Part shown: one piece after another, positions 1 through 64,000 of the stretch
How the letters are laid out: each line of letters starts with the position of its first letter
Numbering within the stretch: the stretch's first letter is position 1
Assembly (NCBI RefSeq): GCF_000739655.1
Contig: NZ_BATR01000081.1
Location: 1 to 64,000, forward strand
Length of the DNA: 64,000 nt
Direction: 5' to 3'
Source: Verrucomicrobium sp. BvORR106
GTDB lineage: Bacteria > Verrucomicrobiota > Verrucomicrobiia > Verrucomicrobiales > Verrucomicrobiaceae
Translations under genes and position numbers: made by a program
Notes under the pieces: generated by a model
What the model saw: the letters and a program-made list of their open reading frames with translations, nothing else
What the model was told of the DNA's origin: nothing
The model's database searches: none

Positions 1-1116
1 CCGATCAGCAGGTGGTGGAAGCGTTCTCGAGGCTGGGTGTCGCCATGTTCACCGGGGCAGCCAGGCCGGGAAACCTGGGAGGCCTGTCTGCTGAGCAGCG
101 GCGCACCGCCCGCGAGAGCAAGCTGGGTCGGCTGCTGGATGCTTTTGCGGTCAGGCTCTCGTCCGTCTTTGGCCGTGTGGCCAAGGTGAAGGGGACGAGG
201 GCGCGTAGCGAGTCTCATCGAGATAACGAGGCGGGAATGGGTGCCACGTTGGCCAAGGGGCCGCAACAGAACGCTCAGGAGAAAGAGGAGGCGGCTGTTG
301 CAGCAAGTGCGATGAGTGGGCATGCGTCCCCCTCAGCGCTGGATACAGCTACGATCTCCGCTGAGGGGGCGCTACAGGGCGGGGGAAGTCTGGATGTATC
401 AGCCAATGCGGAAGCTGCCTCAGAGAACCCCGCGGCTGCCGGTGTGGCTTCGCGGTCGGGAACGAAGAACTTGCAGCCTCGTCTCAGCTTCAGCCGAGCC
501 AGATCGGCGGGCAAGTGGTTCCTGGAACTGGCACAGGATCTCCGGCGCTTTCGGCGCGGTGCAGCCTCAACCGCAACGGACTTTGCCCAGATCGTTTCCG
601 ACTACCAACTGGATCCCGCGGAGGCGCATGTGGAAGACTTGGGTTACCCCTTCAGCCCTGAAGCGGTAAACACCTACCGGATTGATCTTCAAGCCGGGGG
701 GCATGCCTACCTGCACGTAGGGCGTGGTGAGGTCTGGGTGCAGACCAATGACATGCGCGGTGATCTGGTGGAGGAGCCCCTCAAGGGGGGTGACCTCGTT
801 TACCAGTCCGCCATGACCTATGCCCACAACAACGGGCTCTGGTTCGTCCCCGACCCCAACGGAGTCCGCCTGATTGCGCGGTATCGTCGTCTTTCCCAGA
901 TGCTCACCAGCGCCTTGCGCCACCAGACGACGAAACATTTGTGGCCATTTGGGATCGACCCAAAAACCAACAGGTCGTTTGAGGAAGTGCCGGGATGGCA
1001 GCAGGGGGATTCCCAGGAGGCTTTTGAGCGCAACGTGGATCTGTTGGCGCTCGCAGAGCGGGACTACGTGCAGGGAGCGATGGAGGGGCAGGGGTTGAGT
1101 CTGGAGGACTTGAAAT

Positions 1117-1470
1117 ATGATCCAGTCACGGATACAGTGTTGCAGAGGAGCAAGTATGACGGCACCCACAACGAGAAAACATTTTCTGGCTGGCAAAGGT
1201 TATCCCAAGGAGATTTTGACGCTCTCGTGGCGCGACTGGACCCCGGAAACAGCGGAGTTGGTGCGACAACACTTTCTCGGGCCCTTGTTACAAAATCCGC
1301 ACTGGAAGGACATGACCGTGGGCGGGATAGCTCAGGAGATCGGCAGCCTGCGGAAGTTGACGGAGGAGGAGAAGTATCTCAGGACCCAGGCATCGCTCTA
1401 TTCAGACTACTGGGACCAAAGGCAAGACCCAAGAAACTCTTCTACAGCCAGCAGCAAGGAAACAACTTAG
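1117..1470 (+). CDS. Nested +1-frame ORF with one WTP repeat
   Basis: This 117-residue frame lies wholly inside the polyvalent gene, shifted by +1. ATG 1117 is preceded by a good Shine-Dalgarno sequence, GGAGG at 1103-1107, nine bases away. Residues about 24-95 form a helical-looking repeat with the pattern LAGKGYP.E.L.L.WR.WTP, then VR.HFL, NP.W and SLRKLTEEE. The repeat recurs twice in the next nested frame. Differences between copies fall mostly at third codon positions of this frame, which argues that it has been translated. I know no named family for it. It could be a separate overlapping gene or the ancestral frame of a rearranged protein. Confidence 0.45.
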   Translation: MIQSRIQCCRGASMTAPTTRKHFLAGKGYPKEILTLSWRDWTPETAELVRQHFLGPLLQNPHWKDMTVGGIAQEIGSLRKLTEEEKYLRTQASLYSDYWDQRQDPRNSSTASSKETT

Positions 1471-1716
1471 AAGGTTTCGCCCGAGGGGCACATCCGGTGC
1501 AGCGCACCGGGGTGACCCAGGCGGAGGTGGATGAGGCGCTGGAGCGGCTGCGCACGCTGCCTGAGGCCGGCGGATCTGGCGCTGGAGTGGCTGGCGCATC
1601 AGACCGGGGACCGGATGAGCTCCCAGAGCTTCAAACCCGGAAGCGCGGCGAAAACATCGACGACTTGAAGTAGGACCCATCATCGGATACGGTGCTGCAA
1701 AAGCAGAAAGGCGAAG

Positions 1717-2277
1717 ATGGATCGGAGCAATGGCGAAAGTTGTCTCAAGGAGATTTCAAAACTCTCGTGGACAGACTGGACTCCCGAAACAGCGGAGTGG
1801 GTCCGACAACGCTTTCTCGGGCGCTTCTCGTCAAATCCGCACTGGAAGGATCTGAGCCTGGAGCTGATCACACGGGGGATCGTGACGGTGCGAACGTTGA
1901 CGCCGGAGGAAGAGGCGTTGCGCCGGGAGGCTCTCAAGTACTGCGAGAAGGTGAAGCAGGAGCAACCGCCCAAGCCGAAGGCGCCCAGCTGGCTGGCAGG
2001 CAAGGGTTATCCTCCGGAGCTGCTCAAGCTGACGTGGCGGGAGTGGACACCGCAAATCGCCGAGATGGTGCGGGAGCACTTCCTGTGGCCGCTGCGGGAA
2101 AATCCCAACTGGAATTACATGGGTCTAGAGGGAATAGCGCGGAACATCAGCAGTCTTCGGAAGCTGACGGAGGAGGAGTGGTATCTGGTGGAGGAGGCGT
2201 TAAGCTATTCCGCCTACTGGGACCAGATGCGAAGCCAAAAGAGCTCTTCTACAGTCGAGGTCAAGGAAACAACCTAG
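1717..2277 (+). CDS. Nested +1-frame ORF with two WTP repeats
   Basis: This 186-residue frame is in the same +1 phase as the first nested ORF and inside the second unit of the duplicated polyvalent segment. It carries two WTP repeats, at residues about 8-80 and 90-175, joined by a Lys/Pro-rich linker (KQEQPPKPKAP). The first repeat is closest to the first half of the upstream repeat, and the second to its second half, which suggests that the single upstream repeat arose by recombination between two copies. The start is uncertain; only a weak AAAGGCGA precedes ATG 1717. In the main frame the same DNA reads as a low-complexity Gly/Ala stretch, so in its second half this +1 frame is the more protein-like one. 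Confidence 0.45.
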   Translation: MDRSNGESCLKEISKLSWTDWTPETAEWVRQRFLGRFSSNPHWKDLSLELITRGIVTVRTLTPEEEALRREALKYCEKVKQEQPPKPKAPSWLAGKGYPPELLKLTWREWTPQIAEMVREHFLWPLRENPNWNYMGLEGIARNISSLRKLTEEEWYLVEEALSYSAYWDQMRSQKSSSTVEVKETT

Positions 2278-2633
2278 AAGATTCCGCCCCAGGAGCACAT
2301 GCGGTGCAGCGCACCGGGGTGACCCAGGCGGAGGTGGATGAGGCGCTGGAGCGGTTGCGCACGCTGCCTGAGGCTGCCGGGCTCACGGACAGCCTGCTCA
2401 TCGTGGGCAACCGCCAGGAGCTGGATGGCAAGGACGGTCGTCCGGGTGAGGCGGACTATCTCGCAGACGAATGGGCAGGCATCGAGACCGCTGAGGGCTT
2501 CATCGACACGAAGACAGGTGGGGCGGTGGTTGCATCTGGAGGCATGGGACGTTAGTGATCAGATCATCCCAGGAAGGCGCGACGCAGGAAAGTCATGACT
2601 TAATATCCCAAGGATCCGGAAAAATGGTATGAG

Positions 2634-2936
2634 ATGTGGCAAAGTGGCTTGCTGCACGCTGGGGCGCTTGGCGAAGGTTTGATCTACACTGCCCAGTTCC
2701 ATGAACTCGAGGCAGTCGTATCAGGCCTCAGCGGAACGGAGTTGGTGTGGTTCAAGGACTTTCTTCTGCGATGCACAGCGGACACAGAGCCGACGGACGA
2801 ACTTGAAGAAGTTGAGTTGTACACTCTCGGCAATCCGCCGGACTGGAAAATGCGCGACGCTTTCCGATTGATTGATTTCCTGGAGAAGCGCGACCATGAA
2901 GAGCGCGCCGACTTGCGTATGAATGAGAATAACTAG
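2634..2936 (+). CDS. Small acidic hypothetical protein
   Basis: A 100-residue protein beginning MWQSGLLHAG and ending in a charged tail (EKRDHEERADLRMNENN). ATG 2634 is the only ATG after the in-frame stop at 2601. The composition (many Glu, Asp, Leu, Trp) looks like a soluble helical protein, and no family is recognised. It lies just downstream of the truncated polyvalent gene and is followed at once by a hairpin that could end transcription, which supports its being a real, separately expressed gene. Confidence 0.5.
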   Translation: MWQSGLLHAGALGEGLIYTAQFHELEAVVSGLSGTELVWFKDFLLRCTADTEPTDELEEVELYTLGNPPDWKMRDAFRLIDFLEKRDHEERADLRMNENN

Positions 2937-2958
2937 GCCCCACATTTGCGGGGCCTTT
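2936..2958 (+). terminator. Probable intrinsic terminator
   Basis: GGCCCC at 2936-2941 pairs with GGGGCC at 2950-2955 around an eight-base loop and is followed by TTT. It begins at the last base of the small acidic gene. The T-tract is short, so termination may be weak. Confidence 0.5.
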
Positions 2959-3832
2959 GGGCGGCTGCTACAGGGGCGTCAGGCCTGGCAAGGCGTGATG
3001 GGGAGAACGTGGCTTCCACCCAGCATGTCCGCTTCTCCAATGGTCCCTGGTATGGCGACACTGAGGAGGTGCGTGCCGGGAGAAGGGTGGCTTCCAACCA
3101 AACGAGCTCTGCCGAGGCGGGCTCTATTACGTCCGAAACGCTTCTGGTGGAAGCCGCAAAAAGATTATGCGGATCAAACGAGGTCTTCAAGGGCAAATGC
3201 GGGTCGGAGTACGATGAGTGGACCAAGACAGACACTCTACTTGTGGGGGACTTCCCCATGGGTTGCACTCGCTACGCTCGCTCCACCCATGGCTGCTCAT
3301 GGTGAACCCTCCAGGTTCGAGGTGTTGCGATTGTGGTGGGGGAGTGCAAGCGTCTTGTGTGTTGTTTCAAGCATCCTGCCGGGAACCTTGGGTGTGGCGT
3401 GGCGTCGCGTGACTGAGTTCCGCGCGTATGCCAGGCTCCGCCGCGGGCAAGGTGGAAGAGCCGTCCCGGCTCTTGAGGGCTGCTGGGTAAGCTGGGCGGA
3501 TTGAGGGAGCAAGAACCGGGATGGTTCCTTTACGGTGGGTGTGCGAGGGCGATGAGACGCTGCATTGTGCTGCGATCCTGAGCCTTCCGCAGGATGCAGA
3601 AGGCGACACGCTGGAAGCGTGCGGTCCCACGAGTTTCCCCTGGGGCCGAGGGAGGTGGCTTCAGAGAGGCGTTCAATCCGTCGCTGGAGAGCGGGGCTCC
3701 GGCCGCGCAGCGCGCTCTCCGGAGCCGTGGTCAATGTGGTGGGAGAGGCGGGGACAGTCAATGGAGTTGCGTTTTGACTGCGGCAATCCGGCGGACTACG
3801 TGTGAACACATCGCATAAACGGGAATCAGACG
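2959..3832. other. Non-coding stretch with repeat copies
   Basis: No convincing gene is visible; the overlapping open frames in all phases are Arg/Pro/Ser-rich, as expected of GC-rich non-coding DNA. It holds one copy of a 69-bp GTGGCTTCC...GGAAGCC repeat and a degenerate GCATCCTGCCGGGAACC piece at about 3371-3387. That piece resembles the hairpin GTTCCCGGCATCTTGCCGGGAAC found at about 29319-29341. Confidence 0.5.
3087..3155 (+). repeat. Interspersed repeat with GGCTTCC/GGAAGCC ends, copy 1
   Basis: The element starts GTGGCTTCC and ends GGAAGCC, so its ends can pair. Inside are ACGAGCTCTGCCG and ACGTCCGAAACG. A second copy lies at 4564-4632 with scattered substitutions and small indels. Confidence 0.65.
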
Positions 3833-4048
3833 ATGGTGCAAGCACAGATAACGACGATCGAGTACGGAGCCAGGGTGGTGTCTTTGATCTTGGCAGTCAA
3901 GGAGCATGCCGACGTGTCGCTCTCCGAGGCCAGGCAGATGGTGGAGCGAGTTATCGGAGGGGAGCCTGTGAGCCTTGAACTGCGGGATGAGCGGAGCTTT
4001 AAGGCCCTCAAGGAAGCGGCGGAGAGCTTCGGCGCGAGGGTGCAATGA
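3833..4048 (+). CDS. Small protein resembling the ribosomal L7/L12 C-terminal domain
   Basis: A 71-residue protein whose pattern VKEHADVSLSEARQMVERV, then LKEAAESFGARV, follows the alpha/beta order of the bL12 C-terminal domain (V...LGLKEAK..V, then ...L..AGA.V). The N-terminal dimerisation domain and hinge of true bL12 are absent, so it is not the ribosomal stalk protein. Short L7/L12-like proteins of unknown role are known in many bacteria. It stands alone between non-coding, repeat-bearing stretches. The start at ATG 3833 is the first in frame, without a strong ribosome-binding site. Confidence 0.6.
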   Translation: MVQAQITTIEYGARVVSLILAVKEHADVSLSEARQMVERVIGGEPVSLELRDERSFKALKEAAESFGARVQ

Positions 4049-4080
4049 GGCGTTGGCGTGTGGCCCGGGCGGGTGGAATG

Positions 4081-4119
4081 TGGAGTGGTGGGGTGGTGGA
4101 GTGGTGGAGTGGTGGAGTA
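4081..4119 (+). repeat. Short simple-sequence tract (TGGAGTGG units)
   Basis: A run of GTGGAGTGGTGG-type units just after the L12-like gene. It is the sort of tract that can change length by slippage, but no reading frame obviously depends on it. Confidence 0.6.
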
Positions 4120-4250
4120 GGGCGGGCGAGGCTTGATCAACGGTGGAGGAGGAAGCGTGGTGTATAGGTGAATGCTGGCGTGGCACTAAACGAAGCGGAG
4201 TGCCTAGGGGCTGTGAGTTGACGCACGGGTGAAATCGCGGACGATGGGGC

Positions 4251-4445
4251 ATGGAGTCTGTGCCGCTGATGCCACCGCCGACCCGGAGGCTGACCTGGGA
4301 GGACAGCATGCGGGAGCAGCGGGAGATGATTGTGGTGACCCCTTCGAGCTACGAGGGTTTTCTTATTCAGTACTCGGAGGAGCAATGTCGGGTGATGGCC
4401 GGTCTGCCTGTGCTCTGGCCTCCGTGTCGGGATGCCGAGCTGTAA
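4251..4445 (+). CDS. Possible small hypothetical protein
   Basis: A 64-residue open frame. An internal ATG at 4269 gives MPPPTRRLTWEDSMREQREM and a mixed, protein-like composition (SSYEGFLIQYSEEQCRVMAGLP). No family is recognised and no strong ribosome-binding site is seen. It may be the remnant of a longer gene in this decaying region. Confidence 0.3.
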   Translation: MESVPLMPPPTRRLTWEDSMREQREMIVVTPSSYEGFLIQYSEEQCRVMAGLPVLWPPCRDAEL

Positions 4446-4563
4446 AAATGTGGCGGCAGGTGGGGCAAGCAAGGGCCGTGCTGAAGCGCGCTTGAGCCTT
4501 CAGAAGGATGGGGAAGACGGCGCGCGGGAAATTTGCGCCGTGTGATGCCCGAGAGAGAAAGAG

Positions 4564-4632
4564 GTGGCTTCCGACCGGACGAGCTCTGCCGGGGCGGGCT
4601 CCTAACGTCCGAAACGACTTCCAGCGGAAGCC
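4564..4632 (+). repeat. Interspersed repeat with GGCTTCC/GGAAGCC ends, copy 2
   Basis: Begins GTGGCTTCC, ends GGAAGCC and shares the inner blocks ACGAGCTCTGCCG and ACGTCCGAAACG with the copy at 3087-3155. Confidence 0.65.
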
Positions 4633-5596
4633 GTGACAAGTCTAGGTCAGGTCTCGCGAAACAGCAAGCTGGGAAGCCCCTCCTCTGCGATCTCGGAACA
4701 GGGAGGGGCTGCAGGAGCGACATGGACATCTCCGAGCCAGTCATATGTCGCCCCCGGCATGCCCGGCGAGGCCGGACCCGTGGAGGAAATTGCCACCGTG
4801 CCATGGGGTTGGTCAAGGAGGACATGGCGGTGAGCGCCGTCTAGCTGAGGAGGGAAAATTGGATTGGTGGCTGATCGGGACAGGGCGCAGCATGATGCGC
4901 ACCCGGACTGCCGAGAAGGGTGATGGGGTGAAATGGCTGCGTGCGTCCCGGAACTCTCTAAACAAGAATTCCAGGGCGCAGTGGTCGAGAAAACTCGAGA
5001 TTCCCGCCAGGCTCCTCAAGGGAGTCCCGGTGCTGTCGGGATTCGGACGCAGCCCTGGCCTCAAACGGTACAGTCCCCTCAGCCAGGCACGCAGGGGAGG
5101 GTACACCCAAGGGGCTGTCGGGTCAACCGAGGGTGGCGGGAAGGAGGGGGTGCAGAGTGGCCTGCCTGCACCCCCGCCAGAAGCAGTGGGCAAACGGCAG
5201 GCTCATGGCCCCGCTGTCTGGGCGGGGAAACGTCCCTGACCGGCGGCCTGATGTCAAGAATGGGGAATGCTGCCGGTGTGCTGGTTCATGAAGATGAAGG
5301 CCCCGGGTGCGGGGGGCGACGAGGGGCTGGAGGGGGCGATTGGGTGGCTGGGTGTGTGGACGGCGGGTGCGAGGAATGACGAGGTACGGGCATTGGAGGT
5401 TGAGTTGACTCCTCTGCCCATCGGGTGCGCCGCAGACCCGCCAGGTATGGTTGGCCTGGGCAGGTGAGGATGGGAAGGGGGGCGGGCGGTTGCGGAGATC
5501 GCTGCTGGCTGTTGGCTGCGAGACGAGGTGGGTGCCGTGCTCGACGGCGTGGATTCCCCCTTGCTCGGGTGCGGAGGTTAGCGCATCATTGGTGCT
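4633..5596. other. Non-coding stretch before the first tail-fibre gene
   Basis: Open frames here have non-protein-like composition and I support none of them. The last 40 bases (a block like CTTGCTCGGGTGCGGAGGTT, then AGCGCA) match the leader of the second tail-fibre gene near 11088-11112, so the duplication of the two fibre genes includes the leader. Confidence 0.5.
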
Positions 5597-6745
5597 ATGG
5601 CAGTCCAATCTGGCACGAGTGCGGCGATCTATACCGGCAACAGTTCCACGGTCACGCCTTACCCGGTGCCGTTCCCTTATCTGCTGGCCTCGGACATCTA
5701 TGTGGCGGTGCAGCAGGGGGAGAATGCGCCGGTGATCCTGGCTCAAGGCGCGGACTACACGCTGACGCCGACAAAGGACAGCGGCGGGAACATCGTGGGC
5801 GGGCAGGTGGTGACGAAGGTGGCGTACAACAACACCCGGACGCTGACGATCTTCCGCCAGGTGGCGCTCACGCAGCTCACGGAGCTGCCGGAGGCGGGGC
5901 CGATCTCCTCCCGGACGCTGGAGAAGGCGTATGACAAGGCGACGATGGCGCTGCAACAGATCCACCGCCGGGTGCTGGCGCTGGAGGGCATCGATGACGG
6001 TGGCAGTGTGATCGTCATCCCAGAGGGCTCCACGGGCGATGTGCTGCAGGACGTGCAGACCTTTGCCGATGCCACGACGCGTGGCAATGCGATCCCCAAG
6101 CGCGTGGGCCAGCTGGGTGTGCAGATCGACAATGGGAGCCTCTGGCGATCCATCGGCACGAGTGCGGGCTCCTGGGCCCGGCAGACGGCGGAGGCGGTGG
6201 AACAGGCGACGGTGATCGCGGGGAGTGCCGTGGCGTCCTACCTGCCACCTGGATGCATCGTGCCCTATGGGGGCACTACGGCCCCGACCGGATGGCTCTT
6301 CTGCTATGGCCAGGCGGTGAGCCGCAGCGCTTATGCGGGGCTGTTTACTGCCCTGGGGACGACCTATGGCGCGGGGGATGGGACGACGACGTTTAATCTG
6401 CCGGACTTGCGGGGGCGCGTGGCTGCGGGCCGGGATGATATGGGCGGTGCGTCGGCGGGCCGCCTGACCAACGCCGGCACCGGGAATCCCGGGGTGAATG
6501 GCACGGTGCTCGGCGCGGCGGGTGGGGCGGACCGGCATATGCTGACGGTGGCGCAGATGCCGAGCCACACGCATAATATTACGAATGGGAGTGTGGTTTA
6601 CCGGAATGCCGCTCCGCTCGCTTTGGCAGGTGGGAGCTCCAACTGGGGACAGACCGTAAATCTCACGAATGAATCGACAGGTGGTGGTGAGTCGCATCCC
6701 AACTTGCAACCGTCATTAGTGCTGAACTACATCGTGAGGGTGTGA
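5597..6745 (+). CDS. Tail fibre protein with C-terminal tail-collar domain
   Basis: A 382-residue phage tail protein. Residues about 1-150 (IYTGNSSTVTPYPVPFPYLL, then LTIFRQVALTQLTELPEAGP, then LEKAYDKATMALQQIHRRVL) form the virion-attachment head seen in podovirus-type fibres. Residues about 215-382 are a phage tail-collar/microcystin-dependent-type tip (PPGCIVPYGGTTAPTGWLFC, TFNLPDLRGRVAAG, MPSHTHN, NLQPSLVLNYIVRV). The tip would touch the receptor on the host cell. The first about 195 residues are nearly the same as those of the fibre at 11124-12398, whose tip is unrelated. The start MAVQSG is the same in both copies. Confidence 0.85.
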   Translation: MAVQSGTSAAIYTGNSSTVTPYPVPFPYLLASDIYVAVQQGENAPVILAQGADYTLTPTKDSGGNIVGGQVVTKVAYNNTRTLTIFRQVALTQLTELPEAGPISSRTLEKAYDKATMALQQIHRRVLALEGIDDGGSVIVIPEGSTGDVLQDVQTFADATTRGNAIPKRVGQLGVQIDNGSLWRSIGTSAGSWARQTAEAVEQATVIAGSAVASYLPPGCIVPYGGTTAPTGWLFCYGQAVSRSAYAGLFTALGTTYGAGDGTTTFNLPDLRGRVAAGRDDMGGASAGRLTNAGTGNPGVNGTVLGAAGGADRHMLTVAQMPSHTHNITNGSVVYRNAAPLALAGGSSNWGQTVNLTNESTGGGESHPNLQPSLVLNYIVRV

Positions 6746-6811
6746 ATAGTTGGCGAGGAGCGTCGCCCTTTGCAGAATGTCGTTGGGTGTGGTAGGTGAA
6801 GGACCTCCCCA

Positions 6812-8293
6812 ATGACTTGTCGTCGAGTTTTTACCCTCCTATCGTTTCCTCTAGTTGCGCTGCTGAGCTTCGCTGGCGGAGCTGCCTGGAAGGTTGGCTC
6901 AAATGGTGCCTCTTCAGCATCGTCAAATACCCCGGTTGAGACCCGAGACAAGGAAGCTGATGCAGCGCAAAAGCGGGAGAGGCAGGAAAAAAAGCGCGTG
7001 ATGCTGGCCTTTCCGACAGTGGTCCAAGTAGTCTCGAACCCACGCAATGTCCTGCTCTCGCCCTATCAAGACGGGCTCATGAAGGTGCGGTGCAAGGGCA
7101 TGGAAGGGGATTTCTCACGAGAGTTCATCGCAGTGTTCCGGTGTAAAGATAAAGGGGGAGCCACTGCAGCCGCACAGTTGCAGAGAGGAATGCGCCTCAA
7201 CATCAAGATGACAGAGTCGGACACGGTCCCGCCCGAACTGAAGGGAATGGCGACGGCTGATGAGGTGGATGACTTTACGCTGCCAGTGTATTGGGTGCAT
7301 TCTTACTCGCACAACGAGGCCCGGTTGCGGATAGCAGACAATCCTGGGAGGCTGAAGTTTGTTGACCAACTGCCCGATTCTGTGTTGAAGGCACCCGTCC
7401 CTGTCCTGGCGGGTGATCGGGAGGTTCCGTTCTATTTTTTTGGAGGGGATTGGGCCATCTACACGCCAGGTGTGGAGGCTCAGTTCGCCGTCAGCCAGGA
7501 GGGAGGCGTGAGATCGTCGGTGCTGAAGTTAGACAAGCTTCTACGCAAGAACGGAGGAAGGCTCATCTTTGTGCCGGTGCCTCAATCGGCAAGTCTTTAC
7601 CCAGATTTGGCGTTGGGAAGAAACGATGGTCGGGTACTCAAGGGGGCGCCAGGAAATACTGCCGTGCAGGAGTTACTGCGTTCGCTCAAAGAGGATGGGG
7701 TGTCTGTCGTGGATTTGACAGAACATTTTAGGTCCCACCGAACTTACGACTTCGAGGGAAAGGGGTATGCAGCCTGGCTTCCCAATGACACTCACTGGAG
7801 CTCCTGGGCCGCGGCTGAATCTGCCAAGCTGGTGAAAGCGGAGCTAACCAAGGTCACGAAGGAGCTGTCAAACACCCTGGGGCCGGATAGCAACCTTGCA
7901 GCCTCAGTGAAAGAGGTGCGGATAGAACATGAGGGGGATATAGGAGATCTGACGGTGGTGGAATCCCTAGGAGTGCATGTGGATCCGGTCCCCACAGTTC
8001 TCTACCAATGCAAGACTCTGGAGGGTGAGAAGTCCGCAGCGGATAGTTCGGCACCTGTGCATGTCATTGGCGATTCATACGCGATGATCTGGGAGAGTGA
8101 ACGAGCTGGGTTCAGTTCGCACCTTGGTAATATGCTCAACCAACCCGTGTACACCACGGCTGTGAGCGGTAGTGGCAACAGAGGGGCTCCACATCAATGG
8201 CTGAAGCATGCTGGCGGTAGTCATCCTCAAGTATTGATCTGGCTCGTCGCGGAGCGAGCACTGACGCAGTCAGACTGGTTTGAGCTGCCTTAA
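6812..8293 (+). CDS. AlgX/AlgJ-like SGNH-fold O-acetyltransferase, exported
   Basis: A 493-residue protein with an N-terminal signal or anchor (about residues 5-27, LLSFPLVALLSFAGGAAW). It matches the AlgX/AlgJ family, which moves acetyl groups onto exopolysaccharide in the periplasm. The catalytic-type NDTHWS motif lies near residue 326 (Asp-x-His) and the Ser-containing GDSY near 420. Family members usually pair with a membrane acyl carrier protein (MBOAT type); none is next to it, but a large membrane protein of unknown function follows on the opposite strand. It sits between two tail-fibre genes, so it may be a prophage cargo gene that alters the host surface, or a host gene trapped between duplicated phage segments. 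Confidence 0.7.
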   Translation: MTCRRVFTLLSFPLVALLSFAGGAAWKVGSNGASSASSNTPVETRDKEADAAQKRERQEKKRVMLAFPTVVQVVSNPRNVLLSPYQDGLMKVRCKGMEGDFSREFIAVFRCKDKGGATAAAQLQRGMRLNIKMTESDTVPPELKGMATADEVDDFTLPVYWVHSYSHNEARLRIADNPGRLKFVDQLPDSVLKAPVPVLAGDREVPFYFFGGDWAIYTPGVEAQFAVSQEGGVRSSVLKLDKLLRKNGGRLIFVPVPQSASLYPDLALGRNDGRVLKGAPGNTAVQELLRSLKEDGVSVVDLTEHFRSHRTYDFEGKGYAAWLPNDTHWSSWAAAESAKLVKAELTKVTKELSNTLGPDSNLAASVKEVRIEHEGDIGDLTVVESLGVHVDPVPTVLYQCKTLEGEKSAADSSAPVHVIGDSYAMIWESERAGFSSHLGNMLNQPVYTTAVSGSGNRGAPHQWLKHAGGSHPQVLIWLVAERALTQSDWFELP

Positions 8294-8327
8294 ATTTGCA
8301 CCACGGGACTCTTGCCAGGCGCCGGCC

Positions 8328-10916
8328 TCAAAGCTTGCCTTTTGGTCCTGGTGCGGGCGTCCAGGTGAAGTCGCCCCAGATGGCGCGGTCCTGGTAGTCG
8401 GTGGGACCGGTCTCGGTGCGCAGGATGATCCAGGGGACGCCATTGGGGGGCAGGGTGACGGAGAAGGTCTTCTTCTCGCGGTCGGACTCCACTTTGCCGG
8501 GATCTAGGAAATGATCGAGCAGCCTGGTTTCATCTCGCTGGTGCCCGGCGGTGGCTATGACAAAGCGGACGCCGTCGGTAGGCTTCTTCCGCTTCCAGCT
8601 GGGGGATGGCACCATGTAGGAGATCTGCAGAGTGCCGCCGCGCGGGTCATTGCGTAGGATCAGGGTGCTGGGCGCATCCAGGCGGAGGGCGGGACGCCCA
8701 TCGACGTCCGTGTTGATGAGGGATTTGAGCGAGACTTGCATGACCTCGCCGGTGAGGGGTCCGCCCAGGAGCCCGGGGGCGCGACCGGGAAAGGGGAGTC
8801 GGGATTGCAGGAGGAGCTCGCGTGATTTCTGGAGGGTGCCTTGGTCCAGTGCTGGGACTGCGGCGGTCTCCCAGGTGTAGCTGTAGGTGGAGGCGAACTC
8901 TTTGTGACGCCCGCGTTCCGCGCGCAGGGTAAGGCTTGAGGGGATGCGCTGAAGGGTCTTGTCATCTGCGAAGTAGGCCAGCAGGTCCACGTTGGTGTGC
9001 AGGAAGGGGGCGAGGAGAATACCTGCCTCCAGGGCTCCGGGTACGACGCGGTTGATCTCCGTGGTGCCATCTGCCATGCGGGTCACCATCTGGACGGCGT
9101 CGGGCTGGAAGGCGGCCTTGGCCAGCTTGCCGTGGAGGGTCTTCTGAATGGTGGTGCGCAGCCGCAGGAAGGTGCCTGCCGGGCGAGCGGGTACGGGCAG
9201 GGCTGTGCCGAACTCTGCCTCCCTGGTGGCCAAGGGGGTCCACTGGGGCTGCCCGGGCGTTTGCGTGGAGGGGCTAAGCAGGATGAAGTCTTTTTCGATG
9301 GCGGCGGGTGCCAGATGGGTGAGCCAGAGGGGCCAACACGCTGCATCGTCACTGGAGCTCAGCCGCCAGTCCACGGACTCCATACGGCAGATGAGGTGGT
9401 GCGTGCCGGTGCGCGCCTGCCAGTAGTCTCTGTTCAGCTCCATGAGTGTGCCGTTGCAGGCCTGATAGCTCTGGTAGACTGGGCGGGGCTGGTAGTTCAG
9501 CCCGTTGGCAAAGGCCGCACACTGGAGAAAGTTAAAGACGTCAACGGGCTGGTCTTTGAGCAGAGCCTGGAAGGTGGGCATGCGGGTTGGCTCTAGTTCA
9601 GGCGCGGTGGCGAGATTGAAAGGCAGCGTGTTGCCCGCGGGTGTGAGGACCTGTAGCGCGTGTTGTTTCCTGGAAGACGTGCCAAGGGTGTGCGAGAGGA
9701 CAGACTCGGTAATGGTGGAGCCCATGATGGCGAATCGATCCGCCAGGGCGAGGGACATGAGCGCTCCGACCGTGCCCAGGCAGGCGATGCTGGCCGGTCG
9801 CGGTAGAGCAGCGATGCGGATGGGGGAGAGTGCCAGGCAGCAGAGGAGCGGCGACAGGCTGCCGATCATGGTAAGGTGGCCGTCGGCACGCGTGACACTG
9901 TGTTTCCAGACGATGGCGAGCAAGCCGAGGCAGACCAGTGCGAGGAAAAGCTCTGCGGTGCGGAGCTTCTTTGTCTGCCACAGGGCGAGGGTGATGAGCA
10001 GCACCAGGGCGAGGACAACGGTGCCGCCCGCCAGCCAGAGGGCAGCGGCACTGACGGTGATGAGTTGCATGGCGTCTGCATAGGCCGAGGAAACAATCAA
10101 CCCCCGGTGCAGCCACTGAGGAACTGCCGTCAGTGGTTGCCCTGTCGAGGTCCACACGAAAGCAAAGGTGCCCGTGGCGGCCAGTAGCGGGGCGAGGGCC
10201 TGCTTCCAGGAGCGCTGGAAGACGATGGCGTGCCCGACCCACGCGGCTACGACGGCCAGGGCCGCCACGGTGTAGGTGAACTTGACGGTGCCCAGCACAG
10301 CCAGACCGGCGGGGGCGACCAGGAGATGGAGGATGGTCTCAGCCAGCGGTGTTTTCACATGACGGGGTCCGGGTTCCGCGGGTTTCATCGCCCACGCCAG
10401 CAGGGCGATGGCTGCGTAGATCACGGCGCCGGCGGGCAGGAGGGCGAGCCAGAGCCAGCTGAGCACGGCCAGCAGGCGGGGGAGATGTTGCGAGAGTCTC
10501 CACCAAAGGAGGATGAAGACGGAGGCGAGCCAGAGGACATAGGCCTGCCGCTCGCTGTGGAAGTAGCCTGCGCCGTTGTGCAGGTCCGTGCTCACCGGGG
10601 CCAGGGGGCCAAAGGTGAAGACGATGTCCTGCCCGTACACCAGCTTATGGAGGGTGGCGTGCTCCAGGACCATCTGCCAGGATGGGTCCAGCCCCTCGTT
10701 GACCGCTGCAGGTTGCGCAGCCCCGGTCATGAAGAGGCCCAGCAGTAATGCGCCAAGGGCGCGCATGATCTCTGCCGTGCGGGAGAGGGCGTGCGGCCCG
10801 GTGGGATCGAGACCTGCCGCAGTGCGCGGGGAAAATCGCTGCCGCATGAGAAGCAGCCACAGGGCAAGATTGACGGCGAAGAGAGCGAGCAGGCCGTACT
10901 GGAGGACAGGAATCAT
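8328..10916 (-). CDS. Large polytopic membrane protein, glycosyltransferase-like architecture
   Basis: An 862-residue protein with roughly ten to twelve hydrophobic segments in the first half and a soluble second half. The loop after the second helix reads GLDPSWQMVLEHATLHKLVY and then GQDIVFTFGPLAPVSTDL, which resembles a family of bacterial multi-pass proteins with GT-C-like layout and no known reaction. I chose ATG at 10916 (MIPVLQYGLLALF). The frame stays open upstream to 11576, but that part is antisense to the second tail-fibre gene and does not look like protein. It is convergent with the acetyltransferase gene, 34 bp apart. A role in surface polysaccharide assembly would suit the neighbour but is inference. 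Confidence 0.7.
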   Translation of the reverse strand: MIPVLQYGLLALFAVNLALWLLLMRQRFSPRTAAGLDPTGPHALSRTAEIMRALGALLLGLFMTGAAQPAAVNEGLDPSWQMVLEHATLHKLVYGQDIVFTFGPLAPVSTDLHNGAGYFHSERQAYVLWLASVFILLWWRLSQHLPRLLAVLSWLWLALLPAGAVIYAAIALLAWAMKPAEPGPRHVKTPLAETILHLLVAPAGLAVLGTVKFTYTVAALAVVAAWVGHAIVFQRSWKQALAPLLAATGTFAFVWTSTGQPLTAVPQWLHRGLIVSSAYADAMQLITVSAAALWLAGGTVVLALVLLITLALWQTKKLRTAELFLALVCLGLLAIVWKHSVTRADGHLTMIGSLSPLLCCLALSPIRIAALPRPASIACLGTVGALMSLALADRFAIMGSTITESVLSHTLGTSSRKQHALQVLTPAGNTLPFNLATAPELEPTRMPTFQALLKDQPVDVFNFLQCAAFANGLNYQPRPVYQSYQACNGTLMELNRDYWQARTGTHHLICRMESVDWRLSSSDDAACWPLWLTHLAPAAIEKDFILLSPSTQTPGQPQWTPLATREAEFGTALPVPARPAGTFLRLRTTIQKTLHGKLAKAAFQPDAVQMVTRMADGTTEINRVVPGALEAGILLAPFLHTNVDLLAYFADDKTLQRIPSSLTLRAERGRHKEFASTYSYTWETAAVPALDQGTLQKSRELLLQSRLPFPGRAPGLLGGPLTGEVMQVSLKSLINTDVDGRPALRLDAPSTLILRNDPRGGTLQISYMVPSPSWKRKKPTDGVRFVIATAGHQRDETRLLDHFLDPGKVESDREKKTFSVTLPPNGVPWIILRTETGPTDYQDRAIWGDFTWTPAPGPKGKL

Positions 10917-11123
10917 TGGGGTGAGCCGGGCAGCGTCTGGGTGGAAACGGCAGGCTGGATTTCGCCCGCCCCAGTGAAGTTGCAAGAGCCAAGCGAATCT
11001 CGGAGCCCACTCTTCAGAGGCTGTTTCGCGTATCCGGGGTCTGGGGTGAAGGCGAAACGGTGAAAAATATGTGCCGCGGAAATTCCCCCTTGTGTTGGGT
11101 TGGAGGTTAGCGCACTTTGTGGC

Positions 11124-12398
11124 ATGGCTGTTCAATCTGGCACCAGTGCTGCCATCTACACGGGGAGCAACTCCACGGTCACACCCTACCCGGTGCCGTT
11201 CCCGTACCTTCTGGCTTCGGACATCTATGTCGCGGTGCAGCAGGATGATGAGGATGCGCAGATACTGGCGCAGGGGGTGGACTACACGCTGACCCCGACG
11301 ACGGACAGCAGTGACAACATCACGGGCGGTGAGGTTCTGACGACGGTGGAGTATGATAATACCTGGACGGTGACGATCTTCCGCCAAGTATCGCTGACAC
11401 AGCTCACAGAGTTGCCGGAGGCGGGCCCCATCTCCACCCGCTCGCTGGAAAAGGCGTATGACAAGGCGACGATGGCGCTCCAGCAGATCCATCGCCGCGT
11501 GCTGGCCCTGGAGGGCATCGATGACGGCGGGAGCGTGGTGGTGATCCCGGAAGGCTCCACGGGGGAGGCGCTGCAAGATGTGCAGACCTTCGCTGATGCC
11601 ACAGCACGTGGTAACGCGGTTCCCAAGCGCGTGGGCCAGCTGGGTGTGCAGCTCGACAGCGGAAGTTTGTGGCGGTCGAATGGGTCTGGCTCTGGGGCGT
11701 GGGCTCGGGCGGTCACCTTGGGGCAGATTCAGGCCTCAGCATCGCCGCGGATCTTTGGGAGGAAGTCTGGTGGGATCGGCAATGCTGAGGAACTCACCTT
11801 GTCCGACGTGCTGGACTCTGTTGGTTCTGCTGCGCAAGGGGACATCCTCTATCGCGGGGCGGCGGGCTGGGAGCGACTTCCGGCAGGAACAGCAGGGCAA
11901 GTCCTGCGGACTGGAGGTGCCGGAGGAAGCCCGGTGTGGGGAAATGGGAAGGTGGTGAATGTGTGGCGGGCTGCGACTACTTCCGCATTCACGACCACCA
12001 CCCAGATCCCATTCGACAACACGATTCCTCAAAGTAATGAGGGCGTCGAGGTTCTCACCATCAACATTGCTCCGTCGAGCACAAGTAACAAACTCTTGTT
12101 CTGGTTCGGCGGGTATTGTGTTTGCAGCAATGTGTCTATCCCTCTGATAGCGCTGTTCCGAGATTCTGGTGCTGATGCGCTCTATGCAAGATCCGCACCT
12201 ACTGTGGCAGGGGTGATCTATCAATCGACTCTCGATTTTCATTGCACGCTGGATGTGCCAACCACGGCCAGTCAGACCTGGAAGGTCAGAACAGGGCCAG
12301 CGTCGGGGGTGACGATGTACATCAACCAGATCAGCACCGGATCGGCCTTCGGTTCCGTGGATCAACTCGCCTTGACGGTGATGGAGGTGCAACCATGA
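11124..12398 (+). CDS. Second tail fibre protein, same head, different tip
   Basis: A 424-residue protein starting MAVQSGTSAAIYTGSNSTVT. Its first about 195 residues match the fibre at 5597-6745. After LWRSNGSGSGAWARAVTLGQ the sequence becomes unrelated: a collagen-like linker region (GDILYRGAAGWERLPAGTAG) and a beta-rich tip with no collar domain. The start at ATG 11124 is preferred over the open extension to 11100 because it matches the other fibre. It is coupled to the next gene by an ATGA overlap. The shared head implies both would fit the same baseplate position. Confidence 0.85.
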   Translation: MAVQSGTSAAIYTGSNSTVTPYPVPFPYLLASDIYVAVQQDDEDAQILAQGVDYTLTPTTDSSDNITGGEVLTTVEYDNTWTVTIFRQVSLTQLTELPEAGPISTRSLEKAYDKATMALQQIHRRVLALEGIDDGGSVVVIPEGSTGEALQDVQTFADATARGNAVPKRVGQLGVQLDSGSLWRSNGSGSGAWARAVTLGQIQASASPRIFGRKSGGIGNAEELTLSDVLDSVGSAAQGDILYRGAAGWERLPAGTAGQVLRTGGAGGSPVWGNGKVVNVWRAATTSAFTTTTQIPFDNTIPQSNEGVEVLTINIAPSSTSNKLLFWFGGYCVCSNVSIPLIALFRDSGADALYARSAPTVAGVIYQSTLDFHCTLDVPTTASQTWKVRTGPASGVTMYINQISTGSAFGSVDQLALTVMEVQP

Positions 12399-12829
12399 TC
12401 GCTCAAGTGCTTTCGTTCGGATGGCCCGGTGCAAATTGGACAATGGAGGGCCAGGACTTTGGTTCCCTTGTCTGGCATCCAACCAACTCCCAGCCCAAGC
12501 CCACCTTGGATGAAATCCAGTCAAAGATGGTGGAGTATGACGCCACTCGAGCGAGGCAACTCGCCTTCAACCAAGGCATTGCCTCTGGCTTCACCGTCCA
12601 GCCGGAGGGCTTCACCCTTCGTCTTGAGGACGCTGACCGCGCTGCCTTTGCCCCGATGCTGGCGCTGGTGAAGGAGGCGTTGGAGCTCGGGATGATCACC
12701 AGTGAGACCCCGCAGCTCATCGCGGATCACACCGGTACGCGGCACGAGGTAACAACTCTTCGCTTCCGGCAGATTATGGTCGCTTACGGACTCCACTACA
12801 AGAGCCTCTGGGACGCCCGCACTGCATGA
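12395..12829 (+). CDS. DUF4376-like tail-fibre-associated protein
   Basis: A 144-residue protein starting in the ATGA overlap at the end of the fibre gene. The middle and end (LDEIQSKMVEYDATRARQLA, then EGFTLRLEDADRAAFAPMLA, then LRFRQIMVAYGLHYKSLWD) fit the DUF4376 pattern of a helical pair around a small beta unit, common directly after phage tail fibres. It could be a fibre-assembly chaperone or a tip accessory protein. The longer open frame from 12242 overlaps the fibre gene and lacks protein-like sequence. Confidence 0.65.
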   Translation: MIAQVLSFGWPGANWTMEGQDFGSLVWHPTNSQPKPTLDEIQSKMVEYDATRARQLAFNQGIASGFTVQPEGFTLRLEDADRAAFAPMLALVKEALELGMITSETPQLIADHTGTRHEVTTLRFRQIMVAYGLHYKSLWDARTA

Positions 12830-12951
12830 AATCCGCCCTCGCCCTTCTCCTTGTCATCACCGTGCTGGCCCATCGTTGGTGGGAGTTTCTTTGTGCCCAT
12901 GCTCTGGGGGCTTTGATCCAGGCGCTTTGCAACCTTGGCTTTACCCCATGA
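12826..12951 (+). CDS. 41-residue membrane peptide in the coupled gene run
   Basis: Begins at an ATGA overlap with the preceding gene and ends at an ATGA overlap with the next. It encodes MKSALALLLVITVLAHRWW and a short tail ending LCNLGFTP, that is, one hydrophobic helix. It is unusually small, but the double overlap and the helix argue for translation. Possibly a holin-related or regulatory peptide; no family is recognised. Confidence 0.55.
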   Translation: MKSALALLLVITVLAHRWWEFLCAHALGALIQALCNLGFTP

Positions 12952-13241
12952 ACCTCGAAAACGCCCTGCTCACTGCCCTTACCGCTGTCACTTCCGGTCT
13001 CGTCTATGTCTGCCGCCTCATGTGGGTGAAACAGGAGCAGTGCGAGAAGGACCGGTACGAACTCCGTGAGGAGATCGAGGAAATGAAATCCCTGCACGGT
13101 GTGGCCACCGGCACGCTCAATGCCGTGCGACGCTGCCCGGTGCCCGGGTGCATGTTCCGGGATCCGCCTGGTCCCACGGCGTCGGCATCGGCATCCGTTC
13201 CTGCAGTTACATCCATCCTGGGTAAGGAGGCCTCGGCATGA
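12948..13241 (+). CDS. Small single-helix membrane protein with coiled-coil segment
   Basis: 97 residues. A hydrophobic segment at about 5-25 (NALLTALTAVTSGLVYVCRL) is followed by a charged helix (KQEQCEKDRYELREEIEEMK) and a Cys-containing tail (RRCPVPGCMFRDPP). This layout is usual for phage holin- or inner-membrane spanin-type proteins. The ATG at 12948 overlaps the stop of the 41-residue gene. The longer frame from 12876 would overlap that gene and has no support. Confidence 0.6.
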   Translation: MNLENALLTALTAVTSGLVYVCRLMWVKQEQCEKDRYELREEIEEMKSLHGVATGTLNAVRRCPVPGCMFRDPPGPTASASASVPAVTSILGKEASA

Positions 13242-13504
13242 TCGTCCGCGCTTTCATTCTCCTGGCCTTTGGCATCTTCATCGGCTGGGCTGCGGCAATC
13301 AAGCAGGCGCACAACCCCGCGCGGAAGAAGTGCCAGCACCAGCCCGGGGCGGCCTGCACCTGTGCTGGGGTTCGAGGAGAGCATGTGTACGGCTGTGAAT
13401 GCTGTGACGCCTCCCCCTGTCGGCCGCAGGCCGATCTTCAGCTTGAAAAAATCCTCAAGGCCGAGCGCGCCGCCGCCCGGGCCGATCACGACAAACTCCC
13501 ATGA
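13238..13504 (+). CDS. Small Cys-rich membrane-anchored protein
   Basis: 88 residues, starting in an ATGA overlap. One N-terminal helix (MIVRAFILLAFGIFIGWAAA) is followed by a Cys-rich part (KKCQHQPGAACTCAGV, then GCECCDASPC) and a helical tail. The Cys pattern suggests a disulfide-bonded or metal-binding periplasmic segment. No family is recognised. Its position in the lysis-type run suggests a role in envelope disruption. Confidence 0.55.
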   Translation: MIVRAFILLAFGIFIGWAAAIKQAHNPARKKCQHQPGAACTCAGVRGEHVYGCECCDASPCRPQADLQLEKILKAERAAARADHDKLP

Positions 13505-13719
13505 AAACCCCGTTATCCACCACCAACTCCTCCTCGTCTCGCGGACTCATCCGCCTGCTCCTCATCCTGTCGCTCAGCCTCGCCGCCGCTCTGGCGGGTG
13601 TGGGTTGCCGGCAGTTGGATGGCTACAAGCGCACCTACAGCCTCAACTACGTCACTCCGCAGGGGCAGCCTGTGGGCGTGGGGGTCACCTTGGATCCTGT
13701 GAAGCGAGCAGGGAAATAA
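13501..13719 (+). CDS. Small secreted or lipid-anchored protein
   Basis: 72 residues with a hydrophobic leader (RLLLILSLSLAAALAGVG) directly before Cys, as in a lipoprotein, although GVG-C is not a classical lipobox. The mature part is short (LNYVTPQGQPVGVGVTLDP). It overlaps the previous gene by ATGA. Placement after a membrane protein with a coiled coil makes an outer-membrane spanin subunit a possible reading, without sequence proof. Confidence 0.5.
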   Translation: MKTPLSTTNSSSSRGLIRLLLILSLSLAAALAGVGCRQLDGYKRTYSLNYVTPQGQPVGVGVTLDPVKRAGK

Positions 13720-13788
13720 CTAGAAACAGGATCTGGCCATCGCTGCCACCGGTCACTTGCCATCTGTACCCCCCCTTCTCATACCCTG

Positions 13789-14058
13789 ATGAAACCCGTT
13801 CTCCAAGTCTTTGCTGGCTGGCTTCTCGGCCTCGTGCTTGCGTTCCTCATCTTCTGTCTTGGCGGTGCTGTGTGGGATGCCTGCACGGCGCCACATCCGG
13901 TGAACGCCATGGTGGGGCATGCGCCCGGTGGCATCACGTTCGGCGGCTTTGCGTTGCTCTGCTGGCTGATCCCGTGCTTTGGTCCGCTCTGCCTGCTGGC
14001 GGTGTTTGCCGTTTTGCTGATCGCCGTCATCGCCGGCGATGCCCTCTTGCGCAGGTAG
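13789..14058 (+). CDS. Small two- to three-helix membrane protein (holin-like)
   Basis: 89 residues. Hydrophobic segments lie at about 7-30 (FAGWLLGLVLAFLIFCLGGA) and 50-85, with a short polar loop and an Arg-Arg C-terminus. Size, topology and position just before DUF1353 and an endolysin-like gene fit a holin; holins share little sequence, so this is inference from layout. Confidence 0.55.
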   Translation: MKPVLQVFAGWLLGLVLAFLIFCLGGAVWDACTAPHPVNAMVGHAPGGITFGGFALLCWLIPCFGPLCLLAVFAVLLIAVIAGDALLRR

Positions 14059-14151
14059 TCTGCGGCAGGGGAGTCAGGGTGGGGCGGTGGTGCCTCCTCT
14101 GGAGACGCTGGGAAAACTCATTCTGTCAGATCAACAGATACTCAGAGTTCG

Positions 14152-14595
14152 ATGAAAGTACTTGAACAACCCCTCCTCGTTCCCATCCGCGCGCCGGGCG
14201 ATGACCCGCTCTACCGCGTGGTCCAGCCCTGGCGCTACCACTGGGACGTGCCCGGCTGGCCGCCGCAGCGTCTCACCGTGCCCCGCGATTTCGAAGTCGA
14301 TGGGGCCAGCGTACCACGCTTCCTGTGGACCCTTACTGGCATCACGCCCGATGGCCTGCACCGTGCGGCTGCGCTCGCTCATGACAGCCTCTATCGCTAC
14401 GCCGGCCATCTGCCTGCAGGCGCGCATCAGATCCGGCTGCCCGACGGCTGGGTGGATAGCGGGCATCTCTGGACGCGTGAAGAGGCCGACCGGCTCTTCG
14501 CCCGCATCCTCCGCGAGTGCGGCGTCGGGCGGACACGGCGGCGGCTCATGTACCTCGGGGTGCGCTTGGGAGGCTGGCGCTCGTGGCGACGGTGA
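14152..14595 (+). CDS. DUF1353 family phage protein
   Basis: 147 residues. The conserved core FEVDGASVPRFLWTLTG, then AALAHDSLYRY, matches DUF1353 (pattern DGAS.P.FLW...G, then A...HD.LY). The family is frequent in phage lysis regions; its function is not established, and its His/Asp residues suggest a metal site. It lies between the holin-like gene and the endolysin-like gene on the same strand. Confidence 0.75.
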   Translation: MKVLEQPLLVPIRAPGDDPLYRVVQPWRYHWDVPGWPPQRLTVPRDFEVDGASVPRFLWTLTGITPDGLHRAAALAHDSLYRYAGHLPAGAHQIRLPDGWVDSGHLWTREEADRLFARILRECGVGRTRRRLMYLGVRLGGWRSWRR

Positions 14596-14683
14596 AACGT
14601 CGAAACTTCAAAGCTCAAACTCCAAACTTCAAATGCCAAATCCTCAAAGGCTGAGGCCGCGGCGCCCCCGCAACCAAGAACCC

Positions 14684-15109
14684 ATGTCCCAACAACTCTA
14701 CGACCTTGCCCTCCGGTACCTCGGCGTCGCTGAAGTCCCCGGTTCCAAATCGAATCCGCTGATTGCGGAGATGTTCAAGACGGTGCCCTCCTGGCTGGAT
14801 CAGGACGACAGCAAAACCGCCTGGTGCGGCATCTTCCGCGGCTACCTGGGCCTGTGGAGCGGCACAGGCGTGCCCAAGGAACACTATCGTGCGAGGCAGT
14901 GGCTTCAGTGGGGGCAGGAGGTCGCGATCAAAGACGCGATGCGCGGCGATACCGTCGTGACCCATCGCGAGGGCGGCCACCACGTGGCGCTGTTTGACCG
15001 CCTGGAAGACGGGCGCGTCTACCTGCTGGGTGGGAACCAGGGGAACCGCGTGAGCATTGCCCCTTTTTCGCCCCGGGTGGTGGTGGGGGTGAGGCGGGAG
15101 GTGGGTTAG
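14684..15109 (+). CDS. TIGR02594-type peptidoglycan hydrolase (endolysin-like)
   Basis: 141 residues from ATG 14684 (MSQQLYDLALRYLGVAEVPG). It fits the TIGR02594 family of NlpC/P60- or CHAP-fold proteins. The likely nucleophile is Cys in TAWCGIF, the His is in GGHHVALF and the third polar residue is in GGNQGNRVSI. Such proteins cut peptide cross-links of peptidoglycan and serve as phage lysins. It has no signal peptide, so release would need a holin, in keeping with the small membrane genes before it. The long frame from 14162 is antiphase to DUF1353 and not real. Confidence 0.75.
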   Translation: MSQQLYDLALRYLGVAEVPGSKSNPLIAEMFKTVPSWLDQDDSKTAWCGIFRGYLGLWSGTGVPKEHYRARQWLQWGQEVAIKDAMRGDTVVTHREGGHHVALFDRLEDGRVYLLGGNQGNRVSIAPFSPRVVVGVRREVG

Positions 15110-15276
15110 TGGTAAGAGGTAGGTCGAGCATTGCTCCCGCTTAGAAGCGGTGGCATGAAGTTGCCAAGAGGTAAAAAGATTTCTCGACTCAGTATAAAGA
15201 TATTGCTCTACATGAATGCGTGTGTGCGTTTGATGAAAAAAATTGTGTAATGCACGGTTCTTAACAAGAAACAGCA

Positions 15277-15909
15277 ATGAAAAAAACATCCCTCCCAATG
15301 GAATTGATGGCAAGGCTGCCAATGTTTTTGTCCAGACTTAAAACAATGGCTCTGACAGGTGTTGTCACGATGTCGCTATCTGGAACGGCATTCGCCGAAT
15401 TGGATAGTGATGAGGATGGTATCCCTGACGACTACGATCCGGCGCCAAACGACTTCACCAACTATAGCGCAATCAACGGCATTTCCTGGTATGGCGACGT
15501 GCTGGGCGACGTCGACGGTGATGGAATCTTAAATTGGCAGGACAATGAGCCGTATGTTCCGTTTGACTACGATGCAGATGGTTTCCCGGATATTAGCGAC
15601 CCTGCTCCCTACGACTCTACAAACTTGAGTTCAGTGAACTATGTCGCCTGGTACGACTTGTGGGACGATGACACGGATGGTGATGGAATCATCAATTTCG
15701 ATGATGCGTATCCATATAGCTACTACAATGGATTGTCTCCGTCCGGATTTGACCGCGACAGCGATGGGCTCTTCGATGATGTGGATCCTGTCATTTTGGA
15801 TTCACAGAACCCTAGTCCATTCAACGGATTGGACTGGCCGGGTTATAGAGCGCTCGAAGATGATGATAGCGACACTGTGGTGAACTTCTACGACTACAGT
15901 CCTGCTTAG
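15277..15909 (+). CDS. Secreted calcium-binding protein with thrombospondin type 3-like repeats
   Basis: 210 residues with a signal peptide ending near AFA-E (residue about 41). The mature part is very acidic, with repeated D.D.DG..D motifs (DSDEDGIPDDYDPAPND, DVDGDGILNWQDNEP, DYDADGFPDISDPAP, DTDGDGIINFDDAYP, DRDSDGLFDDVDP), the type 3 repeat pattern that binds calcium in extracellular proteins. There is no enzymatic domain or sorting signal. It is the first gene to the right of the phage lysis region, with somewhat lower GC, and probably belongs to the host chromosome. Confidence 0.75.
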   Translation: MKKTSLPMELMARLPMFLSRLKTMALTGVVTMSLSGTAFAELDSDEDGIPDDYDPAPNDFTNYSAINGISWYGDVLGDVDGDGILNWQDNEPYVPFDYDADGFPDISDPAPYDSTNLSSVNYVAWYDLWDDDTDGDGIINFDDAYPYSYYNGLSPSGFDRDSDGLFDDVDPVILDSQNPSPFNGLDWPGYRALEDDDSDTVVNFYDYSPA

Positions 15910-16396
15910 GATGCAGGTTCTGGGTTTTGTGGGTTGGGGAGCTCCGAGTCATTTTTGGCGCGGTGCTCCTCCGCTGTAGTTGATGGGCGTTGACCGAGGT
16001 TTGAGCTCAGTGGCTGCGTCAGGTTCAGCCTCTGGTGGCCCCAAGGCGAAACTCCAATCCTGCTGCGGGGATGCTTCTGAGTTTTCGGATTTGGTCTTGC
16101 TGCTCGCCTCTGACTTTGACGGATCACTCTTCTGATGAAGGACGTGATGAGCAGGAGTCAAGTGCCAACTTTGGTCGGAGCAGGGTGCTTGGCTGCATCT
16201 GCCACTCCAGATCCGTCGTCCCATTGGCGACGGGGCGTGGATTTGATGCATTGTCTGTTGATGAGGCCTGATAACAGGCCCACAAGACGTCTAATTTCTG
16301 CGTCCCTCAGGGACTGGGGCACCAGTTGGTCCGGGGTGCGGTGGGTGGTTGCTCCCGGACGGGAGCACGCAAGGTGCTGAGCGGACGCGACTGATT
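15910..16396. other. Non-coding stretch with repeat fragments
   Basis: No supported gene. It contains a degenerate reverse copy (about 16043-16069, AACTCCAATCCTGCTGCGG) of the GGGTTGGAGT hairpin element and a small GTCCCTCAGGGAC inverted repeat near 16301-16313. Confidence 0.5.
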
Positions 16397-16427
16397 CCGC
16401 TCAAAAGCGGTACTCCAACCCTGCCGC
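16397..16427 (-). repeat. GGGTTGGAGT hairpin element
   Basis: On the minus strand this reads GCAGGGTTGGAGTACCGC and then a hairpin CCGCTTTTGAGCGG. Other copies carry different stem sequences that still pair. Confidence 0.7.
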
Positions 16428-16500
16428 GGAACTCGATGGGGGGTCGGGAGCAGAGGAGCGCTGTTCGGGCGCTTTGCCCATAACCCTTAACGTCCAACCC

Positions 16501-16875
16501 CTAGCCCTTCACCCGCTTTGCCGCCTGCTTCTTCGCGGGCGCCTTCTTCACCGCAGCCTTTTTCGCTGGCTGCTTCTTCTTCGCCGTCTTGGTGACCGCC
16601 GCCTCCTCTACCGTCGCGGTCGCCGCCAGTGCGGCGGCTTTTTTCCGGGCCCGGGACTTGCGCATGCGCTCGCGGTTGTACTCGCGGTACTCGTCCGGGT
16701 GGTTCTCGCGCCACTTCTTCACCCCGGCGCGGTTCCCCTTGGCGCCTTCCTCCGTCTTGCGGTGGGCCTGGCGGGCCTCCAGCTTGCGTTCCCGGAACTC
16801 CGCGTCCTCGGCATAACGACGCCGCTGGGCGGCGTTGATGGCGGCACGTTGTTTCTCGGGGTCGGCGTAGGGCAT
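16501..16875 (-). CDS. Basic protein with histone H1-like Lys/Ala tail
   Basis: 124 residues, strongly basic. The first about 75 residues are helical and Arg/Glu-rich (YADPEKQRAAINAAQRRRYA, then NHPDEYREYNRERMRKSRAR). The C-terminal 40 residues are Lys/Ala/Pro repeats (KKKQPAKKAAVKKAPAKKQA), as in histone H1-like bacterial nucleoid proteins. It probably binds nucleic acid without sequence preference. Similar N-terminal segments accompany HNH-type proteins, but no nuclease motif is present. It stands alone between repeat-bearing non-coding stretches. Confidence 0.65.
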   Translation of the reverse strand: MPYADPEKQRAAINAAQRRRYAEDAEFRERKLEARQAHRKTEEGAKGNRAGVKKWRENHPDEYREYNRERMRKSRARKKAAALAATATVEEAAVTKTAKKKQPAKKAAVKKAPAKKQAAKRVKG

Positions 16876-17557
16876 GCCGGATCATATTGACCCTCAACGG
16901 GTCTGCAAGGAAAACGGAGGGGGGAGGTTCCCGGTTCTTGGTTGGCCGGGGCGGAGGCCTGGTTGTCGTACATCCTCAGAGGGTAAAACCAATCTCTTCC
17001 TCCCGAAGTCCCCATGGGGTGGCGGTTGTTTCAATAAACCCGCCAAAATTTCACACAATTCTTCAACTTCTCTCTTCTCATCCTGAGAAAATGTGTAGAA
17101 TGGCGGAGTGCAAATTCGTTTGCACCGCCCGGTAGCACGAATGTATCTGGATTGACAAAGGTATATCATAACTGACACACCTTGTTCATTCAGAGCGCGT
17201 TCCAGACTGCCGGCGGATCAAAGTTGAGGCGCCCTGATTAATGGCTGAAAAATGGGATGGTAGAAAATCCCTGAAGGCGCGCTGAGGAAAAGTCCTATAA
17301 CGGACCAGGGTTGAGACCGATACTGGAAATAACCTGTACCCGATAACTGACCAGCCTTGCGGTGATATTGTGTCGCACCAAATGCCTCAATGGTTTAGGC
17401 TGTTAACGGAGAAAAATTCCGGCGTGAATCGTTGATTTGCAGGGGATTTTACATTTAGGAAATCCCTTATCCTGAGCGTTTTAGGATGCTTGATGTGTGT
17501 GTCGATACTGTAACAAGCCGTTAGTTCTAAGATTGAGATTTTAGGTAATTACAAAGC
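16876..17557. other. Long AT-richer leader before the PEP-CTERM gene
   Basis: About 680 bases without a convincing gene. The base composition falls below that of the neighbours, especially after 17080, which fits a regulatory leader for the strongly expressed-looking surface gene that follows. I could not define a promoter with confidence. Confidence 0.45.
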
Positions 17558-20005
17558 ATGCCCTCACGCTTTGTAGTTGTTCTTTCCATCTTGAGCCTGC
17601 TGCCTGCATCGCTTTATTCGGACACGATTGTGGCCAAAGGCAGCGGCAACTGGCATGATCCTCTCATCTGGGATCCTGAGTTCAGACCCATGACGGGCAC
17701 GAACGGAAGTGACAGTGTTCTGATCGGCACCGATGAGAACGGGGTTGCGCGGATCGTGACCTGGGTGGGCGGTACCGCCGGCGGTGTGGGCAACGTCAAT
17801 TACACGAATGGGGCGAGTGCTGACTTCGGTGTCGATAACGGCAATACCATCACCGTGGATGGCGGGATCCTGGCCCACACCAAGGGCACGAACTGGGTGC
17901 GCATCGGCAACTGGGGCGAGGGCACTCTGGACATCAAGGACGGCAAGGTTTTCTTTCCCGTGGGTGAGGTCCAGATTGGCACGCACGGAACTTCGGCGAA
18001 TGGGATCGTCCGCATCGGCGACGGTACAGGAGCGGCGGGTTCCGCGGTGATGAACTTGTGGGCCACGGCGGATGGCAATTGGAGCGGGCAGACCACCACC
18101 CTGAATCTTGGCAAGCAGCAAAACAACACCTTCTATGGCAGCGCGGGATTCCTGACCATTGAGTCCGATGGCCTGCTGGAAGGCGGGGCTCACACCACCA
18201 CCTCAAACGGGACGGGAGGCTGGAACTACAACCAGAGCGTCACCCGCATCGGTTACTACCCGTCCGCGGTGGAGAGCGTGTTGTTGATCAAGGCCGGTGG
18301 GCGGTTCAACGCTCATGGCACGGTGGAGATGGGGTCGTCCGGGATATTGAACGGGATGACGTCAAAAGGACTGCTCCACCTGGATGGGGAGGGCGCGTTG
18401 ATGACGCTGGACTTTGGCGAATTCAACATTGGGCGTGATGGCGTCGGGCGCATGATCATTGAGAACTCCGCCCAGTTCATCAAGTCGACCAACGCCCTGG
18501 ACGCCACCAGCGGGGTGATTCCGAAGGGATTTGGAAACAACTTGGGCAGGGCCGCCTCAGGGGTCGGTACGCTCACCATCCGTACCAACGGCAAGTTCAT
18601 CCGCGATACCGGCGGGAACGTGGGGGATCTCTACATCGGCGCGAGCGGGCAGGGGACCATTTACATCGAAACCGGTGGGGAGCTCATCAACCGGTCCACC
18701 AACTGGGACTGGCTCGGCGTGGCGGCAGGCAGCGTGGGCAAGGTGTATGTGAGTTCGGGCGGTCTCTACAGCGTGGTCACCACCGCGCAGATCGTGGTGG
18801 GTCGTGATGCGGCCAATGCCACGCTGGGGGCGGCCACGGGATTGATCGAAATCAACGGCGGCTCCATGGTGAGCAACGGGGATGTGCACATCGGACAGGA
18901 CGGGAACGGCACCCTGCGTCTGATCTCCGGCCGTGCGGAGATGCTCAAGCTCTCCATGGGCCGGGGCGCGGGCAATGGCCTGGTGGAGGTGCAGGGTGGG
19001 GAGATGCTCATCAAGGGCAACTCCTACATCGGTGGGGACACGGGTGACTACTCTGCCAACACGAGCCTGGGCACGGCCACCTTCAACCAGAGCGGAGGCA
19101 TCGTCACGGCCACGAACGCGATCTCCATTGGTTTGGGCACGAACCACACCGGTACCGTGAACATCACCGGCGGCGAGTTCTACCACAAGATCAGCGATGT
19201 CTCCGTCGGGGAGAAGGGCGCCGGCTATCTCTACATCGGCAAGGATGCGAAGTTCTATGAACAAGCCACCGCCAGCGATGCCTATCTGTTCGTCGGCCGG
19301 TTGAATGGCTCCCAGGGCACCATGATTGTGGATGGCTATCTGGAGAAGCAGAATGCCAGCGTCCGCGTGGGCCACGGCAATGATGCTGCCGGCTCGGAGA
19401 ACAACACCACCGGCCGCGGCACTCTGGGTGGCTCCGGCACCATCAAGTCCCTCGGCGGCGTGTACATTGGCAGCTACGGCACCATCACCGGCGGCACCAT
19501 GACCTCCGTGGGCGCACTCACCATCCAGGGCAACCTGAACCTTGTGACCAACACGGGTGCGCCCTCGCAGAGCACGCTCTTTGTGAACTTCGACCGCTCC
19601 AGCCCCATGGGTGCAGACCGCATCATCGTCACCGGTGAGATCTATGTGGACGGTGCCCGCATCGATGGCACCTGGGGTGGTGGCGACACCGGCCTGGAGA
19701 GTCGCTACTGGATCGTGGTCAGTGATACCGGCCTGGGCCTCTCCGACTTCTTCACGAACATGGTGTGGGACTCGGATCACTACCTCGCCTCTGACTACTG
19801 GAACATGGGCGCAGACGGCTTTGTCAACATCGGCGGCATGGACTTCGCAATGTTCTACGGCGCAGACTTCGACACCGGCGCCCTCACGGGTGGGAATGAC
19901 CTCATGCTCTCCGCCATGGGCGCGGTGCCTGAGCCGGGTATTTCCTCGCTCGCCTTCCTGGGCTTCACCTGCCTCTTCATGCGCCGCCGCCGCACCCGCC
20001 GGTAA
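17558..20005 (+). CDS. Large secreted repeat protein with PEP-CTERM sorting signal
   Basis: 815 residues. A signal peptide (MPSRFVVVLSILSLLPASLY) leads into a long passenger of Gly/Asn/Thr-rich repeats with the autotransporter-type pattern (G.LTI.....G......V.IG..G.G.L.I). The C-terminus carries a PEP-CTERM signal: VPEPGISSLAFLGF, a short hydrophobic helix and RRRRTRR. PEP-CTERM proteins are cut and anchored by an exosortase, which is not encoded in this window. The passenger probably forms a long beta-helix on the cell surface. It lies 38 bp before the Verru_Chthon cassette on the same strand, a common pairing, so the cassette may help assemble or export it. Confidence 0.85.
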   Translation: MPSRFVVVLSILSLLPASLYSDTIVAKGSGNWHDPLIWDPEFRPMTGTNGSDSVLIGTDENGVARIVTWVGGTAGGVGNVNYTNGASADFGVDNGNTITVDGGILAHTKGTNWVRIGNWGEGTLDIKDGKVFFPVGEVQIGTHGTSANGIVRIGDGTGAAGSAVMNLWATADGNWSGQTTTLNLGKQQNNTFYGSAGFLTIESDGLLEGGAHTTTSNGTGGWNYNQSVTRIGYYPSAVESVLLIKAGGRFNAHGTVEMGSSGILNGMTSKGLLHLDGEGALMTLDFGEFNIGRDGVGRMIIENSAQFIKSTNALDATSGVIPKGFGNNLGRAASGVGTLTIRTNGKFIRDTGGNVGDLYIGASGQGTIYIETGGELINRSTNWDWLGVAAGSVGKVYVSSGGLYSVVTTAQIVVGRDAANATLGAATGLIEINGGSMVSNGDVHIGQDGNGTLRLISGRAEMLKLSMGRGAGNGLVEVQGGEMLIKGNSYIGGDTGDYSANTSLGTATFNQSGGIVTATNAISIGLGTNHTGTVNITGGEFYHKISDVSVGEKGAGYLYIGKDAKFYEQATASDAYLFVGRLNGSQGTMIVDGYLEKQNASVRVGHGNDAAGSENNTTGRGTLGGSGTIKSLGGVYIGSYGTITGGTMTSVGALTIQGNLNLVTNTGAPSQSTLFVNFDRSSPMGADRIIVTGEIYVDGARIDGTWGGGDTGLESRYWIVVSDTGLGLSDFFTNMVWDSDHYLASDYWNMGADGFVNIGGMDFAMFYGADFDTGALTGGNDLMLSAMGAVPEPGISSLAFLGFTCLFMRRRRTRR

Positions 20006-20043
20006 GGAGCCCGAGGAGTATTTGAAATAACTTTGCCTGCTTG

Positions 20044-23000
20044 ATGAAGACCCCCTTCTCACATCTGGATCTCAAACGGCCGCACCCGCCGCGTGGCATC
20101 GCCCTCATCATGGTGCTGGTGGCCGTGGCCGTGGTGGCCATGCTGGTGCTCGCCTTCATGGCTGAGGTGCGCACCGAGCACCGCTCCGCCTCCGCTTACT
20201 CGAACATCACGGAGGCCCGCACACTGTCCGAGCTGCCGGTGAACATGGCCATCGGCCAGATCCGCCGCGCCACGGAGCAGAACGGCCTGGAGAAGACCTG
20301 GGCCTCCCAGCCCGGTATGATCCGCGTGTTCGGCACTGAGTCCGATGTGCAGAACGCCAGCGTTCGGGCCAAGACCGTGGCGCTGTACAAGCTCTACTCA
20401 GACGACGCCATGGTCGTCACCCAGCCCAACGCCACCGGCAGCGCCAATGGCATGGCGCTGAATGTGGTGAAGTCAGCCATCAACACCGACGTCAGCGATC
20501 TCTCCACCTGGCAGAACGTGCCCGGCCTCTATGCGGACATGAATGAGCCCGCCGCCGTCATGGCTGCCGGCGCGGACCGCGTGCAGACCGTCTTCCCCAT
20601 CAGTGACCCCCGCGCCATTTTTGCGCGCAATGGCGGGCTGCCAGTGGATGGCTACAAGGTGAATGGCACTGCCGTGCCCGGTACCGTGGTTCCCACGAGT
20701 GTGGATGATGTGGGCACGCGCCTGCCCATGCCGGTGAAGTGGATGTACGTGCTGGCAGATGGCCAGGTGCTCGTGCCCAACGGAGGCAACAAGGACGACG
20801 GCCTCACCTTTGGCGCGAATGGCACGGCCGTTCCCACCAAGCTGAACCCCATCGTCGGGCGCGTCGCCTTCTGGACGGATGATGAGAGCACCAAGATCAA
20901 TGTGAACACCGCCACGGAGGGCTCCGCGTGGGATGTGCCCCGCGCCTTCAACGGCTCCACCGCCAAGTTCGCCCGCTTCCAGCCCGCGCAGAATGAATAC
21001 TCCCGCTACCCTGGCCATCCTGCGCAGACTGCGCTGAGCCCTGTGTTCCAGGCCTTTGGTCAGCAGCTCGTGGTCAGCCCCCTGCTGAGTGATACGCAAC
21101 TCGCTACCGTGCTGCAGCGCTACCACCAGATCAGCCCGCGCGTGCCCTGGGGCGGCAGCTACGGCGGGACGCAGATGCCCACCGTCGCGCTCGTGCCGGA
21201 CAAGGATGACCGCCTTTACACCACGCTGGATGAGCTCGTGTTCAATCGGAACCGCGGCATGCAGGACCCCGCGCTCACGCAACAGGACATCGCTACCGCG
21301 CGGTTTTTCCTCACACCCCACAGCCGCGCCCCGGAGCTGAACCTCTTCAACCAGCCGCGCGTCATGCTCTGGCCCATCTCTGCCGAGCCCACGGAGCGCA
21401 ATGCGAAGGACAAGCTCCTTGCCTTCGTCGGCACCGGCGGTGGCAAGCCGTGGTATTTCACCCGGCTGAAGAACTTTAAGAGCGTGGATGACGCCGGCAC
21501 CGGGCAGAAGATCCGCGGAGACCTGGACCTGGACAGCTCCTCTGTCAGTGGCGCGCTGGCGCGGAACCGCCAGCTCTATGAGAACCACCTCGTCCCGCTC
21601 ACCGGCGGCACCAACAGCGGCGGCCAGGCACGGGACATCCCCGGCTTTGGCGGGAACTTCGCGGCCAAGTACTCCGTGCCGCGTCGCAACCAGATCCTCA
21701 CTGAGATGGTGGACTTCATGCGCTGGTCCGTGAACAGCTACAGCACCGGGCTGGCTCCCACCTACACCTACCTGCCGCCGCGTGTGGGCGACCGCCGGGG
21801 CGAGTCCTCCGCCGTGCCGCTGGTTCCAGGAAATGATACCAAGGGCTTCGGCCGCTTCAACACCATCTCCGAGGTCGCCCTCGTCTTCATGGCGACGAAC
21901 AAGAACCCCACCAACGGGACGACCACGCGCATGCAGGCCTTCCTGGCGCTGGAGCCGTTCAACCCCACCAGCGGCGCCCCGGGCGTGACGTCGAACGTGC
22001 GCTACCGCATCACCGGGCTCGATTCCCTGAGCGTGAACGGCCGCTCCATGGCCTTCCCGCCGGTGGACACCATCCGCTGCAGCACCGCCGCCGGTTATCT
22101 GGACTCGGCCGGCGCCACCGCGTTCTCCGGCTTCGCCTCCCAGTTCAAGAAGGCCAACCTCAGCTCCGCTGCGGCCGACCAGTTCGCCACCGCCACGCGG
22201 CAGATGGCGAGGAACAACGAGGACAACAACTTTCCCTTCTACAGCGGCTTCGTCACCACCGGCACTGCCACGGAGTTCAACTTCGACGGCGGCAGCTTCA
22301 CCATCGAGGTGCTGAGTGGTTTCCCTAAACCTGAGGAGGCCGAGGTCATCCAGACCCTGCACGTCACCTTCCCGCCCGCCACGCTCAAGGTGCCCCGCCT
22401 GGTGAACGAGGACTTCAACAACCTCACGAAGCGCACCCAGGGCGACGCGAACAACTTTGTGAAGACGCTCATCCAGGACGGCGACATCACCCGCAGTGTG
22501 GAGATTGATGTGAACGGCCCGACCAAAGGGGACCTGCGCATCCTCTCCGCCATGCGGGACGTGCCCGCCTCCTGGTACACCCCGCACCCCCGCTATGCGG
22601 ACAAGACCGTGGAGCGCCTGCACTTCCTGCGCCAGGGCAACCAGATGGTGTATGGCCAGTTTGGCCCGGGTGATGCCACTGACGGCCCGCTGGGCCTCTC
22701 CCGCAATGACCTGCGCGCCGCCACCGTGAATACCGCCGGCACCTTGGTGAAAGGCATCTGGTATGGCCGCGACTCCACCCCTGCCGTGATGCGCGGGCAG
22801 AATGGCGTGTACAACAGCCTCGGACGCCCCGGTGACTTCGACAACGGTGCCGGTCGCGTGGAGGATGGCCCCTATATCAACAAGGCGGATGAGAACAACG
22901 TGGTTTCCAATAACCAGGCGGCGGACGGCGATCTCGGCTACTTCAGCCGGCACGGCTTCGGCGTGGAGAACGGATTGAGCTTCAGCCCGAACCGCCAGAT

Positions 23001-23979
23001 CACCTCCGCCGTGGCCTTTGGCTCGCTGCCCTCCGGCATCTATGGCAGCCAGGCCAGCCCGCCTGATCCGCACAAGCCCTGGCAGACGCTTCTCTTCTGC
23101 CCCAATCCGGCCTCCCGCTCGACCCCCGCAGGGATGGAGCCCGATGAACAGGATCATGAGGGCTTCAAGGGCCCGCGCGACCACCTCTGGCTGGACCTCT
23201 TCTGGATGCCTGTGGTGGAGCCCTACGCCATCAGCGAGTCCTTTGCCACCGCCGGCAAGATCAACATGAACACCCAGATGCTGCCCTTCCGGCACATCGA
23301 GCGCAACACCGGCATCCATGCCGTGCTCAAGCCCGTGCAGCTCAGCGCCATCTCGCCAAACTCCGTGGGCGGCACCACGCCCAACGGGTACAACAGCGCC
23401 GGCGGCACGAACTACAAGGAGGGCGCCGTGCACCGCTACGAGCTCTATTATGATGTGAACCGTGCCGAGACGCTGAAAGGCTTCACCAAGCGGTTCGACA
23501 CCGGGGACATCTTCCGTTCCGCCTCGGAGATCTGCGAGATTTTCCTCGTACCCCAGCGGCGCAACGGCGTGGTGTACAACTCGGACGCCGCCCCGCCCCC
23601 CACCACCTATGAGGACATGATGACCTGGTGGAACGGCGGCGGCCTGGATACGGCGGATGCCTTTGAGCCCACCGGAGACAACAGCCGTGAGGCCCCGTAC
23701 AACCAGCTCTACCCGCGCCTCACCACCCGGTCGAACACCTTCACCGTGCACTTCCGCGTGGAGACGCTGCAAAAGGCCCGCAGCACGGCCGTGGACCGCT
23801 GGGTGGAGGGCAAGGATCTCTCCACCTCCAGCCACCGCGGCTCTGCCACGCTGGAGCGTTACCTCGATCCCCAGGATCCGGAGCTGGCCGAGCTCACGAA
23901 CAGCACCCCCAGCCACAGCCAGAGCTGGGACCGCTACTACCGCTTCCGCATCATCGAACGCAAGACCTTTGCCCCATGA
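20044..23979 (+). CDS. Verru_Chthon cassette protein A
   Basis: 1311 residues. The N-terminus (PRGIALIMVLVAVAVVAMLV) is a pilin-like hydrophobic helix after a Gly, followed by a large soluble domain, matching Verru_Chthon cassette protein A (TIGR02600 by my recollection), known in Verrucomicrobium, Chthoniobacter and relatives. The layout resembles the large PilX/GspK-type minor pilin at the tip of type IV pili or type II secretion pseudopili. I prefer ATG 20044; a TTG three bases before is also possible. It is the first gene of a tightly coupled four-gene operon. Function has not been shown; a role in surface assembly or secretion is inferred. Confidence 0.85.
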   Translation: MKTPFSHLDLKRPHPPRGIALIMVLVAVAVVAMLVLAFMAEVRTEHRSASAYSNITEARTLSELPVNMAIGQIRRATEQNGLEKTWASQPGMIRVFGTESDVQNASVRAKTVALYKLYSDDAMVVTQPNATGSANGMALNVVKSAINTDVSDLSTWQNVPGLYADMNEPAAVMAAGADRVQTVFPISDPRAIFARNGGLPVDGYKVNGTAVPGTVVPTSVDDVGTRLPMPVKWMYVLADGQVLVPNGGNKDDGLTFGANGTAVPTKLNPIVGRVAFWTDDESTKINVNTATEGSAWDVPRAFNGSTAKFARFQPAQNEYSRYPGHPAQTALSPVFQAFGQQLVVSPLLSDTQLATVLQRYHQISPRVPWGGSYGGTQMPTVALVPDKDDRLYTTLDELVFNRNRGMQDPALTQQDIATARFFLTPHSRAPELNLFNQPRVMLWPISAEPTERNAKDKLLAFVGTGGGKPWYFTRLKNFKSVDDAGTGQKIRGDLDLDSSSVSGALARNRQLYENHLVPLTGGTNSGGQARDIPGFGGNFAAKYSVPRRNQILTEMVDFMRWSVNSYSTGLAPTYTYLPPRVGDRRGESSAVPLVPGNDTKGFGRFNTISEVALVFMATNKNPTNGTTTRMQAFLALEPFNPTSGAPGVTSNVRYRITGLDSLSVNGRSMAFPPVDTIRCSTAAGYLDSAGATAFSGFASQFKKANLSSAAADQFATATRQMARNNEDNNFPFYSGFVTTGTATEFNFDGGSFTIEVLSGFPKPEEAEVIQTLHVTFPPATLKVPRLVNEDFNNLTKRTQGDANNFVKTLIQDGDITRSVEIDVNGPTKGDLRILSAMRDVPASWYTPHPRYADKTVERLHFLRQGNQMVYGQFGPGDATDGPLGLSRNDLRAATVNTAGTLVKGIWYGRDSTPAVMRGQNGVYNSLGRPGDFDNGAGRVEDGPYINKADENNVVSNNQAADGDLGYFSRHGFGVENGLSFSPNRQITSAVAFGSLPSGIYGSQASPPDPHKPWQTLLFCPNPASRSTPAGMEPDEQDHEGFKGPRDHLWLDLFWMPVVEPYAISESFATAGKINMNTQMLPFRHIERNTGIHAVLKPVQLSAISPNSVGGTTPNGYNSAGGTNYKEGAVHRYELYYDVNRAETLKGFTKRFDTGDIFRSASEICEIFLVPQRRNGVVYNSDAAPPPTTYEDMMTWWNGGGLDTADAFEPTGDNSREAPYNQLYPRLTTRSNTFTVHFRVETLQKARSTAVDRWVEGKDLSTSSHRGSATLERYLDPQDPELAELTNSTPSHSQSWDRYYRFRIIERKTFAP

Positions 23980-24533
23980 CCCCCCGCCCCCATACAGCCA
24001 TCATCACTGCATCCACCCGCCACGCCCAGGGCTTCTCCCTGCCGGAAGTCGCCCTCGCCATGGGCATCGCCGCCACCGCACTGCTCACGCTCATCTCCCT
24101 GCTGCCCTTTGGCCTGGACACCCTGCGTGACTCCAGCAACAAGCAGGCGGAGGCCCGCATCCTCCAGACCGTGATGGACCGCTACCAGACCGGCGTCTGG
24201 CTGGATGAATCCGCCACCGGCGGGAACCGCAATGTGCAGATGCAGGACTGCACCCTCTTCTTCGACCAGACCGGTGCCGAGGTGGCAGATGCCACTGGGC
24301 TGGACTGCAACTACGCCGTGCAGGTGAAGGTCGGCATCGAACCTTCCCTCCAGGGCGACAACGAGGCCAATCCCTACCTGCGCCAGCTCCGCGTGCGTGT
24401 GACGGACCGCCTGAACAATTACACGCAGTCCCTTGCTGACGGTTCCGGGAAATACCGCGAGCGCAGCGTCTGGATCGCCCTGCTTGAACAAACCGGCCCG
24501 CTCACGGGAGCTGCCGCCGTCTCCTCCCTGTGA
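23976..24533 (+). CDS. Verru_Chthon cassette protein B
   Basis: 185 residues, starting in an ATGA overlap with protein A. Residues about 17-45 (AQGFSLPEVALAMGIAATAL) have the type IV pilin class III methylation pattern, G-F-S-L-x-E-V, in which prepilin peptidase cuts after Gly. Size and position fit cassette protein B (TIGR02598). The soluble part is short and beta-rich. It is probably a minor pseudopilin subunit. Confidence 0.85.
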   Translation: MTPRPHTAIITASTRHAQGFSLPEVALAMGIAATALLTLISLLPFGLDTLRDSSNKQAEARILQTVMDRYQTGVWLDESATGGNRNVQMQDCTLFFDQTGAEVADATGLDCNYAVQVKVGIEPSLQGDNEANPYLRQLRVRVTDRLNNYTQSLADGSGKYRERSVWIALLEQTGPLTGAAAVSSL

Positions 24534-25621
24534 ACGCCCGAGTGAAAAAGCCCTCCCCATCCCCCGCATCCCGAGCGTCCGCCTTCACCCTGGTGGAGGT
24601 GCTCGTCTCCGTCTCCGTCCTCGCCATCATGATGACCATCATGGCAGACCTCATGGTGCGCACGCAGGACACCATCAGCCGCGCCAGCGCGCATGCCACG
24701 GAGTTCCAGGAAGCACGCCGCGTGATGGACGGTATTGGCAACGCCCTCTCCCAGTCCACCATGGACGCCGTCTGGGCCTACCGCCGCTCCGCGCAGGATG
24801 CCAGCTCACCCACCGGGTATGAGCGCATCTCAGACCATCACTTCATCCTCGGTCCCGCCAGCGAGCTCCTCACGGGTGGTGCAGAGACCGGGCAGGCCGT
24901 CTTCTTCCAGGCCCCGCTGGGCCGGTCTGAGAATGCCGACCGCCGCCGCCTGCATGATCTGGTGAACTGCTGCGGCTTCTACGTCCAGTATGGGAGCGAC
25001 CTCGCCATCCGCCCCAGCTTCCTTCAGAACGGCCAGCCGGCGGTGGTGAACCCGGAGCGCAGCCGCTTCCGCCTCATGCAGTACGTGCAGCCGGCGGAGG
25101 ACAGCATCCTCTACGGGGACTCGAGCAAGCTCGGCCTGAACAAGCTCACCAGCCGCACCCAGGCCCTGCGCTGGTACCAGCAGGATTTAGGAGTCAACTC
25201 CCGCCCTCTGGCGGACAACATCCTGGCCCTGGTGCTCACACCCCATGCTACGCAGACGGACGGCGGCCGCACCACCGTGGTGCCAGACCCCCAGTTCCGC
25301 TATGACAGCCGCGACTTCCAGTGGAACGGGCTGAACGCCACCAACAAATCCCGCCGCCACCAGCTCCCCGTCATGGTCGGCATCACCCTCGTCGCTGCGG
25401 ATGAGTCCAGCTATGAGGCCCTTGTGCACAAGCTGGGGGAGAAGCCCGCTGGCGAGGCTGTGCGCGCCGTGCTGGCGGGCAAGTTCGCCCGGTACAGCCA
25501 GCTGAAGGACGACATCGCTGCCGTGCAGCAGGGCCTGGCCGCCCTGCCGCTCCATCACAAAGTGCTGAGCAGCAGCGTCACCCTGCGCGGCTCCAAATGG
25601 ATCTCTGAAGATGAGCTCTAA
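24530..25621 (+). CDS. Verru_Chthon cassette protein C
   Basis: 363 residues. Translation probably starts at GTG 24530, within GTGA overlapping the end of protein B. The prepilin motif is at about residues 17-27 (ASAFTLVEVLVSVSVLAIMM), with Ala rather than Gly before Phe. A larger soluble domain follows, as in GspJ/PilW-type minor pilins. Position and length fit cassette protein C (TIGR02599). Confidence 0.85.
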   Translation: MNARVKKPSPSPASRASAFTLVEVLVSVSVLAIMMTIMADLMVRTQDTISRASAHATEFQEARRVMDGIGNALSQSTMDAVWAYRRSAQDASSPTGYERISDHHFILGPASELLTGGAETGQAVFFQAPLGRSENADRRRLHDLVNCCGFYVQYGSDLAIRPSFLQNGQPAVVNPERSRFRLMQYVQPAEDSILYGDSSKLGLNKLTSRTQALRWYQQDLGVNSRPLADNILALVLTPHATQTDGGRTTVVPDPQFRYDSRDFQWNGLNATNKSRRHQLPVMVGITLVAADESSYEALVHKLGEKPAGEAVRAVLAGKFARYSQLKDDIAAVQQGLAALPLHHKVLSSSVTLRGSKWISEDEL

Positions 25622-26249
25622 CCCACCCCGTCAACCTGTAAAGCGCCCCCTCCGTTCCTCTGCCGCCGGGTTCACCCTGGTGGAGATGCTCGTGGTCGTG
25701 GCCCTGCTCAGCATGCTGGTCACCATGGCCGCCATGTCCGTGCCCGCCGCCCTGGGCAGCCAGCGTCTCTCCGGCGCCGCCCGCCAGCTCTCTGCAGACC
25801 TCAACCAGGCCAGCCTCATGGCCCGGAAGGAGGACAAGCTCGTGGAGCTGCGGTTCTATGAACTACTGCCCACCTCCCAGCAGGGCACCCTGGGCTACCG
25901 CGCCTACCAGTTCGGTCTGGTCACCGGCTGGACCTCAGACGGCAAGCCCCAGGTCACCTTCTCCGGCGAGCTCCAGCGCCTCCCGGACGACGTGCTCCTC
26001 ATGCCGGATGTCAAATACAACACCCTGAAGAGCCAGACCGTCCGCACTGACGGCACCGCCGGCGCGGAGCAGAACGTGAGCTACGTGAGTTATTTCCTGC
26101 ATGTGAACGGCTCCACCACCCTCCCGGCAGACAAACCCGCCGTCCTCACCCTGGTGCGCGAGACCCCCAAAGGCGTGCCCTCCGATCTGCCGGCCGACTT
26201 CCGCTCCATCGTGATCGATCCCGAGACGCATCAGACGCGGGTGTATTGA
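25611..26249 (+). CDS. Verru_Chthon cassette protein D
   Basis: 212 residues, overlapping the end of protein C by 11 bases. The prepilin motif AAGFTLVEMLVVVALLSML is at about residues 18-37. The rest resembles GspH/FimT-type pseudopilins (SADLNQASLMARKEDKLVEL). It is the last gene of the cassette (TIGR02596). With B and C it gives three pilins of increasing soluble-domain size beside the large A protein, matching the minor-pilin set that primes pilus assembly. Confidence 0.85.
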   Translation: MSSNPPRQPVKRPLRSSAAGFTLVEMLVVVALLSMLVTMAAMSVPAALGSQRLSGAARQLSADLNQASLMARKEDKLVELRFYELLPTSQQGTLGYRAYQFGLVTGWTSDGKPQVTFSGELQRLPDDVLLMPDVKYNTLKSQTVRTDGTAGAEQNVSYVSYFLHVNGSTTLPADKPAVLTLVRETPKGVPSDLPADFRSIVIDPETHQTRVY

Positions 26250-26333
26250 GGGGAGAAGTAAAAAGTGGTTAGTGAAAAGTTAAAAGTAGTGACGAGCAGC
26301 GGGGTGGGATGGGCTATCAGTCGATAGAGATCC

Positions 26334-26370
26334 GCAGCAGGGTTGGAGTTCCGTCCCGCATGCGGGACGG
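26334..26370 (+). repeat. GGGTTGGAGT hairpin element, long stem
   Basis: GCAGCAGGGTTGGAGTT followed by the perfect palindrome CCGTCCCGCATGCGGGACGG at 26351-26370. The surrounding 26250-26515 holds no gene. Confidence 0.75.
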
Positions 26371-26515
26371 TCAGGAGACAGGCGTCCCATCACATCTCCC
26401 CGCCCATCCCTCCCCATCGTTCAAGGAAACAAAAAACGGGAAGCCGTCAACCAGCCTCCCGTCTTCCAAGTCACCCTCCACTGACGTACTGACGCACTGC
26501 CCACTGACGCACCGG

Positions 26516-27541
26516 CTAATGTCCCAGCACTTCCGTGCTCGGTGCCGCATTGCGCACGGCGGCGTGGTCCGTCACGATGACCGTGGTGCCGGGGGCGATG
26601 GTGTCATACAGTTTGGTGGCGAACTCCGGGTTCACGGTCAGGCGCTTGCCGAGGTCGTCCACATCCATCTTCGGGCCGCTGCTGGTCACACGCATCCACG
26701 GGCGGGCATTGCGGCCGGGGGCCCAGAAGCTGGGCTTGTCGGTCGTGCCTTCCAGCAGGGTGAAGACGTGGTTGCCCAGTTCTTTGCGCGTGCCAAAGAG
26801 GCCGCCATCGCTGATCTGGACGGAGGCGCGGCCGATGGGGTTGCCATTGCGAAAGACGTACAGCGCCTTGTCCGCCGCGCTCACCACGATCGTGATGGGG
26901 CCGCTGGCGCTGCGCTCCGGCAGCCAGGTGTAGTCGCTCGCGCCCTGGGGCTTCAGCATCTCGGGGTTGAAGTCCTTGGGAGCCAGCATCAGGCCGGGGT
27001 TTGAGGCCAGGTGCGGCGTGGGCGTCTTGCCATCGCCGATCACCACCGTGCCGCCCTTTTCCGTGAGCTTGAAGAGCGCCAGGGAGAAATCATACGGCAG
27101 ACGGATGCAGCCGTGGCTCGCGGGATGGCCGGGGAGGTTCCCGGAGTGCATGGCGATGCCGTCCCACGTGAGACGCTGCATGTTCGGCATGGGCGCGTTG
27201 TTATAGGTCTTGGAGCGGTGCGTCTGCCGCTTCTCCAGGATGGTGAAGACCCCGCCCGGCGTGGCGTGCCCCTTGGACCCCGTGCTCACCGTGGAGCGGC
27301 CAATGAGGACCCCGTTGCGGTACACATGCAGGATCTGGTTGGGCACACTCACCAGCACCATGATGGGGCCGCTGGGAGAGATCTCCGGGTGCCACCAATA
27401 CTCACCCGGCTGCAGGGGGCCATCTGGAGTGCCCGTGGGCGTGCCCTTCGTGTGGAAGGAGGGCATCTCCATGGCGGAGGTGGTGGCGGTGGGAGTGGCA
27501 ACGGCGAGCAACAAGAGGGCGAGGGCTGGCAGGAGTCGCAT
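26516..27541 (-). CDS. Exported L,D-transpeptidase with two YkuD-like domains, the second degenerate
   Basis: 341 residues with a signal peptide (MRLLPALALLLLAVATPTAT). Domain 1 (about 55-170) is a YkuD/ErfK catalytic domain with His132 in AMHSGNLPG and the signature SHGCIRLP at 142-149, Cys145 being the nucleophile. Such enzymes make 3-3 cross-links in peptidoglycan or attach proteins to it in the periplasm. Domain 2 (about 213-335) repeats the opening pattern (SGPITIVVSAADKALYVFRN) but lacks SHGC.R, so it is probably non-catalytic and may bind substrate. It stands alone, convergent with the cassette operon. Confidence 0.85.
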   Translation of the reverse strand: MRLLPALALLLLAVATPTATTSAMEMPSFHTKGTPTGTPDGPLQPGEYWWHPEISPSGPIMVLVSVPNQILHVYRNGVLIGRSTVSTGSKGHATPGGVFTILEKRQTHRSKTYNNAPMPNMQRLTWDGIAMHSGNLPGHPASHGCIRLPYDFSLALFKLTEKGGTVVIGDGKTPTPHLASNPGLMLAPKDFNPEMLKPQGASDYTWLPERSASGPITIVVSAADKALYVFRNGNPIGRASVQISDGGLFGTRKELGNHVFTLLEGTTDKPSFWAPGRNARPWMRVTSSGPKMDVDDLGKRLTVNPEFATKLYDTIAPGTTVIVTDHAAVRNAAPSTEVLGH

Positions 27542-27632
27542 GGTGAGCAGGAGAAAGTTAGACGTTATGTGTTAGACGTTAGATGAAAAGCAGAGAACAG
27601 CGAGAGGGATTTGTGTCGATGAAAAGTCATTC

Positions 27633-27663
27633 GCGGCAGGGTTGGAGTACCGCCTTTAGGCGG
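27633..27663 (+). repeat. GGGTTGGAGT hairpin element
   Basis: GCGGCAGGGTTGGAGTA followed by CCGCCTTTAGGCGG at 27650-27663. It lies in the 378-base gene-free stretch between the L,D-transpeptidase and terpene-cyclase-fold genes; nothing else is recognised there. Confidence 0.75.
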
Positions 27664-27919
27664 AATCAGTCGCAGGTCTCCCGACGTCTCTCCACGCCTC
27701 TGCTGCCCCTTTTACCCGGCGCGCAAGGTTTGTCCATTGGATCATCCTTGTGGGTTGTAAATTGTCCGGAGGATCAGGCGGTGCGACGACTCCCGTCTCG
27801 GCTCCGCCGCACTCTTTCCCAGCTATGGGGGGCTCCTTCCCATCACCCGCCCACCTTGTCATGATTCATGCTCACGGCGGTGCTTCTCTCACTCACCTTC
27901 CGCTTCCTACCTCATCATC

Positions 27920-29092
27920 ATGAGCCGCACGTTCCTCCGCCTTTCTCTACCCCTCCTCAGCCTGCTCTGCCTCATCCCCCTGACGCCTGCCTCTGCGGAA
28001 GAACCGCCGCTGCGGGATCCGGCCAATCTCTCCCTCCGCAACGAGGTGCGCCTCGCGATTGACAAGGGCCTGGCGTATCTGAAGAAAGAGCAGAACGCCG
28101 ATGGCTCCTGGGGTGGCAAGGATCCCCTGCACGCCGCCATCACCGCGCTGCCGCTCATGGCCTTTCATGGCGAGCCCCAAGGCGCGTATCGAGGAAATGA
28201 CACGCCTGAGTTCATGAGGAAAGGGTACGCCTTCCTCCGCACCCTGGCCAAGCCGGACGGCGGCATCTACAACGAGGACTTCGAATGTGTGAACACCGCC
28301 ATCGCCATGATGGCCCTCATGGGGCCGAATGACCCGCAGGACGGGCAGCTCCTGGCCAAGGCAAATCAGTTCCTCATCAAGATGCAGAACGCCAACGGCG
28401 CGGTCGCCTCCTTTGACGGGGGCTTCAGCTACGGCCCGGGCATGGAGAACCGCCAGTGGGGGGATCTACACAACACCGTGTGCGCCCTGGAGGCTCTACG
28501 TACCTATGAAGCCCTGGAGCGCCCCGGCAGCGACAAGCTCAACTGGGACGCCGCCATCGGCTTCATCAACCGCTGCCAGAACCTCTCCAGCCACAACAAA
28601 GAAGCCTGGGTCTCTGATGATGCAGAGAACAAAGGCGGCTATGTGTACAGCCCCATGAGCAGCACCGCGGGGGACAAAGAAGTGCCCGGCCGCCACCGCC
28701 GCGTCCTGCTCAGCTACGGCAGCATGACGTATGCCGGCGTGCTCTGCCTGGTGTACTCCGGCGTGGACAGCACCGATCCCCGCATCGCTGCCGCGCTGGA
28801 CTGGACCGCAAAGAACTACAGCGTGGAAGAGAATCCCCGCCTGGGCAAACAAGGCCTCTATCTCTACTACAACCTCATGGCCAATGCCCTCGCCACCGCG
28901 AATGTGGACGCCTTCACTCTGCCGGACGGTCGCAAGGTTAACTGGGCCAAAGACCTGGCCGTGAAACTCATCTCCCTGCAGAAGAACGACGGCACCTGGG
29001 TGAACGACAACAGCCGCTGGCTGGAGAACGATCCCACCCTCGTCACCAGCTATGCCCTGGTTGCGCTGGATATGATCAGCCGGAGGCTGTGA
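27920..29092 (+). CDS. Secreted squalene-cyclase/prenyltransferase-fold protein
   Basis: 390 residues with a signal peptide ending near ASA-E (residue about 26). The mature part has repeated alpha-alpha barrel signatures: GLAYLKKEQNADGSWGGKDP, FLIKMQNANGAVASFDGGFS, AIGFINRCQN, and LAVKLISLQKNDGTWVNDNS. This is the prenyltransferase and squalene oxidase repeat fold. The acidic DXDD motif of squalene-hopene cyclase is not seen, and the exported location argues against terpene synthesis. Secreted members of this fold are common in Planctomycetes and Verrucomicrobia with no known role. Confidence 0.75.
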   Translation: MSRTFLRLSLPLLSLLCLIPLTPASAEEPPLRDPANLSLRNEVRLAIDKGLAYLKKEQNADGSWGGKDPLHAAITALPLMAFHGEPQGAYRGNDTPEFMRKGYAFLRTLAKPDGGIYNEDFECVNTAIAMMALMGPNDPQDGQLLAKANQFLIKMQNANGAVASFDGGFSYGPGMENRQWGDLHNTVCALEALRTYEALERPGSDKLNWDAAIGFINRCQNLSSHNKEAWVSDDAENKGGYVYSPMSSTAGDKEVPGRHRRVLLSYGSMTYAGVLCLVYSGVDSTDPRIAAALDWTAKNYSVEENPRLGKQGLYLYYNLMANALATANVDAFTLPDGRKVNWAKDLAVKLISLQKNDGTWVNDNSRWLENDPTLVTSYALVALDMISRRL

Positions 29093-29249
29093 CCCGCTAC
29101 GCGGGAGACAGAAGTCTTCAAGACGCAAGACCTGAAGTCAGGGGTGATGTGACGTGAAAGGGGGCGGAGGGATCGGGTTAACCACAGAGGTCACAGAGTT
29201 TCACGGAGTAGAGCCGCGAAAAGCCGCGCTCTTATCACATACCACGTTC

Positions 29250-29280
29250 GCAGCAGGGTTGGAGTACCGACTTTAGTCGG
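29250..29280 (+). repeat. GGGTTGGAGT hairpin element
   Basis: CGCAGCAGGGTTGGAGTA followed by CCGACTTTAGTCGG at 29267-29280. Relative to the CCGCCTTTAGGCGG copies, both arms changed (C to A and G to T), keeping the pair. Confidence 0.75.
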
Positions 29281-29404
29281 CTCGGTGAAGCTCGGGGAGC
29301 GCACGCATCCTGCGTGCTGTTCCCGGCATCTTGCCGGGAACGTCTGTGACGGGCTCTTCGTGATGCCGGGGCCAACTCATAGGGCGATTGGTAGTTTCCA
29401 TGAC

Positions 29405-29435
29405 CCGCCTAAAGGCGGAACTCCAACCCTGCCGC
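29405..29435 (-). repeat. GGGTTGGAGT hairpin element
   Basis: Reverse orientation: CCGCCTAAAGGCGG at 29405-29418, then AACTCCAACCCTGCCGCG. Confidence 0.75.
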
Positions 29436-29536
29436 GAACAATCAATAGGATATGGGTAGCACTATCTCCCTGCTCCCGTTCCTTCTCCGTGACCAGCGGC
29501 GAGTCACTTCCAAGTTCCCATACGCATCCGCGCCCA

Positions 29537-29560
29537 CGTTGGAGTTCCGCCTTTAGGCGG
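29537..29560 (+). repeat. GGGTTGGAGT hairpin element, 5'-shortened
   Basis: CGTTGGAGTT followed by CCGCCTTTAGGCGG at 29547-29560; the GCAGCAGG part is not preserved. Confidence 0.65.
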
Positions 29561-29903
29561 TCACCTTACAAACGTCCCAAGACATCCTCATTCTCGACGA
29601 GCTCCCGTATGTCCGCAGGATTGCCGTCGGCACGTCTCTGTCGGCGACAGAAGCCCGTCACGGTCTTCAGCGTGGTCGGACTGGCTTCCTGGGCTAAATC
29701 AGGGCAGCCCAGCAATGCCAGAGGGGCTGACCTTGAGCCTGCGTTGCAGGTGCAATAAAGAGCTTCCTCCACCGGTAGGTCAATTGCCGGATGCCGGATT
29801 TCGAGGAAGAGGGCCCTGGCTGGAGGATCAAAGTCTGTCCGGCGGAGTGGAAATCTTGAAAATTCCTGCACGTAAACCGCCGCAATGCTCCGTAGATGAA
29901 AAC

Positions 29904-30455
29904 ATGAAACCGGCCGTCCTTCCCATTGTCGTGTCCCTCGCAGTGTTTCAGATGGTTTCCGCAGCGCCGGATCCCGCGGCCCCGTCTTCGCAGCCGCAGC
30001 CGCAGCCCTCTTCACCGGCCCCGCATGCCAAGGCCGTGCAGGCCGCCCTGGTGAAGGTGGACAAGGAGATCAAACCCGAACATTACGCCCTCGTGGAGGT
30101 GGACCTGGATGAAGACGGCCGGAAGGACGCCCTCGCACTGATGAACAGCCAGAGCACCTACAGCGGCACTGGCGGCAGTACCCTCTTCCTCCTGCGTGCG
30201 TGCAAGGAGGACGGCAAGTACACCAAGGTCGGCTCCGTGGGCGTCGTGCACGCCCCCATCTATCTGCGCACCACCCGCCATCACGGCCTGCGAGACCTCC
30301 TGGTGACCGTCAGCGGCGGCGGCGCGGAGCCCGGCGTGGCCGTGCTCGCCTTCGACGGCAAGTGCTACCCCAAAAGCCCCGGCGAGGCCGCGGCCAAGGT
30401 GGAGGAGAAGGACAAGGTGCTCTTCGCTGAGAAGTCAGAGGCGGATGGGAGTTGA
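29904..30455 (+). CDS. Exported hypothetical protein with an acidic EF-hand-like loop
   Basis: 183 residues from ATG 29904 (MKPAVLPIVVSLAVFQMVSA), which gives a clean signal peptide; the longer frame from 29715 does not. After a Pro/Ser/Gln linker, residues about 55-165 form a compact domain with VDLDEDGRKDALALM, an EF-hand-like or FG-GAP-like calcium loop common in secreted proteins that report a computed property. No family is named. It is followed by the tandem 200-bp repeats. Confidence 0.6.
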   Translation: MKPAVLPIVVSLAVFQMVSAAPDPAAPSSQPQPQPSSPAPHAKAVQAALVKVDKEIKPEHYALVEVDLDEDGRKDALALMNSQSTYSGTGGSTLFLLRACKEDGKYTKVGSVGVVHAPIYLRTTRHHGLRDLLVTVSGGGAEPGVAVLAFDGKCYPKSPGEAAAKVEEKDKVLFAEKSEADGS

Positions 30456-30700
30456 AATGCGGTCACGGAGCCTTCGGCCCAGTGCGTCGGTGCGTCAGTG
30501 GGCAGTGCGTCAAGGTGTTGGACCTGGAGCTGTACGGAGTACAGGCTTCAGCCTGCGGGGGTTGGGGGGGCAGGTGCGAGGGGCACTCGTGGCTGCGTTT
30601 GTAAAAACGAGGTCAGGGTGCCTGCGGCCCAGCGGGCAGTGCGTCAAGGATCAGGGGCGTGGAGGATGCTGAATGCCTCCTTCCCGCGATAGAACCCATC

Positions 30701-30840
30701 GAAGCTCATCTCAGAATGGGATGTGTACCCCAGCCCAGGGTTGGACGAGCCTCAAGCGAGTCAACCCTGGGTATCTACCCCGCCCAGCGATCAGGTGTGG
30801 AAACCAGTGGTGTTTCCTTTAACCTCGCCGCCTACATCGG
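30701..30840 (+). repeat. 140-bp interspersed repeat (CCCAGGGTTGGACGAG type), copy 1
   Basis: Begins GAAGCTCATCTCAGAATGGG, holds the inverted pair CCCAGGGTTGG...TCAACCCTGGGT, and ends in TTTAACCTCGCCG...CATCGG. The preceding 30456-30700 also carries AGTGCGTCA repeats that recur before the copy at 32713. No gene is seen in 30456-31203. Confidence 0.75.
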
Positions 30841-30900
30841 AATCCATGATCCCGGCATTGACGTGCCTGCTTCACGTCCCATTTCCGCCTGTCTCAGTCC

Positions 30901-31040
30901 GAAGCTCATCCCAGAATGGGATGTGTACCCCAGCCCAGGGTTGGACGAGCTTCAAGCGAGTCACACCCTGGGTACTCATGCCGCAGGCAATCAGGTGTGG
31001 AAGCCAGATATGTTGCCTTTAACCTAACCGCTATCATCGG
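30901..31040 (+). repeat. 140-bp interspersed repeat, copy 2
   Basis: Begins exactly 200 bases after copy 1, with the same order of blocks and about 80-85 percent identity by eye. Confidence 0.75.
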
Positions 31041-31203
31041 AACCCTCGATCCCAGCGCCGTCGCTTCACCCCTGACCACGCTCTCACGAGCGCAGACACA
31101 AACGCCACCACCTCGCCCCAAGTCATTTGCACTCGTGGTTGCGTTCGTAAGAACGCGGTCTCGTCCAAACGCCCCTCGTAGACCAATCAAACCCAACGTC
31201 TCC

Positions 31204-31704
31204 TTAGACCTCAATCGGCCGATGGGCCCGCGTCCGCCGGGCAGCCTCCGCCGCTGCCAGGTCAACGATTGCGGGCAGGCTGGCCAGGAACGCCTTGAAC
31301 CCATCAACACTGTCTGGCGGCAGATCCTCATAGGTGACAAAGATCTCATCCGTCTCAAAGAAACGTCCAAGCTCACTGGAGACCGCGTCCACCCTCATTT
31401 GATTCTCAGCCGGCGTGGAAACTCCAAAGATCACCCCGCCATCCTCGAGGAAATAAACCTCCGCATGCTCGTCTCCAGGTTTGCTTCGCCAGTAGATGCT
31501 ATACGCCTCCTTTGAATGCTGGCAGCAATGGTTGATCAGCTCATCCGCCGTCTTGAAGACTATCTGCGGCGTGTCGGCATACTGCGGCACCGCGTACTCG
31601 TCGGCGGCTTCGCCGCGCGCCGGCAAAAAGTGATCCAGAAAACGGATGATCAGATCCGGAGAACGCTCCCGTCCGAGAACGTAGATGTCGGCATACTCAG
31701 GCAT
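31204..31704 (-). CDS. Hypothetical protein, possible immunity-type
   Basis: 166 residues, soluble and acidic, with no signal peptide. The opening (MPEYADIYVLGRERSPDLII, then RFLDHFLPARGEAADEY) is a compact alpha/beta start typical of small immunity-like proteins that I have seen in Verrucomicrobia and Proteobacteria but cannot name. The end is helical (AIVDLAAAEAARRTRAHRPI). It is the first of a run of single minus-strand genes. No toxin gene is nearby. Confidence 0.6.
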   Translation of the reverse strand: MPEYADIYVLGRERSPDLIIRFLDHFLPARGEAADEYAVPQYADTPQIVFKTADELINHCCQHSKEAYSIYWRSKPGDEHAEVYFLEDGGVIFGVSTPAENQMRVDAVSSELGRFFETDEIFVTYEDLPPDSVDGFKAFLASLPAIVDLAAAEAARRTRAHRPIEV

Positions 31705-31761
31705 GCGGCAACAATGTTACAAAGAATCTCAAATGACAGCCCCACTCTACAACTCCGAAAG

Positions 31762-32469
31762 TCACCGTTTGCCACCGCTGTCTTGCTCGCGTTGCTTCTT
31801 GATGGCGGCCTCAATCTCGGCCGCCCGCTTCGTGCCCTCTGCCACTTTGTCCCCGAGAATCTGCTTCAGTTGCGCCAGGTTCTTGGCGGACTGTCCATTG
31901 CCGGCCTTGGCTGCGTAGGACATCCAGCCGAAGGCCTCGACGTAGTCCAGCTTCACCCCGTGCCCTTGAGCAAAGAGTAGGCCGTACTCATTCACAGCAG
32001 GGATGTTGCCGCTCTCCGCCGCCACCTTGTAGTAGGCCGCCGCCTTGGTCAGATCGGGTTCGACTCCTTCACCTTTCCGGAAGATCTGCCCCAGATTGAA
32101 AGTGGACTGCAGATCCCCCTGCTTACCTGCAGCGGTGTAGTAGGAGATGGCCTTCGTCGTATCCTGCTTCACGCCGTCTCCCTTGTGATACATGAGCCCC
32201 AGATTCGCCTGGGAAGGCCGGTATCCCTTGTCGGCCGCCTCCGTGAAGAGTTCTACGGCGCGATTCAGGTCTTTGTTCACCCCGTGACCCTGGTAGTAAA
32301 GCGAGGCCAGAAGGTGCAGGCCCATTGGGTCTTTGGAGTCCGCCGCAGCCTGGAACTCCTTTCGCGCCGTGTCGTAGTCTTCCCTGTTGTAGGCGGTGAT
32401 GCCAGACTCCACGTCAGCATAGGCGCTCATAGCGATGGAAAGAAGGAAGATGGGAAGAATGCGCTTCAT
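31762..32469 (-). CDS. Exported Sel1-repeat protein
   Basis: 235 residues with a signal peptide (MKRILPIFLLSIAMSAYA). About five Sel1-like/TPR repeats follow, with the pattern A...LG.LY..G.GV..D...A..Y...AA..G (LASLYYQGHGVNKDLNRAVE, LGLMYHKGDGVKQDTTKAIS, LGQIFRKGEGVEPDLTKAAA, YGLLFAQGHGVKLDYVEAFG). Such solenoids mediate protein contacts in the periplasm, often in signalling or virulence. The C-terminal tail is Lys/Gln-rich. Confidence 0.85.
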   Translation of the reverse strand: MKRILPIFLLSIAMSAYADVESGITAYNREDYDTARKEFQAAADSKDPMGLHLLASLYYQGHGVNKDLNRAVELFTEAADKGYRPSQANLGLMYHKGDGVKQDTTKAISYYTAAGKQGDLQSTFNLGQIFRKGEGVEPDLTKAAAYYKVAAESGNIPAVNEYGLLFAQGHGVKLDYVEAFGWMSYAAKAGNGQSAKNLAQLKQILGDKVAEGTKRAAEIEAAIKKQREQDSGGKR

Positions 32470-32712
32470 AGCCGTATCGAAAGAATGGGCCGACTTATCC
32501 CACGTTCATCGAGTGCGGTTGGAGAGGCAAGTGTGAATTTTGGAACAAACTGTAGGGCAGGAGTTTGCGGGAGATGATGTGCGGTCAGGAGTTGCGAGAT
32601 GCTTGTTGGTCGGGGGCTTCGCATCCCAGTGCGTCAGTTGGCAGTGCGTCAGTGCGCCAAGGATCAGGGGTATCGATGCTCCCGAATGCCTCCTCCCACG
32701 ATAGCATCCACT

Positions 32713-32850
32713 GAAGCTCGTCCCAGAATGGGATGTCTACCACAGCCCAGGGTTGGACGAGCTTCAAGCGAGTCAACCCTGGGTACCTGCCCCGCCAGCG
32801 ATCAGGTGTGGAAGCCGGTCGTGTTTCCTAAAACTACGCCGCCGTCACCG
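32713..32850 (+). repeat. 140-bp interspersed repeat, copy 3
   Basis: GAAGCTCGTCCCAGAATGGG opening, the CCCAGGGTTGG...AACCCTGGGT inverted pair and the same tail as copies 1 and 2. The flanking AGTGCGTCA-rich segment (about 32628-32700) is shared with copy 1. Confidence 0.75.
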
Positions 32851-32937
32851 ATACCCATTGCCATCGCGCGGCATCCTTCCGTTTTCCAACAAATTCTCTC
32901 GTGCGTGCCGCTAGCAACAGAGTTGTTCGCACCCTAA

Positions 32938-33158
32938 GAACCTGTTTGGATAAAAGCGCTGGGCGTGTTGCGAGGCGTTTTGAGTCTGGACAAGGCGCGA
33001 ACAGGGCGTGAATCGTGATTCACAACCGTTGAGCAACGCCGTCCAGGCTCAAAAGGGCCGCAACCCGGAGGGGCAGATTTCAGCTTCGGCGAAGCCTCTC
33101 TTATCTTAATCCCTTAAATTGTCCTGCCACACCCAGATGTTTTTGTCCAAACAGGTTC
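32938..33158. mobile_element. 221-bp MITE with TAA target duplication
   Basis: The ends are inverted repeats: GAACCTGTTTGGATAAAA at the left and, reversed, GAACCTGTTTGGACAAAAA at the right. The direct duplication TAA flanks both ends (32935-32937, 33159-33161). There is no transposase inside. The end sequence and 3-bp TNA target fit elements mobilised by an IS5-family (IS1031-like) transposase, which is not in this window. The inner part can fold (TTGAGTCTGGAC pairs with GTCCAGGCTCAA). The insertion sits at the very end of the next gene. Confidence 0.8.
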
Positions 33159-33523
33159 TAAAGGATCGCAATAACACGCCCGTCCTCATCGACCACTTGG
33201 TTGTCAATGATCCAGCGCCAGGGTTCTTCGGTATCCTTTCGGGTAAGCTCCGTGCCAACCGGCTGATCGTAAAGAATCTCCAGGCTCTTGTCCGTCGCGA
33301 TTAAGCGGTCAAGCGGCACCAAAGAGTAGTTCTTGGGATTGTCGGCATACTCTGGAGATTCATCGCCACTGCGCAGGATCCATCCGCTGTCTGAGACGTT
33401 ACTGACTCCTTCTTTCGCCGCGTGCCGAACTGGAAGACTGTTCGGCCCGATGCAGAGATTTGATAGCACCGCAATAAGCCCGTGTTGCCTCAGCCACTGT
33501 TGGTGAATGTCGTCCTTGGTCAT
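33158..33523 (-). CDS. DUF2185/Imm33-like protein
   Basis: 121 residues. The core SGWILRSGDESPEYADNPKN, then LDRLIATDKSLEILYDQPVG, follows the DUF2185 (Imm33) pattern GW...SGDE...Y.DN..N...., then P.G, described among immunity proteins of polymorphic toxin systems. The stop codon TAG overlaps the MITE boundary and its target duplication, so the insertion may have replaced the last residues. No start other than ATG 33523 is obvious. The cognate toxin is not visible. Confidence 0.65.
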   Translation of the reverse strand: MTKDDIHQQWLRQHGLIAVLSNLCIGPNSLPVRHAAKEGVSNVSDSGWILRSGDESPEYADNPKNYSLVPLDRLIATDKSLEILYDQPVGTELTRKDTEEPWRWIIDNQVVDEDGRVIAIL

Positions 33524-33530
33524 AGATGGT

Positions 33531-34301
33531 TCAAGCCTCGGTCAGTGGTTCGAGCTTCCAAAGCCCGTAGGGGTTGTGAAAAAAATCATCAGGTGGGTAA
33601 TAGGTGTAGTTTTCGAAAGAGAGCCGGTATCGCTTCGATCCTGCGGCGATGCCGAACGTGTGCCCCTCAGCAAGCTTGGGGGCCTCGTCCATCACGTAGC
33701 AACAGAACTCCGTCGCAACCTCGAACGCTGTCTGAAGGTCGCTCTCCATGACCGCACAGTCGGGGAGAGCAAAGGCACTCATCCCGCAGGTGAAATGCTC
33801 TCTCTCATCTCCGACCAAGGTGACCATCGAGCGATAGAGAGAATACGCCGCCTTCACCGAGCCGTGTTCTCTCCACTGCGCCGCACTCACCGAGAACCCC
33901 GCCTTCTCGATCTTGACGACCAATCCACCAGCGTCGAGCAACCCGGTCGCGGCATCCATCATTCTCACAACCTCCTCCCGGCCGGTCTTGTCTGAAAGAA
34001 TGTAGAGCGTGAAGGTGTGATCTCGCACCGCGATCAGGTCATCCTCTGGGATCTGCCCCATGCCACCCGAACGCACCTTGTCAGCCAGTGACGGATCATG
34101 ATCGTAGATGTCCAACTCGAAGCGAGTCCCTGACGCGACATGCATCAGGATCTTGCCTGCAAACAGGTAGCCGCCGCTGCGTTCCACAATCGCCCTCACG
34201 ATCTCCGAATGGTCCTTCCACTTGCCCGGGATGCCGAGGACGATGGCCGGCTCTTGCACTGGGTTCGCCTGGGATGAATCGATCAGCGCGGCCATGGTCA
34301 T
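33531..34301 (-). CDS. DUF4261-like protein
   Basis: About 256 residues from ATG 34301 (a second ATG is at 34295); the open extension to 34415 looks non-coding. The opening AIVLGIPGKWKDHSEIVRAI and the later HFTCGMSAFALPDCAVMESD fit the DUF4261 family as I remember it, which recurs beside immunity-type genes. It is soluble, without signal or membrane segments. It ends 8 bp before the start of the DUF2185 gene and runs the same way, so the two may form an operon. Confidence 0.6.
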   Translation of the reverse strand: MTMAALIDSSQANPVQEPAIVLGIPGKWKDHSEIVRAIVERSGGYLFAGKILMHVASGTRFELDIYDHDPSLADKVRSGGMGQIPEDDLIAVRDHTFTLYILSDKTGREEVVRMMDAATGLLDAGGLVVKIEKAGFSVSAAQWREHGSVKAAYSLYRSMVTLVGDEREHFTCGMSAFALPDCAVMESDLQTAFEVATEFCCYVMDEAPKLAEGHTFGIAAGSKRYRLSFENYTYYPPDDFFHNPYGLWKLEPLTEA

Positions 34302-34468
34302 GAAGTGGTAGCAGGTGCGGTGTGCTCTCGTATGACGACGGTAGAACCTAAAGGCAAAAGCCAGCAACCCGCAAGACTCATATCGTGAATGGTGAGCTTG
34401 GTTGGTTACATGCAAGATGGGGGAGGGCTTGGCTCAAATCGTACGGTGGCCGCCGTGGCATTGGCTTG

Positions 34469-34921
34469 CTACCCTCCCACCGCCTTGATCGTCACCGTGC
34501 ATTTCTGAAATCCGCTCCCCTCCGCCAGGGGCAACTCAAACGTCATGGACTTGGGAACCTTGAAGAACTTGGTCTGTCCTATGCTGTACGACTTGCTCCT
34601 GCCTGACTCATCCTTCGGGTCCTCACTCGCTGACAACGACAGGGTGCAGTGCATCGCCCCGTTCTTCGGATAGATCACCCCGGTGACGACTCCGAGATAA
34701 AGCTCTGATTTCAATGGCGCATCATCCAGGAAGAAGTGGAACTCCTCCCTGAAGTCCACGGTCCGGTTCCATTTGTACAAGAGCTCTTTCTTGCCTTCCT
34801 CATATCCTGGCCGCTCGAAAAGCAGGCTTATCTTGTACTTCGACGCGAACTGACCCTGCGCCATCGAAGTGACGGACAGGCACAGGAGGAGGAGAAGAGT
34901 GAGTTGAATGGCGCGATTCAT
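34469..34921 (-). CDS. Exported hypothetical protein
   Basis: 150 residues from ATG 34921, with a signal peptide (MNRAIQLTLLLLLCLSVTSM). The mature part is beta-rich (YKISLLFERPGYEEGKKELL, then FKVPKSMTFELPLAEGSG) and ends in a strand, CTVTIKAVGG. No family is recognised. The open frame extends to 34957 but MNRAIQ gives the natural signal peptide. Confidence 0.6.
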   Translation of the reverse strand: MNRAIQLTLLLLLCLSVTSMAQGQFASKYKISLLFERPGYEEGKKELLYKWNRTVDFREEFHFFLDDAPLKSELYLGVVTGVIYPKNGAMHCTLSLSASEDPKDESGRSKSYSIGQTKFFKVPKSMTFELPLAEGSGFQKCTVTIKAVGG

Positions 34922-35008
34922 AGGAGGTTTCCGTGCTTGGTTAGGCCTTCCGGGCATCTACGACATTACATTGCATCCACCACGATGCTAGGCCCGGCAA
35001 TCTCAGAG

Positions 35009-35275
35009 TCATGTCGCTTCGACGTCGAGGATGTCAGTCTCGATAGCGCGGAAGGTGTCAAGCAGGTCAGGATGCGTGTTCGCAGATGACTCTGCCCCCG
35101 TGCGGGCTCGCTGAAGGGCCGCTCGAAGCGCGTCTCGCTCGGCTGCGGAACAATGATGCAGCGTGGCTGTAAGCGACTCCAACGCTTGAACGTCGTCGTC
35201 CAGGCGATCATCGTGAGCCTGCGCGGTGCTGATGTAGGCGAGCGCAGCTATGACTGCATCGGCGAGAGTGTTCAT
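35009..35275 (-). CDS. Small helical hypothetical protein
   Basis: 88 residues from ATG 35275 (MNTLADAVIAALAYISTAQA). Acidic and almost all helical, with heptad-like leucines (LDDDVQALESLTATLHHCSA). No domain is recognised. A copy of the GTGACAGAAAGTTTG-type repeat lies about 75 bases upstream, as also happens before two other genes in this run. The frame to 35404 runs into that repeat and is not preferred. Confidence 0.5.
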   Translation of the reverse strand: MNTLADAVIAALAYISTAQAHDDRLDDDVQALESLTATLHHCSAAERDALRAALQRARTGAESSANTHPDLLDTFRAIETDILDVEAT

Positions 35276-35349
35276 GGCGGGGGTAGTGCTTGAGAATCCA
35301 ACAAGAAGTGATTGTGCCGACAAACTCGCTTCCATCCTGGAAGCCAGGC

Positions 35350-35438
35350 GCAGCGGCGGCCTTGGTGTCGGCAGCATTGCCACATCGAGTTGGCTTTCTC
35401 CCACACGGCACCCGCGTTGTCACGTTTTTTCCGAATGT
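35350..35438 (-). repeat. ~90-bp gene-upstream repeat, divergent copy
   Basis: Shares block order with the copies at 38351 and 40037 (GCAGCGGCGG, TGTCGGCAGCATTG, CCACACGGCA, GTTGTCACGTTTTTTCC on the plus strand), at lower identity. Confidence 0.55.
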
Positions 35439-35661
35439 GATCAAAGTCATAGTTCGCATGGCGGCACTTCTTCTGACGCCAAGGGCGTCACACAAAATAG
35501 CCCAGGGTCAGGCGAGGTACGAGCCGCCACCCTGGGTACAAAGACAAGGGCACAAGAACTCCGAAGCGAGTTCTACAGACCGTGGCCGTACCCCTGACGT
35601 GTCTCCCGGATGTTGCGCCTCATTTCCTCGACTCCAGGTGACGCATGCTTCTTTGTGCTAT

Positions 35662-36771
35662 TCAGAACTGCCGCAGTGCATCGTCACTGCCGGGCTTGAA
35701 TCCCAGTTTCGTCAACTCATCTGCGATAGATTTGATCTCCGTCAATGCTGCGTTGGTATCGATCGGGCGACCCGCTTCATCGGTGAAGGTGCCGCCGAGA
35801 CGCTTCTGGGCATACTCCACGGCCTTCACCATCCGGCCATAGACCGTCACCGGATCCGCACTCCGCGGAATGGAGAATCCGAAAATGAGGTCTTCTGCTT
35901 GCACCCGATTGGCGGCAACCGCTTCGGGAAGAAAGTACCCGGGCGAGGTCGATGTCCAGACGCTGAAGAAGAAATCATCGCCGTAGCCAGACGGATTCTG
36001 CCAATGGAAGCAGTCCATATCTCCCCACCGGAGTCCGAGGCAGAGCATCACATCCCATAGCTCCCTTCCGGAGAAGCGCTTGCCCGCAGGCGCTGCGAGC
36101 CGGATTGCCACGTTGCGATCGAACCGCTCAGTTAGGCTGCTCAGATGCTGGGCCTTCTTGACGGCCTCGTCCGGCCCGACCTCCGCTTTTACACTCGTAG
36201 GGGTGAAGTCACTCAGGCTGCGCTGCACAGCCTCCAATCGAGAGCGATACGCCTCGGGTGAGGCCACCTCCGGTTCTGCGGACGACGAATCATAGTACGG
36301 CCAGGCGAACTGCAGACCGCTGACGCGTTCGGGTCCGTCTGCGGATTCAAGAAATGTCCAATGCCCCGTGGCGGTTTCCAAGCCGTAAATGTTCAGCCCG
36401 CCATGCTTTTGCCGCCAATCTTTGCCAAAGCGTGAAGCGACTTCCTTTGCAACGAGCGAGTTTTCAAACGTGGCCTGCACCACCCACTCACTGGCAGGGC
36501 TTGGAAGATAGTCCGTCGCCTCTGTGCTCTGCCTGTGCGGTAGAGGGATCTCGCCGAGCAGTGACGAAACGTCTTCGCTTGGAACCGTAGGCAACTGCTT
36601 CGCCCTTACCTCGCTCTGTGCCGCCGTCGAGATCTGGAGACCCTCGATCCCGGAGGGAACGGATCCGGGATCCGGCGTGGTCGAGCGTCGATCTTGATTG
36701 TCACATGCAGATAGGGCCACCATCGCCAATACAGGGGCGAAGCGGGTGATGCGTTGATTCATAAACTTCAT
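35662..36771 (-). CDS. Lipoprotein with a ZipA C-terminal-like domain
   Basis: 369 residues from ATG 36771 (GAGG nine bases upstream). A lipoprotein signal (RFAPVLAMVALSAC) places Cys in a good lipobox. After a Ser/Pro linker, residues about 80-330 resemble the FtsZ-binding C-terminal domain of ZipA: the stretch LWDVMLCLGLRWGDMDCFHW, then DDFFFSVWTSTSPGYFLPEA, then DLIFGFSIPRSADPVTVYGR and AVEYAQKRLGGTFTDEAGRP follows the ZipA order G..L...L...GL..GdMdIFH, FS.a....PG.F, lF..lP...dP..., A..La..LGG...De. ZipA is known from Gammaproteobacteria, where it tethers FtsZ. Here the export signal would put the domain outside the cytoplasm, so the partner cannot be FtsZ unless the signal is only an anchor. 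Confidence 0.6.
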   Translation of the reverse strand: MKFMNQRITRFAPVLAMVALSACDNQDRRSTTPDPGSVPSGIEGLQISTAAQSEVRAKQLPTVPSEDVSSLLGEIPLPHRQSTEATDYLPSPASEWVVQATFENSLVAKEVASRFGKDWRQKHGGLNIYGLETATGHWTFLESADGPERVSGLQFAWPYYDSSSAEPEVASPEAYRSRLEAVQRSLSDFTPTSVKAEVGPDEAVKKAQHLSSLTERFDRNVAIRLAAPAGKRFSGRELWDVMLCLGLRWGDMDCFHWQNPSGYGDDFFFSVWTSTSPGYFLPEAVAANRVQAEDLIFGFSIPRSADPVTVYGRMVKAVEYAQKRLGGTFTDEAGRPIDTNAALTEIKSIADELTKLGFKPGSDDALRQF

Positions 36772-36791
36772 GGTATACTGCCTCGGTTGAC

Positions 36792-37685
36792 TCACTGCTG
36801 TTCGTTCCGCGGCTTTTGCCCCGCAGGCAAAGGGTCGTGCGAGGACGTTGAATTCGCTGCCTTGTTCGCATTCGCTTTTTGTTTCGCGATCACAAGAGGA
36901 TTGGGGACCACGAGATGGATTGCGATGTGCCCAAACGCATCACAATCGTGGTTGACGCGCAATTCCACAGTCGGTTGATCCGGAGATGCAGGGTAGAAAA
37001 AGCCGATATTGTGGGCGTTGGGTACGCCTGTCACCATTCCCTCGTTGGGCGGGCGTCTGGATTCGTTCTCGTAGATCGTCTTTGATTTGCCGTTGCGGGG
37101 ATTCACTTCGATCGCGGTGATTTGGTGGGCATCAAGCAAGCTCTGGTCGAGATCCGTCGCATGATGTGCCGCCAGAGCTACGGGATCAGAATGAGGCCTG
37201 ACATACTTTTTCACATAGGCCTCGGTGACCAGCGCTGCCACCTCCTCTTTCATGGTCAATCGCGGAGAGCCGTGGGCCCTGTGGTCCCGGTACCAGTTCT
37301 CCCAAGTTTCGATGTTGTTCTCAAAATATCGCCCCGACGCCTTCCGCAGTGCTTGGAAGCAATGATCTGTCGTGCAGATCATCGTGCCATTGCTGTCCGG
37401 GCTGGGCACTTTGCGCAATGCTCGAATCAGCACGGGCACTGAGCTCTCATCCGCAACGTCACATAGGGCCACCAGGGCATCATGATCCGGAACCCAACGA
37501 ATCGCTTTGTGCGCGGCGTCACGAATCTTGCCGGCATCAATCGGCTCTCCTGATCTGCCCAGTTTACGAAACTCTTTGATGGGGCGATGAACCTGGAAGT
37601 AGTAGAAGCCTCCTCCCAACGCAGGGAGAACGGCCAGGGCGGTGAGGAGTCTGGTGATCCACTTGAGTCGGCGTTTCATTCGCAT
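36792..37685 (-). CDS. Membrane-anchored hypothetical protein with HEAT-like part
   Basis: 297 residues from ATG 37685 (MRMKRRLKWITRLLTALAVL). A single N-terminal membrane helix is followed by a helical segment with HEAT-like character (DHDALVALCDVADESSVPVL, IRALRKV) and a beta-rich C-terminal part (VELRVNHDCDAFGHIAIHLV). The start is uncertain (ATG 37733 is also in frame but overlaps the next gene's end). It ends 20 bases before the ZipA-like lipoprotein gene, same strand, so they may be co-expressed. Confidence 0.55.
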   Translation of the reverse strand: MRMKRRLKWITRLLTALAVLPALGGGFYYFQVHRPIKEFRKLGRSGEPIDAGKIRDAAHKAIRWVPDHDALVALCDVADESSVPVLIRALRKVPSPDSNGTMICTTDHCFQALRKASGRYFENNIETWENWYRDHRAHGSPRLTMKEEVAALVTEAYVKKYVRPHSDPVALAAHHATDLDQSLLDAHQITAIEVNPRNGKSKTIYENESRRPPNEGMVTGVPNAHNIGFFYPASPDQPTVELRVNHDCDAFGHIAIHLVVPNPLVIAKQKANANKAANSTSSHDPLPAGQKPRNEQQ

Positions 37686-37701
37686 TGGGGAGATGCCGGA
37701 T

Positions 37702-38325
37702 TCAGGCGTCTGCGGACCGTCGATTGCCGGCATCTGCTTGTTCCTCCGGGTTTTGTTCGGCATGGTAGAGGCGAGACACGATTTCCTCAATCCGACTCGT
37801 CACCGTGTCCCAAGCTTTCGGTCGGTCACACCACCATGAAAGGTCGAGTGAGAAATAGCCCTGGTCGAACGAGAATCGGTAACCAACCCCATCCAGGCCC
37901 AGCACTGTTTCGGTAGGGCGCAGCGAGGGAAGGGAGATGGCTGACAGATCCTGAATCACTTGCGAGGCGAATACGGTATCAAGCACTTTGTTTGAGTGTT
38001 CGATGGTGGGCTTGAGCTCCTTGGGATGTCTCAACCGTTCTACTGGATCACGAAGTTTTTCCAGATCCTCCGTTCGCTTCCAGGTGGTGACCGAAAAGAA
38101 AGGGAGCTTCCCCGATTCAGGGCGTCTTGGCGTGTAGAGAGTGGTTCGCGATTGATCTCTAAACGCAGGCAGACACCAGAACGAAAAGACATGGAGAAAG
38201 CTGCCGGATTCAGCGACTGAGTTGAGCTCGACCAGAGCCGCTTCGGACAAGCGTAGGTATTCTTCCTGTTGTTCGGTTTCCAAGGCTTCAGAGTATTCGG
38301 TGAAACAAGTGACAGGAATCGCCAA
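37702..38325 (-). CDS. Hypothetical protein, repeat-adjacent start
   Basis: About 207 residues if TTG 38325 is the start (MAIPVTCFTEYSEALETEQQ). The open frame continues to 38457, but that part (GVTESLPCGRKKAERVNSAD) is the translation of the interspersed repeat at 38351-38442 and recurs as junk upstream of the 39520-39984 gene. There is no ATG in the frame at all, which suggests either a TTG start or loss of the original 5' end. The end holds YRFSFDQGYFSLDLSWWCD. No family is recognised; by size and context it may be another immunity-type protein. Confidence 0.5.
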   Translation of the reverse strand: MAIPVTCFTEYSEALETEQQEEYLRLSEAALVELNSVAESGSFLHVFSFWCLPAFRDQSRTTLYTPRRPESGKLPFFSVTTWKRTEDLEKLRDPVERLRHPKELKPTIEHSNKVLDTVFASQVIQDLSAISLPSLRPTETVLGLDGVGYRFSFDQGYFSLDLSWWCDRPKAWDTVTSRIEEIVSRLYHAEQNPEEQADAGNRRSADA

Positions 38326-38350
38326 TCGGCTGCAATCGCGCAACTCCGAC

Positions 38351-38442
38351 GCTGCGGCGGCTTGAGTAGAAGTTGTGTCAGCAGAGTTGACGCGTTCTGC
38401 TTTTTTTCTGCCACACGGCAAACTTTCTGTCACGCCTTTTCC
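38351..38442 (-). repeat. ~90-bp gene-upstream repeat
   Basis: On the plus strand: GCTGCGGCG, AGTTGTGTCAGCAGAGTTGA, TTTCTGCCACACGGCAAAC, TTTCTGTCACGCCTTTTCC. It matches 40037-40129 closely along its whole length. Confidence 0.7.
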
Positions 38443-38852
38443 GGGGCTGCTCCCCAATGCCGCGCATAGTCAGACTCCAACCACCTGCCGGTCTGTAAAT
38501 CATAGCCTTCTCCTTCATCACCGCGAATCACCGCGCTCAAGCGAGTGGCCAACGCAACGGCTGCTTGCCACACCGGGTGCGATGTCTCGGTGGTGGGAAA
38601 CCTCACCGCGAACTCGATCGAATGGCCGTACCAACGAAACACGGAATGCCATCTGCCGGATTCGGGAAAGAAAACCTCCGCGTCTCCCTCGCGGGAATTG
38701 ACGCTGATAACTTCTTTCGTCTCTGGATTGGTGATCGTGTGCGCAGCGGCAGCAAACAATCTTACATCCTGCGTCCCGTCAATGGCGGCTCGCCACTCAC
38801 TCAACGCAACAGGATTCTCTTTTCCCCGCTCAATGTGTAGGTGGTAGGCCAT
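38430..38852 (-). CDS. Hypothetical protein, immunity-type
   Basis: 140 residues from ATG 38852 (MAYHLHIERGKENPVALSEW). The pattern ML.IER......I...EW, then FRWYGHSIEFAVRF, and near the end LSAVIRGDEGEGYDL resembles a widespread family of small soluble proteins often found near polymorphic-toxin immunity genes; I cannot name it. Its last codons overlap the repeat at 38351-38442 (stop at 38430), so the repeat also touches the gene's 3' end. Confidence 0.6.
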   Translation of the reverse strand: MAYHLHIERGKENPVALSEWRAAIDGTQDVRLFAAAAHTITNPETKEVISVNSREGDAEVFFPESGRWHSVFRWYGHSIEFAVRFPTTETSHPVWQAAVALATRLSAVIRGDEGEGYDLQTGRWLESDYARHWGAAPEKA

Positions 38853-38930
38853 GACGCGTGCAATGTTGCTTAACAAGTGATCATGCCAACAAGATTCGCA
38901 GGTGGGAATAAAGTCTACGGAGCCTCAAAA

Positions 38931-39426
38931 CTAGGACTGCTCGTGTTCATAAAAACAGGCGTAGGCCTCAGGGAGCTTCTCCCTAATCCATGCGTGCAAC
39001 TCCGGAGGTGCCGAGATGAAACGATCACCTTCGATTTCAACGCGCTTGCCTGCTCGCAACGGTTTGTCGAGCTCGGCAAGCCAACTCTTGAGATTGCCCA
39101 TGGCTGAGACATTTCCATAGCATTCTGCATCCAAGAAGCGTTGAAATGCCTCCTTGCTGACGTAGCCCGCACGAAGCTGCTCGTTCATTTTGCGTGGCGA
39201 TAGCTCCATATTCACCCAAAGTGATTGCATCAATAGGTTCGCCTTCATCCCAGAGGCCGGGCGCTGCCCAGATGTGGGTGGATACATTGTGGTCCTCGGT
39301 GAGGCGTTCACTGACAATCAGCCATAGGAAGGCCGCTTTGTCACAGGATTCCCCAAACGAGGTGCGGGACAATCTTTGGGATATCACCCGTTCCAGAATG
39401 TGATCGATGCCACCGCATAGATCCAT
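38931..39426 (-). pseudogene. Probable frameshifted gene
   Basis: Two minus-strand frames join up. From 39426 the frame reads MDLCGGIDHILERVISQRLS, then CDKAAFLWLIVSERLTEDHN and WDEGEPIDAITLGEYG, which looks like protein until about 39200. After that the other frame looks like protein (MNEQLRAGYVSKEAFQRFLD, then NLKSWLAELDKPLRAGKRVE) to 38931. One small indel near 39190-39230 would unite them in one protein of about 165 residues. Alternatively there are two overlapping genes, the second starting at ATG 39209 or 39188. No family is recognised. Confidence 0.45.
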
Positions 39427-39519
39427 ACTGAGAGAGTCTTGTGAGATGGTTGACCAACCAAGACTGAACGGACGGACGCCGGTCCATTTGGGCGCTCGCC
39501 GTCTGTCCTTGCGTCACTG

Positions 39520-39984
39520 CTACTCAGTGCCGTTGCCAGGTGCGAGGTGTTCCCACTGGGCGCATAGTTGGCCGGGATCGTCGCCAGGACAGATGACGAG
39601 CGGAGGACATCCCGTATCCGGTATGACGATGGTGGTCCCACAGTACGAGGAAAGTCGAGATAAAATCTCCACGATCAATTCTGGGTGCCCCTTCTCAAAC
39701 CAGATCTCTTGCGCCTCTGCTGGGTCGCCAAGGGTCGTAATGTTCAAAAGGGTCCACGGCCCGGACTCGGGAGTGTCCTTTGAGGTGATCATCGCCTGCC
39801 ACGAGTGCCCGACTCCGTTGTCATTGTACTCCACCGCGTATCCGCCCAACGAATCAAGCACTTCACGGATCTCTGTGAGCAAGGGCCCGCGTGCCGAGGC
39901 ATCTTCAGGCGTGTCTATGCCGGCATCGCTGAGCCAATCTGCAACTTCCTTCGTTGGTGGAGTAACTGAGTACAGGACGCCCAT
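39520..39984 (-). CDS. Hypothetical protein, immunity-type
   Basis: 154 residues. The layout is MGVLYSVTPPTKEVADWLSD, an arginine/leucine helix with EIREVLDSLGGYAVEYND, a beta-rich middle and the segment FEKGHPELIVEILSRLSSYC followed by GTTIVIPDTGCPPLV. This order recurs in a family of small orphan proteins in Verrucomicrobia and others, which I associate with immunity-type loci but cannot name. A clean copy of the 90-bp repeat lies 53 bases upstream. Confidence 0.6.
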   Translation of the reverse strand: MGVLYSVTPPTKEVADWLSDAGIDTPEDASARGPLLTEIREVLDSLGGYAVEYNDNGVGHSWQAMITSKDTPESGPWTLLNITTLGDPAEAQEIWFEKGHPELIVEILSRLSSYCGTTIVIPDTGCPPLVICPGDDPGQLCAQWEHLAPGNGTE

Positions 39985-40036
39985 TTTGTTCTATTTCAAG
40001 TTCAGGCACCGGATAGGGGTGGACAGTTTGACGACG

Positions 40037-40129
40037 CTGCGGCGATTTGGGAACAAGTTGTATCAGCAGGGTTGATGTGTCCTGCTGTATTTCTGCCACA
40101 CGACAAACTTTCTGTCACACCTTTTTCCG
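40037..40129 (-). repeat. ~90-bp gene-upstream repeat
   Basis: Plus-strand blocks GCTGCGGCG, AAGTTGTATCAGCAGGGTTG, TTTCTGCCACACGACAAAC and TTTCTGTCACACCTTTTTCC match the copy at 38351-38442. Confidence 0.7.
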
Positions 40130-40288
40130 CTCGCGCTCCTGGCTGTTCATTGAACTTGTGTGAGAAGCAACCTATCTGATCGATAATCTGACCGCGATTA
40201 GGCATGCCTCGCCGTGTGGAGGCGACCGCGCTCACAGTTTGGACTTGGCCAGCGGGGCTGTTGTGTCAGCTGAAGTTCGTCACCTCAA

Positions 40289-40370
40289 GTCCCGGAGGGA
40301 CATGGGACTGTAGCCGGTGGTGCCAACCACCGGACTTCATGCTCCCAACGTTCTTGCGTCCCGGAGGGAC
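40289..40370 (+). repeat. Pair of GTCCCGGAGGGAC palindromes
   Basis: GTCCCGGAGGGAC occurs at 40289-40301 and 40358-40370, around CCGGTGGTGCCAACCACCGG, itself an inverted repeat. A related piece, TTCCGGAGGGACGCCGGA, is at about 41594-41611. The remaining 40130-40405 holds no gene. Confidence 0.6.
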
Positions 40371-40405
40371 GCCGGAAGGCCTGCGCGAACCGCAGCACCG
40401 CCCTG

Positions 40406-41338
40406 TCATGCTGGCACGGCGTATTCCAAGAGTTGCGTTCCCTCACAGCTGATGAGGATGCGATCTTCCCGAATGGCTTCGATGCGGCACCCCGTCCGCT
40501 GTTCCGTGTCGGTCAACCGATGGATCTTGCACTCACCAGACGACACATCAAGAACTCCCAGATGATAGTTCGCCGGGTTGGGTTTAACGTGCATCGGGTT
40601 GGAGGCCTTGATCGGAACGTAGTTTGGAGCATCGCCGAGGATGATGAAGATGCGACCTCCGTGAAGGCGATAGGAGTAGTAGTTGCCGTCAACATGGAAC
40701 GAACGCTCCCGGGCGGCGAACTGCCAGATGACTCGGCCGTCTTTGTGCCGCCGGAGAATCTCGAACTCCTCCCCAGCACCTTGAACGAGGAGGTCGTCTC
40801 CATCAATCTCAAGGCAACGCTTTTCGTACAGCACCCGCTCAGGAGCCGACCAATGGTCTTCCTCCGGCGCGCAGACGTTGGCGGATGGACAGGGGAGCCC
40901 CGTCCGGATGTCGAGGATCCGGCCAGACCAGGTGATGACGTATTGATCAACTATGCATTTGGGAGTGTCGCGAAACTCATTGGTGAATCCGGGAACGAAG
41001 TCGAGACAGCGGAGCAGCCTGCCCCAGAACCCACGACCGTGGTTGGTCCAGAGCAGTTTGCCTGTTGGTGCATCGATGCCATAGATCCCAAAGTCGGCGG
41101 TCCACGGGCCATCGGATCTCGATTCCGTCGCAATGATGACATCGTGCGCGCAGTCGCAGACGGAGGTTGGCCGGTGAAACTTGTGGGACCAGTGTTCGGT
41201 GCCAGTCTCCGCATCGAGCGCGAACCATTGCCCGATGACGTATGGGCCATAGTAATCGACATGACCGTACCACTGGGTCAGGCCGCGAACATTTGAATAC
41301 GTCCATCGTGGCTTGAGCATCGCCGAATCTGACAGCAT
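40406..41338 (-). CDS. PQQ-type beta-propeller protein, cytoplasmic
   Basis: About 310 residues from ATG 41338 (MLSDSAMLKPRWTYSNVRGL) or ATG 41320. Repeated blade motifs are visible: FALDAETGTEHWSHKF, YGIDAPTGKLLWTNHG, RHKDGRVIWQFAARE, LGVLDVSSGECKIHRL, of the PQQ_2 type (..D..TG...W). No signal peptide is seen, so it is probably not a periplasmic dehydrogenase; cytoplasmic PQQ-like propellers occur among immunity-type loci. The gene closes the run of minus-strand single genes. Confidence 0.6.
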   Translation of the reverse strand: MLSDSAMLKPRWTYSNVRGLTQWYGHVDYYGPYVIGQWFALDAETGTEHWSHKFHRPTSVCDCAHDVIIATESRSDGPWTADFGIYGIDAPTGKLLWTNHGRGFWGRLLRCLDFVPGFTNEFRDTPKCIVDQYVITWSGRILDIRTGLPCPSANVCAPEEDHWSAPERVLYEKRCLEIDGDDLLVQGAGEEFEILRRHKDGRVIWQFAARERSFHVDGNYYSYRLHGGRIFIILGDAPNYVPIKASNPMHVKPNPANYHLGVLDVSSGECKIHRLTDTEQRTGCRIEAIREDRILISCEGTQLLEYAVPA

Positions 41339-41708
41339 AAGGATAAAACTCGGTGACTGCTTTGGGCAAGGCAAGTGTGAATCTGCCGGAAGACGGCTGC
41401 TGGGCAGTTCGGTTCTAGAGAAGCACTCTGCCATCTGTCATTCGCACCGCCGTCATTCGCGTGACCACGACCGTTCGGGCTTTTGTCGGAGCTGCCATTC
41501 GACGTAGTCTTGCGGTGGATCGGCAATGTCGATGGCGTGCTCAGGTGCAAAAGGTATCTCAGCACCGAAGCACAAGTAGGCAGCCACCCCAAGTTCCGGA
41601 GGGACGCCGGATCGGAGGCACGGAGGGGGGCGCAATCACATCGGAGTCTGGCAACCTCAATATGGCACCGCACCGTCCCCTCCGGCGGGTTCCCCTCAAA
41701 AGGGAGCA

Positions 41709-41823
41709 GGGGTTTCCAACCCCGCTCAGTCGCGGGACCCTGAGGTCATCCCGTCTCTCAACGTCCAATCATGGCTCTGCCACCCATTTCCTCCGGCAAC
41801 GTGCCCGCGGGGTTGGAAACCCC
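41709..41823. repeat. 17-bp perfect inverted repeat with 81-bp spacer
   Basis: GGGGTTTCCAACCCCGC at 41709-41725 and its exact reverse complement at 41807-41823. It lies in the 41339-41921 gap, which holds no gene, about 100 bp before the CPBP protease gene. Confidence 0.65.
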
Positions 41824-41921
41824 GCCTCCCTTTAACTGACTCCGCCGCCCGCCCGCCCGCCGCACTGACGCACCGAACCTCGCCCCCTTGCGCCGACCGC
41901 AACTCCGGGCTACCAGCACAG

Positions 41922-42887
41922 ATGCCCTCTTCCTCGAAGCATCGTGACCTTCTCATCATCAGCGGCTTTGTGCTGCTGGTGCTGCTGCTGGGTGCCCTGC
42001 TCACGCCCGCCTTGTTTTTCCCGGCCCAGGCCGTCATTGCAGCCAACCCTCAGGGGTGGGTGGCGCAGTTCTTGGGGGAGAAGGAGTTCCCCAGCTATTT
42101 CAACCGCGCCGCTCTCCTGGCCGCGCTGATTGGTCTGCCCTTCCTGCTCAAGGCGTTGCACATGCCGTTCCGCGAGATCGTGGGGGAGGTGCCCTTCGCC
42201 CGCGGCTTGCGCCAGTTTGGGACCACCTTCCTGGTCGCCCTCCTCTCCGTAGGGGTGCTGGCGTGGGTGTGTCTTACCTTTGGCGTCTCCCGCCTCAAGC
42301 CAGCGCCAGCCTACCTGGATTTTGGCTCCGCGCTCGCCTCGGGATTGACGGTGAGCATTCTGGAGGAATTCCTCTTCCGCGGGGTCATCCTCGTCATCCT
42401 CTGCCGATCCTTGGGGAACCGGTCAGGTCTCTTCTGGACCACCGCCTTCTTCTCCATCCTGCACTTCCTCAAGCCCCCGCTGGACGGCGCGCTGCTCAAT
42501 GATCAGGTCACCTGGTTCAGCGGTTTCTGGGTCATCACCCAGCTCTTTCGCGGATTTGGTCTGTGGCAGAACGTCGTGGGCGAGTTCCTCGTTCTGGCCG
42601 CCGTGGGCTGGGCTCTAGGCAAGGCCCGACTGGGCAGCGGCGGGCTCTGGTACAGCATCGGCCTCCACGCAGGCTGGGTCTTTGGCATGAAGTACTTCAG
42701 CAGCCTGGTCTTCACCACCCGCATCCTGCGCAACGGGGAACTCGACCCCTGGCTGGTGCGCAACACCTGCCGCGCCATTGTCAGCCCTGTAGTCGGCATC
42801 CTGCCGCTCCTCATCATCTTCTCCACCGGCATGGTGGCCGTGTGGATCACTTCACGGAAGAAGACAGAGAAGGTGCTTGGTGCCTAG
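41922..42887 (+). CDS. CPBP intramembrane metalloprotease
   Basis: 321 residues with about eight membrane helices. The CPBP/Abi signature is complete: EEFLFRG near residues 147-153, a histidine in ILHFLKP near 180 and a second in IGLHAGW near 246. Family members (related to the eukaryotic CAAX protease Rce1) cleave within the membrane; bacterial ones act in bacteriocin self-immunity, toxin maturation or unknown roles. Start MPSSSKHRDLLIISGFVLLV. It is a single host gene just left of the tRNA-Leu. Confidence 0.85.
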   Translation: MPSSSKHRDLLIISGFVLLVLLLGALLTPALFFPAQAVIAANPQGWVAQFLGEKEFPSYFNRAALLAALIGLPFLLKALHMPFREIVGEVPFARGLRQFGTTFLVALLSVGVLAWVCLTFGVSRLKPAPAYLDFGSALASGLTVSILEEFLFRGVILVILCRSLGNRSGLFWTTAFFSILHFLKPPLDGALLNDQVTWFSGFWVITQLFRGFGLWQNVVGEFLVLAAVGWALGKARLGSGGLWYSIGLHAGWVFGMKYFSSLVFTTRILRNGELDPWLVRNTCRAIVSPVVGILPLLIIFSTGMVAVWITSRKKTEKVLGA

Positions 42888-43078
42888 TTCTTGGCAGGGC
42901 CGTGGCAGCCACGGGAGACTCAAGTCTGAGGGCTGGCGTCTGGCCGTCTCGAGCCTTCCCTCGTGTCTCCGGCGCAGGCGGTAAAAGTTCTGCGAAAAAC
43001 CCGTTGCCACGCCCGCAGGTAGCCCCTTAAATCGCCGCTCCTTTCTCTTCGGAGAATCGAATTCAACATTTCCCGTAC

Positions 43079-43160
43079 GCCAGAGTGGCGGAATTGGTAG
43101 ACGCGCCAGACTTAGGATCTGGTTTGGAAACAAGTGCAGGTTCGAGTCCTGTCTCTGGTA
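43079..43160 (+). tRNA. tRNA-Leu (anticodon UAG)
   Basis: Acceptor GCCAGAG (43079-43085) pairs with CTCTGGT (43153-43159, one G-U); discriminator A at 43160; CCA is not encoded. The anticodon stem CCAGA/TCTGG encloses CTTAGGA (anticodon TAG). A long variable arm and T-loop TTCGAGT are present, as in class II tRNA. An integrase gene follows directly, so its 3' end is the likely attachment core. Confidence 0.95.
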
Positions 43161-43261
43161 CGGAATAGGGCGATGATGCTGGAAAGCCCATAAAATAAGG
43201 GCTACAGCTCCGGTGAGTGCTCGGAATATTGACGGAATGCAGCGGTGTGATATCGGTTGGA

Positions 43262-44470
43262 ATGAAGGAAATTGACCGCAAACGGGCAAATGTGCGGGCA
43301 AAAACACCCGCAAATCGACCGCAATTGCCCGCAAAACCCTTCGTCGTGCATCTGGGTGTGAAGTACCCCCTATTGTTGGAACGTGGGCTTTGGCGCGTTC
43401 GGACCAGAAAGAAGGGCCATGAACTAGACGACAGCTTAGGGGAGGGCTCGCTCGACTGGGCAAAGAAGGAGTTCTACAGGAAGATGGCGGCTGGAGAGTT
43501 TACCAAGGTCAAGAAGAAGCCCGATCCGGATGAGGGCACCATGCAAAACCTCATGGACGTCTACGAGGAACTTCCCAAGCGCGCATCAGACGATGTCGCG
43601 GAGAGCAACATCAGCCGTCTCGCAGTCATCATTCGAACGGTGTTTGGACGTGAACCAAACAAGGTTGCAATCTCGGAGTTCACCTCAAAAACTTGGGAGG
43701 AGTTCCAAAGGATCCAGCAGGGTGGGAAGCTGGATCTCAGCAAGAGGCATCCAGATAATCAGGCTATCAACTCGGCCATCAAGCAGGCGAAGTCCGTGAT
43801 GACCAAGAAGCTTTGGCCATCGTTTGCCCAGAGAGGCATTACCATCAATCCTAACACTGCAATCGTGCAGTGGCTGCCCGAGGGGTACAAGCCGCCAGCG
43901 GAGGCAAAAGGCGATGACTTGGTAGCGGCCTGGGAGAAGCTCCAAAAAACGGACCTGCCCATGTGGTACACGATTGGCCTCGCCCGCTTTGCGGGACTTC
44001 GCCGGGAGGAGATCTCCGCAATGCGGCCGGAATGGGTAATCCGAAAGAAGGGGGTTCCATACGTGCGGCTCATGGACAGGCCTGAAGACGGCTTCTTCAC
44101 AAAAACCGGCAAGCCCTATCAAGCCATCATCCTTCGTGAAGATCTAGCCAAGGCAATCGAGGCTCTCCCCGTCGAGACTCTTGTAGTGCATCCGAAAACT
44201 CCAAATGATCGTGACAGGTGGTTTGAACGAGAGCCTCAGGCCTGGATTCGGCCTTTTGCGCCAAAAGCGCGTCTTCCGTTGCACCGGCTTCGCGGGCTCT
44301 ACGTTGACCAGGTGGCCGAAGAGCAGGAGGAAGCAATTGCAGCCCGACAAGAGGCCGTCAAGAAGGCCTCCAAGGCTGTGGGCCACACAACCACCAAGAT
44401 CACTGAGGATCATTACCTTACGCCGGAAGCGCTGAAGCAAAGCAGTTCAGTTGAGCAGGCGGTTTACTAG
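43262..44470 (+). CDS. Tyrosine integrase of the element at tRNA-Leu
   Basis: 402 residues from ATG 43262. It carries the tyrosine recombinase catalytic set: Arg in ARFAGLRREE near residue 246, HRLRG near 340-344, a His in VGHTTTK near 374 and the nucleophile Tyr in EDHYLT near 384. The N-terminal about 170 residues form the arm- and core-binding domains. It lies 101 bp after tRNA-Leu, reads away from it, and would cut and rejoin DNA at the tRNA 3' end. A GTG at 43217 is also in frame, but the ATG start gives a typical basic N-terminus. Confidence 0.85.
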   Translation: MKEIDRKRANVRAKTPANRPQLPAKPFVVHLGVKYPLLLERGLWRVRTRKKGHELDDSLGEGSLDWAKKEFYRKMAAGEFTKVKKKPDPDEGTMQNLMDVYEELPKRASDDVAESNISRLAVIIRTVFGREPNKVAISEFTSKTWEEFQRIQQGGKLDLSKRHPDNQAINSAIKQAKSVMTKKLWPSFAQRGITINPNTAIVQWLPEGYKPPAEAKGDDLVAAWEKLQKTDLPMWYTIGLARFAGLRREEISAMRPEWVIRKKGVPYVRLMDRPEDGFFTKTGKPYQAIILREDLAKAIEALPVETLVVHPKTPNDRDRWFEREPQAWIRPFAPKARLPLHRLRGLYVDQVAEEQEEAIAARQEAVKKASKAVGHTTTKITEDHYLTPEALKQSSSVEQAVY

Positions 44471-44605
44471 ACTTTTGTAGTAGAGGCTTTTCCCCCTTGC
44501 GGAAGATGTATTATTATGGAAATTATATGGGCATTTCTGTTGGTCTAGACCTGATAATGCTTCACTGATGCAATCAAACTGTCGTAAATCTTCGTATCCG
44601 AGCTA

Positions 44606-45334
44606 GTGATGCAATTGCCTATATCCATTTCACCATGTCCCATCGTTGAGGCGTCGTGTGAAATTCGATTCTCTACCGAATTCCCTGATGCGGCCGTTCC
44701 TGGCCTTCTTTTTCAACACCTACAGCCCGCGTTCCCGAAAATGTCGACGCTGCCGATCGCAAGTATGCCAGCAGAGTTGCGCCGCGCGGATCCGAATTTG
44801 TCGGTGCAACCGCTCTATCGACTCGATGGGCCTGAAATGTCTGCCCTCGTTGGTGATTCGTCCATTACCTTCACAGTTTCGGGCACATACAAGGGATGGT
44901 CATGGTTTCTCCCTGAGATTCTGAAGAATTGGAAGTTGGTGCTTGACTCCAAGGTTCCCACTGGGGTGAACCGAATAGGACTTCGATATGTTGATTTTTT
45001 CAAGGCAGACATCTTTCCCCTCACGAGAGTGAGATTTCAGCTGGGCGAGCAATCGTTGGTTGGAATGGAGACCTTCCTTAGAACCGGGATTGTATGGAAC
45101 GAAAAAAAATGTATCCTCCAGATCGGGAAAGACGTCCGGCTGACGAGCAGCGCCGAAATTGGCTCCGTTATTGATTCGGATGTATTTGAGATATTTGAAC
45201 AGCCAGGTGACCAGTCTGTCAGTTCTATAGAGAAATTTCTTGACGAAGCTCATGCCGCTGGCAAGCATCTGTTTTTTTCGATGTTAGATCCAGGTTTTCT
45301 CGCCGTCCTTAACCCTGTTTACGCACAGCCATGA
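44606..45334 (+). CDS. TIGR04255 family protein, first gene of a three-gene cassette
   Basis: 242 residues. The opening (PISISPCPIVEASCEIRFST) and the later WSWFLPEILKNWKLVLDS and GLRYVDFFK match TIGR04255, a sporadically distributed family of unknown function (pattern P...SPI.EA.CEIRF, then R.GLRY.N). It ends in an ATGA overlap with the next gene. Base composition is more AT-rich than the phage genes around it. The position directly after the integrase is the usual site for cargo such as anti-phage systems; that role here is inference. Confidence 0.7.
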   Translation: MMQLPISISPCPIVEASCEIRFSTEFPDAAVPGLLFQHLQPAFPKMSTLPIASMPAELRRADPNLSVQPLYRLDGPEMSALVGDSSITFTVSGTYKGWSWFLPEILKNWKLVLDSKVPTGVNRIGLRYVDFFKADIFPLTRVRFQLGEQSLVGMETFLRTGIVWNEKKCILQIGKDVRLTSSAEIGSVIDSDVFEIFEQPGDQSVSSIEKFLDEAHAAGKHLFFSMLDPGFLAVLNPVYAQP

Positions 45335-45612
45335 ATAGCTATTCATATTCTAGCGCACGCGCTATGCAGACGCTGTACACATGGGCAGTTGTACTGGGAA
45401 GTTTTTGCGGCCCTCCGCATACAGACAGGTGTAGGATTAGGTCCTACGAGGTTAATCAGCCTCGTGCTGCGGAGTCTTATCAAGTCCAAGTTCCATCAAT
45501 TAATGAAGGAGTGGTGTTGGAGAGGTTCGCGGATAGATTGGTGAGTGAAACCATTGACCTGCCTCAAGACGCGGCCGAGGTCATTGATAAGCATTTTTGG
45601 GATCTGCTATGA
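45331..45612 (+). CDS. Unknown 93-residue protein, second gene of the cassette
   Basis: Starts in the ATGA overlap with the TIGR04255 gene and ends in an ATGA overlap with the third gene. A short hydrophobic stretch (YTWAVVLGSFCGPP) near residues 16-29, a polar middle and a helical end (ERFADRLVSETIDLPQDAAE) are visible. No family is recognised. The tight coupling on both sides suggests a fixed ratio with its partners. Confidence 0.6.
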   Translation: MNSYSYSSARAMQTLYTWAVVLGSFCGPPHTDRCRIRSYEVNQPRAAESYQVQVPSINEGVVLERFADRLVSETIDLPQDAAEVIDKHFWDLL

Positions 45613-46196
45613 GCGAAGTCTTAGAAGACTTTAAACAATACCTGCCGACATACCTATCAGGGACAGCCAAGGACAACTTGTTCAAAGAGTTGGAGTCGTT
45701 CCCTAAGAATATTGATGAGCGGATTTACACCCGCAAATTGCAGGGTGAAGCCGTCGTGTTCCAAGGAGATGGCATCAAAGAAATGCCATTTATCAATCTG
45801 CCTAACGAAAAGGTTGGCCCCGCAAATGTCTTGGTTATTTCCAATACTTGTGACATTGACCCGACCAATCAGCGAGAAATTCCACTACAGGTTAGCTACT
45901 GCCCGATCGTCAAGCTAGGTTCTTGGCTTTCACGGTTGAGAGAGCCCGCGCCGCTTGATCAAGCTGTGCGGGCTCAGAGAGTTTCATCCATGTTTTACTT
46001 GCCGAAAAACGAGCACTTGAAGGATGACTCGGTGGCGCTCTTGGATCGTATGGTTAGTTGCTCGCCAAAAACGCTGCCCTTCGAGAACCTTCGAGAGAAG
46101 AAGCTATTCACCCTTAGCGACTACGGATTTTATCTTTTCCTCTTTAAGCTTTCAATTCATATGACGCGGATCCGCGAGGGCGTGGCGAGAACCTAG
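45609..46196 (+). CDS. Unknown protein with VLVISNTCDID motif, third gene of the cassette
   Basis: 195 residues from ATG 45609 (MSEVLEDFKQYLPTYLSGTA), overlapping the previous stop. The motif NVLVISNTCDIDPTNQREIP resembles a scattered set of small proteins with a 'T.TCD' strand that often accompany proteins of unknown defence-like function. The end is hydrophobic and helical (FYLFLFKLSIHMTRI). It is convergent with the RHH gene, with a hairpin between. Confidence 0.6.
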   Translation: MSEVLEDFKQYLPTYLSGTAKDNLFKELESFPKNIDERIYTRKLQGEAVVFQGDGIKEMPFINLPNEKVGPANVLVISNTCDIDPTNQREIPLQVSYCPIVKLGSWLSRLREPAPLDQAVRAQRVSSMFYLPKNEHLKDDSVALLDRMVSCSPKTLPFENLREKKLFTLSDYGFYLFLFKLSIHMTRIREGVART

Positions 46197-46234
46197 AACA
46201 CCTTAATTATCCCTAGTAACCCTCCCGGGGAAGT

Positions 46235-46258
46235 GGCGAGGATGGATATATCCTCGCC
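46235..46258. terminator. Possible bidirectional terminator
   Basis: GGCGAGGAT (46235-46243) pairs with ATCCTCGCC (46250-46258) around a 6-base loop, between two convergent genes. T-tracts on both sides are poor. Confidence 0.45.
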
Positions 46259-46278
46259 TGTACGACATCCCTTCTCGG

Positions 46279-46593
46279 TTAAGCAGCATCCTTGAGCCCA
46301 TCGGCGATTTTGGAGGGGTCTTTCACCCTCTCCAAAATGTGAGCGAGGAGTTGACCTCGCACGCCCTTGCCGCGCTTCGTGAGAGCGAGGAGATTTTCGT
46401 CGATCTTGTCCTGCTCGGAAGGGGAGAGCTTGGACCATGGCAGCGTTGCCTCATGAGGGCCTTGCACAGTGAGATCGTACCGGACGAGGGCCTTGATATA
46501 GTCGGAAAGGGAGGCGTAACCGAGCTGCTTCGCCCTGATTTCAAGGGCTTCACCAAGGGCTTCAGGGAATCGGACGGTTCTAGGTTTTGACAT
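46279..46593 (-). CDS. Ribbon-helix-helix DNA-binding protein
   Basis: 104 residues. The start MSKPRTVRFPEALGEALEIR, followed by AKQLGYASLSDYIKALVRYD, is the Arc/MetJ/CopG pattern: a short strand (TVRF), helix, turn and second helix. The C-terminal 50 residues are charged and helical. An 18-bp perfect palindrome lies 23 bases upstream of its start, as expected for an autorepressed RHH regulator. It could control the cargo cassette facing it or the phage early region. Confidence 0.75.
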   Translation of the reverse strand: MSKPRTVRFPEALGEALEIRAKQLGYASLSDYIKALVRYDLTVQGPHEATLPWSKLSPSEQDKIDENLLALTKRGKGVRGQLLAHILERVKDPSKIADGLKDAA

Positions 46594-46615
46594 CGTGAAG
46601 TGTGGTTAATATTTC

Positions 46616-46633
46616 GTCATACAGCTGTATGAC
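46616..46633. promoter_or_regulatory. 18-bp palindromic operator
   Basis: GTCATACAGCTGTATGAC, perfectly palindromic, just upstream of the RHH gene and about 65 bp from the end of the convergently placed repressor gene. It is probably the RHH autoregulatory site. Confidence 0.65.
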
Positions 46634-46697
46634 AGCCAAAACATTGACCACTCTTCCGAAAATGGCAAACTGTTCGAGTGAACAGCGTGAAAGTATT

Positions 46698-47078
46698 TCA
46701 GGACCTCATCATCCCTATGGTGACGGCCAACCATTGGGAAAAGCTCGGATCAGCCAACATCATGCGCTCGATCTCCGAAAGCAGGGCGGTCGCATCGCTA
46801 CCAAGGTCTTTAGGGGTTGATTTCCCAATCTTGATTCCGATTTCGACCAGGTGTTTCGCGCTGTCTGGCCGCTCATCCATCAGGTGAGCAGCGGCTAGGC
46901 GAGCTCGATCTGGCTCGGGGAGAGCATCACAAATCGCCTTGAGATGCTTTGGTGAGGGCCGGGCTCTCATTGAGGTGTAGTTGCTGAGAGAGGTTCGAGC
47001 GACACCGCTGGCATCAGCCAGTGCATTTAGGGTCATGGAATCAGCAAGGCGGCGGAGCTCAACGGCGAAGTGCTTCAT
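46698..47078 (-). CDS. XRE-family repressor (CI-like)
   Basis: 126 residues. An N-terminal helix-turn-helix (LNALADASGVARTSLSNYTS) is followed by a linker and a helical tail rather than a LexA-type peptidase domain; no Ser/Lys dyad is recognisable. It faces the early operon divergently across 93 bp, the layout of phage immunity regions, and is therefore the likely lysogeny repressor. Without a self-cleavage domain, induction may work through another route. Confidence 0.75.
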   Translation of the reverse strand: MKHFAVELRRLADSMTLNALADASGVARTSLSNYTSMRARPSPKHLKAICDALPEPDRARLAAAHLMDERPDSAKHLVEIGIKIGKSTPKDLGSDATALLSEIERMMLADPSFSQWLAVTIGMMRS

Positions 47079-47119
47079 GGTGCAAAATATACACCAACTT
47101 AAAAAATAGCAAAAAAGGG

Positions 47120-47148
47120 TTGCGTCATTTTTTAGGCGTGACTACAAT
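47120..47148 (+). promoter_or_regulatory. Predicted sigma-70 early promoter
   Basis: TTGCGT at 47120-47125 and TACAAT at 47143-47148 with 17-base spacing, 23 bases before the first early gene and in the divergent space beside the repressor gene. An AT-rich tract (TTAAAAAATAGCAAAAAA) lies just upstream. Confidence 0.55.
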
Positions 47149-47171
47149 TCACACGTAACCAGAATATAGTC

Positions 47172-47408
47172 ATGGCACTTCCAGCGACAATTTCATCACA
47201 AAGCGACGCCGAGGAATATGTGGCGTTCAGCGTCAGTGGGCTTATCGCCAGACTCAGGGGTAGCAACGACCTGCGGGTAAGTGAAGCAGCCCTCAATCTT
47301 GAAAAGCGCATTGGCCGCGATCTTAAGCCCACGGCCCCTCCAACGAGGAACGGCGGAAAGGCCGGCAAAGCAAGCGGTACGCGCATTCCAAAAGGAGGGC
47401 GCCGATGA
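47172..47408 (+). CDS. First early-operon protein, unknown
   Basis: 78 residues. A helical first half (DAEEYVAFSVSGLIARLRGS) and a basic Gly/Lys-rich tail (RNGGKAGKASGTRIPKGGRR) suggest nucleic-acid binding. Its place, first after the early promoter and opposite the repressor, fits a Cro- or CII-like regulator, though no helix-turn-helix is evident. It overlaps the next gene by ATGA. Confidence 0.6.
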   Translation: MALPATISSQSDAEEYVAFSVSGLIARLRGSNDLRVSEAALNLEKRIGRDLKPTAPPTRNGGKAGKASGTRIPKGGRR

Positions 47409-47626
47409 CAGACGCTGAAATCTATTTCTCGCTTGAGCAGATCGCAAAACATGTCGGTCGTGGAATGACTCAAGTTCGTCTGCATGCGCAGAAGGGCTGG
47501 CTAAAGGTCGCCCCGAAGCGCCCCGGACTCAAAGCCCATCGTGTCACTCTGACCAACGCCAACCGCTGGATCGCCCTCCACCATCCCAAGGCGGGCCCAA
47601 TGACGTCGCCATTTCAATCCACCTAG
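47405..47626 (+). CDS. Excisionase/MerR-like small HTH protein
   Basis: 73 residues. The pattern YFSLEQIAKHVGRGMTQVRL, then HAQKGWLKVAPKRP, is a winged-helix DNA-binding unit of the helix_turn_helix_17/MerR-like type used by phage excisionases and early regulators. It begins in an ATGA overlap. It may be the excisionase partner of the integrase although it lies 3 kb away. Confidence 0.6.
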   Translation: MTDAEIYFSLEQIAKHVGRGMTQVRLHAQKGWLKVAPKRPGLKAHRVTLTNANRWIALHHPKAGPMTSPFQST

Positions 47627-47649
47627 TAAAAGCAACCTCGTTCACTCTC

Positions 47650-47952
47650 ATGTCCATGACGATGCGCACACAACGTCGGCAACATCAAGCCCTCCTGGCA
47701 GGTCCTCTTCGGGAAGCTCTGGACCGGGCGAAGGCCGAGCAGTTGGGTATGGTGTCCATCACACGCTCATTTGATGTTCGTCGCTGGGATCGAGGCCGAG
47801 AGGCTGTCGCGATGCTGGAAGACCTGCAGACCAAGGCTCCAGAGCGTGAAGCTCGCTTCGTCAATGTCGGTACCGCCCGCAACATGGTGCGCCTCGTGGA
47901 GATCTGGGCGCTACCGCCCGCCTCCTCAGCAAACTCAGTTCATGCCGCCTGA
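47650..47952 (+). CDS. Hypothetical early phage protein
   Basis: 100 residues, basic, with helices (LAGPLREALDRAKAEQLGMV, then VGTARNMVRLVEIWALPP). No family is recognised. Start at ATG 47650 or ATG 47656. Co-directional in the early operon. Confidence 0.5.
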   Translation: MSMTMRTQRRQHQALLAGPLREALDRAKAEQLGMVSITRSFDVRRWDRGREAVAMLEDLQTKAPEREARFVNVGTARNMVRLVEIWALPPASSANSVHAA

Positions 47953-48022
47953 CCAAGATCTTATCGCCTCCGCTTGGGAGGCTGCACACGCAATCTTCAA
48001 CGCTTCCACCGATGACCTTTAA
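47942..48022 (+). CDS. Possible 26-residue peptide gene
   Basis: MPPDQDLIASAWEAAHAIFN and a 6-residue tail, overlapping the end of the previous gene and the start of the next. Its amphipathic helix and its position bridging two genes are the only support. Confidence 0.3.
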   Translation: MPPDQDLIASAWEAAHAIFNASTDDL

Positions 48023-48275
48023 CCCAAGCCAGACCGTATTCATCTCGCACCTCGGGCGCGTGAAGCCTTGCATGGTGGTTAAGCAGGACGGGGAATTTGT
48101 CACTGCGACCTCTCTGATGCAGGAGGACAAGTTGACGGCTTTGGCTAGTTGGTGCTTCACAGATCGCGATCCAGCTTTGCGCCATGCATTGGAATGGGCG
48201 GAATCGCAGGTGTGCGAGCTGCGCATGGAACTTGGGCTGCCGTTGGAAGCCCCCCTCCGTGGAACCGGGGAATAG
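48012..48275 (+). CDS. Hypothetical early phage protein
   Basis: 87 residues, beginning MTFNPSQTVFISHLGRVKPC, with a small beta-rich part and then a helix (FTDRDPALRHALEWAESQVC). No family is recognised. The ATG overlaps the tail of the preceding small frame. Confidence 0.5.
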   Translation: MTFNPSQTVFISHLGRVKPCMVVKQDGEFVTATSLMQEDKLTALASWCFTDRDPALRHALEWAESQVCELRMELGLPLEAPLRGTGE

Positions 48276-48282
48276 TTGAAAC

Positions 48283-48489
48283 TTGAAAGTTCGAGGAACC
48301 AATCTAGACCGCATTCCTGCCGTGACTCTCGACAAACCCACGCTCATCCGATTGACCCAATTTGCCCGGGATCACGCACGGAAGAGCAATGCTTCTCGCG
48401 CCAAAGAATCCCTCGGGACGCTTCGCAAAGAACTCACCGCCACGCAGGAGCACAACGCCCGTTTCAAGTCCTGGTACAGCGCCAGGTAG
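48283..48489 (+). CDS. Hypothetical early phage protein
   Basis: 68 residues, probable TTG start (MKVRGTNLDRIPAVTLDKPT). Basic and helical (IRLTQFARDHARKSNASRAK). No family is recognised. The TTG start lies seven bases after the previous stop. Confidence 0.4.
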   Translation: MKVRGTNLDRIPAVTLDKPTLIRLTQFARDHARKSNASRAKESLGTLRKELTATQEHNARFKSWYSAR

Positions 48490-48521
48490 AGCCCTGAAAA
48501 TCAACCCTCAAAGACCGAGCT

Positions 48522-48668
48522 ATGTCCGCGAACCTCAATCGACGCATCCCCCTCCGCGACGCTGACCGCGCTCTTCACCGTGGCGACGAGCATGCAGGCT
48601 GTGTTCCGCTCGCCGTGGCTGCCTACTTCGTCTCCCTGATCATCATCGCAATCCTCTGCCTCTTCTGA
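48522..48668 (+). CDS. 48-residue single-helix membrane protein
   Basis: MSANLNRRIPLRDADRALHR and a C-terminal membrane helix (AVAAYFVSLIIIAILCLF). The start is preceded by TCAAAGACCGAGCT, the same 17 bases including ATG that precede the helicase gene at 52105. This shared start context supports translation of this very short gene. Role unknown. Confidence 0.5.
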   Translation: MSANLNRRIPLRDADRALHRGDEHAGCVPLAVAAYFVSLIIIAILCLF

Positions 48669-48670
48669 CT

Positions 48671-49234
48671 ATGTGTATCCAGATCCTCGACACCCACGAA
48701 TCGCAGCCGCCAATCAAGGCGACGCAGATCACCTTGGCGAATCCGCCCTACATCCCAGAGCTGCCCGCCTGCCTCACCCCGAACGCCCGTCTGGAAACCG
48801 AAACCCAGCGACTGCTTGAAGCAGAACTCTGCCTCCGTGCGGCGACGCGCCACAGTGAGATGGCCAAGTGGGCGCACCTGGATGCGGCCTTGCAGCTGGC
48901 AGAGCAGCAGATTTCCCTGCCGTTCCAGCGGCTTCTGTGGGCCGATGAACGCCACAAAGAGGAAACAGATGCCTCTATCCTGAGCGAGGAAGAGGTGGAG
49001 GCGATGGGTTATTTCATCGGCAAGGTGGTGCGCTGCCGCAAGGAGCGCCGCCATCCGGACTTCGACGCGGAGGAGTGCAAGGGCATCCGCGGGCTGCTGC
49101 AGAAGTACGCGGCCGCGATCGCGGAGAAGCGTGAGCACTGCGAAGACGCCACGTGCGCCGAGGATCATGACTTCTGGCATGTGCGGCAGTGCATGATGGC
49201 CGCGAATGCGGAGCCTGTTCGGGCTGCTAAATGA
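48671..49234 (+). CDS. Hypothetical early phage protein
   Basis: 187 residues, mostly charged helices (LETETQRLLEAELCLRAATR, then RKERRHPDFDAEECKGIRGL) with scattered Cys and His near the end (EHCEDATCAEDHDFWHVRQC), which could bind metal. It precedes the Erf gene by 140 bp. No family is recognised. Confidence 0.5.
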   Translation: MCIQILDTHESQPPIKATQITLANPPYIPELPACLTPNARLETETQRLLEAELCLRAATRHSEMAKWAHLDAALQLAEQQISLPFQRLLWADERHKEETDASILSEEEVEAMGYFIGKVVRCRKERRHPDFDAEECKGIRGLLQKYAAAIAEKREHCEDATCAEDHDFWHVRQCMMAANAEPVRAAK

Positions 49235-49374
49235 TCACACTTACCAACGATGCGGCGGCGCGTGCGGACACGCGGACGACAAGTAGCCACCAAGCCGGGT
49301 GAGTAGGTAATTGGCTGAAAACGAAAGCCCCTGCCGAGTAGAGATCGGCCCGCATCACCCCTTTCCCAAAGATC

Positions 49375-50169
49375 ATGGAACATTCCCCACAACTCGACCA
49401 ACTCGCCGCCGCATTGGCAAAGGCCCAGGCCGCCGGCTTGGTGGCCGTGAAGGGCAGTACAAACACGCACCTCAAGGCGGACTACGCCGACATCCTCGCC
49501 GTGTGGGAGTGCATCCGGCCGCAGCTCGCTGCCCACGGTCTTGCCTTCTCGCAATTCCCCGGTGCGGTCCGTGAGGTGGAGCGCGGTCTGCCCCGCCTTT
49601 CTGTGACGAACATGCTGCTGCACGAGAGCGGGCAGTTCATCTCCGGCATCATGGAAATGCCCGTCGGTGACCACAAGGGGCTGAACGCTGCACAGTGCTT
49701 TGGCCTGGTGCTAACCTATGCCCGCCGATACGGCCTCCTGGCCGTGCTGGGAGTGGCCACCGGTGATGATGAAGACGCGCAGCGCGCATTCCCCAAAGAG
49801 CGGGAACCGGAACCGCCAACGAACAAGACTTGGCAGGAGATCTACGAGGCCAGCGAATGGCAGAAGCGCGAGGCTCCCGGCGATGATGCCTGGCGTGAAC
49901 TGGGCCAGCTGACTCCCGCGGAACTGTGGGAGCACATCAAAAACAACAAGGCCAATGGCTACGGCAATTTGGTGCTCGTGGCCGCTTGTGCTCACGTGCT
50001 GGACTACCAGGCGAGGTTGCGTAACCTCGGAGTGCGCGAGGCCCTGATTACCGCCAAGTGGCAGGGGAAACAGATGTACGGCGAGATGACAGCCGAGGAG
50101 CTGTTCGCTGCCTGCAAGGTTGTTTCCGCGCTGCCCAAGCTTGAACCGAAGGGAGGGGCTGAGGGATGA
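49375..50169 (+). CDS. erf: ERF-family single-strand annealing protein
   Basis: 264 residues. The N-terminal 140 residues follow the ERF pattern: LKADYADILAVWECIRPQLA, GLAFSQFPG, LLHESGQFISGIMEMPVGDH, NAAQCFGLVLTYARRYGLLA and VLGVATGDDEDA. ERF proteins coat and anneal single-stranded DNA in phage recombination and circularisation. The last 100 residues are a helical tail. It lies two genes before a RecE-like exonuclease, the usual partner. Confidence 0.85.
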   Translation: MEHSPQLDQLAAALAKAQAAGLVAVKGSTNTHLKADYADILAVWECIRPQLAAHGLAFSQFPGAVREVERGLPRLSVTNMLLHESGQFISGIMEMPVGDHKGLNAAQCFGLVLTYARRYGLLAVLGVATGDDEDAQRAFPKEREPEPPTNKTWQEIYEASEWQKREAPGDDAWRELGQLTPAELWEHIKNNKANGYGNLVLVAACAHVLDYQARLRNLGVREALITAKWQGKQMYGEMTAEELFAACKVVSALPKLEPKGGAEG

Positions 50170-50459
50170 GCGCGAAACACACACCAGGGCCGTGGACTTG
50201 CACCTTGGCTGTTCATGGGATTGATGGTGGTGAGTATGTGATTGCCGATGTTGCCCCCGATCGCGGAGACCGGTCTCTGGTGATCCACGCGCCAGTTGGC
50301 TCAAATGAGCAGGCTGAGGCCAATGCCCGCCTCATCGCGGCAGCGCCTAAGTTGCTGGAGGCTCTGGAGGAGATCAACAAGGTTGCCATCAGGCTTCCTT
50401 TTGGACTTCGTGAACAAGCCGTTGCTGCCATCGCCAATGCGAAAGGAGAAGCGCTGTGA
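50166..50459 (+). CDS. HTPGPW-type phage protein
   Basis: 97 residues, overlapping erf by ATGA. It starts MSAKHTPGPWTCTLAVHG and contains QAEANARLIAAAPKLLEALE, the two marks of a very common small phage protein family of unknown role that usually lies among recombination and replication genes. The end is helical. Confidence 0.7.
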   Translation: MSAKHTPGPWTCTLAVHGIDGGEYVIADVAPDRGDRSLVIHAPVGSNEQAEANARLIAAAPKLLEALEEINKVAIRLPFGLREQAVAAIANAKGEAL

Positions 50460-51496
50460 TCTCCGTCGCCGTGCCAACTGAGGCTGCACCGGCCCCCAAG
50501 CAGCCGACCTGCCCGAGCTTCACGGAGTACTTCGACGTGAACACGCCTCTGCCTGGCAAGCGGTCCGCGGAGTTCGGCGGGTACATCCTTGACTGTCCAG
50601 AGCCCGCCTATCGCTCGTGGCCTGGGGTGAATGCGTCAGTGCTGAAGGAGCGCACACCCTGCGAAATGCTTCACAACATGATGGCTTCGCCAAAGTCCAC
50701 CGCGGCCCTCACTGAAGGCACGCTGCTGCACTGGGCGGTGTTGGAACAGTGGAGGTTCGCGGCATGGCGGGATCATATGGTGGTGAGCCCTACCAAGGGA
50801 CTCGACACCAAGGCCGCAGAAGAGGTCCGTTTCGCCAATCCCGGCAAGCTGGTAGTGACAGACGAGTTGGTCATCCAGGCCAACAAGTGCATGGATGCGG
50901 TGCGAGCCAATGATCGCGCCATGGCGTGGCTGTCCGGCATTGATCCCGACCACGGCAACGCGCCCAAGTCGCCCGTCGCACGGGAGGCGACCGGGGTGGT
51001 GTGGGATGGTCAGCATGGTGTGTGGCGGAAGATCCGCGTGGACCTCTATCCGGCCGTCCATCGTGTGATGCTCGACGTGAAGACCTCCGCAGCGCCGCTC
51101 TCGCAGTGGTTCAAGGAATGCCTGAAGTGGGGATACTTCGACCAAGCAGCCTGGTACCTGGACACGCACTATCGCCTCACGGGAGAATGGCGCGCCTGGC
51201 TGTGGATTGTGGTCACCAAATCCGAGCCGTTCATGTGCCGAGTGTTCCGCCTCACGACTCCGAAGCCAACGGATCCGCTCTACGCCGAGAGCAGCTATTG
51301 CAAAGCTCGGCAGCGGCTGGGACTTGATCCAGTGCCTCCAAATGGGGGCTTCAAGCTCGGCCGCCTGCAGATGTTCCTCAACTCTGCCCGTGAAACCGAG
51401 CAGCTGCGTTCGCTCGGTGTGGAAATGCACCCACGGCTACTGCGCCAGACTTGGCCCGCCTACGAGGACGAGACCCCCGAGTACGAGATCTTTTGA
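50456..51496 (+). CDS. RecE/exonuclease VIII-like PD-(D/E)XK nuclease
   Basis: 346 residues, GTG start in a GTGA overlap. After about 70 residues, GTLLHWAVLEQWRFAAW marks the first helix of the RecB-like nuclease fold. The catalytic strand reads KIRVDLYPAVHRVMLDVKTS, that is, Asp...Asp-x-Lys, and SQWFKECLKWGYFDQAAWYL is the following helix with Gln/Tyr, as in the Exo VIII C-terminal domain (DUF3799 type). It would degrade 5' strands of double-stranded DNA for the Erf annealing protein. Confidence 0.75.
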   Translation: MISVAVPTEAAPAPKQPTCPSFTEYFDVNTPLPGKRSAEFGGYILDCPEPAYRSWPGVNASVLKERTPCEMLHNMMASPKSTAALTEGTLLHWAVLEQWRFAAWRDHMVVSPTKGLDTKAAEEVRFANPGKLVVTDELVIQANKCMDAVRANDRAMAWLSGIDPDHGNAPKSPVAREATGVVWDGQHGVWRKIRVDLYPAVHRVMLDVKTSAAPLSQWFKECLKWGYFDQAAWYLDTHYRLTGEWRAWLWIVVTKSEPFMCRVFRLTTPKPTDPLYAESSYCKARQRLGLDPVPPNGGFKLGRLQMFLNSARETEQLRSLGVEMHPRLLRQTWPAYEDETPEYEIF

Positions 51497-51526
51497 CACT
51501 TCACCCCAAACAACAAGCAAACGGAC

Positions 51527-52027
51527 ATGCCCAAGAAACCAGAACCTACAAACGTACTCACGTTGACCATCGCGCCAACGCTGGTGCCCACAGCCTACCG
51601 TGAAGTCACCGAGAGTCGCGTGCTCAAAGTGAAACTCTCTCCCAAGGAGTTGGAGGAAAATACCCAGGAACTTGCCCGTTCCGTGAATGACATCCAGAGA
51701 ATCGAGGAGGAGAAGAAGTCCTCTGCGAGCCGGTACAAAGCTGAGATCGAAGAGAAGCAGGCTCGGCAAGGCCGTTTGTCCCAGCTCATCCAAGATGGTT
51801 GGGATGAACGCGGCGTGAAATGTCATTGGCACTTCGAGTGCTCTGGCAAGGATGCCGACGGCAACCTCATCTACCACCCGGAGATGAAGGCGCTGGTCCG
51901 CTCCGACACTGGCGAGGTGGTTGAGACCAAGTCGATGAGCGAGACCGACTTCGAAAACAAGGAACTGGCGCTCACCGACAAGAAGACCGGCGACAACGAC
52001 GACGGTGCAATCGACGAGGGCGAGTAG
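51527..52027 (+). CDS. Coiled-coil hypothetical protein
   Basis: 166 residues. A predicted coiled coil at about 35-90 (LSPKELEENTQELARSVNDI, QRIEEEKKSSASRYKAEIEE) is followed by a small beta-rich domain (WDERGVKCHWHFECSGKDAD) and an acidic tail (DNDDGAIDEGE). No family is recognised. Between the nuclease and the helicases, so perhaps an accessory recombination protein. Confidence 0.55.
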   Translation: MPKKPEPTNVLTLTIAPTLVPTAYREVTESRVLKVKLSPKELEENTQELARSVNDIQRIEEEKKSSASRYKAEIEEKQARQGRLSQLIQDGWDERGVKCHWHFECSGKDADGNLIYHPEMKALVRSDTGEVVETKSMSETDFENKELALTDKKTGDNDDGAIDEGE

Positions 52028-52104
52028 CCCATATGTGGACGCCGACAAGACAGGCGTGACAGGCCGGAGAGCGACGGCCAGCCGCCCCTATCAAAGACCG
52101 AGCT

Positions 52105-53859
52105 ATGCCTGCATCCTGCCTTACACCTGTTCCCGACCCGGCCCCGCCCATGGCGCTGCCGGATGGAATGACTGTCACTCCACTGCGCGAAAAGTGGACG
52201 CGTGAAGGAGTGATGTGGTTCCGCGAACTGCGGGTGCCGATTCCTGCAGACTGGGCCATGAAGGCCATGTGGAAGCAGCACAAGTCCGAATTTGTAGCAC
52301 GCGGGTTCTCTATCCGTCAGCACAATGGAGCCTGGTTCCTTCAGCAGTGGCTGATCAAAGCCGAAGAGGACTACACTCTCACGCAAGTCGGCCAGCGCAT
52401 GCTCAACGCGCTCATTTGCCCGGACGAACTGGCGCTTGATGAAGCCGAGCCAGAAGAGATGCAGCTGGAGGCGCTGCCCTACGGCTACGAAGAGAAGCTG
52501 TTCGACTACCAAGTCCAGCCCGCCCGCCAGCTGTTCCGCGCGCTGATGAGTGGTGAGAAGGAGTGGGGATACCCAGGTGCCTGGGACTGCTCCGACCTTG
52601 GGACGGGCAAGACCTATCAGGCACTGGCGGCCGCCTTGGCCACCGGGCTTGAGGTTGGTATCATTTGCCCTCTCTCGGTGATTCCTGCTTGGCAGAAGGC
52701 TTTCCGGCACTTTGGCCAATGCCCGCGGTTCATCCGCAACTACGAGAGCCTGCGGACGGGGAAGCGGGACTACGTCAGCATCGAACCGTTCGTGTCGTCG
52801 TCCACCGGGAAGAGTGGCAAGCGGTTTCGCTGGAACCTCGAACCCAAAGACACGTGCCTCCTGTTCGATGAAGCGCATACGATCAAGAACTCGGGGACGC
52901 GCAACCAAGCCCTGGCCATTGCAGCGATTCGTCAGCGGTTTCCGCTCGTGTGCATCAGTGGGACCCTCGCCAGCGATCCCACACACATGCGCGCCACTGG
53001 CCGCGTGGTGGGGCTGCACCTGGGTGGCAATGGCGAGAAGAGCGATTGGACGCGGTTCCTAAAAGAGAATGGCTGCGAGGTAGCCGGGGGCGCGACCTAT
53101 TTCATCGGCGGCCGTCGCGGTCGTGCGATCCTGGCGAACATCAATCGCATGGTGTTTCCCCGTCGCGGGGCCCGCACCAAGATTGCTGACCTGGGCGATC
53201 GGTTCCCTGAAACCCAGATCATGGCGGAGGCCTTCGATACGGGCGAGACCGCGAAGATCAGCGCCGCCTACAAAGAAGCGCAGCGCACGATTCAAACCCT
53301 CGAGTCCCAAGGCAAGCCAGAGCACGAGGTGCGCATGCTGAAGGCCAGCGCCTATCTGAAGGCCTGGCATGATTCGGAGCGCCTCAAGGTGCCCGCCATC
53401 GTGGACATGGTGAAGCAGGAGATCGAAGAGGGGCGAAGCGTCGCCATCTTCGTGAACTTCACCGATGTGCGGGAGGCCCTGATGAAGGCCCTCAAGTCCG
53501 GATGCGCCATCTTCGGTGGGCAGCCCGGGCACCTCCGCCAGCGGGCCATTGAAGAGTTTCAAGACTCGCGATCTCGCGTGATCATCGCCAACATCGATGC
53601 CGGAGGGGTGGGGGTGTCATTGCATGATGAACTCGGAGAGCATCCTCGAACCGCGATCATCCTGCCCACCAACAAGGTCACCTCTTTGACCCAAGCGCTG
53701 GGCCGTGTGCACCGGGCTGGTGGCAAGAGCCGTTCCCGTCAGATGATCTTCTTCGCGGCCGGAACCATTGAAGAACAGATCTGCGATGCCGTGCGCGCCA
53801 AGATGGGAAACATCGCGTCCCTCAATGATGGGGACCTCAACCCGGAGGCAAAGTTCTAG
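52105..53859 (+). CDS. SNF2-like SF2 helicase
   Basis: 584 residues. An N-terminal extension of about 130 residues leads to the helicase core: Walker A SDLGTGKT at 163-170, DEAH at 255-258, and motif VI QALGRVHRAGGKSRS near 530. The spacing and SVIPAWQKAF after the nucleotide site fit SNF2/Rad54-type DNA translocases. The start shares the 17-base context TCAAAGACCGAGCTATG with the gene at 48522. It is followed four bases later by a second helicase and then a methyltransferase, as in many prophages. Confidence 0.8.
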   Translation: MPASCLTPVPDPAPPMALPDGMTVTPLREKWTREGVMWFRELRVPIPADWAMKAMWKQHKSEFVARGFSIRQHNGAWFLQQWLIKAEEDYTLTQVGQRMLNALICPDELALDEAEPEEMQLEALPYGYEEKLFDYQVQPARQLFRALMSGEKEWGYPGAWDCSDLGTGKTYQALAAALATGLEVGIICPLSVIPAWQKAFRHFGQCPRFIRNYESLRTGKRDYVSIEPFVSSSTGKSGKRFRWNLEPKDTCLLFDEAHTIKNSGTRNQALAIAAIRQRFPLVCISGTLASDPTHMRATGRVVGLHLGGNGEKSDWTRFLKENGCEVAGGATYFIGGRRGRAILANINRMVFPRRGARTKIADLGDRFPETQIMAEAFDTGETAKISAAYKEAQRTIQTLESQGKPEHEVRMLKASAYLKAWHDSERLKVPAIVDMVKQEIEEGRSVAIFVNFTDVREALMKALKSGCAIFGGQPGHLRQRAIEEFQDSRSRVIIANIDAGGVGVSLHDELGEHPRTAIILPTNKVTSLTQALGRVHRAGGKSRSRQMIFFAAGTIEEQICDAVRAKMGNIASLNDGDLNPEAKF

Positions 53860-53862
53860 GGC

Positions 53863-55263
53863 ATGAGCAGCGTCGAACAACGTCGCGAGGCCTATCTCGC
53901 ATTCCTGCGTTCCAAGATGCCCCGGGCGGAGGAAGTAGGCTTCGAACCCCCATCACCGCCGCACGAGTCGCTAATGGGGCATCAGGTGGACATGGCCACC
54001 TGGGCATGCCGTGGCGGTCGTAGGGCGGTGTTTGCTTCCTTCGGTCTTGGAAAGACGCGGGTGCACATCCAGATCGCCAAATGGGTGGTGCAGCACACGC
54101 AGGGTCGGTTCCTGATTATCTGCCCGCTCGGCGTGCGACAGGAGTTCACGCTGAATGACGGGCCAGCCATGGGTGCAGTGATTCGCTTCGTGCGAACCAA
54201 CGCGGAAGTGGCTGAGCATCCTCAGGGGCAGATCTTCATCACCAACTACGAGAGCGTTCGTGACGGGAAGATCGACGTCACCCAGTTCGATGGCGCCGGA
54301 TTGGATGAGTCGAGCGTGTTGCGTTCGTTTGGCAGCAAGACTTATCAGACCTTCCTTTCGCTGTTCAAGTCGGTCCGGTACCGGTTCGTTTTCACGGCCA
54401 CCCCCAGCCCGAACCGCTACAAGGAACTGATCCACTATGCCGGTTTTCTTGGCGTGATGGACACGGGGGAAGCCCTGACGCGCTTCTTCCAGCGGGACAG
54501 CTCGCAGGCAAACAACCTCACGCTCTACCCTCACATGGAGCGGGTGTTCTGGCACTGGATGCATTCTTGGGCCTGCTTCGTACAGCGCCCCTCTGATCTC
54601 GGCTGGCCTGATGAAGGATATGCACTGCCGGAAATGAAGGTGCATTGGCACCGGGTGGATGTGAACCACCGGGAGGCCTGGCAGCAGGTCGATTCCTGGG
54701 GACAGCGCCAGTTGCTACGCGACGATGCTCAGGGCCTGCGGGAATCTGCGCAAGCCAAGCGCGAATCTATCGTGGCGCGGGTCGCTAGGGCCAAAGAGCT
54801 GATGCAGCAAAATACCATCGTCGACGTCGACGATGTTCGGCACTGGATCATCTGGCACGATCTCGAAGATGAGCGCCGCGAGATCGAGAAGCAGGTGCCC
54901 GATGCCGTAACCGTGTACGGTTCCCAAGAGCTCGACCTGCGCGAGGATCGCATCATGGGATTCGCCCGCGGCGAGTTCCCCATCCTCGCCACCAAGCCGG
55001 TGATCGCTGGTTCGGGTTGCAACTTCCAGCGTCACTGTGCGGACGCGATCTTCATTGGGGTGGGGTACAAGTTCAACGACTTCATCCAAGCGATTCACCG
55101 CATCTACCGCTTCCAGCAAACGCGGGTGGTGAACATTCACATCATTCACCTGGCCAGTGAGGACGCCATCGTCGCTGAGCTGCAGGCCAAGTGGCGGTGC
55201 CATGACGAGCTGATGGTTCGCATGACCGAGATCCTTCGTGAGAACTCCCTTTCAGCAATATGA
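53863..55263 (+). CDS. Second SF2 helicase with DESS box
   Basis: 466 residues. Walker A ASFGLGKT at 58-65, motif II LDESS at 147-151 (Ser where DEAD/DEAH has Ala), motif III FTATPSPNRY, and motif VI FIQAIHRIYRFQQTR near 390. The substitution in motif II keeps Asp-Glu for magnesium and hydrolysis. It is coupled by ATGA to the methyltransferase, and such helicase-methyltransferase pairs are common in phages, sometimes fused. They may protect or restrict DNA, or remodel it for packaging. Confidence 0.8.
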   Translation: MSSVEQRREAYLAFLRSKMPRAEEVGFEPPSPPHESLMGHQVDMATWACRGGRRAVFASFGLGKTRVHIQIAKWVVQHTQGRFLIICPLGVRQEFTLNDGPAMGAVIRFVRTNAEVAEHPQGQIFITNYESVRDGKIDVTQFDGAGLDESSVLRSFGSKTYQTFLSLFKSVRYRFVFTATPSPNRYKELIHYAGFLGVMDTGEALTRFFQRDSSQANNLTLYPHMERVFWHWMHSWACFVQRPSDLGWPDEGYALPEMKVHWHRVDVNHREAWQQVDSWGQRQLLRDDAQGLRESAQAKRESIVARVARAKELMQQNTIVDVDDVRHWIIWHDLEDERREIEKQVPDAVTVYGSQELDLREDRIMGFARGEFPILATKPVIAGSGCNFQRHCADAIFIGVGYKFNDFIQAIHRIYRFQQTRVVNIHIIHLASEDAIVAELQAKWRCHDELMVRMTEILRENSLSAI

Positions 55264-56417
55264 CATTCACACGACAACTCATCACCGGGGAGGCGCGAGC
55301 GGAGGTCCGCGGCCAGCGGTTCCGATGCATCAACAACGACTGCGTCCTGGAGATGCAGACGATGGAGGAAAACAGCGTCGACATGGCACTGACTTCCATC
55401 CCGTTCGGCAACCAATACGAGTATAGCCCGACCTTCAACGACTTCGGTCACTGCCCGGGGGATGCGATGTTCTTCGAGCAGATGGGCTTTCTCACTCCGG
55501 AACTGCACCGAGTACTTCGCCCCGGCCGCATCGCTGCTGTCCACGTGAAGGACCGTATCATGTTTGGAAACGTCACCGGGTTGGCAGTGCCGACGGTTAA
55601 CCCGTTCAGCGACCACACCACGACAGCATTCCGCAAGGCAGGCTTCGTGCTCTTGGCCCGGATCACGATCGACACGGATGTGGTTCGTGAGAACAACCAG
55701 ACCTACCGCCTCGGCTGGTCGGAGAACGCCAAAGACAGTTCCAAGATGGGCGCGGGCATGCCTGAATACGTACTCGTCTTCCGAAAGCTGCCCAGCGACT
55801 TGAGCAACGCCTATGCGGATGTCCCAGTGACCAAAGACAAGGCGGAGTACACGCGAGCTGACTGGCAGATCGATGCGGCGGGGCTGTGGCGTTCTGACGG
55901 CAACCGCTTGCCGGATCCGGAACTGCTACAGCACATGCCCTTGGAGGACATCAAGCGACTCTGGGTGCGCTATTGCGAGAGCGGGGGATACAACCACGCC
56001 GAGCATGTGGAACTCGCCAAGGCGCTGGAATCACGTGGGAAGCTGCCTTCGTCGTTCATGCTCTTCCCGGCCGTCAGCCGCCACCAGGACATCTGGACGG
56101 ACATCGCAAGGATGCGGACGCTCAACACCGAGCAGTCTCGCAGGAACCAAGAGCAGCACGTCTGCCCCCTTCAGTTGGACATCATCAAACGACTGATCCG
56201 TCGCTACACCAACCTCGGTGAGACGGTGCTCGATCCCTTCGGAGGGATCGGCTCGACCGTCTACCAGGCCTTGCAGCTTGGGCGCTGCGGTGTTGGCATC
56301 GAACTCAATGCGGACTATTGGCGCTGCGCCGTGGCCTACTGCCAGATGGCAGAAGCTGAGCAATGCGCTCCGACGCTCTTCGACCTCACCGAACTGGAGA
56401 GGGGGCAAGCAGCGTGA
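55260..56417 (+). CDS. Phage DNA methyltransferase (N4/N6-type)
   Basis: 385 residues. The catalytic-type motif IV is TSIPFGN at 45-51, in place of the more usual TSPPY or DPPY. The SAM-binding motif I, LDPFGGIGSTVYQALQLGRC followed by GVGIELN, comes near residue 323, so the order is IV then I (beta class). The central insertion (about 150-290) is probably target recognition. It may methylate phage DNA to evade host restriction. The overlapping start with the helicase argues that the two act together. Confidence 0.8.
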   Translation: MTFTRQLITGEARAEVRGQRFRCINNDCVLEMQTMEENSVDMALTSIPFGNQYEYSPTFNDFGHCPGDAMFFEQMGFLTPELHRVLRPGRIAAVHVKDRIMFGNVTGLAVPTVNPFSDHTTTAFRKAGFVLLARITIDTDVVRENNQTYRLGWSENAKDSSKMGAGMPEYVLVFRKLPSDLSNAYADVPVTKDKAEYTRADWQIDAAGLWRSDGNRLPDPELLQHMPLEDIKRLWVRYCESGGYNHAEHVELAKALESRGKLPSSFMLFPAVSRHQDIWTDIARMRTLNTEQSRRNQEQHVCPLQLDIIKRLIRRYTNLGETVLDPFGGIGSTVYQALQLGRCGVGIELNADYWRCAVAYCQMAEAEQCAPTLFDLTELERGQAA

Positions 56418-56752
56418 AGAGCAACGAAGTTTGCATGAGCTATCCCAAAGCATTGGGGGCAGCGTTCCGGGCGTTTGTCGTCAACAACGGGTACACGTAT
56501 CAGGAGAAGCCGAGCGCCAAGCGGTTCTTTGATGCCTTCACTTCGGGGGAGTGGAAGCGCAAGCCCAAGAAATTGCGCCCAGTAGTGAAGCACAAGGAGT
56601 TCCCAGGCGGACAAACCGCCGCGGTGGTTTCGGGCTGGGCCTATGCGGTGCTCTCCCAACGCAGCAAGCACTACAAGACTTTCGGCCACCTCATCCAGGA
56701 CATTCTGGCCGGGAACTGGGAGAAACAACAACAAGACACCTCATCCGAATGA
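56414..56752 (+). CDS. Hypothetical phage protein
   Basis: 112 residues from GTG 56414 in a GTGA overlap (ATG 56435 also possible). Basic, with CMSYPKALGAAFRAFVVNNG and KHKEFPGGQTAAVVSGWAYA. No family is recognised. It ends in an ATGA overlap with the next gene. Confidence 0.55.
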   Translation: MKSNEVCMSYPKALGAAFRAFVVNNGYTYQEKPSAKRFFDAFTSGEWKRKPKKLRPVVKHKEFPGGQTAAVVSGWAYAVLSQRSKHYKTFGHLIQDILAGNWEKQQQDTSSE

Positions 56753-57021
56753 CCTTTCCTGAAACCCGAACCATCGAGGCTCTGCGTGACCTCCCGCATC
56801 TGAGCGGTTCAACCCTCGATGCTGCTCACCAGTATCTTGCTGGGCCCGGCGAATGGAAAGCGGATCTCGCTCTCGGGCCTGTGGCCGCGATGAACGGTCA
56901 GCCGACCGACGACCCCAGCGAGTTCTACCGACAATACCGCGAGGCCAAAGCCCTCTGCGAAACCCTCACCGACGCAGTGCAAGCGCACTGGGTACAACTC
57001 ATCGAAGCCAAAGCAGTCTGA
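56749..57021 (+). CDS. Hypothetical phage protein
   Basis: 90 residues beginning MTFPETRTIEALRDLPHLSG in an ATGA overlap. Acidic and helical, with a helix-rich end (YRQYREAKALCETLTDAVQA). No family is recognised. Two bases separate it from the RusA gene. Confidence 0.55.
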   Translation: MTFPETRTIEALRDLPHLSGSTLDAAHQYLAGPGEWKADLALGPVAAMNGQPTDDPSEFYRQYREAKALCETLTDAVQAHWVQLIEAKAV

Positions 57022-57023
57022 CC

Positions 57024-57485
57024 ATGAATCAACAACTCTCATTCTTCATTCCGGGTGTTCCGGCACCGGGCGGATCCAAACGATTCGTCGGTTTCGGCAA
57101 GAAAACGAAGCGTGCCATCCTCATCGATGATGCCGGGCAGCGGAACAAAGACTGGCGGACTGCAGTCGGCTGGGCAGCACACGAGCACTTCAAAGGCGAG
57201 GTGCTTACCGGTGCCTTGAAGGTGACGTTCACGTTCTTCATGCCGCGGCCCAAGGGGCATCACGGGAAGCGTGGACTTCGCCCGTCAGCGCCAACTTTCC
57301 CCATCACCAAGCCCGATGCTCTCAAGCTGGCGCGGTCCACCGAAGACGCCCTGACAGGGATTGTTTGGCGGGATGACGCTCAGGTGGTCGATGGCGGGCA
57401 AAAAAAACGCTACGCGGACACCTGCTCTGCGGGGTGCTTGGTGGAGATCGAGGAGCTCAGCAACAACGGAGGTTTGGAGCTGTGA
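57024..57485 (+). CDS. rusA: RusA-family Holliday junction resolvase
   Basis: 153 residues. The start MNQQLSFFIPGVPAPGGSKR and later LKVTFTFFMPRPKGHHGKRG, ITKPDALKLARSTEDALTGI and WRDDAQVVDGGQKKRY give the RusA fold with the metal-binding aspartates (KPD, ED, DDAQV). RusA cuts four-way junctions during phage recombination, fitting the Erf/RecE genes upstream. It ends in a GTGA overlap with the PP-loop gene. Confidence 0.85.
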   Translation: MNQQLSFFIPGVPAPGGSKRFVGFGKKTKRAILIDDAGQRNKDWRTAVGWAAHEHFKGEVLTGALKVTFTFFMPRPKGHHGKRGLRPSAPTFPITKPDALKLARSTEDALTGIVWRDDAQVVDGGQKKRYADTCSAGCLVEIEELSNNGGLEL

Positions 57486-58648
57486 TCGCTCGGCAATCAA
57501 CGCTCTTTGAGAGCCAGCGCACGTCGCTTGAGGATTCCATTGTCACAACTGCCGCAAGCTTGAATGCCTATGGCATGGCCTATAAGCATTGGGCCATTGG
57601 CTTCAGTGGAGGCAAAGACTCTTCCACGGTGCTCTCTGTCGTAATCTGGCTGATCGAGACAGGCCGGGTGAAGGCTCCAGAGAGTCTGACAGTGCTCATG
57701 TCGGACACTCGATTGGAGATGCCGCCGCTATTCGCGACCGCTCAAAAGATTCTGCAAGAGGTGAGAGATCGCGGTCATAAGGCCCAGTTGGTGCAGCCCA
57801 CATTGGACGACCGCTTCTTCGTCTACATGTTCGGTCGCGGGGTTCCTCCGCCCAGCAACACCTTCCGCTGGTGTACTCCTCAGCTGAAGATTGAGCCGAT
57901 GGTGGGCGCTCTCAAGGCCCTCCGTGATCATTATGGGCAGAAGTTCCTCATGCTCACTGGGGTGAGGATTGGCGAGAGCGCAGCGCGTGATGCGCGTATC
58001 GCAGTTTCGTGCGGAAAGAACAATTCGGAATGCGGTCAGGGATGGTTCCAAGAGTCTACGCCCGAGGCGGTGGCTGATACGTTGGCGCCCATCCTGCACT
58101 GGAGACTTTGCCAGGTGTGGGACTGGCTGACGGGATTGGTGCCCGAGGGTTACGATCATGGTTTCTCCACGAAACTGATCGCGTCCGTGTATGGGCAAGA
58201 TGAAGACCTGGAGACCCATGCCCGCACCGGCTGCATTGCTTGCAATCTGGCAAGCCGGGATGTCGCTCTGGAGAACATCATCGCAAGGCCTCAATGGCGA
58301 TACCTTGCACCACTCCTTGAGCTTCGCCCACTCTATGCCGAGCTGAAAAAGCCGCACAACCGGCTGCGCAAAGACGGCACCGAGACGCGCCGCGATGGCT
58401 CTCTGGTGTCCAATCCCTGCCGCATGGGTCCGTTGACCTTCGAAGCGCGTCTCTGGGCTCTGGATCGTGTCCTGGATATTCAGGCGCGAGCTCGTGTCGA
58501 CCTCATCAACGCCGAAGAAGAAGCTCGAATCCGGGAACTCATCGCCCTGCAGACCTGGCCGCGGGGATGGGACGGCACCGAACCTCTCGCCTCCCTGCCT
58601 TTTGACAACGTGTTCCCTGACGGAAGCAAACAACCCAACCTCATCTGA
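57482..58648 (+). CDS. DndC-like PP-loop (PAPS reductase-type) protein
   Basis: 388 residues from GTG 57482, overlapping rusA. The PP-loop SGGKDSS is at 42-48. Then LMSDTRLEMPP (72-82), FRWCTPQLKIEP (128-139), TGVRIGESAARDAR (159-172) and RTGCIACNL (about 250) follow the motif order of DndC, the ATP- and cysteine-dependent sulfurtransferase of DNA phosphorothioation (its FRWCT...K, GVR..ES and GC..C blocks). The cysteines may hold an iron-sulfur cluster. No dndA, B, D or E homologue is near. Related PAPS-reductase-like proteins are frequent in phages with no settled role; DNA or tRNA thiolation is possible. Confidence 0.75.
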   Translation: MIARQSTLFESQRTSLEDSIVTTAASLNAYGMAYKHWAIGFSGGKDSSTVLSVVIWLIETGRVKAPESLTVLMSDTRLEMPPLFATAQKILQEVRDRGHKAQLVQPTLDDRFFVYMFGRGVPPPSNTFRWCTPQLKIEPMVGALKALRDHYGQKFLMLTGVRIGESAARDARIAVSCGKNNSECGQGWFQESTPEAVADTLAPILHWRLCQVWDWLTGLVPEGYDHGFSTKLIASVYGQDEDLETHARTGCIACNLASRDVALENIIARPQWRYLAPLLELRPLYAELKKPHNRLRKDGTETRRDGSLVSNPCRMGPLTFEARLWALDRVLDIQARARVDLINAEEEARIRELIALQTWPRGWDGTEPLASLPFDNVFPDGSKQPNLI

Positions 58649-58651
58649 CCT

Positions 58652-58939
58652 ATGGACATCATCCAAGCTGACACCGTACTACGCTGCAAACGCGCCTTCT
58701 TGGGCCGGGCGCAGGATCTCCATGACAAGCAAAAGTTCAAGGGCCGCGAGATTTTGGCTGGGATGGCCCTCGCCCTGGGCGAGATGGCGGCCATCCTCAA
58801 TCCCGCTGCCAACGCATCGGAGGCGAAGGAGGCGCTGATGCAGGCTGTTGCCCGAGGCTTTGACGTCGCAACGGAGGAGCGAGGAGGTCAATCTGTACCT
58901 TCGAAGGGACAGGGAAACAGTGGAGGGATTGCCCCATGA
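58652..58939 (+). CDS. Hypothetical phage protein
   Basis: 95 residues (MDIIQADTVLRCKRAFLGRA). Helical with a Gly/Ser-rich end (GGQSVPSKGQGNSGG). No family is recognised. Overlaps the next gene by ATGA. Confidence 0.5.
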   Translation: MDIIQADTVLRCKRAFLGRAQDLHDKQKFKGREILAGMALALGEMAAILNPAANASEAKEALMQAVARGFDVATEERGGQSVPSKGQGNSGGIAP

Positions 58940-59250
58940 TCGCCCCGCTTGCCATCACGGAACATGCCTATGACCGCGCCAAAAAGCGGCTTGGGCTGGA
59001 TAGGGCGGCGACTGAACGCGAAGTGGAGAAGGTGTTTGCAACTGGTCTTCGCCATGGAGAGACAGGTGGGAAGCTCAATCGCTATCTTACACGTCTCTAC
59101 CTCGAGCATGGTACTGCGGACAATCTTCGCATTCACAGTGAACACGTCTTTGTCTTCAGTGGCCATGTCCTGATCACGATCCTGCATCTTCCAAACGAGA
59201 TGAAGCGCGCGGCGTTGGACGCACTGAGCAAGCGAAAGATCGCATCTTGA
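58936..59250 (+). CDS. Small toxin-fold-like hypothetical protein
   Basis: 104 residues. ITEHAYDRAKKRLGLDRAAT, then GGKLNRYLTRLYLEHGTADN and VFVFSGHVLITILHLP, has the helix-then-beta order of small RelE/DUF4258-like proteins, but no catalytic set is certain. It is the last gene before a strong terminator-like structure, so it ends this transcription unit. Confidence 0.5.
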   Translation: MIAPLAITEHAYDRAKKRLGLDRAATEREVEKVFATGLRHGETGGKLNRYLTRLYLEHGTADNLRIHSEHVFVFSGHVLITILHLPNEMKRAALDALSKRKIAS

Positions 59251-59388
59251 AGCCGACTTGGAGCCAACTCTGAACTGGGACCCTAGAAACCTCCTGGATC
59301 TTGTCCTATCACAACTGCACCGGCGCAAGTCGCTGGTGCTGCTTCACAACAGCAATCACATGGAAGAGTTCAATCAATCTACATCAGA

Positions 59389-59479
59389 CCCCTCTGCGGG
59401 GTGCTTCGTTGCCAATGCCGAGTCTCTTTCCTCGGCTGCGGATGTGACTTCGGAGCATCCCGCAGAGGGGTTTTGTTTT
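59389..59479 (+). terminator. Long-stem terminator with nested hairpin
   Basis: CCCCTCTGCGGGGTGCT (59389-59405) pairs with AGCATCCCGCAGAGGGG (59454-59470): 17 pairs with one G-U. It is followed by TTTTGTTTT. The 48-base loop contains a second hairpin, GCCGAG/CTCGGC. It lies between the recombination operon and the replication genes. The size and nested stem are unusual for a plain terminator. Confidence 0.65.
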
Positions 59480-59490
59480 CACTGCCAGGC

Positions 59491-60225
59491 ATGAGCAACG
59501 CGCTTCTATCCAAGGCCTGGAAGCTTGACATCAAGCCCATGGCAAAGCTCGTCCTCGCTCGATTGGCTGATGCGGCCAATGATGCGGGAGAGTGCTGGCC
59601 ATCTATCTCTACCCTCACTGAGGAGACATCTCTGGCTCGTTCTTCCGTATGCGAGTGGCTGGCTTGGCTGGAAGAGCGTGGTCTCATTGTTCGATCAAAG
59701 GGGCGCACCTCGACTACGTATTGCCTGAATCTCGATGGTCCCTCTACTAAGGCAGATAGTCCGCCACACGGACTACAGGAGTCCGCTACACGGACTAGTC
59801 CGCCTCCCGTACTAGTCCGCCACGCGGACCCCTCCAGTCCGCCACACGGACTAGGGGTAGTCCGCCACACGGACCCCCCTAGTCCGCCTGCCGGACACAA
59901 ACCCAAAGAGAACCCAAATAAGAATCCAAAAGGAACCCAAAGCGACTTGGTGCTTGATCTCGGCACCGAAGAGACTCTTCCCTTCCACTCACCTGAATTC
60001 GCGGAAGCCTGGAATGCGTGGGTCGAGGACCGGAAAGAACGTCGCAAAAAGATCACTGAACGGGCAAAGAAGCTCCAGTGGCGTGAGCTTCGCGAAATGG
60101 GAGAAGACCGGGCGATCGCGGCCATCTACCACTCAATCAAGAAGGGCTACCAAGGCATTTTTGAACCAAAACACAACGGGCAAAATCATGGAAGCAGCAC
60201 TGAAAAATCCGAATTCGGTTTCTAA
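59491..60225 (+). CDS. Replication initiator (lambda O-like, HTH domain)
   Basis: 244 residues from ATG 59491, twelve bases after the T-tract of the long-stem structure. The N-terminal about 90 residues are a winged helix-turn-helix of the kind in phage replication proteins (MAKLVLARLADAANDAGECW, SISTLTEETSLARSSVCEWL, RGLIVRSKG). The middle (about 90-145) is a low-complexity Pro/His/Ser region because the DNA there is a set of iterons. The C-terminal helix (FAEAWNAWVEDRKERRKKIT) may bind the helicase loader. It overlaps the DnaC-like gene by 38 bases. Confidence 0.7.
   Translation: MSNALLSKAWKLDIKPMAKLVLARLADAANDAGECWPSISTLTEETSLARSSVCEWLAWLEERGLIVRSKGRTSTTYCLNLDGPSTKADSPPHGLQESATRTSPPPVLVRHADPSSPPHGLGVVRHTDPPSPPAGHKPKENPNKNPKGTQSDLVLDLGTEETLPFHSPEFAEAWNAWVEDRKERRKKITERAKKLQWRELREMGEDRAIAAIYHSIKKGYQGIFEPKHNGQNHGSSTEKSEFGF
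59757..59896. other. Iteron array inside the initiator gene: probable replication origin
   Basis: About seven copies of a palindromic unit, consensus TAGTCCGCCACACGGACTA, in 140 bp. Clear examples begin at 59757, 59777, 59796, 59814, 59834, 59858 and 59880. In lambda-like phages the origin iterons lie within the O gene and are bound by O protein, exactly this position. Confidence 0.7.
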
Positions 60226-60925
60226 AACCATCACCTGCAAATTCTGCGAGCGCCTGTTTGAGTACGAACCGGTGCTTTTCAATGGTAGGGAAATGTTCCC
60301 CTTGGTCTCCTGCTTTGAATGCACAGCCCTGGAAAGTGAAAAAGCTGAAGAAGCGGATCGAGAGCGGAAACATAAAGATCTCTTGCTGTCCTGGGAAAAG
60401 ATCATCATTGCAGATATCTACAATGAAACTGATCCTTCTCATTCATCTATCAACCCGATCGCGGCGCGACTTTGCCTCCAGTGGAAATTTGAGCGCCGTG
60501 GAAAAGGTCTCGGGCTTGTGGGCAAGACTGGTATCGGAAAGACGCGTTGCTTACACTTGGCGTTGAAACAGGCGCATCTGGCTGGCCACTCCTGCTTTGC
60601 AGTACGGCACACAACATTTGCTGATGCGGTGGAGGCCAGTTACTCAGATGACAAGCAGGAGAGAGCCAGGGCGGCCGATGTCATCAGGCTGGCTAGATTC
60701 TGCGATGTGCTCTTGATGGATGATCTAGGCAAGGCTCGCGCAACCCCATCCAGAGATGAGGCGATTGAAGACCTGATTGAGAGGCGCACTGGTTGCGGCA
60801 GGCCAATTCTTTGGAGTGCCAACTCTGGTGGCGAGTGGCTTATTCAAAGGTTCGGTCCAGACCGCGGGCCAGCCATTGTCCGCAGACTCGCCGAGTTCTG
60901 TGTGATCCCAAATCTACCCCGGTAA
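60188..60925 (+). CDS. DnaC-like helicase loader ATPase
   Basis: 245 residues from ATG 60188. An N-terminal zinc-finger-like pair (CKFC at 17-20, CFEC at 42-45) precedes an AAA+ ATPase core: Walker A GKTGIGKT at 112-119, Walker B DVLLMDDLGKA near 165-176, and a sensor region IEDLIERRTGCGRPILWSAN. It would load the replicative helicase at the iteron origin in the overlapping initiator gene. A degenerate second copy of its last 13 codons lies downstream at 60934-60971. Confidence 0.75.
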   Translation: MEAALKNPNSVSKTITCKFCERLFEYEPVLFNGREMFPLVSCFECTALESEKAEEADRERKHKDLLLSWEKIIIADIYNETDPSHSSINPIAARLCLQWKFERRGKGLGLVGKTGIGKTRCLHLALKQAHLAGHSCFAVRHTTFADAVEASYSDDKQERARAADVIRLARFCDVLLMDDLGKARATPSRDEAIEDLIERRTGCGRPILWSANSGGEWLIQRFGPDRGPAIVRRLAEFCVIPNLPR

Positions 60926-61069
60926 TAGCCGCTATCGTGAGGCGCCTGGCTGAGTTCAGCTGGATACCAGAGTGACTAGAGGTCTAACGATCCCTGACAG
61001 TTCGAGCCATTCGGAATCTCCGGAAGGCTCACATAAGGTGTGAAGCGCATCGATGGGCCGAGCTAGGAG
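60926..61069. repeat. Remnant of a second loader 3' end
   Basis: 60934-60971 translates (other phase) as IVRRLAEFSWIPE, resembling IVRRLAEFCVIP at the end of the loader gene (60875-60912). It is a leftover of recombination between related modules. No gene is seen here. Confidence 0.5.
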
Positions 61070-61630
61070 CTAACCTTTGCCGAAGATCTTGAGCAAAACT
61101 TTCAACGGACTCAGGGCCCTGAGCAATGAGAGCGCACCGTCAAAGAGATAAGGGACAATAAATCGGCAGATATGCCAGGCCTTAACAATATTGATGAATG
61201 ATGGAGTCAGTCCGCGAGCAATCATCTCCCTCTCGTCTTTCTTCAAGTCGGACTGAAGCAGATCAACGTCCTCTCTACAGGCTCTGGGTAACAGGAATCT
61301 GAACTTCCCGAGAACATCCAATTTTCGGATCTGCCTAGCACTATCTATCTCTAAACTTCGGAGCGTGAATCGGACAAGCAAGGTTTGCCCTAAAGCACCT
61401 AAAACCGTCATCAAGGCGATCCAGCTCGCAGTTTCCACCCATTTCTCCGGCCTGAAAATTACAGCCCCCGCACCCAGAATCATCAGCGAGGCAAGACAAC
61501 CGCTCATCAACCATAGTAGGAGTCTTTGCCTCATTCGATACTTCTCCGTGAGGAGGCGTAGCTTGTTAAGACGAATTTCTTGTCTGGAGCGAATCACGCA
61601 GAGCTCACACAGTTTCGGAACACCATTCAT
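61070..61630 (-). CDS. Membrane protein co-transcribed with a PadR-like regulator
   Basis: 186 residues. Two hydrophobic helices lie at about 38-60 (LLWLMSGCLASLMILGAGAV) and 66-88, a charged cytoplasmic-type middle (DLLQSDLKKDEREMIARGLT) follows, and a third hydrophobic part is near the end. Two CxxC-like cysteines are near the start (KLCELC). Its start overlaps the regulator's stop by ATGA, and this regulator-plus-membrane-protein pairing is common for PadR-type genes. Function unknown. Confidence 0.6.
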   Translation of the reverse strand: MNGVPKLCELCVIRSRQEIRLNKLRLLTEKYRMRQRLLLWLMSGCLASLMILGAGAVIFRPEKWVETASWIALMTVLGALGQTLLVRFTLRSLEIDSARQIRKLDVLGKFRFLLPRACREDVDLLQSDLKKDEREMIARGLTPSFINIVKAWHICRFIVPYLFDGALSLLRALSPLKVLLKIFGKG

Positions 61631-61950
61631 GCCAGCCTCCCTTCTAAAAACCCGAATGGAATCGCATGCGATTCCGCCCCAAGGGCTTTGCGGAACTCGA
61701 CCAACTTAATCCTAGCCTGAGCGCCTTTGCCGGAAATCTTGAACAGTCGGACGCGCCCATCCCCGTCTTCGTCTTCACGTACGTCAACCCACCCGGCATC
61801 CTTCAGTCGACGCATTGTTGTGTAAAGGGTTCCGTAGGACATCGACTTGCCAGTCTCTTTCTCGTAGAGTCTGGCCAAGTCTCGCCCGCTTATTTCTCGG
61901 GCCGTGAGCAGCTCAATGAGCGCCCACTCTGTTGGAGATGGCATCTTCAT
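61627..61950 (-). CDS. PadR-like winged-helix regulator
   Basis: 107 residues from ATG 61950 (MKMPSPTEWALIELLTAREI). The sequence ISGRDLARLYEKETGKSMSY, then GTLYTTMRRLKDAGWVDVRE, is the PadR/BlaI-type winged helix (SYGTLY.T..RL...G). I prefer 61950 to the open 61983 because an inverted repeat at 61957-61995 would otherwise lie inside the gene; as an operator it fits immediately upstream. Confidence 0.7.
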   Translation of the reverse strand: MKMPSPTEWALIELLTAREISGRDLARLYEKETGKSMSYGTLYTTMRRLKDAGWVDVREDEDGDGRVRLFKISGKGAQARIKLVEFRKALGAESHAIPFGFLEGRLA

Positions 61951-61956
61951 GCCAAT

Positions 61957-61995
61957 AAGTATACAAGACTGCATGGAATGCACAAGTGTATACTT
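61957..61995. promoter_or_regulatory. Operator-like inverted repeat of the PadR-like gene
   Basis: AAGTATACA (61957-61965) and TGTATACTT (61987-61995) are exact reverse complements, 21 bases apart, directly before the regulator start. The centre is consistent with binding of a dimer or pair of dimers. Confidence 0.6.
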
Positions 61996-62002
61996 TCCTG
62001 GT

Positions 62003-62224
62003 TCACCCCTTTTTCACAGGACGCAGCCAGTACCCGAGAATGGCTCCAATGGACCCAAACGCCCATTTCTGCGTACCATCGTCGTAGCTGCCAAAGAGAA
62101 TCACGCCCAAGCAGCACCCCAGAACGGAGAGGGTGACGACTATTCGCATCAGGTCGTCCGTGGAGAGTGGGGCGATGGGAGGCCGCGATTTGCGCGGGGT
62201 TGGTGGATTTGCCCTGACAAACAT
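62003..62224 (-). CDS. Small membrane protein
   Basis: 73 residues from ATG 62224 (MFVRANPPTPRKSRPPIAPL). A basic N-terminus is followed by two short hydrophobic helices (IVVTLSVLGCCLGVILFGSY and FGSIGAILGYWL). No family is recognised. It lies upstream of the regulator operon on the same strand. Confidence 0.45.
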   Translation of the reverse strand: MFVRANPPTPRKSRPPIAPLSTDDLMRIVVTLSVLGCCLGVILFGSYDDGTQKWAFGSIGAILGYWLRPVKKG

Positions 62225-62437
62225 GGCCCGTAGAGTGGGCCGCGCCCCCCAGAAATAAAAAGGGAAAAGTAGCATACACCGCGGCCTCGACCTATTCCGC
62301 AGGAGGAAGCTACAAGGGGCTGGGGGCGGCGGCCATTTCGTTCAACTTTTGGTAGAACTAGCTACACATCTGAAGCGCTAAGGTGTGGCGCTCGGCTTGG
62401 CCTTGACAATCAAGCGACGGCAACCACCATTTGGTGC

Positions 62438-63277
62438 ATGACCAAACCGAAAGCGGAAAAAGCGGACTCTCCAACTTCTGAAGGCGAGAAGGGCGGTGCG
62501 AAGAAGTGTTTTATCGTGACGCCCTTAGGTATGGACTCAAGCGACATCCGCCGTGCTGCAGATGGTCTGATTGATTCGGTGCTTGAGCCAGTTCTACGTG
62601 AAAAGGGCTTCATACCTATTCCCCCTCACAAGATCGACGATCCAGGCTCGATCACGAGGTCTGTGGTGCAGCACCTCCTTTTCGATGAGTTGGTCATCGC
62701 GAACCTCACGGGACTGAATCCCAATGTTATGTACGAACTCGCCGTGCGCCATTGCACACGAAAACCGGTGATTTGCTTGGCTGAGGACGTGACCAAGCTG
62801 CCGTTTGATATCGCGGTAGAGAGAACCATCTTTTACCGGAACGACATGAAGGGGATAATAGAGCTAAGACCCCAGCTCGAACGGATGATTGATGCTGCCA
62901 TCGCTGATGGTGTCGAAGTGGACAACCCAGTCTACCGTGTTGTGGATGAGACTGTCATCAAATCGACGGGCAAGGTTTCAGACGCCGAAGGATTGTTACT
63001 GCGCCGGTTAGACCGCATCGAACAGTTGATGCAGAAGGCAGAAAGAAGCTCTGGGCCACCTGGTTCAAGGGCACTGAATTCTAGGTACGTGAAATTGAGG
63101 GTCGATCCTTCCTCTGCTTCACTTGTGTCGCAGGTAATGCTTGGATATCCGAACATCATTTATAATCACAGTACAGACGGTACTTTTGAGGTGTACGGGA
63201 ATTCAGAACAGCTGAATGATATTCTCGGCATTCTCCACCGTGCGCAGGCAAAATTTGACACTGTGAGAACCGAATAG
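62438..63277 (+). CDS. Nucleoside 2-deoxyribosyltransferase/TIR-like protein (cargo gene)
   Basis: 279 residues. The core CFIVTPLGMDSSDIRRAADG (24-43), LLFDELVIANLTGLNPNVMY (81-99, directly followed by Glu100) and LAVRHCTRKPVICLAED (101-117) is the fold of nucleoside 2-deoxyribosyltransferases and related TIR-like proteins, with Glu100 in the position of the catalytic acid. A coiled segment (LLLRRLDRIEQLMQKAERSS) and a C-terminal domain of about 80 residues follow. Proteins with this core act as nucleotide- or NAD-cleaving effectors in some anti-phage systems. It is a lone gene between the replication and packaging modules, typical of phage cargo. Confidence 0.7.
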   Translation: MTKPKAEKADSPTSEGEKGGAKKCFIVTPLGMDSSDIRRAADGLIDSVLEPVLREKGFIPIPPHKIDDPGSITRSVVQHLLFDELVIANLTGLNPNVMYELAVRHCTRKPVICLAEDVTKLPFDIAVERTIFYRNDMKGIIELRPQLERMIDAAIADGVEVDNPVYRVVDETVIKSTGKVSDAEGLLLRRLDRIEQLMQKAERSSGPPGSRALNSRYVKLRVDPSSASLVSQVMLGYPNIIYNHSTDGTFEVYGNSEQLNDILGILHRAQAKFDTVRTE

Positions 63278-63281
63278 TGCA

Positions 63282-63863
63282 ATGCCCGCCCTCGCCAACA
63301 TCCGCCATGAGACCTTCGCCCTGCGGGTAGCCGCCGGGGCGTTGGCAGCTGCCGTCTACAGGGAGCTCTTCCCTCGCTGCTCGGTGGCGGCATCCAATGG
63401 CAGCGCGTCGGAACTCCTATCAAACCCAAAGGTTTCTGCCCGGGTAAAAGAGATAAGGGAGGAGATGGCGCAGCAGATGCAGACAGAGGCTTACCTGAGC
63501 CTGGACGAGAAGCGGCGAATGCTGGCAGACATTGCCAGGGTGAATGTGGTGACCCTGATGGATGACAAGGGCGCCCTGGACATCTCCAAGGTGAGGCAGC
63601 TGCCACCCTGGTGCATGCAGGAGCTGACGATCACGGAGCACGAGCGCACGGACAAGGATGGGAATACCACCACTACCAGGCAGATCCGCGTGAAGATGGT
63701 GGACAAGCTCCGGGCCATCGAGCTTGACACCGACCTCGAGGGCACCGGGAAGCCGCCGGTGAACACAAACGCTCGCATTGGGGCCACAAAGCGGGCGAGA
63801 GACTTGCTGAAGAAGCTCCCAGGGCATGGTGGGCACCTCATTGAAGCTGAAACCGCAAAATAG
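63282..63863 (+). CDS. Phage terminase small subunit
   Basis: 193 residues. The helical N-terminal DNA-binding part (VAAGALAAAVYRELFPRCSV, then ASELLSNPKVSARVKEIREE) shows the Terminase_2 pattern (AY...YP.......AS.LL.N.KV...I). A coiled middle (LDEKRRMLADIARVNVVTLM) and a basic C-terminus (TKRARDLLKKLPGHGG) follow. It recognises phage DNA and starts packaging with the large subunit, expected just beyond the right edge. It starts four bases after the cargo gene's stop. Confidence 0.75.
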   Translation: MPALANIRHETFALRVAAGALAAAVYRELFPRCSVAASNGSASELLSNPKVSARVKEIREEMAQQMQTEAYLSLDEKRRMLADIARVNVVTLMDDKGALDISKVRQLPPWCMQELTITEHERTDKDGNTTTTRQIRVKMVDKLRAIELDTDLEGTGKPPVNTNARIGATKRARDLLKKLPGHGGHLIEAETAK

Positions 63864-63909
63864 GGAGCAAAGAGGCTTTTCGTGTCTGATGCATGGGCAA
63901 TGTTGCGCC

Positions 63910-64000
63910 ATGAGCAATATATTCTTGGCCTCTGCTGAGGCTCTAGTTACCCTCGATGGGCTGATGAGCGGCATGATCGGCGTTGTGGTTGGGGCAATCG
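63910..64000 (+). CDS. Partial gene, probable membrane protein
   Basis: ATG 63910 opens MSNIFLASAEALVTLDGLMS followed by GMIGVVVGAI, still open at the window edge. The visible hydrophobic helix suggests a membrane or holin-type protein. No ribosome-binding site is certain. Confidence 0.4.
   Translation, partial: MSNIFLASAEALVTLDGLMSGMIGVVVGAI

Follow-up and report, generated by a model that had tools for sequence, protein, structure and literature searches.

In Verrucomicrobium sp. BvORR106, a tyrosine integrase is followed by three overlapping genes that form a real, previously unnamed module, best placed among toxin–antitoxin (TA) systems. The operon is conserved across several phyla, and behind its first gene, a member of the TIGR04255 family, one toxin family is exchanged for another. 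The module is probably a prophage-borne, tripartite TA system resembling toxin–antitoxin–chaperone (TAC) systems, with TIGR04255 as the shared component. The analysed DNA (the window) is a 64,000-nucleotide stretch of contig NZ_BATR01000081.1, in which the following features are placed:

43079–43161, + strand: tRNA-Leu, the prophage integration site (ARAGORN)
43107–43163, no strand: attL, a 57-bp exact repeat with its second copy at contig positions 100389–100445, beyond the window
43217–44470, + strand: tyrosine integrase (phrog_1, E 5e-10), context outside the system
44609–45334, + strand: gene 1, TIGR04255/phrog_5464 protein of 241 aa (family profile match)
45331–45612, + strand: gene 2, 93 aa, putative antitoxin (ORF, relatives)
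45609–46196, + strand: gene 3, phrog_4575 protein of 195 aa, putative toxin (family profile and fold model)
46235–46258, no strand: hairpin 3′ of gene 3 with a 9-bp perfect stem (sequence scan)

The whole module spans 44609–46196 on the + strand. Gene 1 starts at the ATG at 44609, immediately after a GTG at 44606, and ATGA overlaps join genes 1 and 2 (45331) and genes 2 and 3 (45609), with the integrase sitting between tRNA-Leu and gene 1; the open reading frames (ORFs) thus confirm the overlapping trio beside an integrase that the original prediction had described. Its claim that these genes are AT-richer than their neighbours also holds (G+C 0.48–0.49 for genes 1–3; within the window, prophage DNA has 0.57 and host DNA 0.61), and the hairpin it had placed after the operon is present. 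This hairpin possibly marks the end of transcription; a T run is absent and we do not call a terminator. The 57-bp repeat is the 3′ part of tRNA-Leu and its two copies lie ~57 kb apart on the contig, defining a ~57-kb prophage with the module just inside one end, an assignment backed by the genes for Erf, exonuclease VIII, a helicase and the terminase small subunit that lie between the repeats. An IMG/VR provirus (L006) encodes a gene 3 identical to the window copy.

Downstream of the module, an RHH regulator with a strong operator had been proposed. The palindrome stood (18 bp and perfect, GTCATACAGCTGTATGAC, 46616–46633, upstream of the leftward ORF 46282–46593) but the family did not, the ORF matching no RHH family in Pfam at E ≤ 1. 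From its position upstream of that ORF, the palindrome is more likely an operator for 46282–46593 or for a gene beyond it than for the module. No regulator family is often recurrent beside modules elsewhere, and we set the gene and its palindrome aside as neighbours. Other prophage genes merit mention in their own right. A 279-aa protein (62438–63277, + strand, with CFIVTPLGMDSSDIRR near its start) precedes the terminase small subunit gene (63282–63863), gives no Pfam match and is a possible second cargo gene; its start resembles TIR- or nucleotide-hydrolase-like effectors. A PAPS-reductase-like moron lies at 57434–58648 (+ strand; phrog_12882, E 2e-148; Pfam PAPS_reduct, E 1.3e-7), and a P63C-domain protein (E 1.7e-12; L220:12704–13756, equivalent to about 95.7–96.8 kb of this contig) is found towards the other end of the prophage.

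The three-gene set recurs well beyond this prophage. It is carried by Pseudomonas phages VW-6S and Dobby, by a P. aeruginosa phage and by a Phocaeicola plasmid, in the last immediately downstream of an integrase; scans of IMG/VR and of GTDB species genomes returned 42 and 54 loci, respectively, from phyla including Verrucomicrobiota, Bacteroidota, Desulfobacterota, Pseudomonadota, Campylobacterota and Fibrobacterota. Among 73 distinct full-length gene 3 copies with sufficient upstream sequence, TIGR04255 lies upstream (counted at 150–500 bp from gene 3) in 71 and the middle gene is present in 69, the four exceptions lacking either a recognised gene 2 only (L074 and L079) or both partners (L097 and L101). 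The same gene order in 69 of 73 distinct loci is recurrence far above chance, and it decisively answers the check proposed for the original prediction, which a lack of co-occurrence in other genomes would have counted against. Around 66 modules, phage integrase is the commonest flanking Pfam family (14 of 243 ORFs) and the remaining flanking ORFs are mostly unrelated chromosomal genes, the pattern expected for mobile cargo; in this respect the predicted cargo module is real as well as conserved. Defence genes near modules (type I and III restriction, DrmA and others) are single occurrences, and we claim no enrichment. At one locus a SocA/Panacea antitoxin domain (L007:4288–4821, E 3.4e-15) lies directly upstream of a class-A module, the class defined by the gene 3 described below.

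Gene 1 was correctly predicted to be a TIGR04255 protein, matching the family at 106.5 bits over residues 8–231 (curated cut-off 30); it also matches phrog_5464. TIGR04255, phrog_5464 and phrog_4575 are names without assigned function, and neither TIGR04255 nor its InterPro number came up in the literature searched. PADLOC 2.0.0 (2023 library) returned no matches to genes 1–3 at E ≤ 1. The AlphaFold2 model of gene 1 (pLDDT 95.8) has weak and mixed fold matches, to TBP, AdoMetDC, guanidino kinases and Med18/20 (best Z 8.6). SecB is not among the fold matches listed, from which we claim fold kinship neither way; by sequence, SecB was rejected as an identity for gene 1 (no Pfam SecB match at E ≤ 1; hhalign against six SecBs, 0.4%).

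Surveying TIGR04255 on its own in four phyla reveals a hub of exchangeable operons. The family occurs in roughly 4–8% of sampled genomes (13/289, 30/398, 24/395 and 23/297 by phylum), rates that are rough because sampling took a single genome for each species and some hundreds for each phylum, every phylum sample including at least one genome picked for having the module. A same-strand gene follows within 60 bp at 86 of 100 TIGR04255 loci, against 17 of 100 upstream, and the commonest offset to the next gene is the ATGA overlap. Third genes are diverse: at 95 TIGR04255 loci not chosen for class A they comprise class B (34), the MazF-fold family of gene 3 (9), HEPN (7), PemK/MazF (7), ‘VLSH’ (5), PIN (4), DUF7689 (4), ‘QDCD’ (4), U165 (4) and HicA-like proteins (3), with 14 unassigned. 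The PemK (E 2.6e-12) and PIN (E 8.7e-9) identities are secure, and the HEPN identity is secure for its cluster as a whole (the cluster profile matches PDB HEPN at E 2e-8); the HicA-like label is weak (Pfam E 0.068), the PDB matches of its profile looking chance-like. Mapped onto the TIGR04255 tree, the effector label requires at least 18 changes compared with 52 in shuffles, which indicates that effectors are inherited within clades and exchanged between them. A HEPN-type operon is carried by Sulfurimonas phage SNW-1, and a plasmid search for TIGR04255-linked PemK found none. The commonest partners, those of class B (L105, L109, L112 and others), are two unnamed families, one for gene 2, marked by a WDG...LEW-like pattern, and one for gene 3, of 150–180 aa; the representatives tried gave no Pfam match. 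On the Thermus brockianus pTB1 megaplasmid (L227), a TIGR04255 gene follows a CopG–VapC pair a few kb from cas6, the reverse of the order in the other operons.

Gene 3 belongs to the function-unknown phage family phrog_4575 (E 3e-38, profile positions 6–206 of 209). Its AlphaFold2 model, built with 52 homologues (mean pLDDT 92.4), predicts a MazF/PemK/CcdB-type fold at residues about 46–190, preceded by N-terminal helices (1–45). Foldseek against the PDB places MazF proteins as the best match (E 4.6e-6, probability 1.00), and VIA aligns MazF over 113 residues (Z 11.4), with CcdB and Kid also among the matches. Profile comparison finds neither a Pfam PemK_toxin match (PF02452, E ≤ 1) nor a link to the TIGR04255-linked PemKs (hhalign, 6.6%), placing the likeness to MazF beyond the reach of sequence comparison alone. 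In a registration made by hand on the shared VLVIsN strand, the residues common to the 52 homologues include neither an Arg at position 72 nor a Thr at position 101, the places of the catalytic Arg and Thr of MazF (Arg precedes the RP-VLVI strand and Thr is on the next); the family instead has invariant Q52 and D54 (in QGD) and S78, N79, C81 and D82 (in SNTCD). These results rule out a plain MazF and point to a predicted toxin-type fold with a putative active surface of its own, outside the MazF family. Several other third genes (L188, L166, L204, L205 and L144) bear S/T-Q/H-x-C-D type patterns (TQDCD, SQACDI and SHPCSLL) and, judging from these short motifs, may be further relatives.

Gene 2, without a family match in the four libraries searched, is usually 93–135 aa long and is formed by a variable first part and a conserved tail containing (F/L)WDL; the window copy ends HFWDLL. 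A natural chimera separates the two parts. Within Desulfobacterota, operons L188 and L190 encode TIGR04255 proteins that agree at 218 of 257 positions (85%), and their gene 2 products share 57% identity over residues 1–82 and are unrelated beyond; the third proteins are also unrelated, a QDCD-type protein in one and PemK in the other. The gene 2 N terminus thus follows TIGR04255 and the tail follows the toxin, and the L190 tail is common to other PemK-type gene 2 proteins. PemKs that lack TIGR04255 have short antitoxins with endings like gene 2 tails (EWDNELDKVYDEL in one, WDAL and WDAI in two others); the further resemblance of these endings to the class A (F/L)WDL is short and no more than suggestive. 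Only one such chimera is known from the loci compared: viral scans with two TIGR04255 subfamilies turned up none, a Desulfobacterota search returned only the two known loci, and comparing all gene 2 proteins with one another revealed no further clear example.

This division bears on a reading, which we consider unlikely, in which the main antitoxin is TIGR04255, acting like the Panacea domain as a promiscuous hub and neutralising many toxins directly, with gene 2 an adaptor or DNA-binding regulator. TIGR04255 stays constant while toxins vary, and gene 2 of one class contains an XRE-type HTH (E 3.4e-5), as this reading would have it; yet the chimera ties the gene 2 tail to the toxin, 85% identical TIGR04255 proteins serve two unrelated toxins, and the PemK antitoxins that stand without TIGR04255 have gene-2-like endings. 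Panacea (PanAT; PMC8832971) similarly pairs a single family with many unrelated toxins, but in its two-gene systems Panacea does the neutralising, whereas here the toxin-specific tail would reside on a separate middle gene; a Pfam search revealed no sequence link between genes 1–3 and Panacea.

A defence module outside TA, in which the gene 3 fold serves recognition and a small exported or membrane-associated gene 2 helps to block phage entry or replication, seems to us quite unlikely. The prophage and integrase setting, the absence of MazF catalytic residues from gene 3 and a hydrophobic N-terminal stretch in many gene 2 proteins of class A (best 19-residue hydropathy, median 1.46) are consistent with it; the window gene 2 reaches only 0.81, short of strong hydrophobicity, which leaves a membrane protein unsupported for this copy, and recognised toxins occupy the third place in sister operons. 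The original prediction of a defence or superinfection-exclusion module is accordingly kept in part: the cargo set stands, the unspecified type of defence gives way to parts that point to TA with exchangeable toxins, and superinfection exclusion by the module is unsupported.

The closest parallel to the tripartite TA reading is TAC (M. tuberculosis HigBA1-SecB-TA and CmdTAC; PMC5105189, PMC11618068), in which an antitoxin extension creates dependence on a dedicated protein and extension–chaperone pairs are transferable between toxin families (PMC5105189). Both comprise three-gene operons in mobile or defence contexts, both have exchangeable toxins, often ribonucleases (here PemK, PIN, HEPN and HicA-like proteins in sister operons), and the two-part antitoxin of TAC, with one part specific for the toxin and one for the third protein, has a possible counterpart in gene 2, as suggested by the sequences of one chimera. 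They differ in the third protein (TIGR04255 here, SecB in TAC), which is encoded first here, and in the third-protein-linked part, N-terminal here where the ChAD sequences of TAC are C-terminal (PMC5105189). MazEF and PemIK (type II TA) offer a second comparison, through the predicted MazF/PemK/CcdB fold of gene 3, the true PemK in some TIGR04255 operons and the similarly ending antitoxin tails; unlike these systems, gene 3 has neither the catalytic Arg/Thr nor a Pfam PemK match, carries an N-terminal helical extension and is accompanied by a third gene that looks required.

The CmdTAC trigger is a phage capsid protein that titrates the chaperone, upon which the antitoxin undergoes degradation and the toxin becomes active (PMC11618068). 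By analogy, gene 3 would be the toxin, acting through its own surface on a MazF/PemK/CcdB fold, and gene 2 the antitoxin, its conserved C-terminal tail binding and neutralising gene 3 and its N-terminal part engaging gene 1. In the manner of the SecB-like chaperone of TAC, gene 1 would serve as a dedicated guard of the antitoxin and a sensor, a guard common to many operons that differ in toxin. Were gene 1 titrated or disturbed, for prophage cargo most plausibly by a protein of a competing phage, gene 2 would become unstable and be degraded, freeing gene 3 to arrest growth, and the outcome may be phage defence. Operon conservation (71/73 and 69/73), the predicted gene 3 fold, toxin exchange, the chimera and the PemK antitoxin tails all argue for a TA system. 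Against it are a gene 3 with neither MazF catalytic residues nor a profile link to PemK, a TIGR04255 protein that is not SecB by sequence and has weak, mixed fold matches, the single occurrence of the chimera, and a commonest partner class (B) with no recognised toxin. A module for maintenance (addiction) or lysogeny, one that keeps the prophage stable and plays no part in defence, is improbable, its TA-like parts in a mobile element and the phage VW-6S copy adjoining a CI repressor being set against many copies amid unrelated chromosomal genes and a constant third component that pure addiction explains less well than sensing, although mechanistically it can be reconciled with the guarded TA system preferred here.

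More tentatively, these operons may together represent a large, so far undescribed TIGR04255 family of tripartite TA systems in several phyla, with a non-SecB guard of N-terminally extended antitoxins that acts as a phage sensor and behind which toxins (MazF, PIN, HEPN and HicA-like proteins, together with new MazF-fold and unknown effectors) are freely swapped. Through its exchangeable toxin cassettes TIGR04255, a family with no function assigned so far, gains a testable role, and the same link points to several toxin and antitoxin families that would be new, of which class B alone, still without a recognised toxin, is the commonest. If true, chaperone-guarded toxin systems would have emerged repeatedly, and SecB would not be their only sensor.
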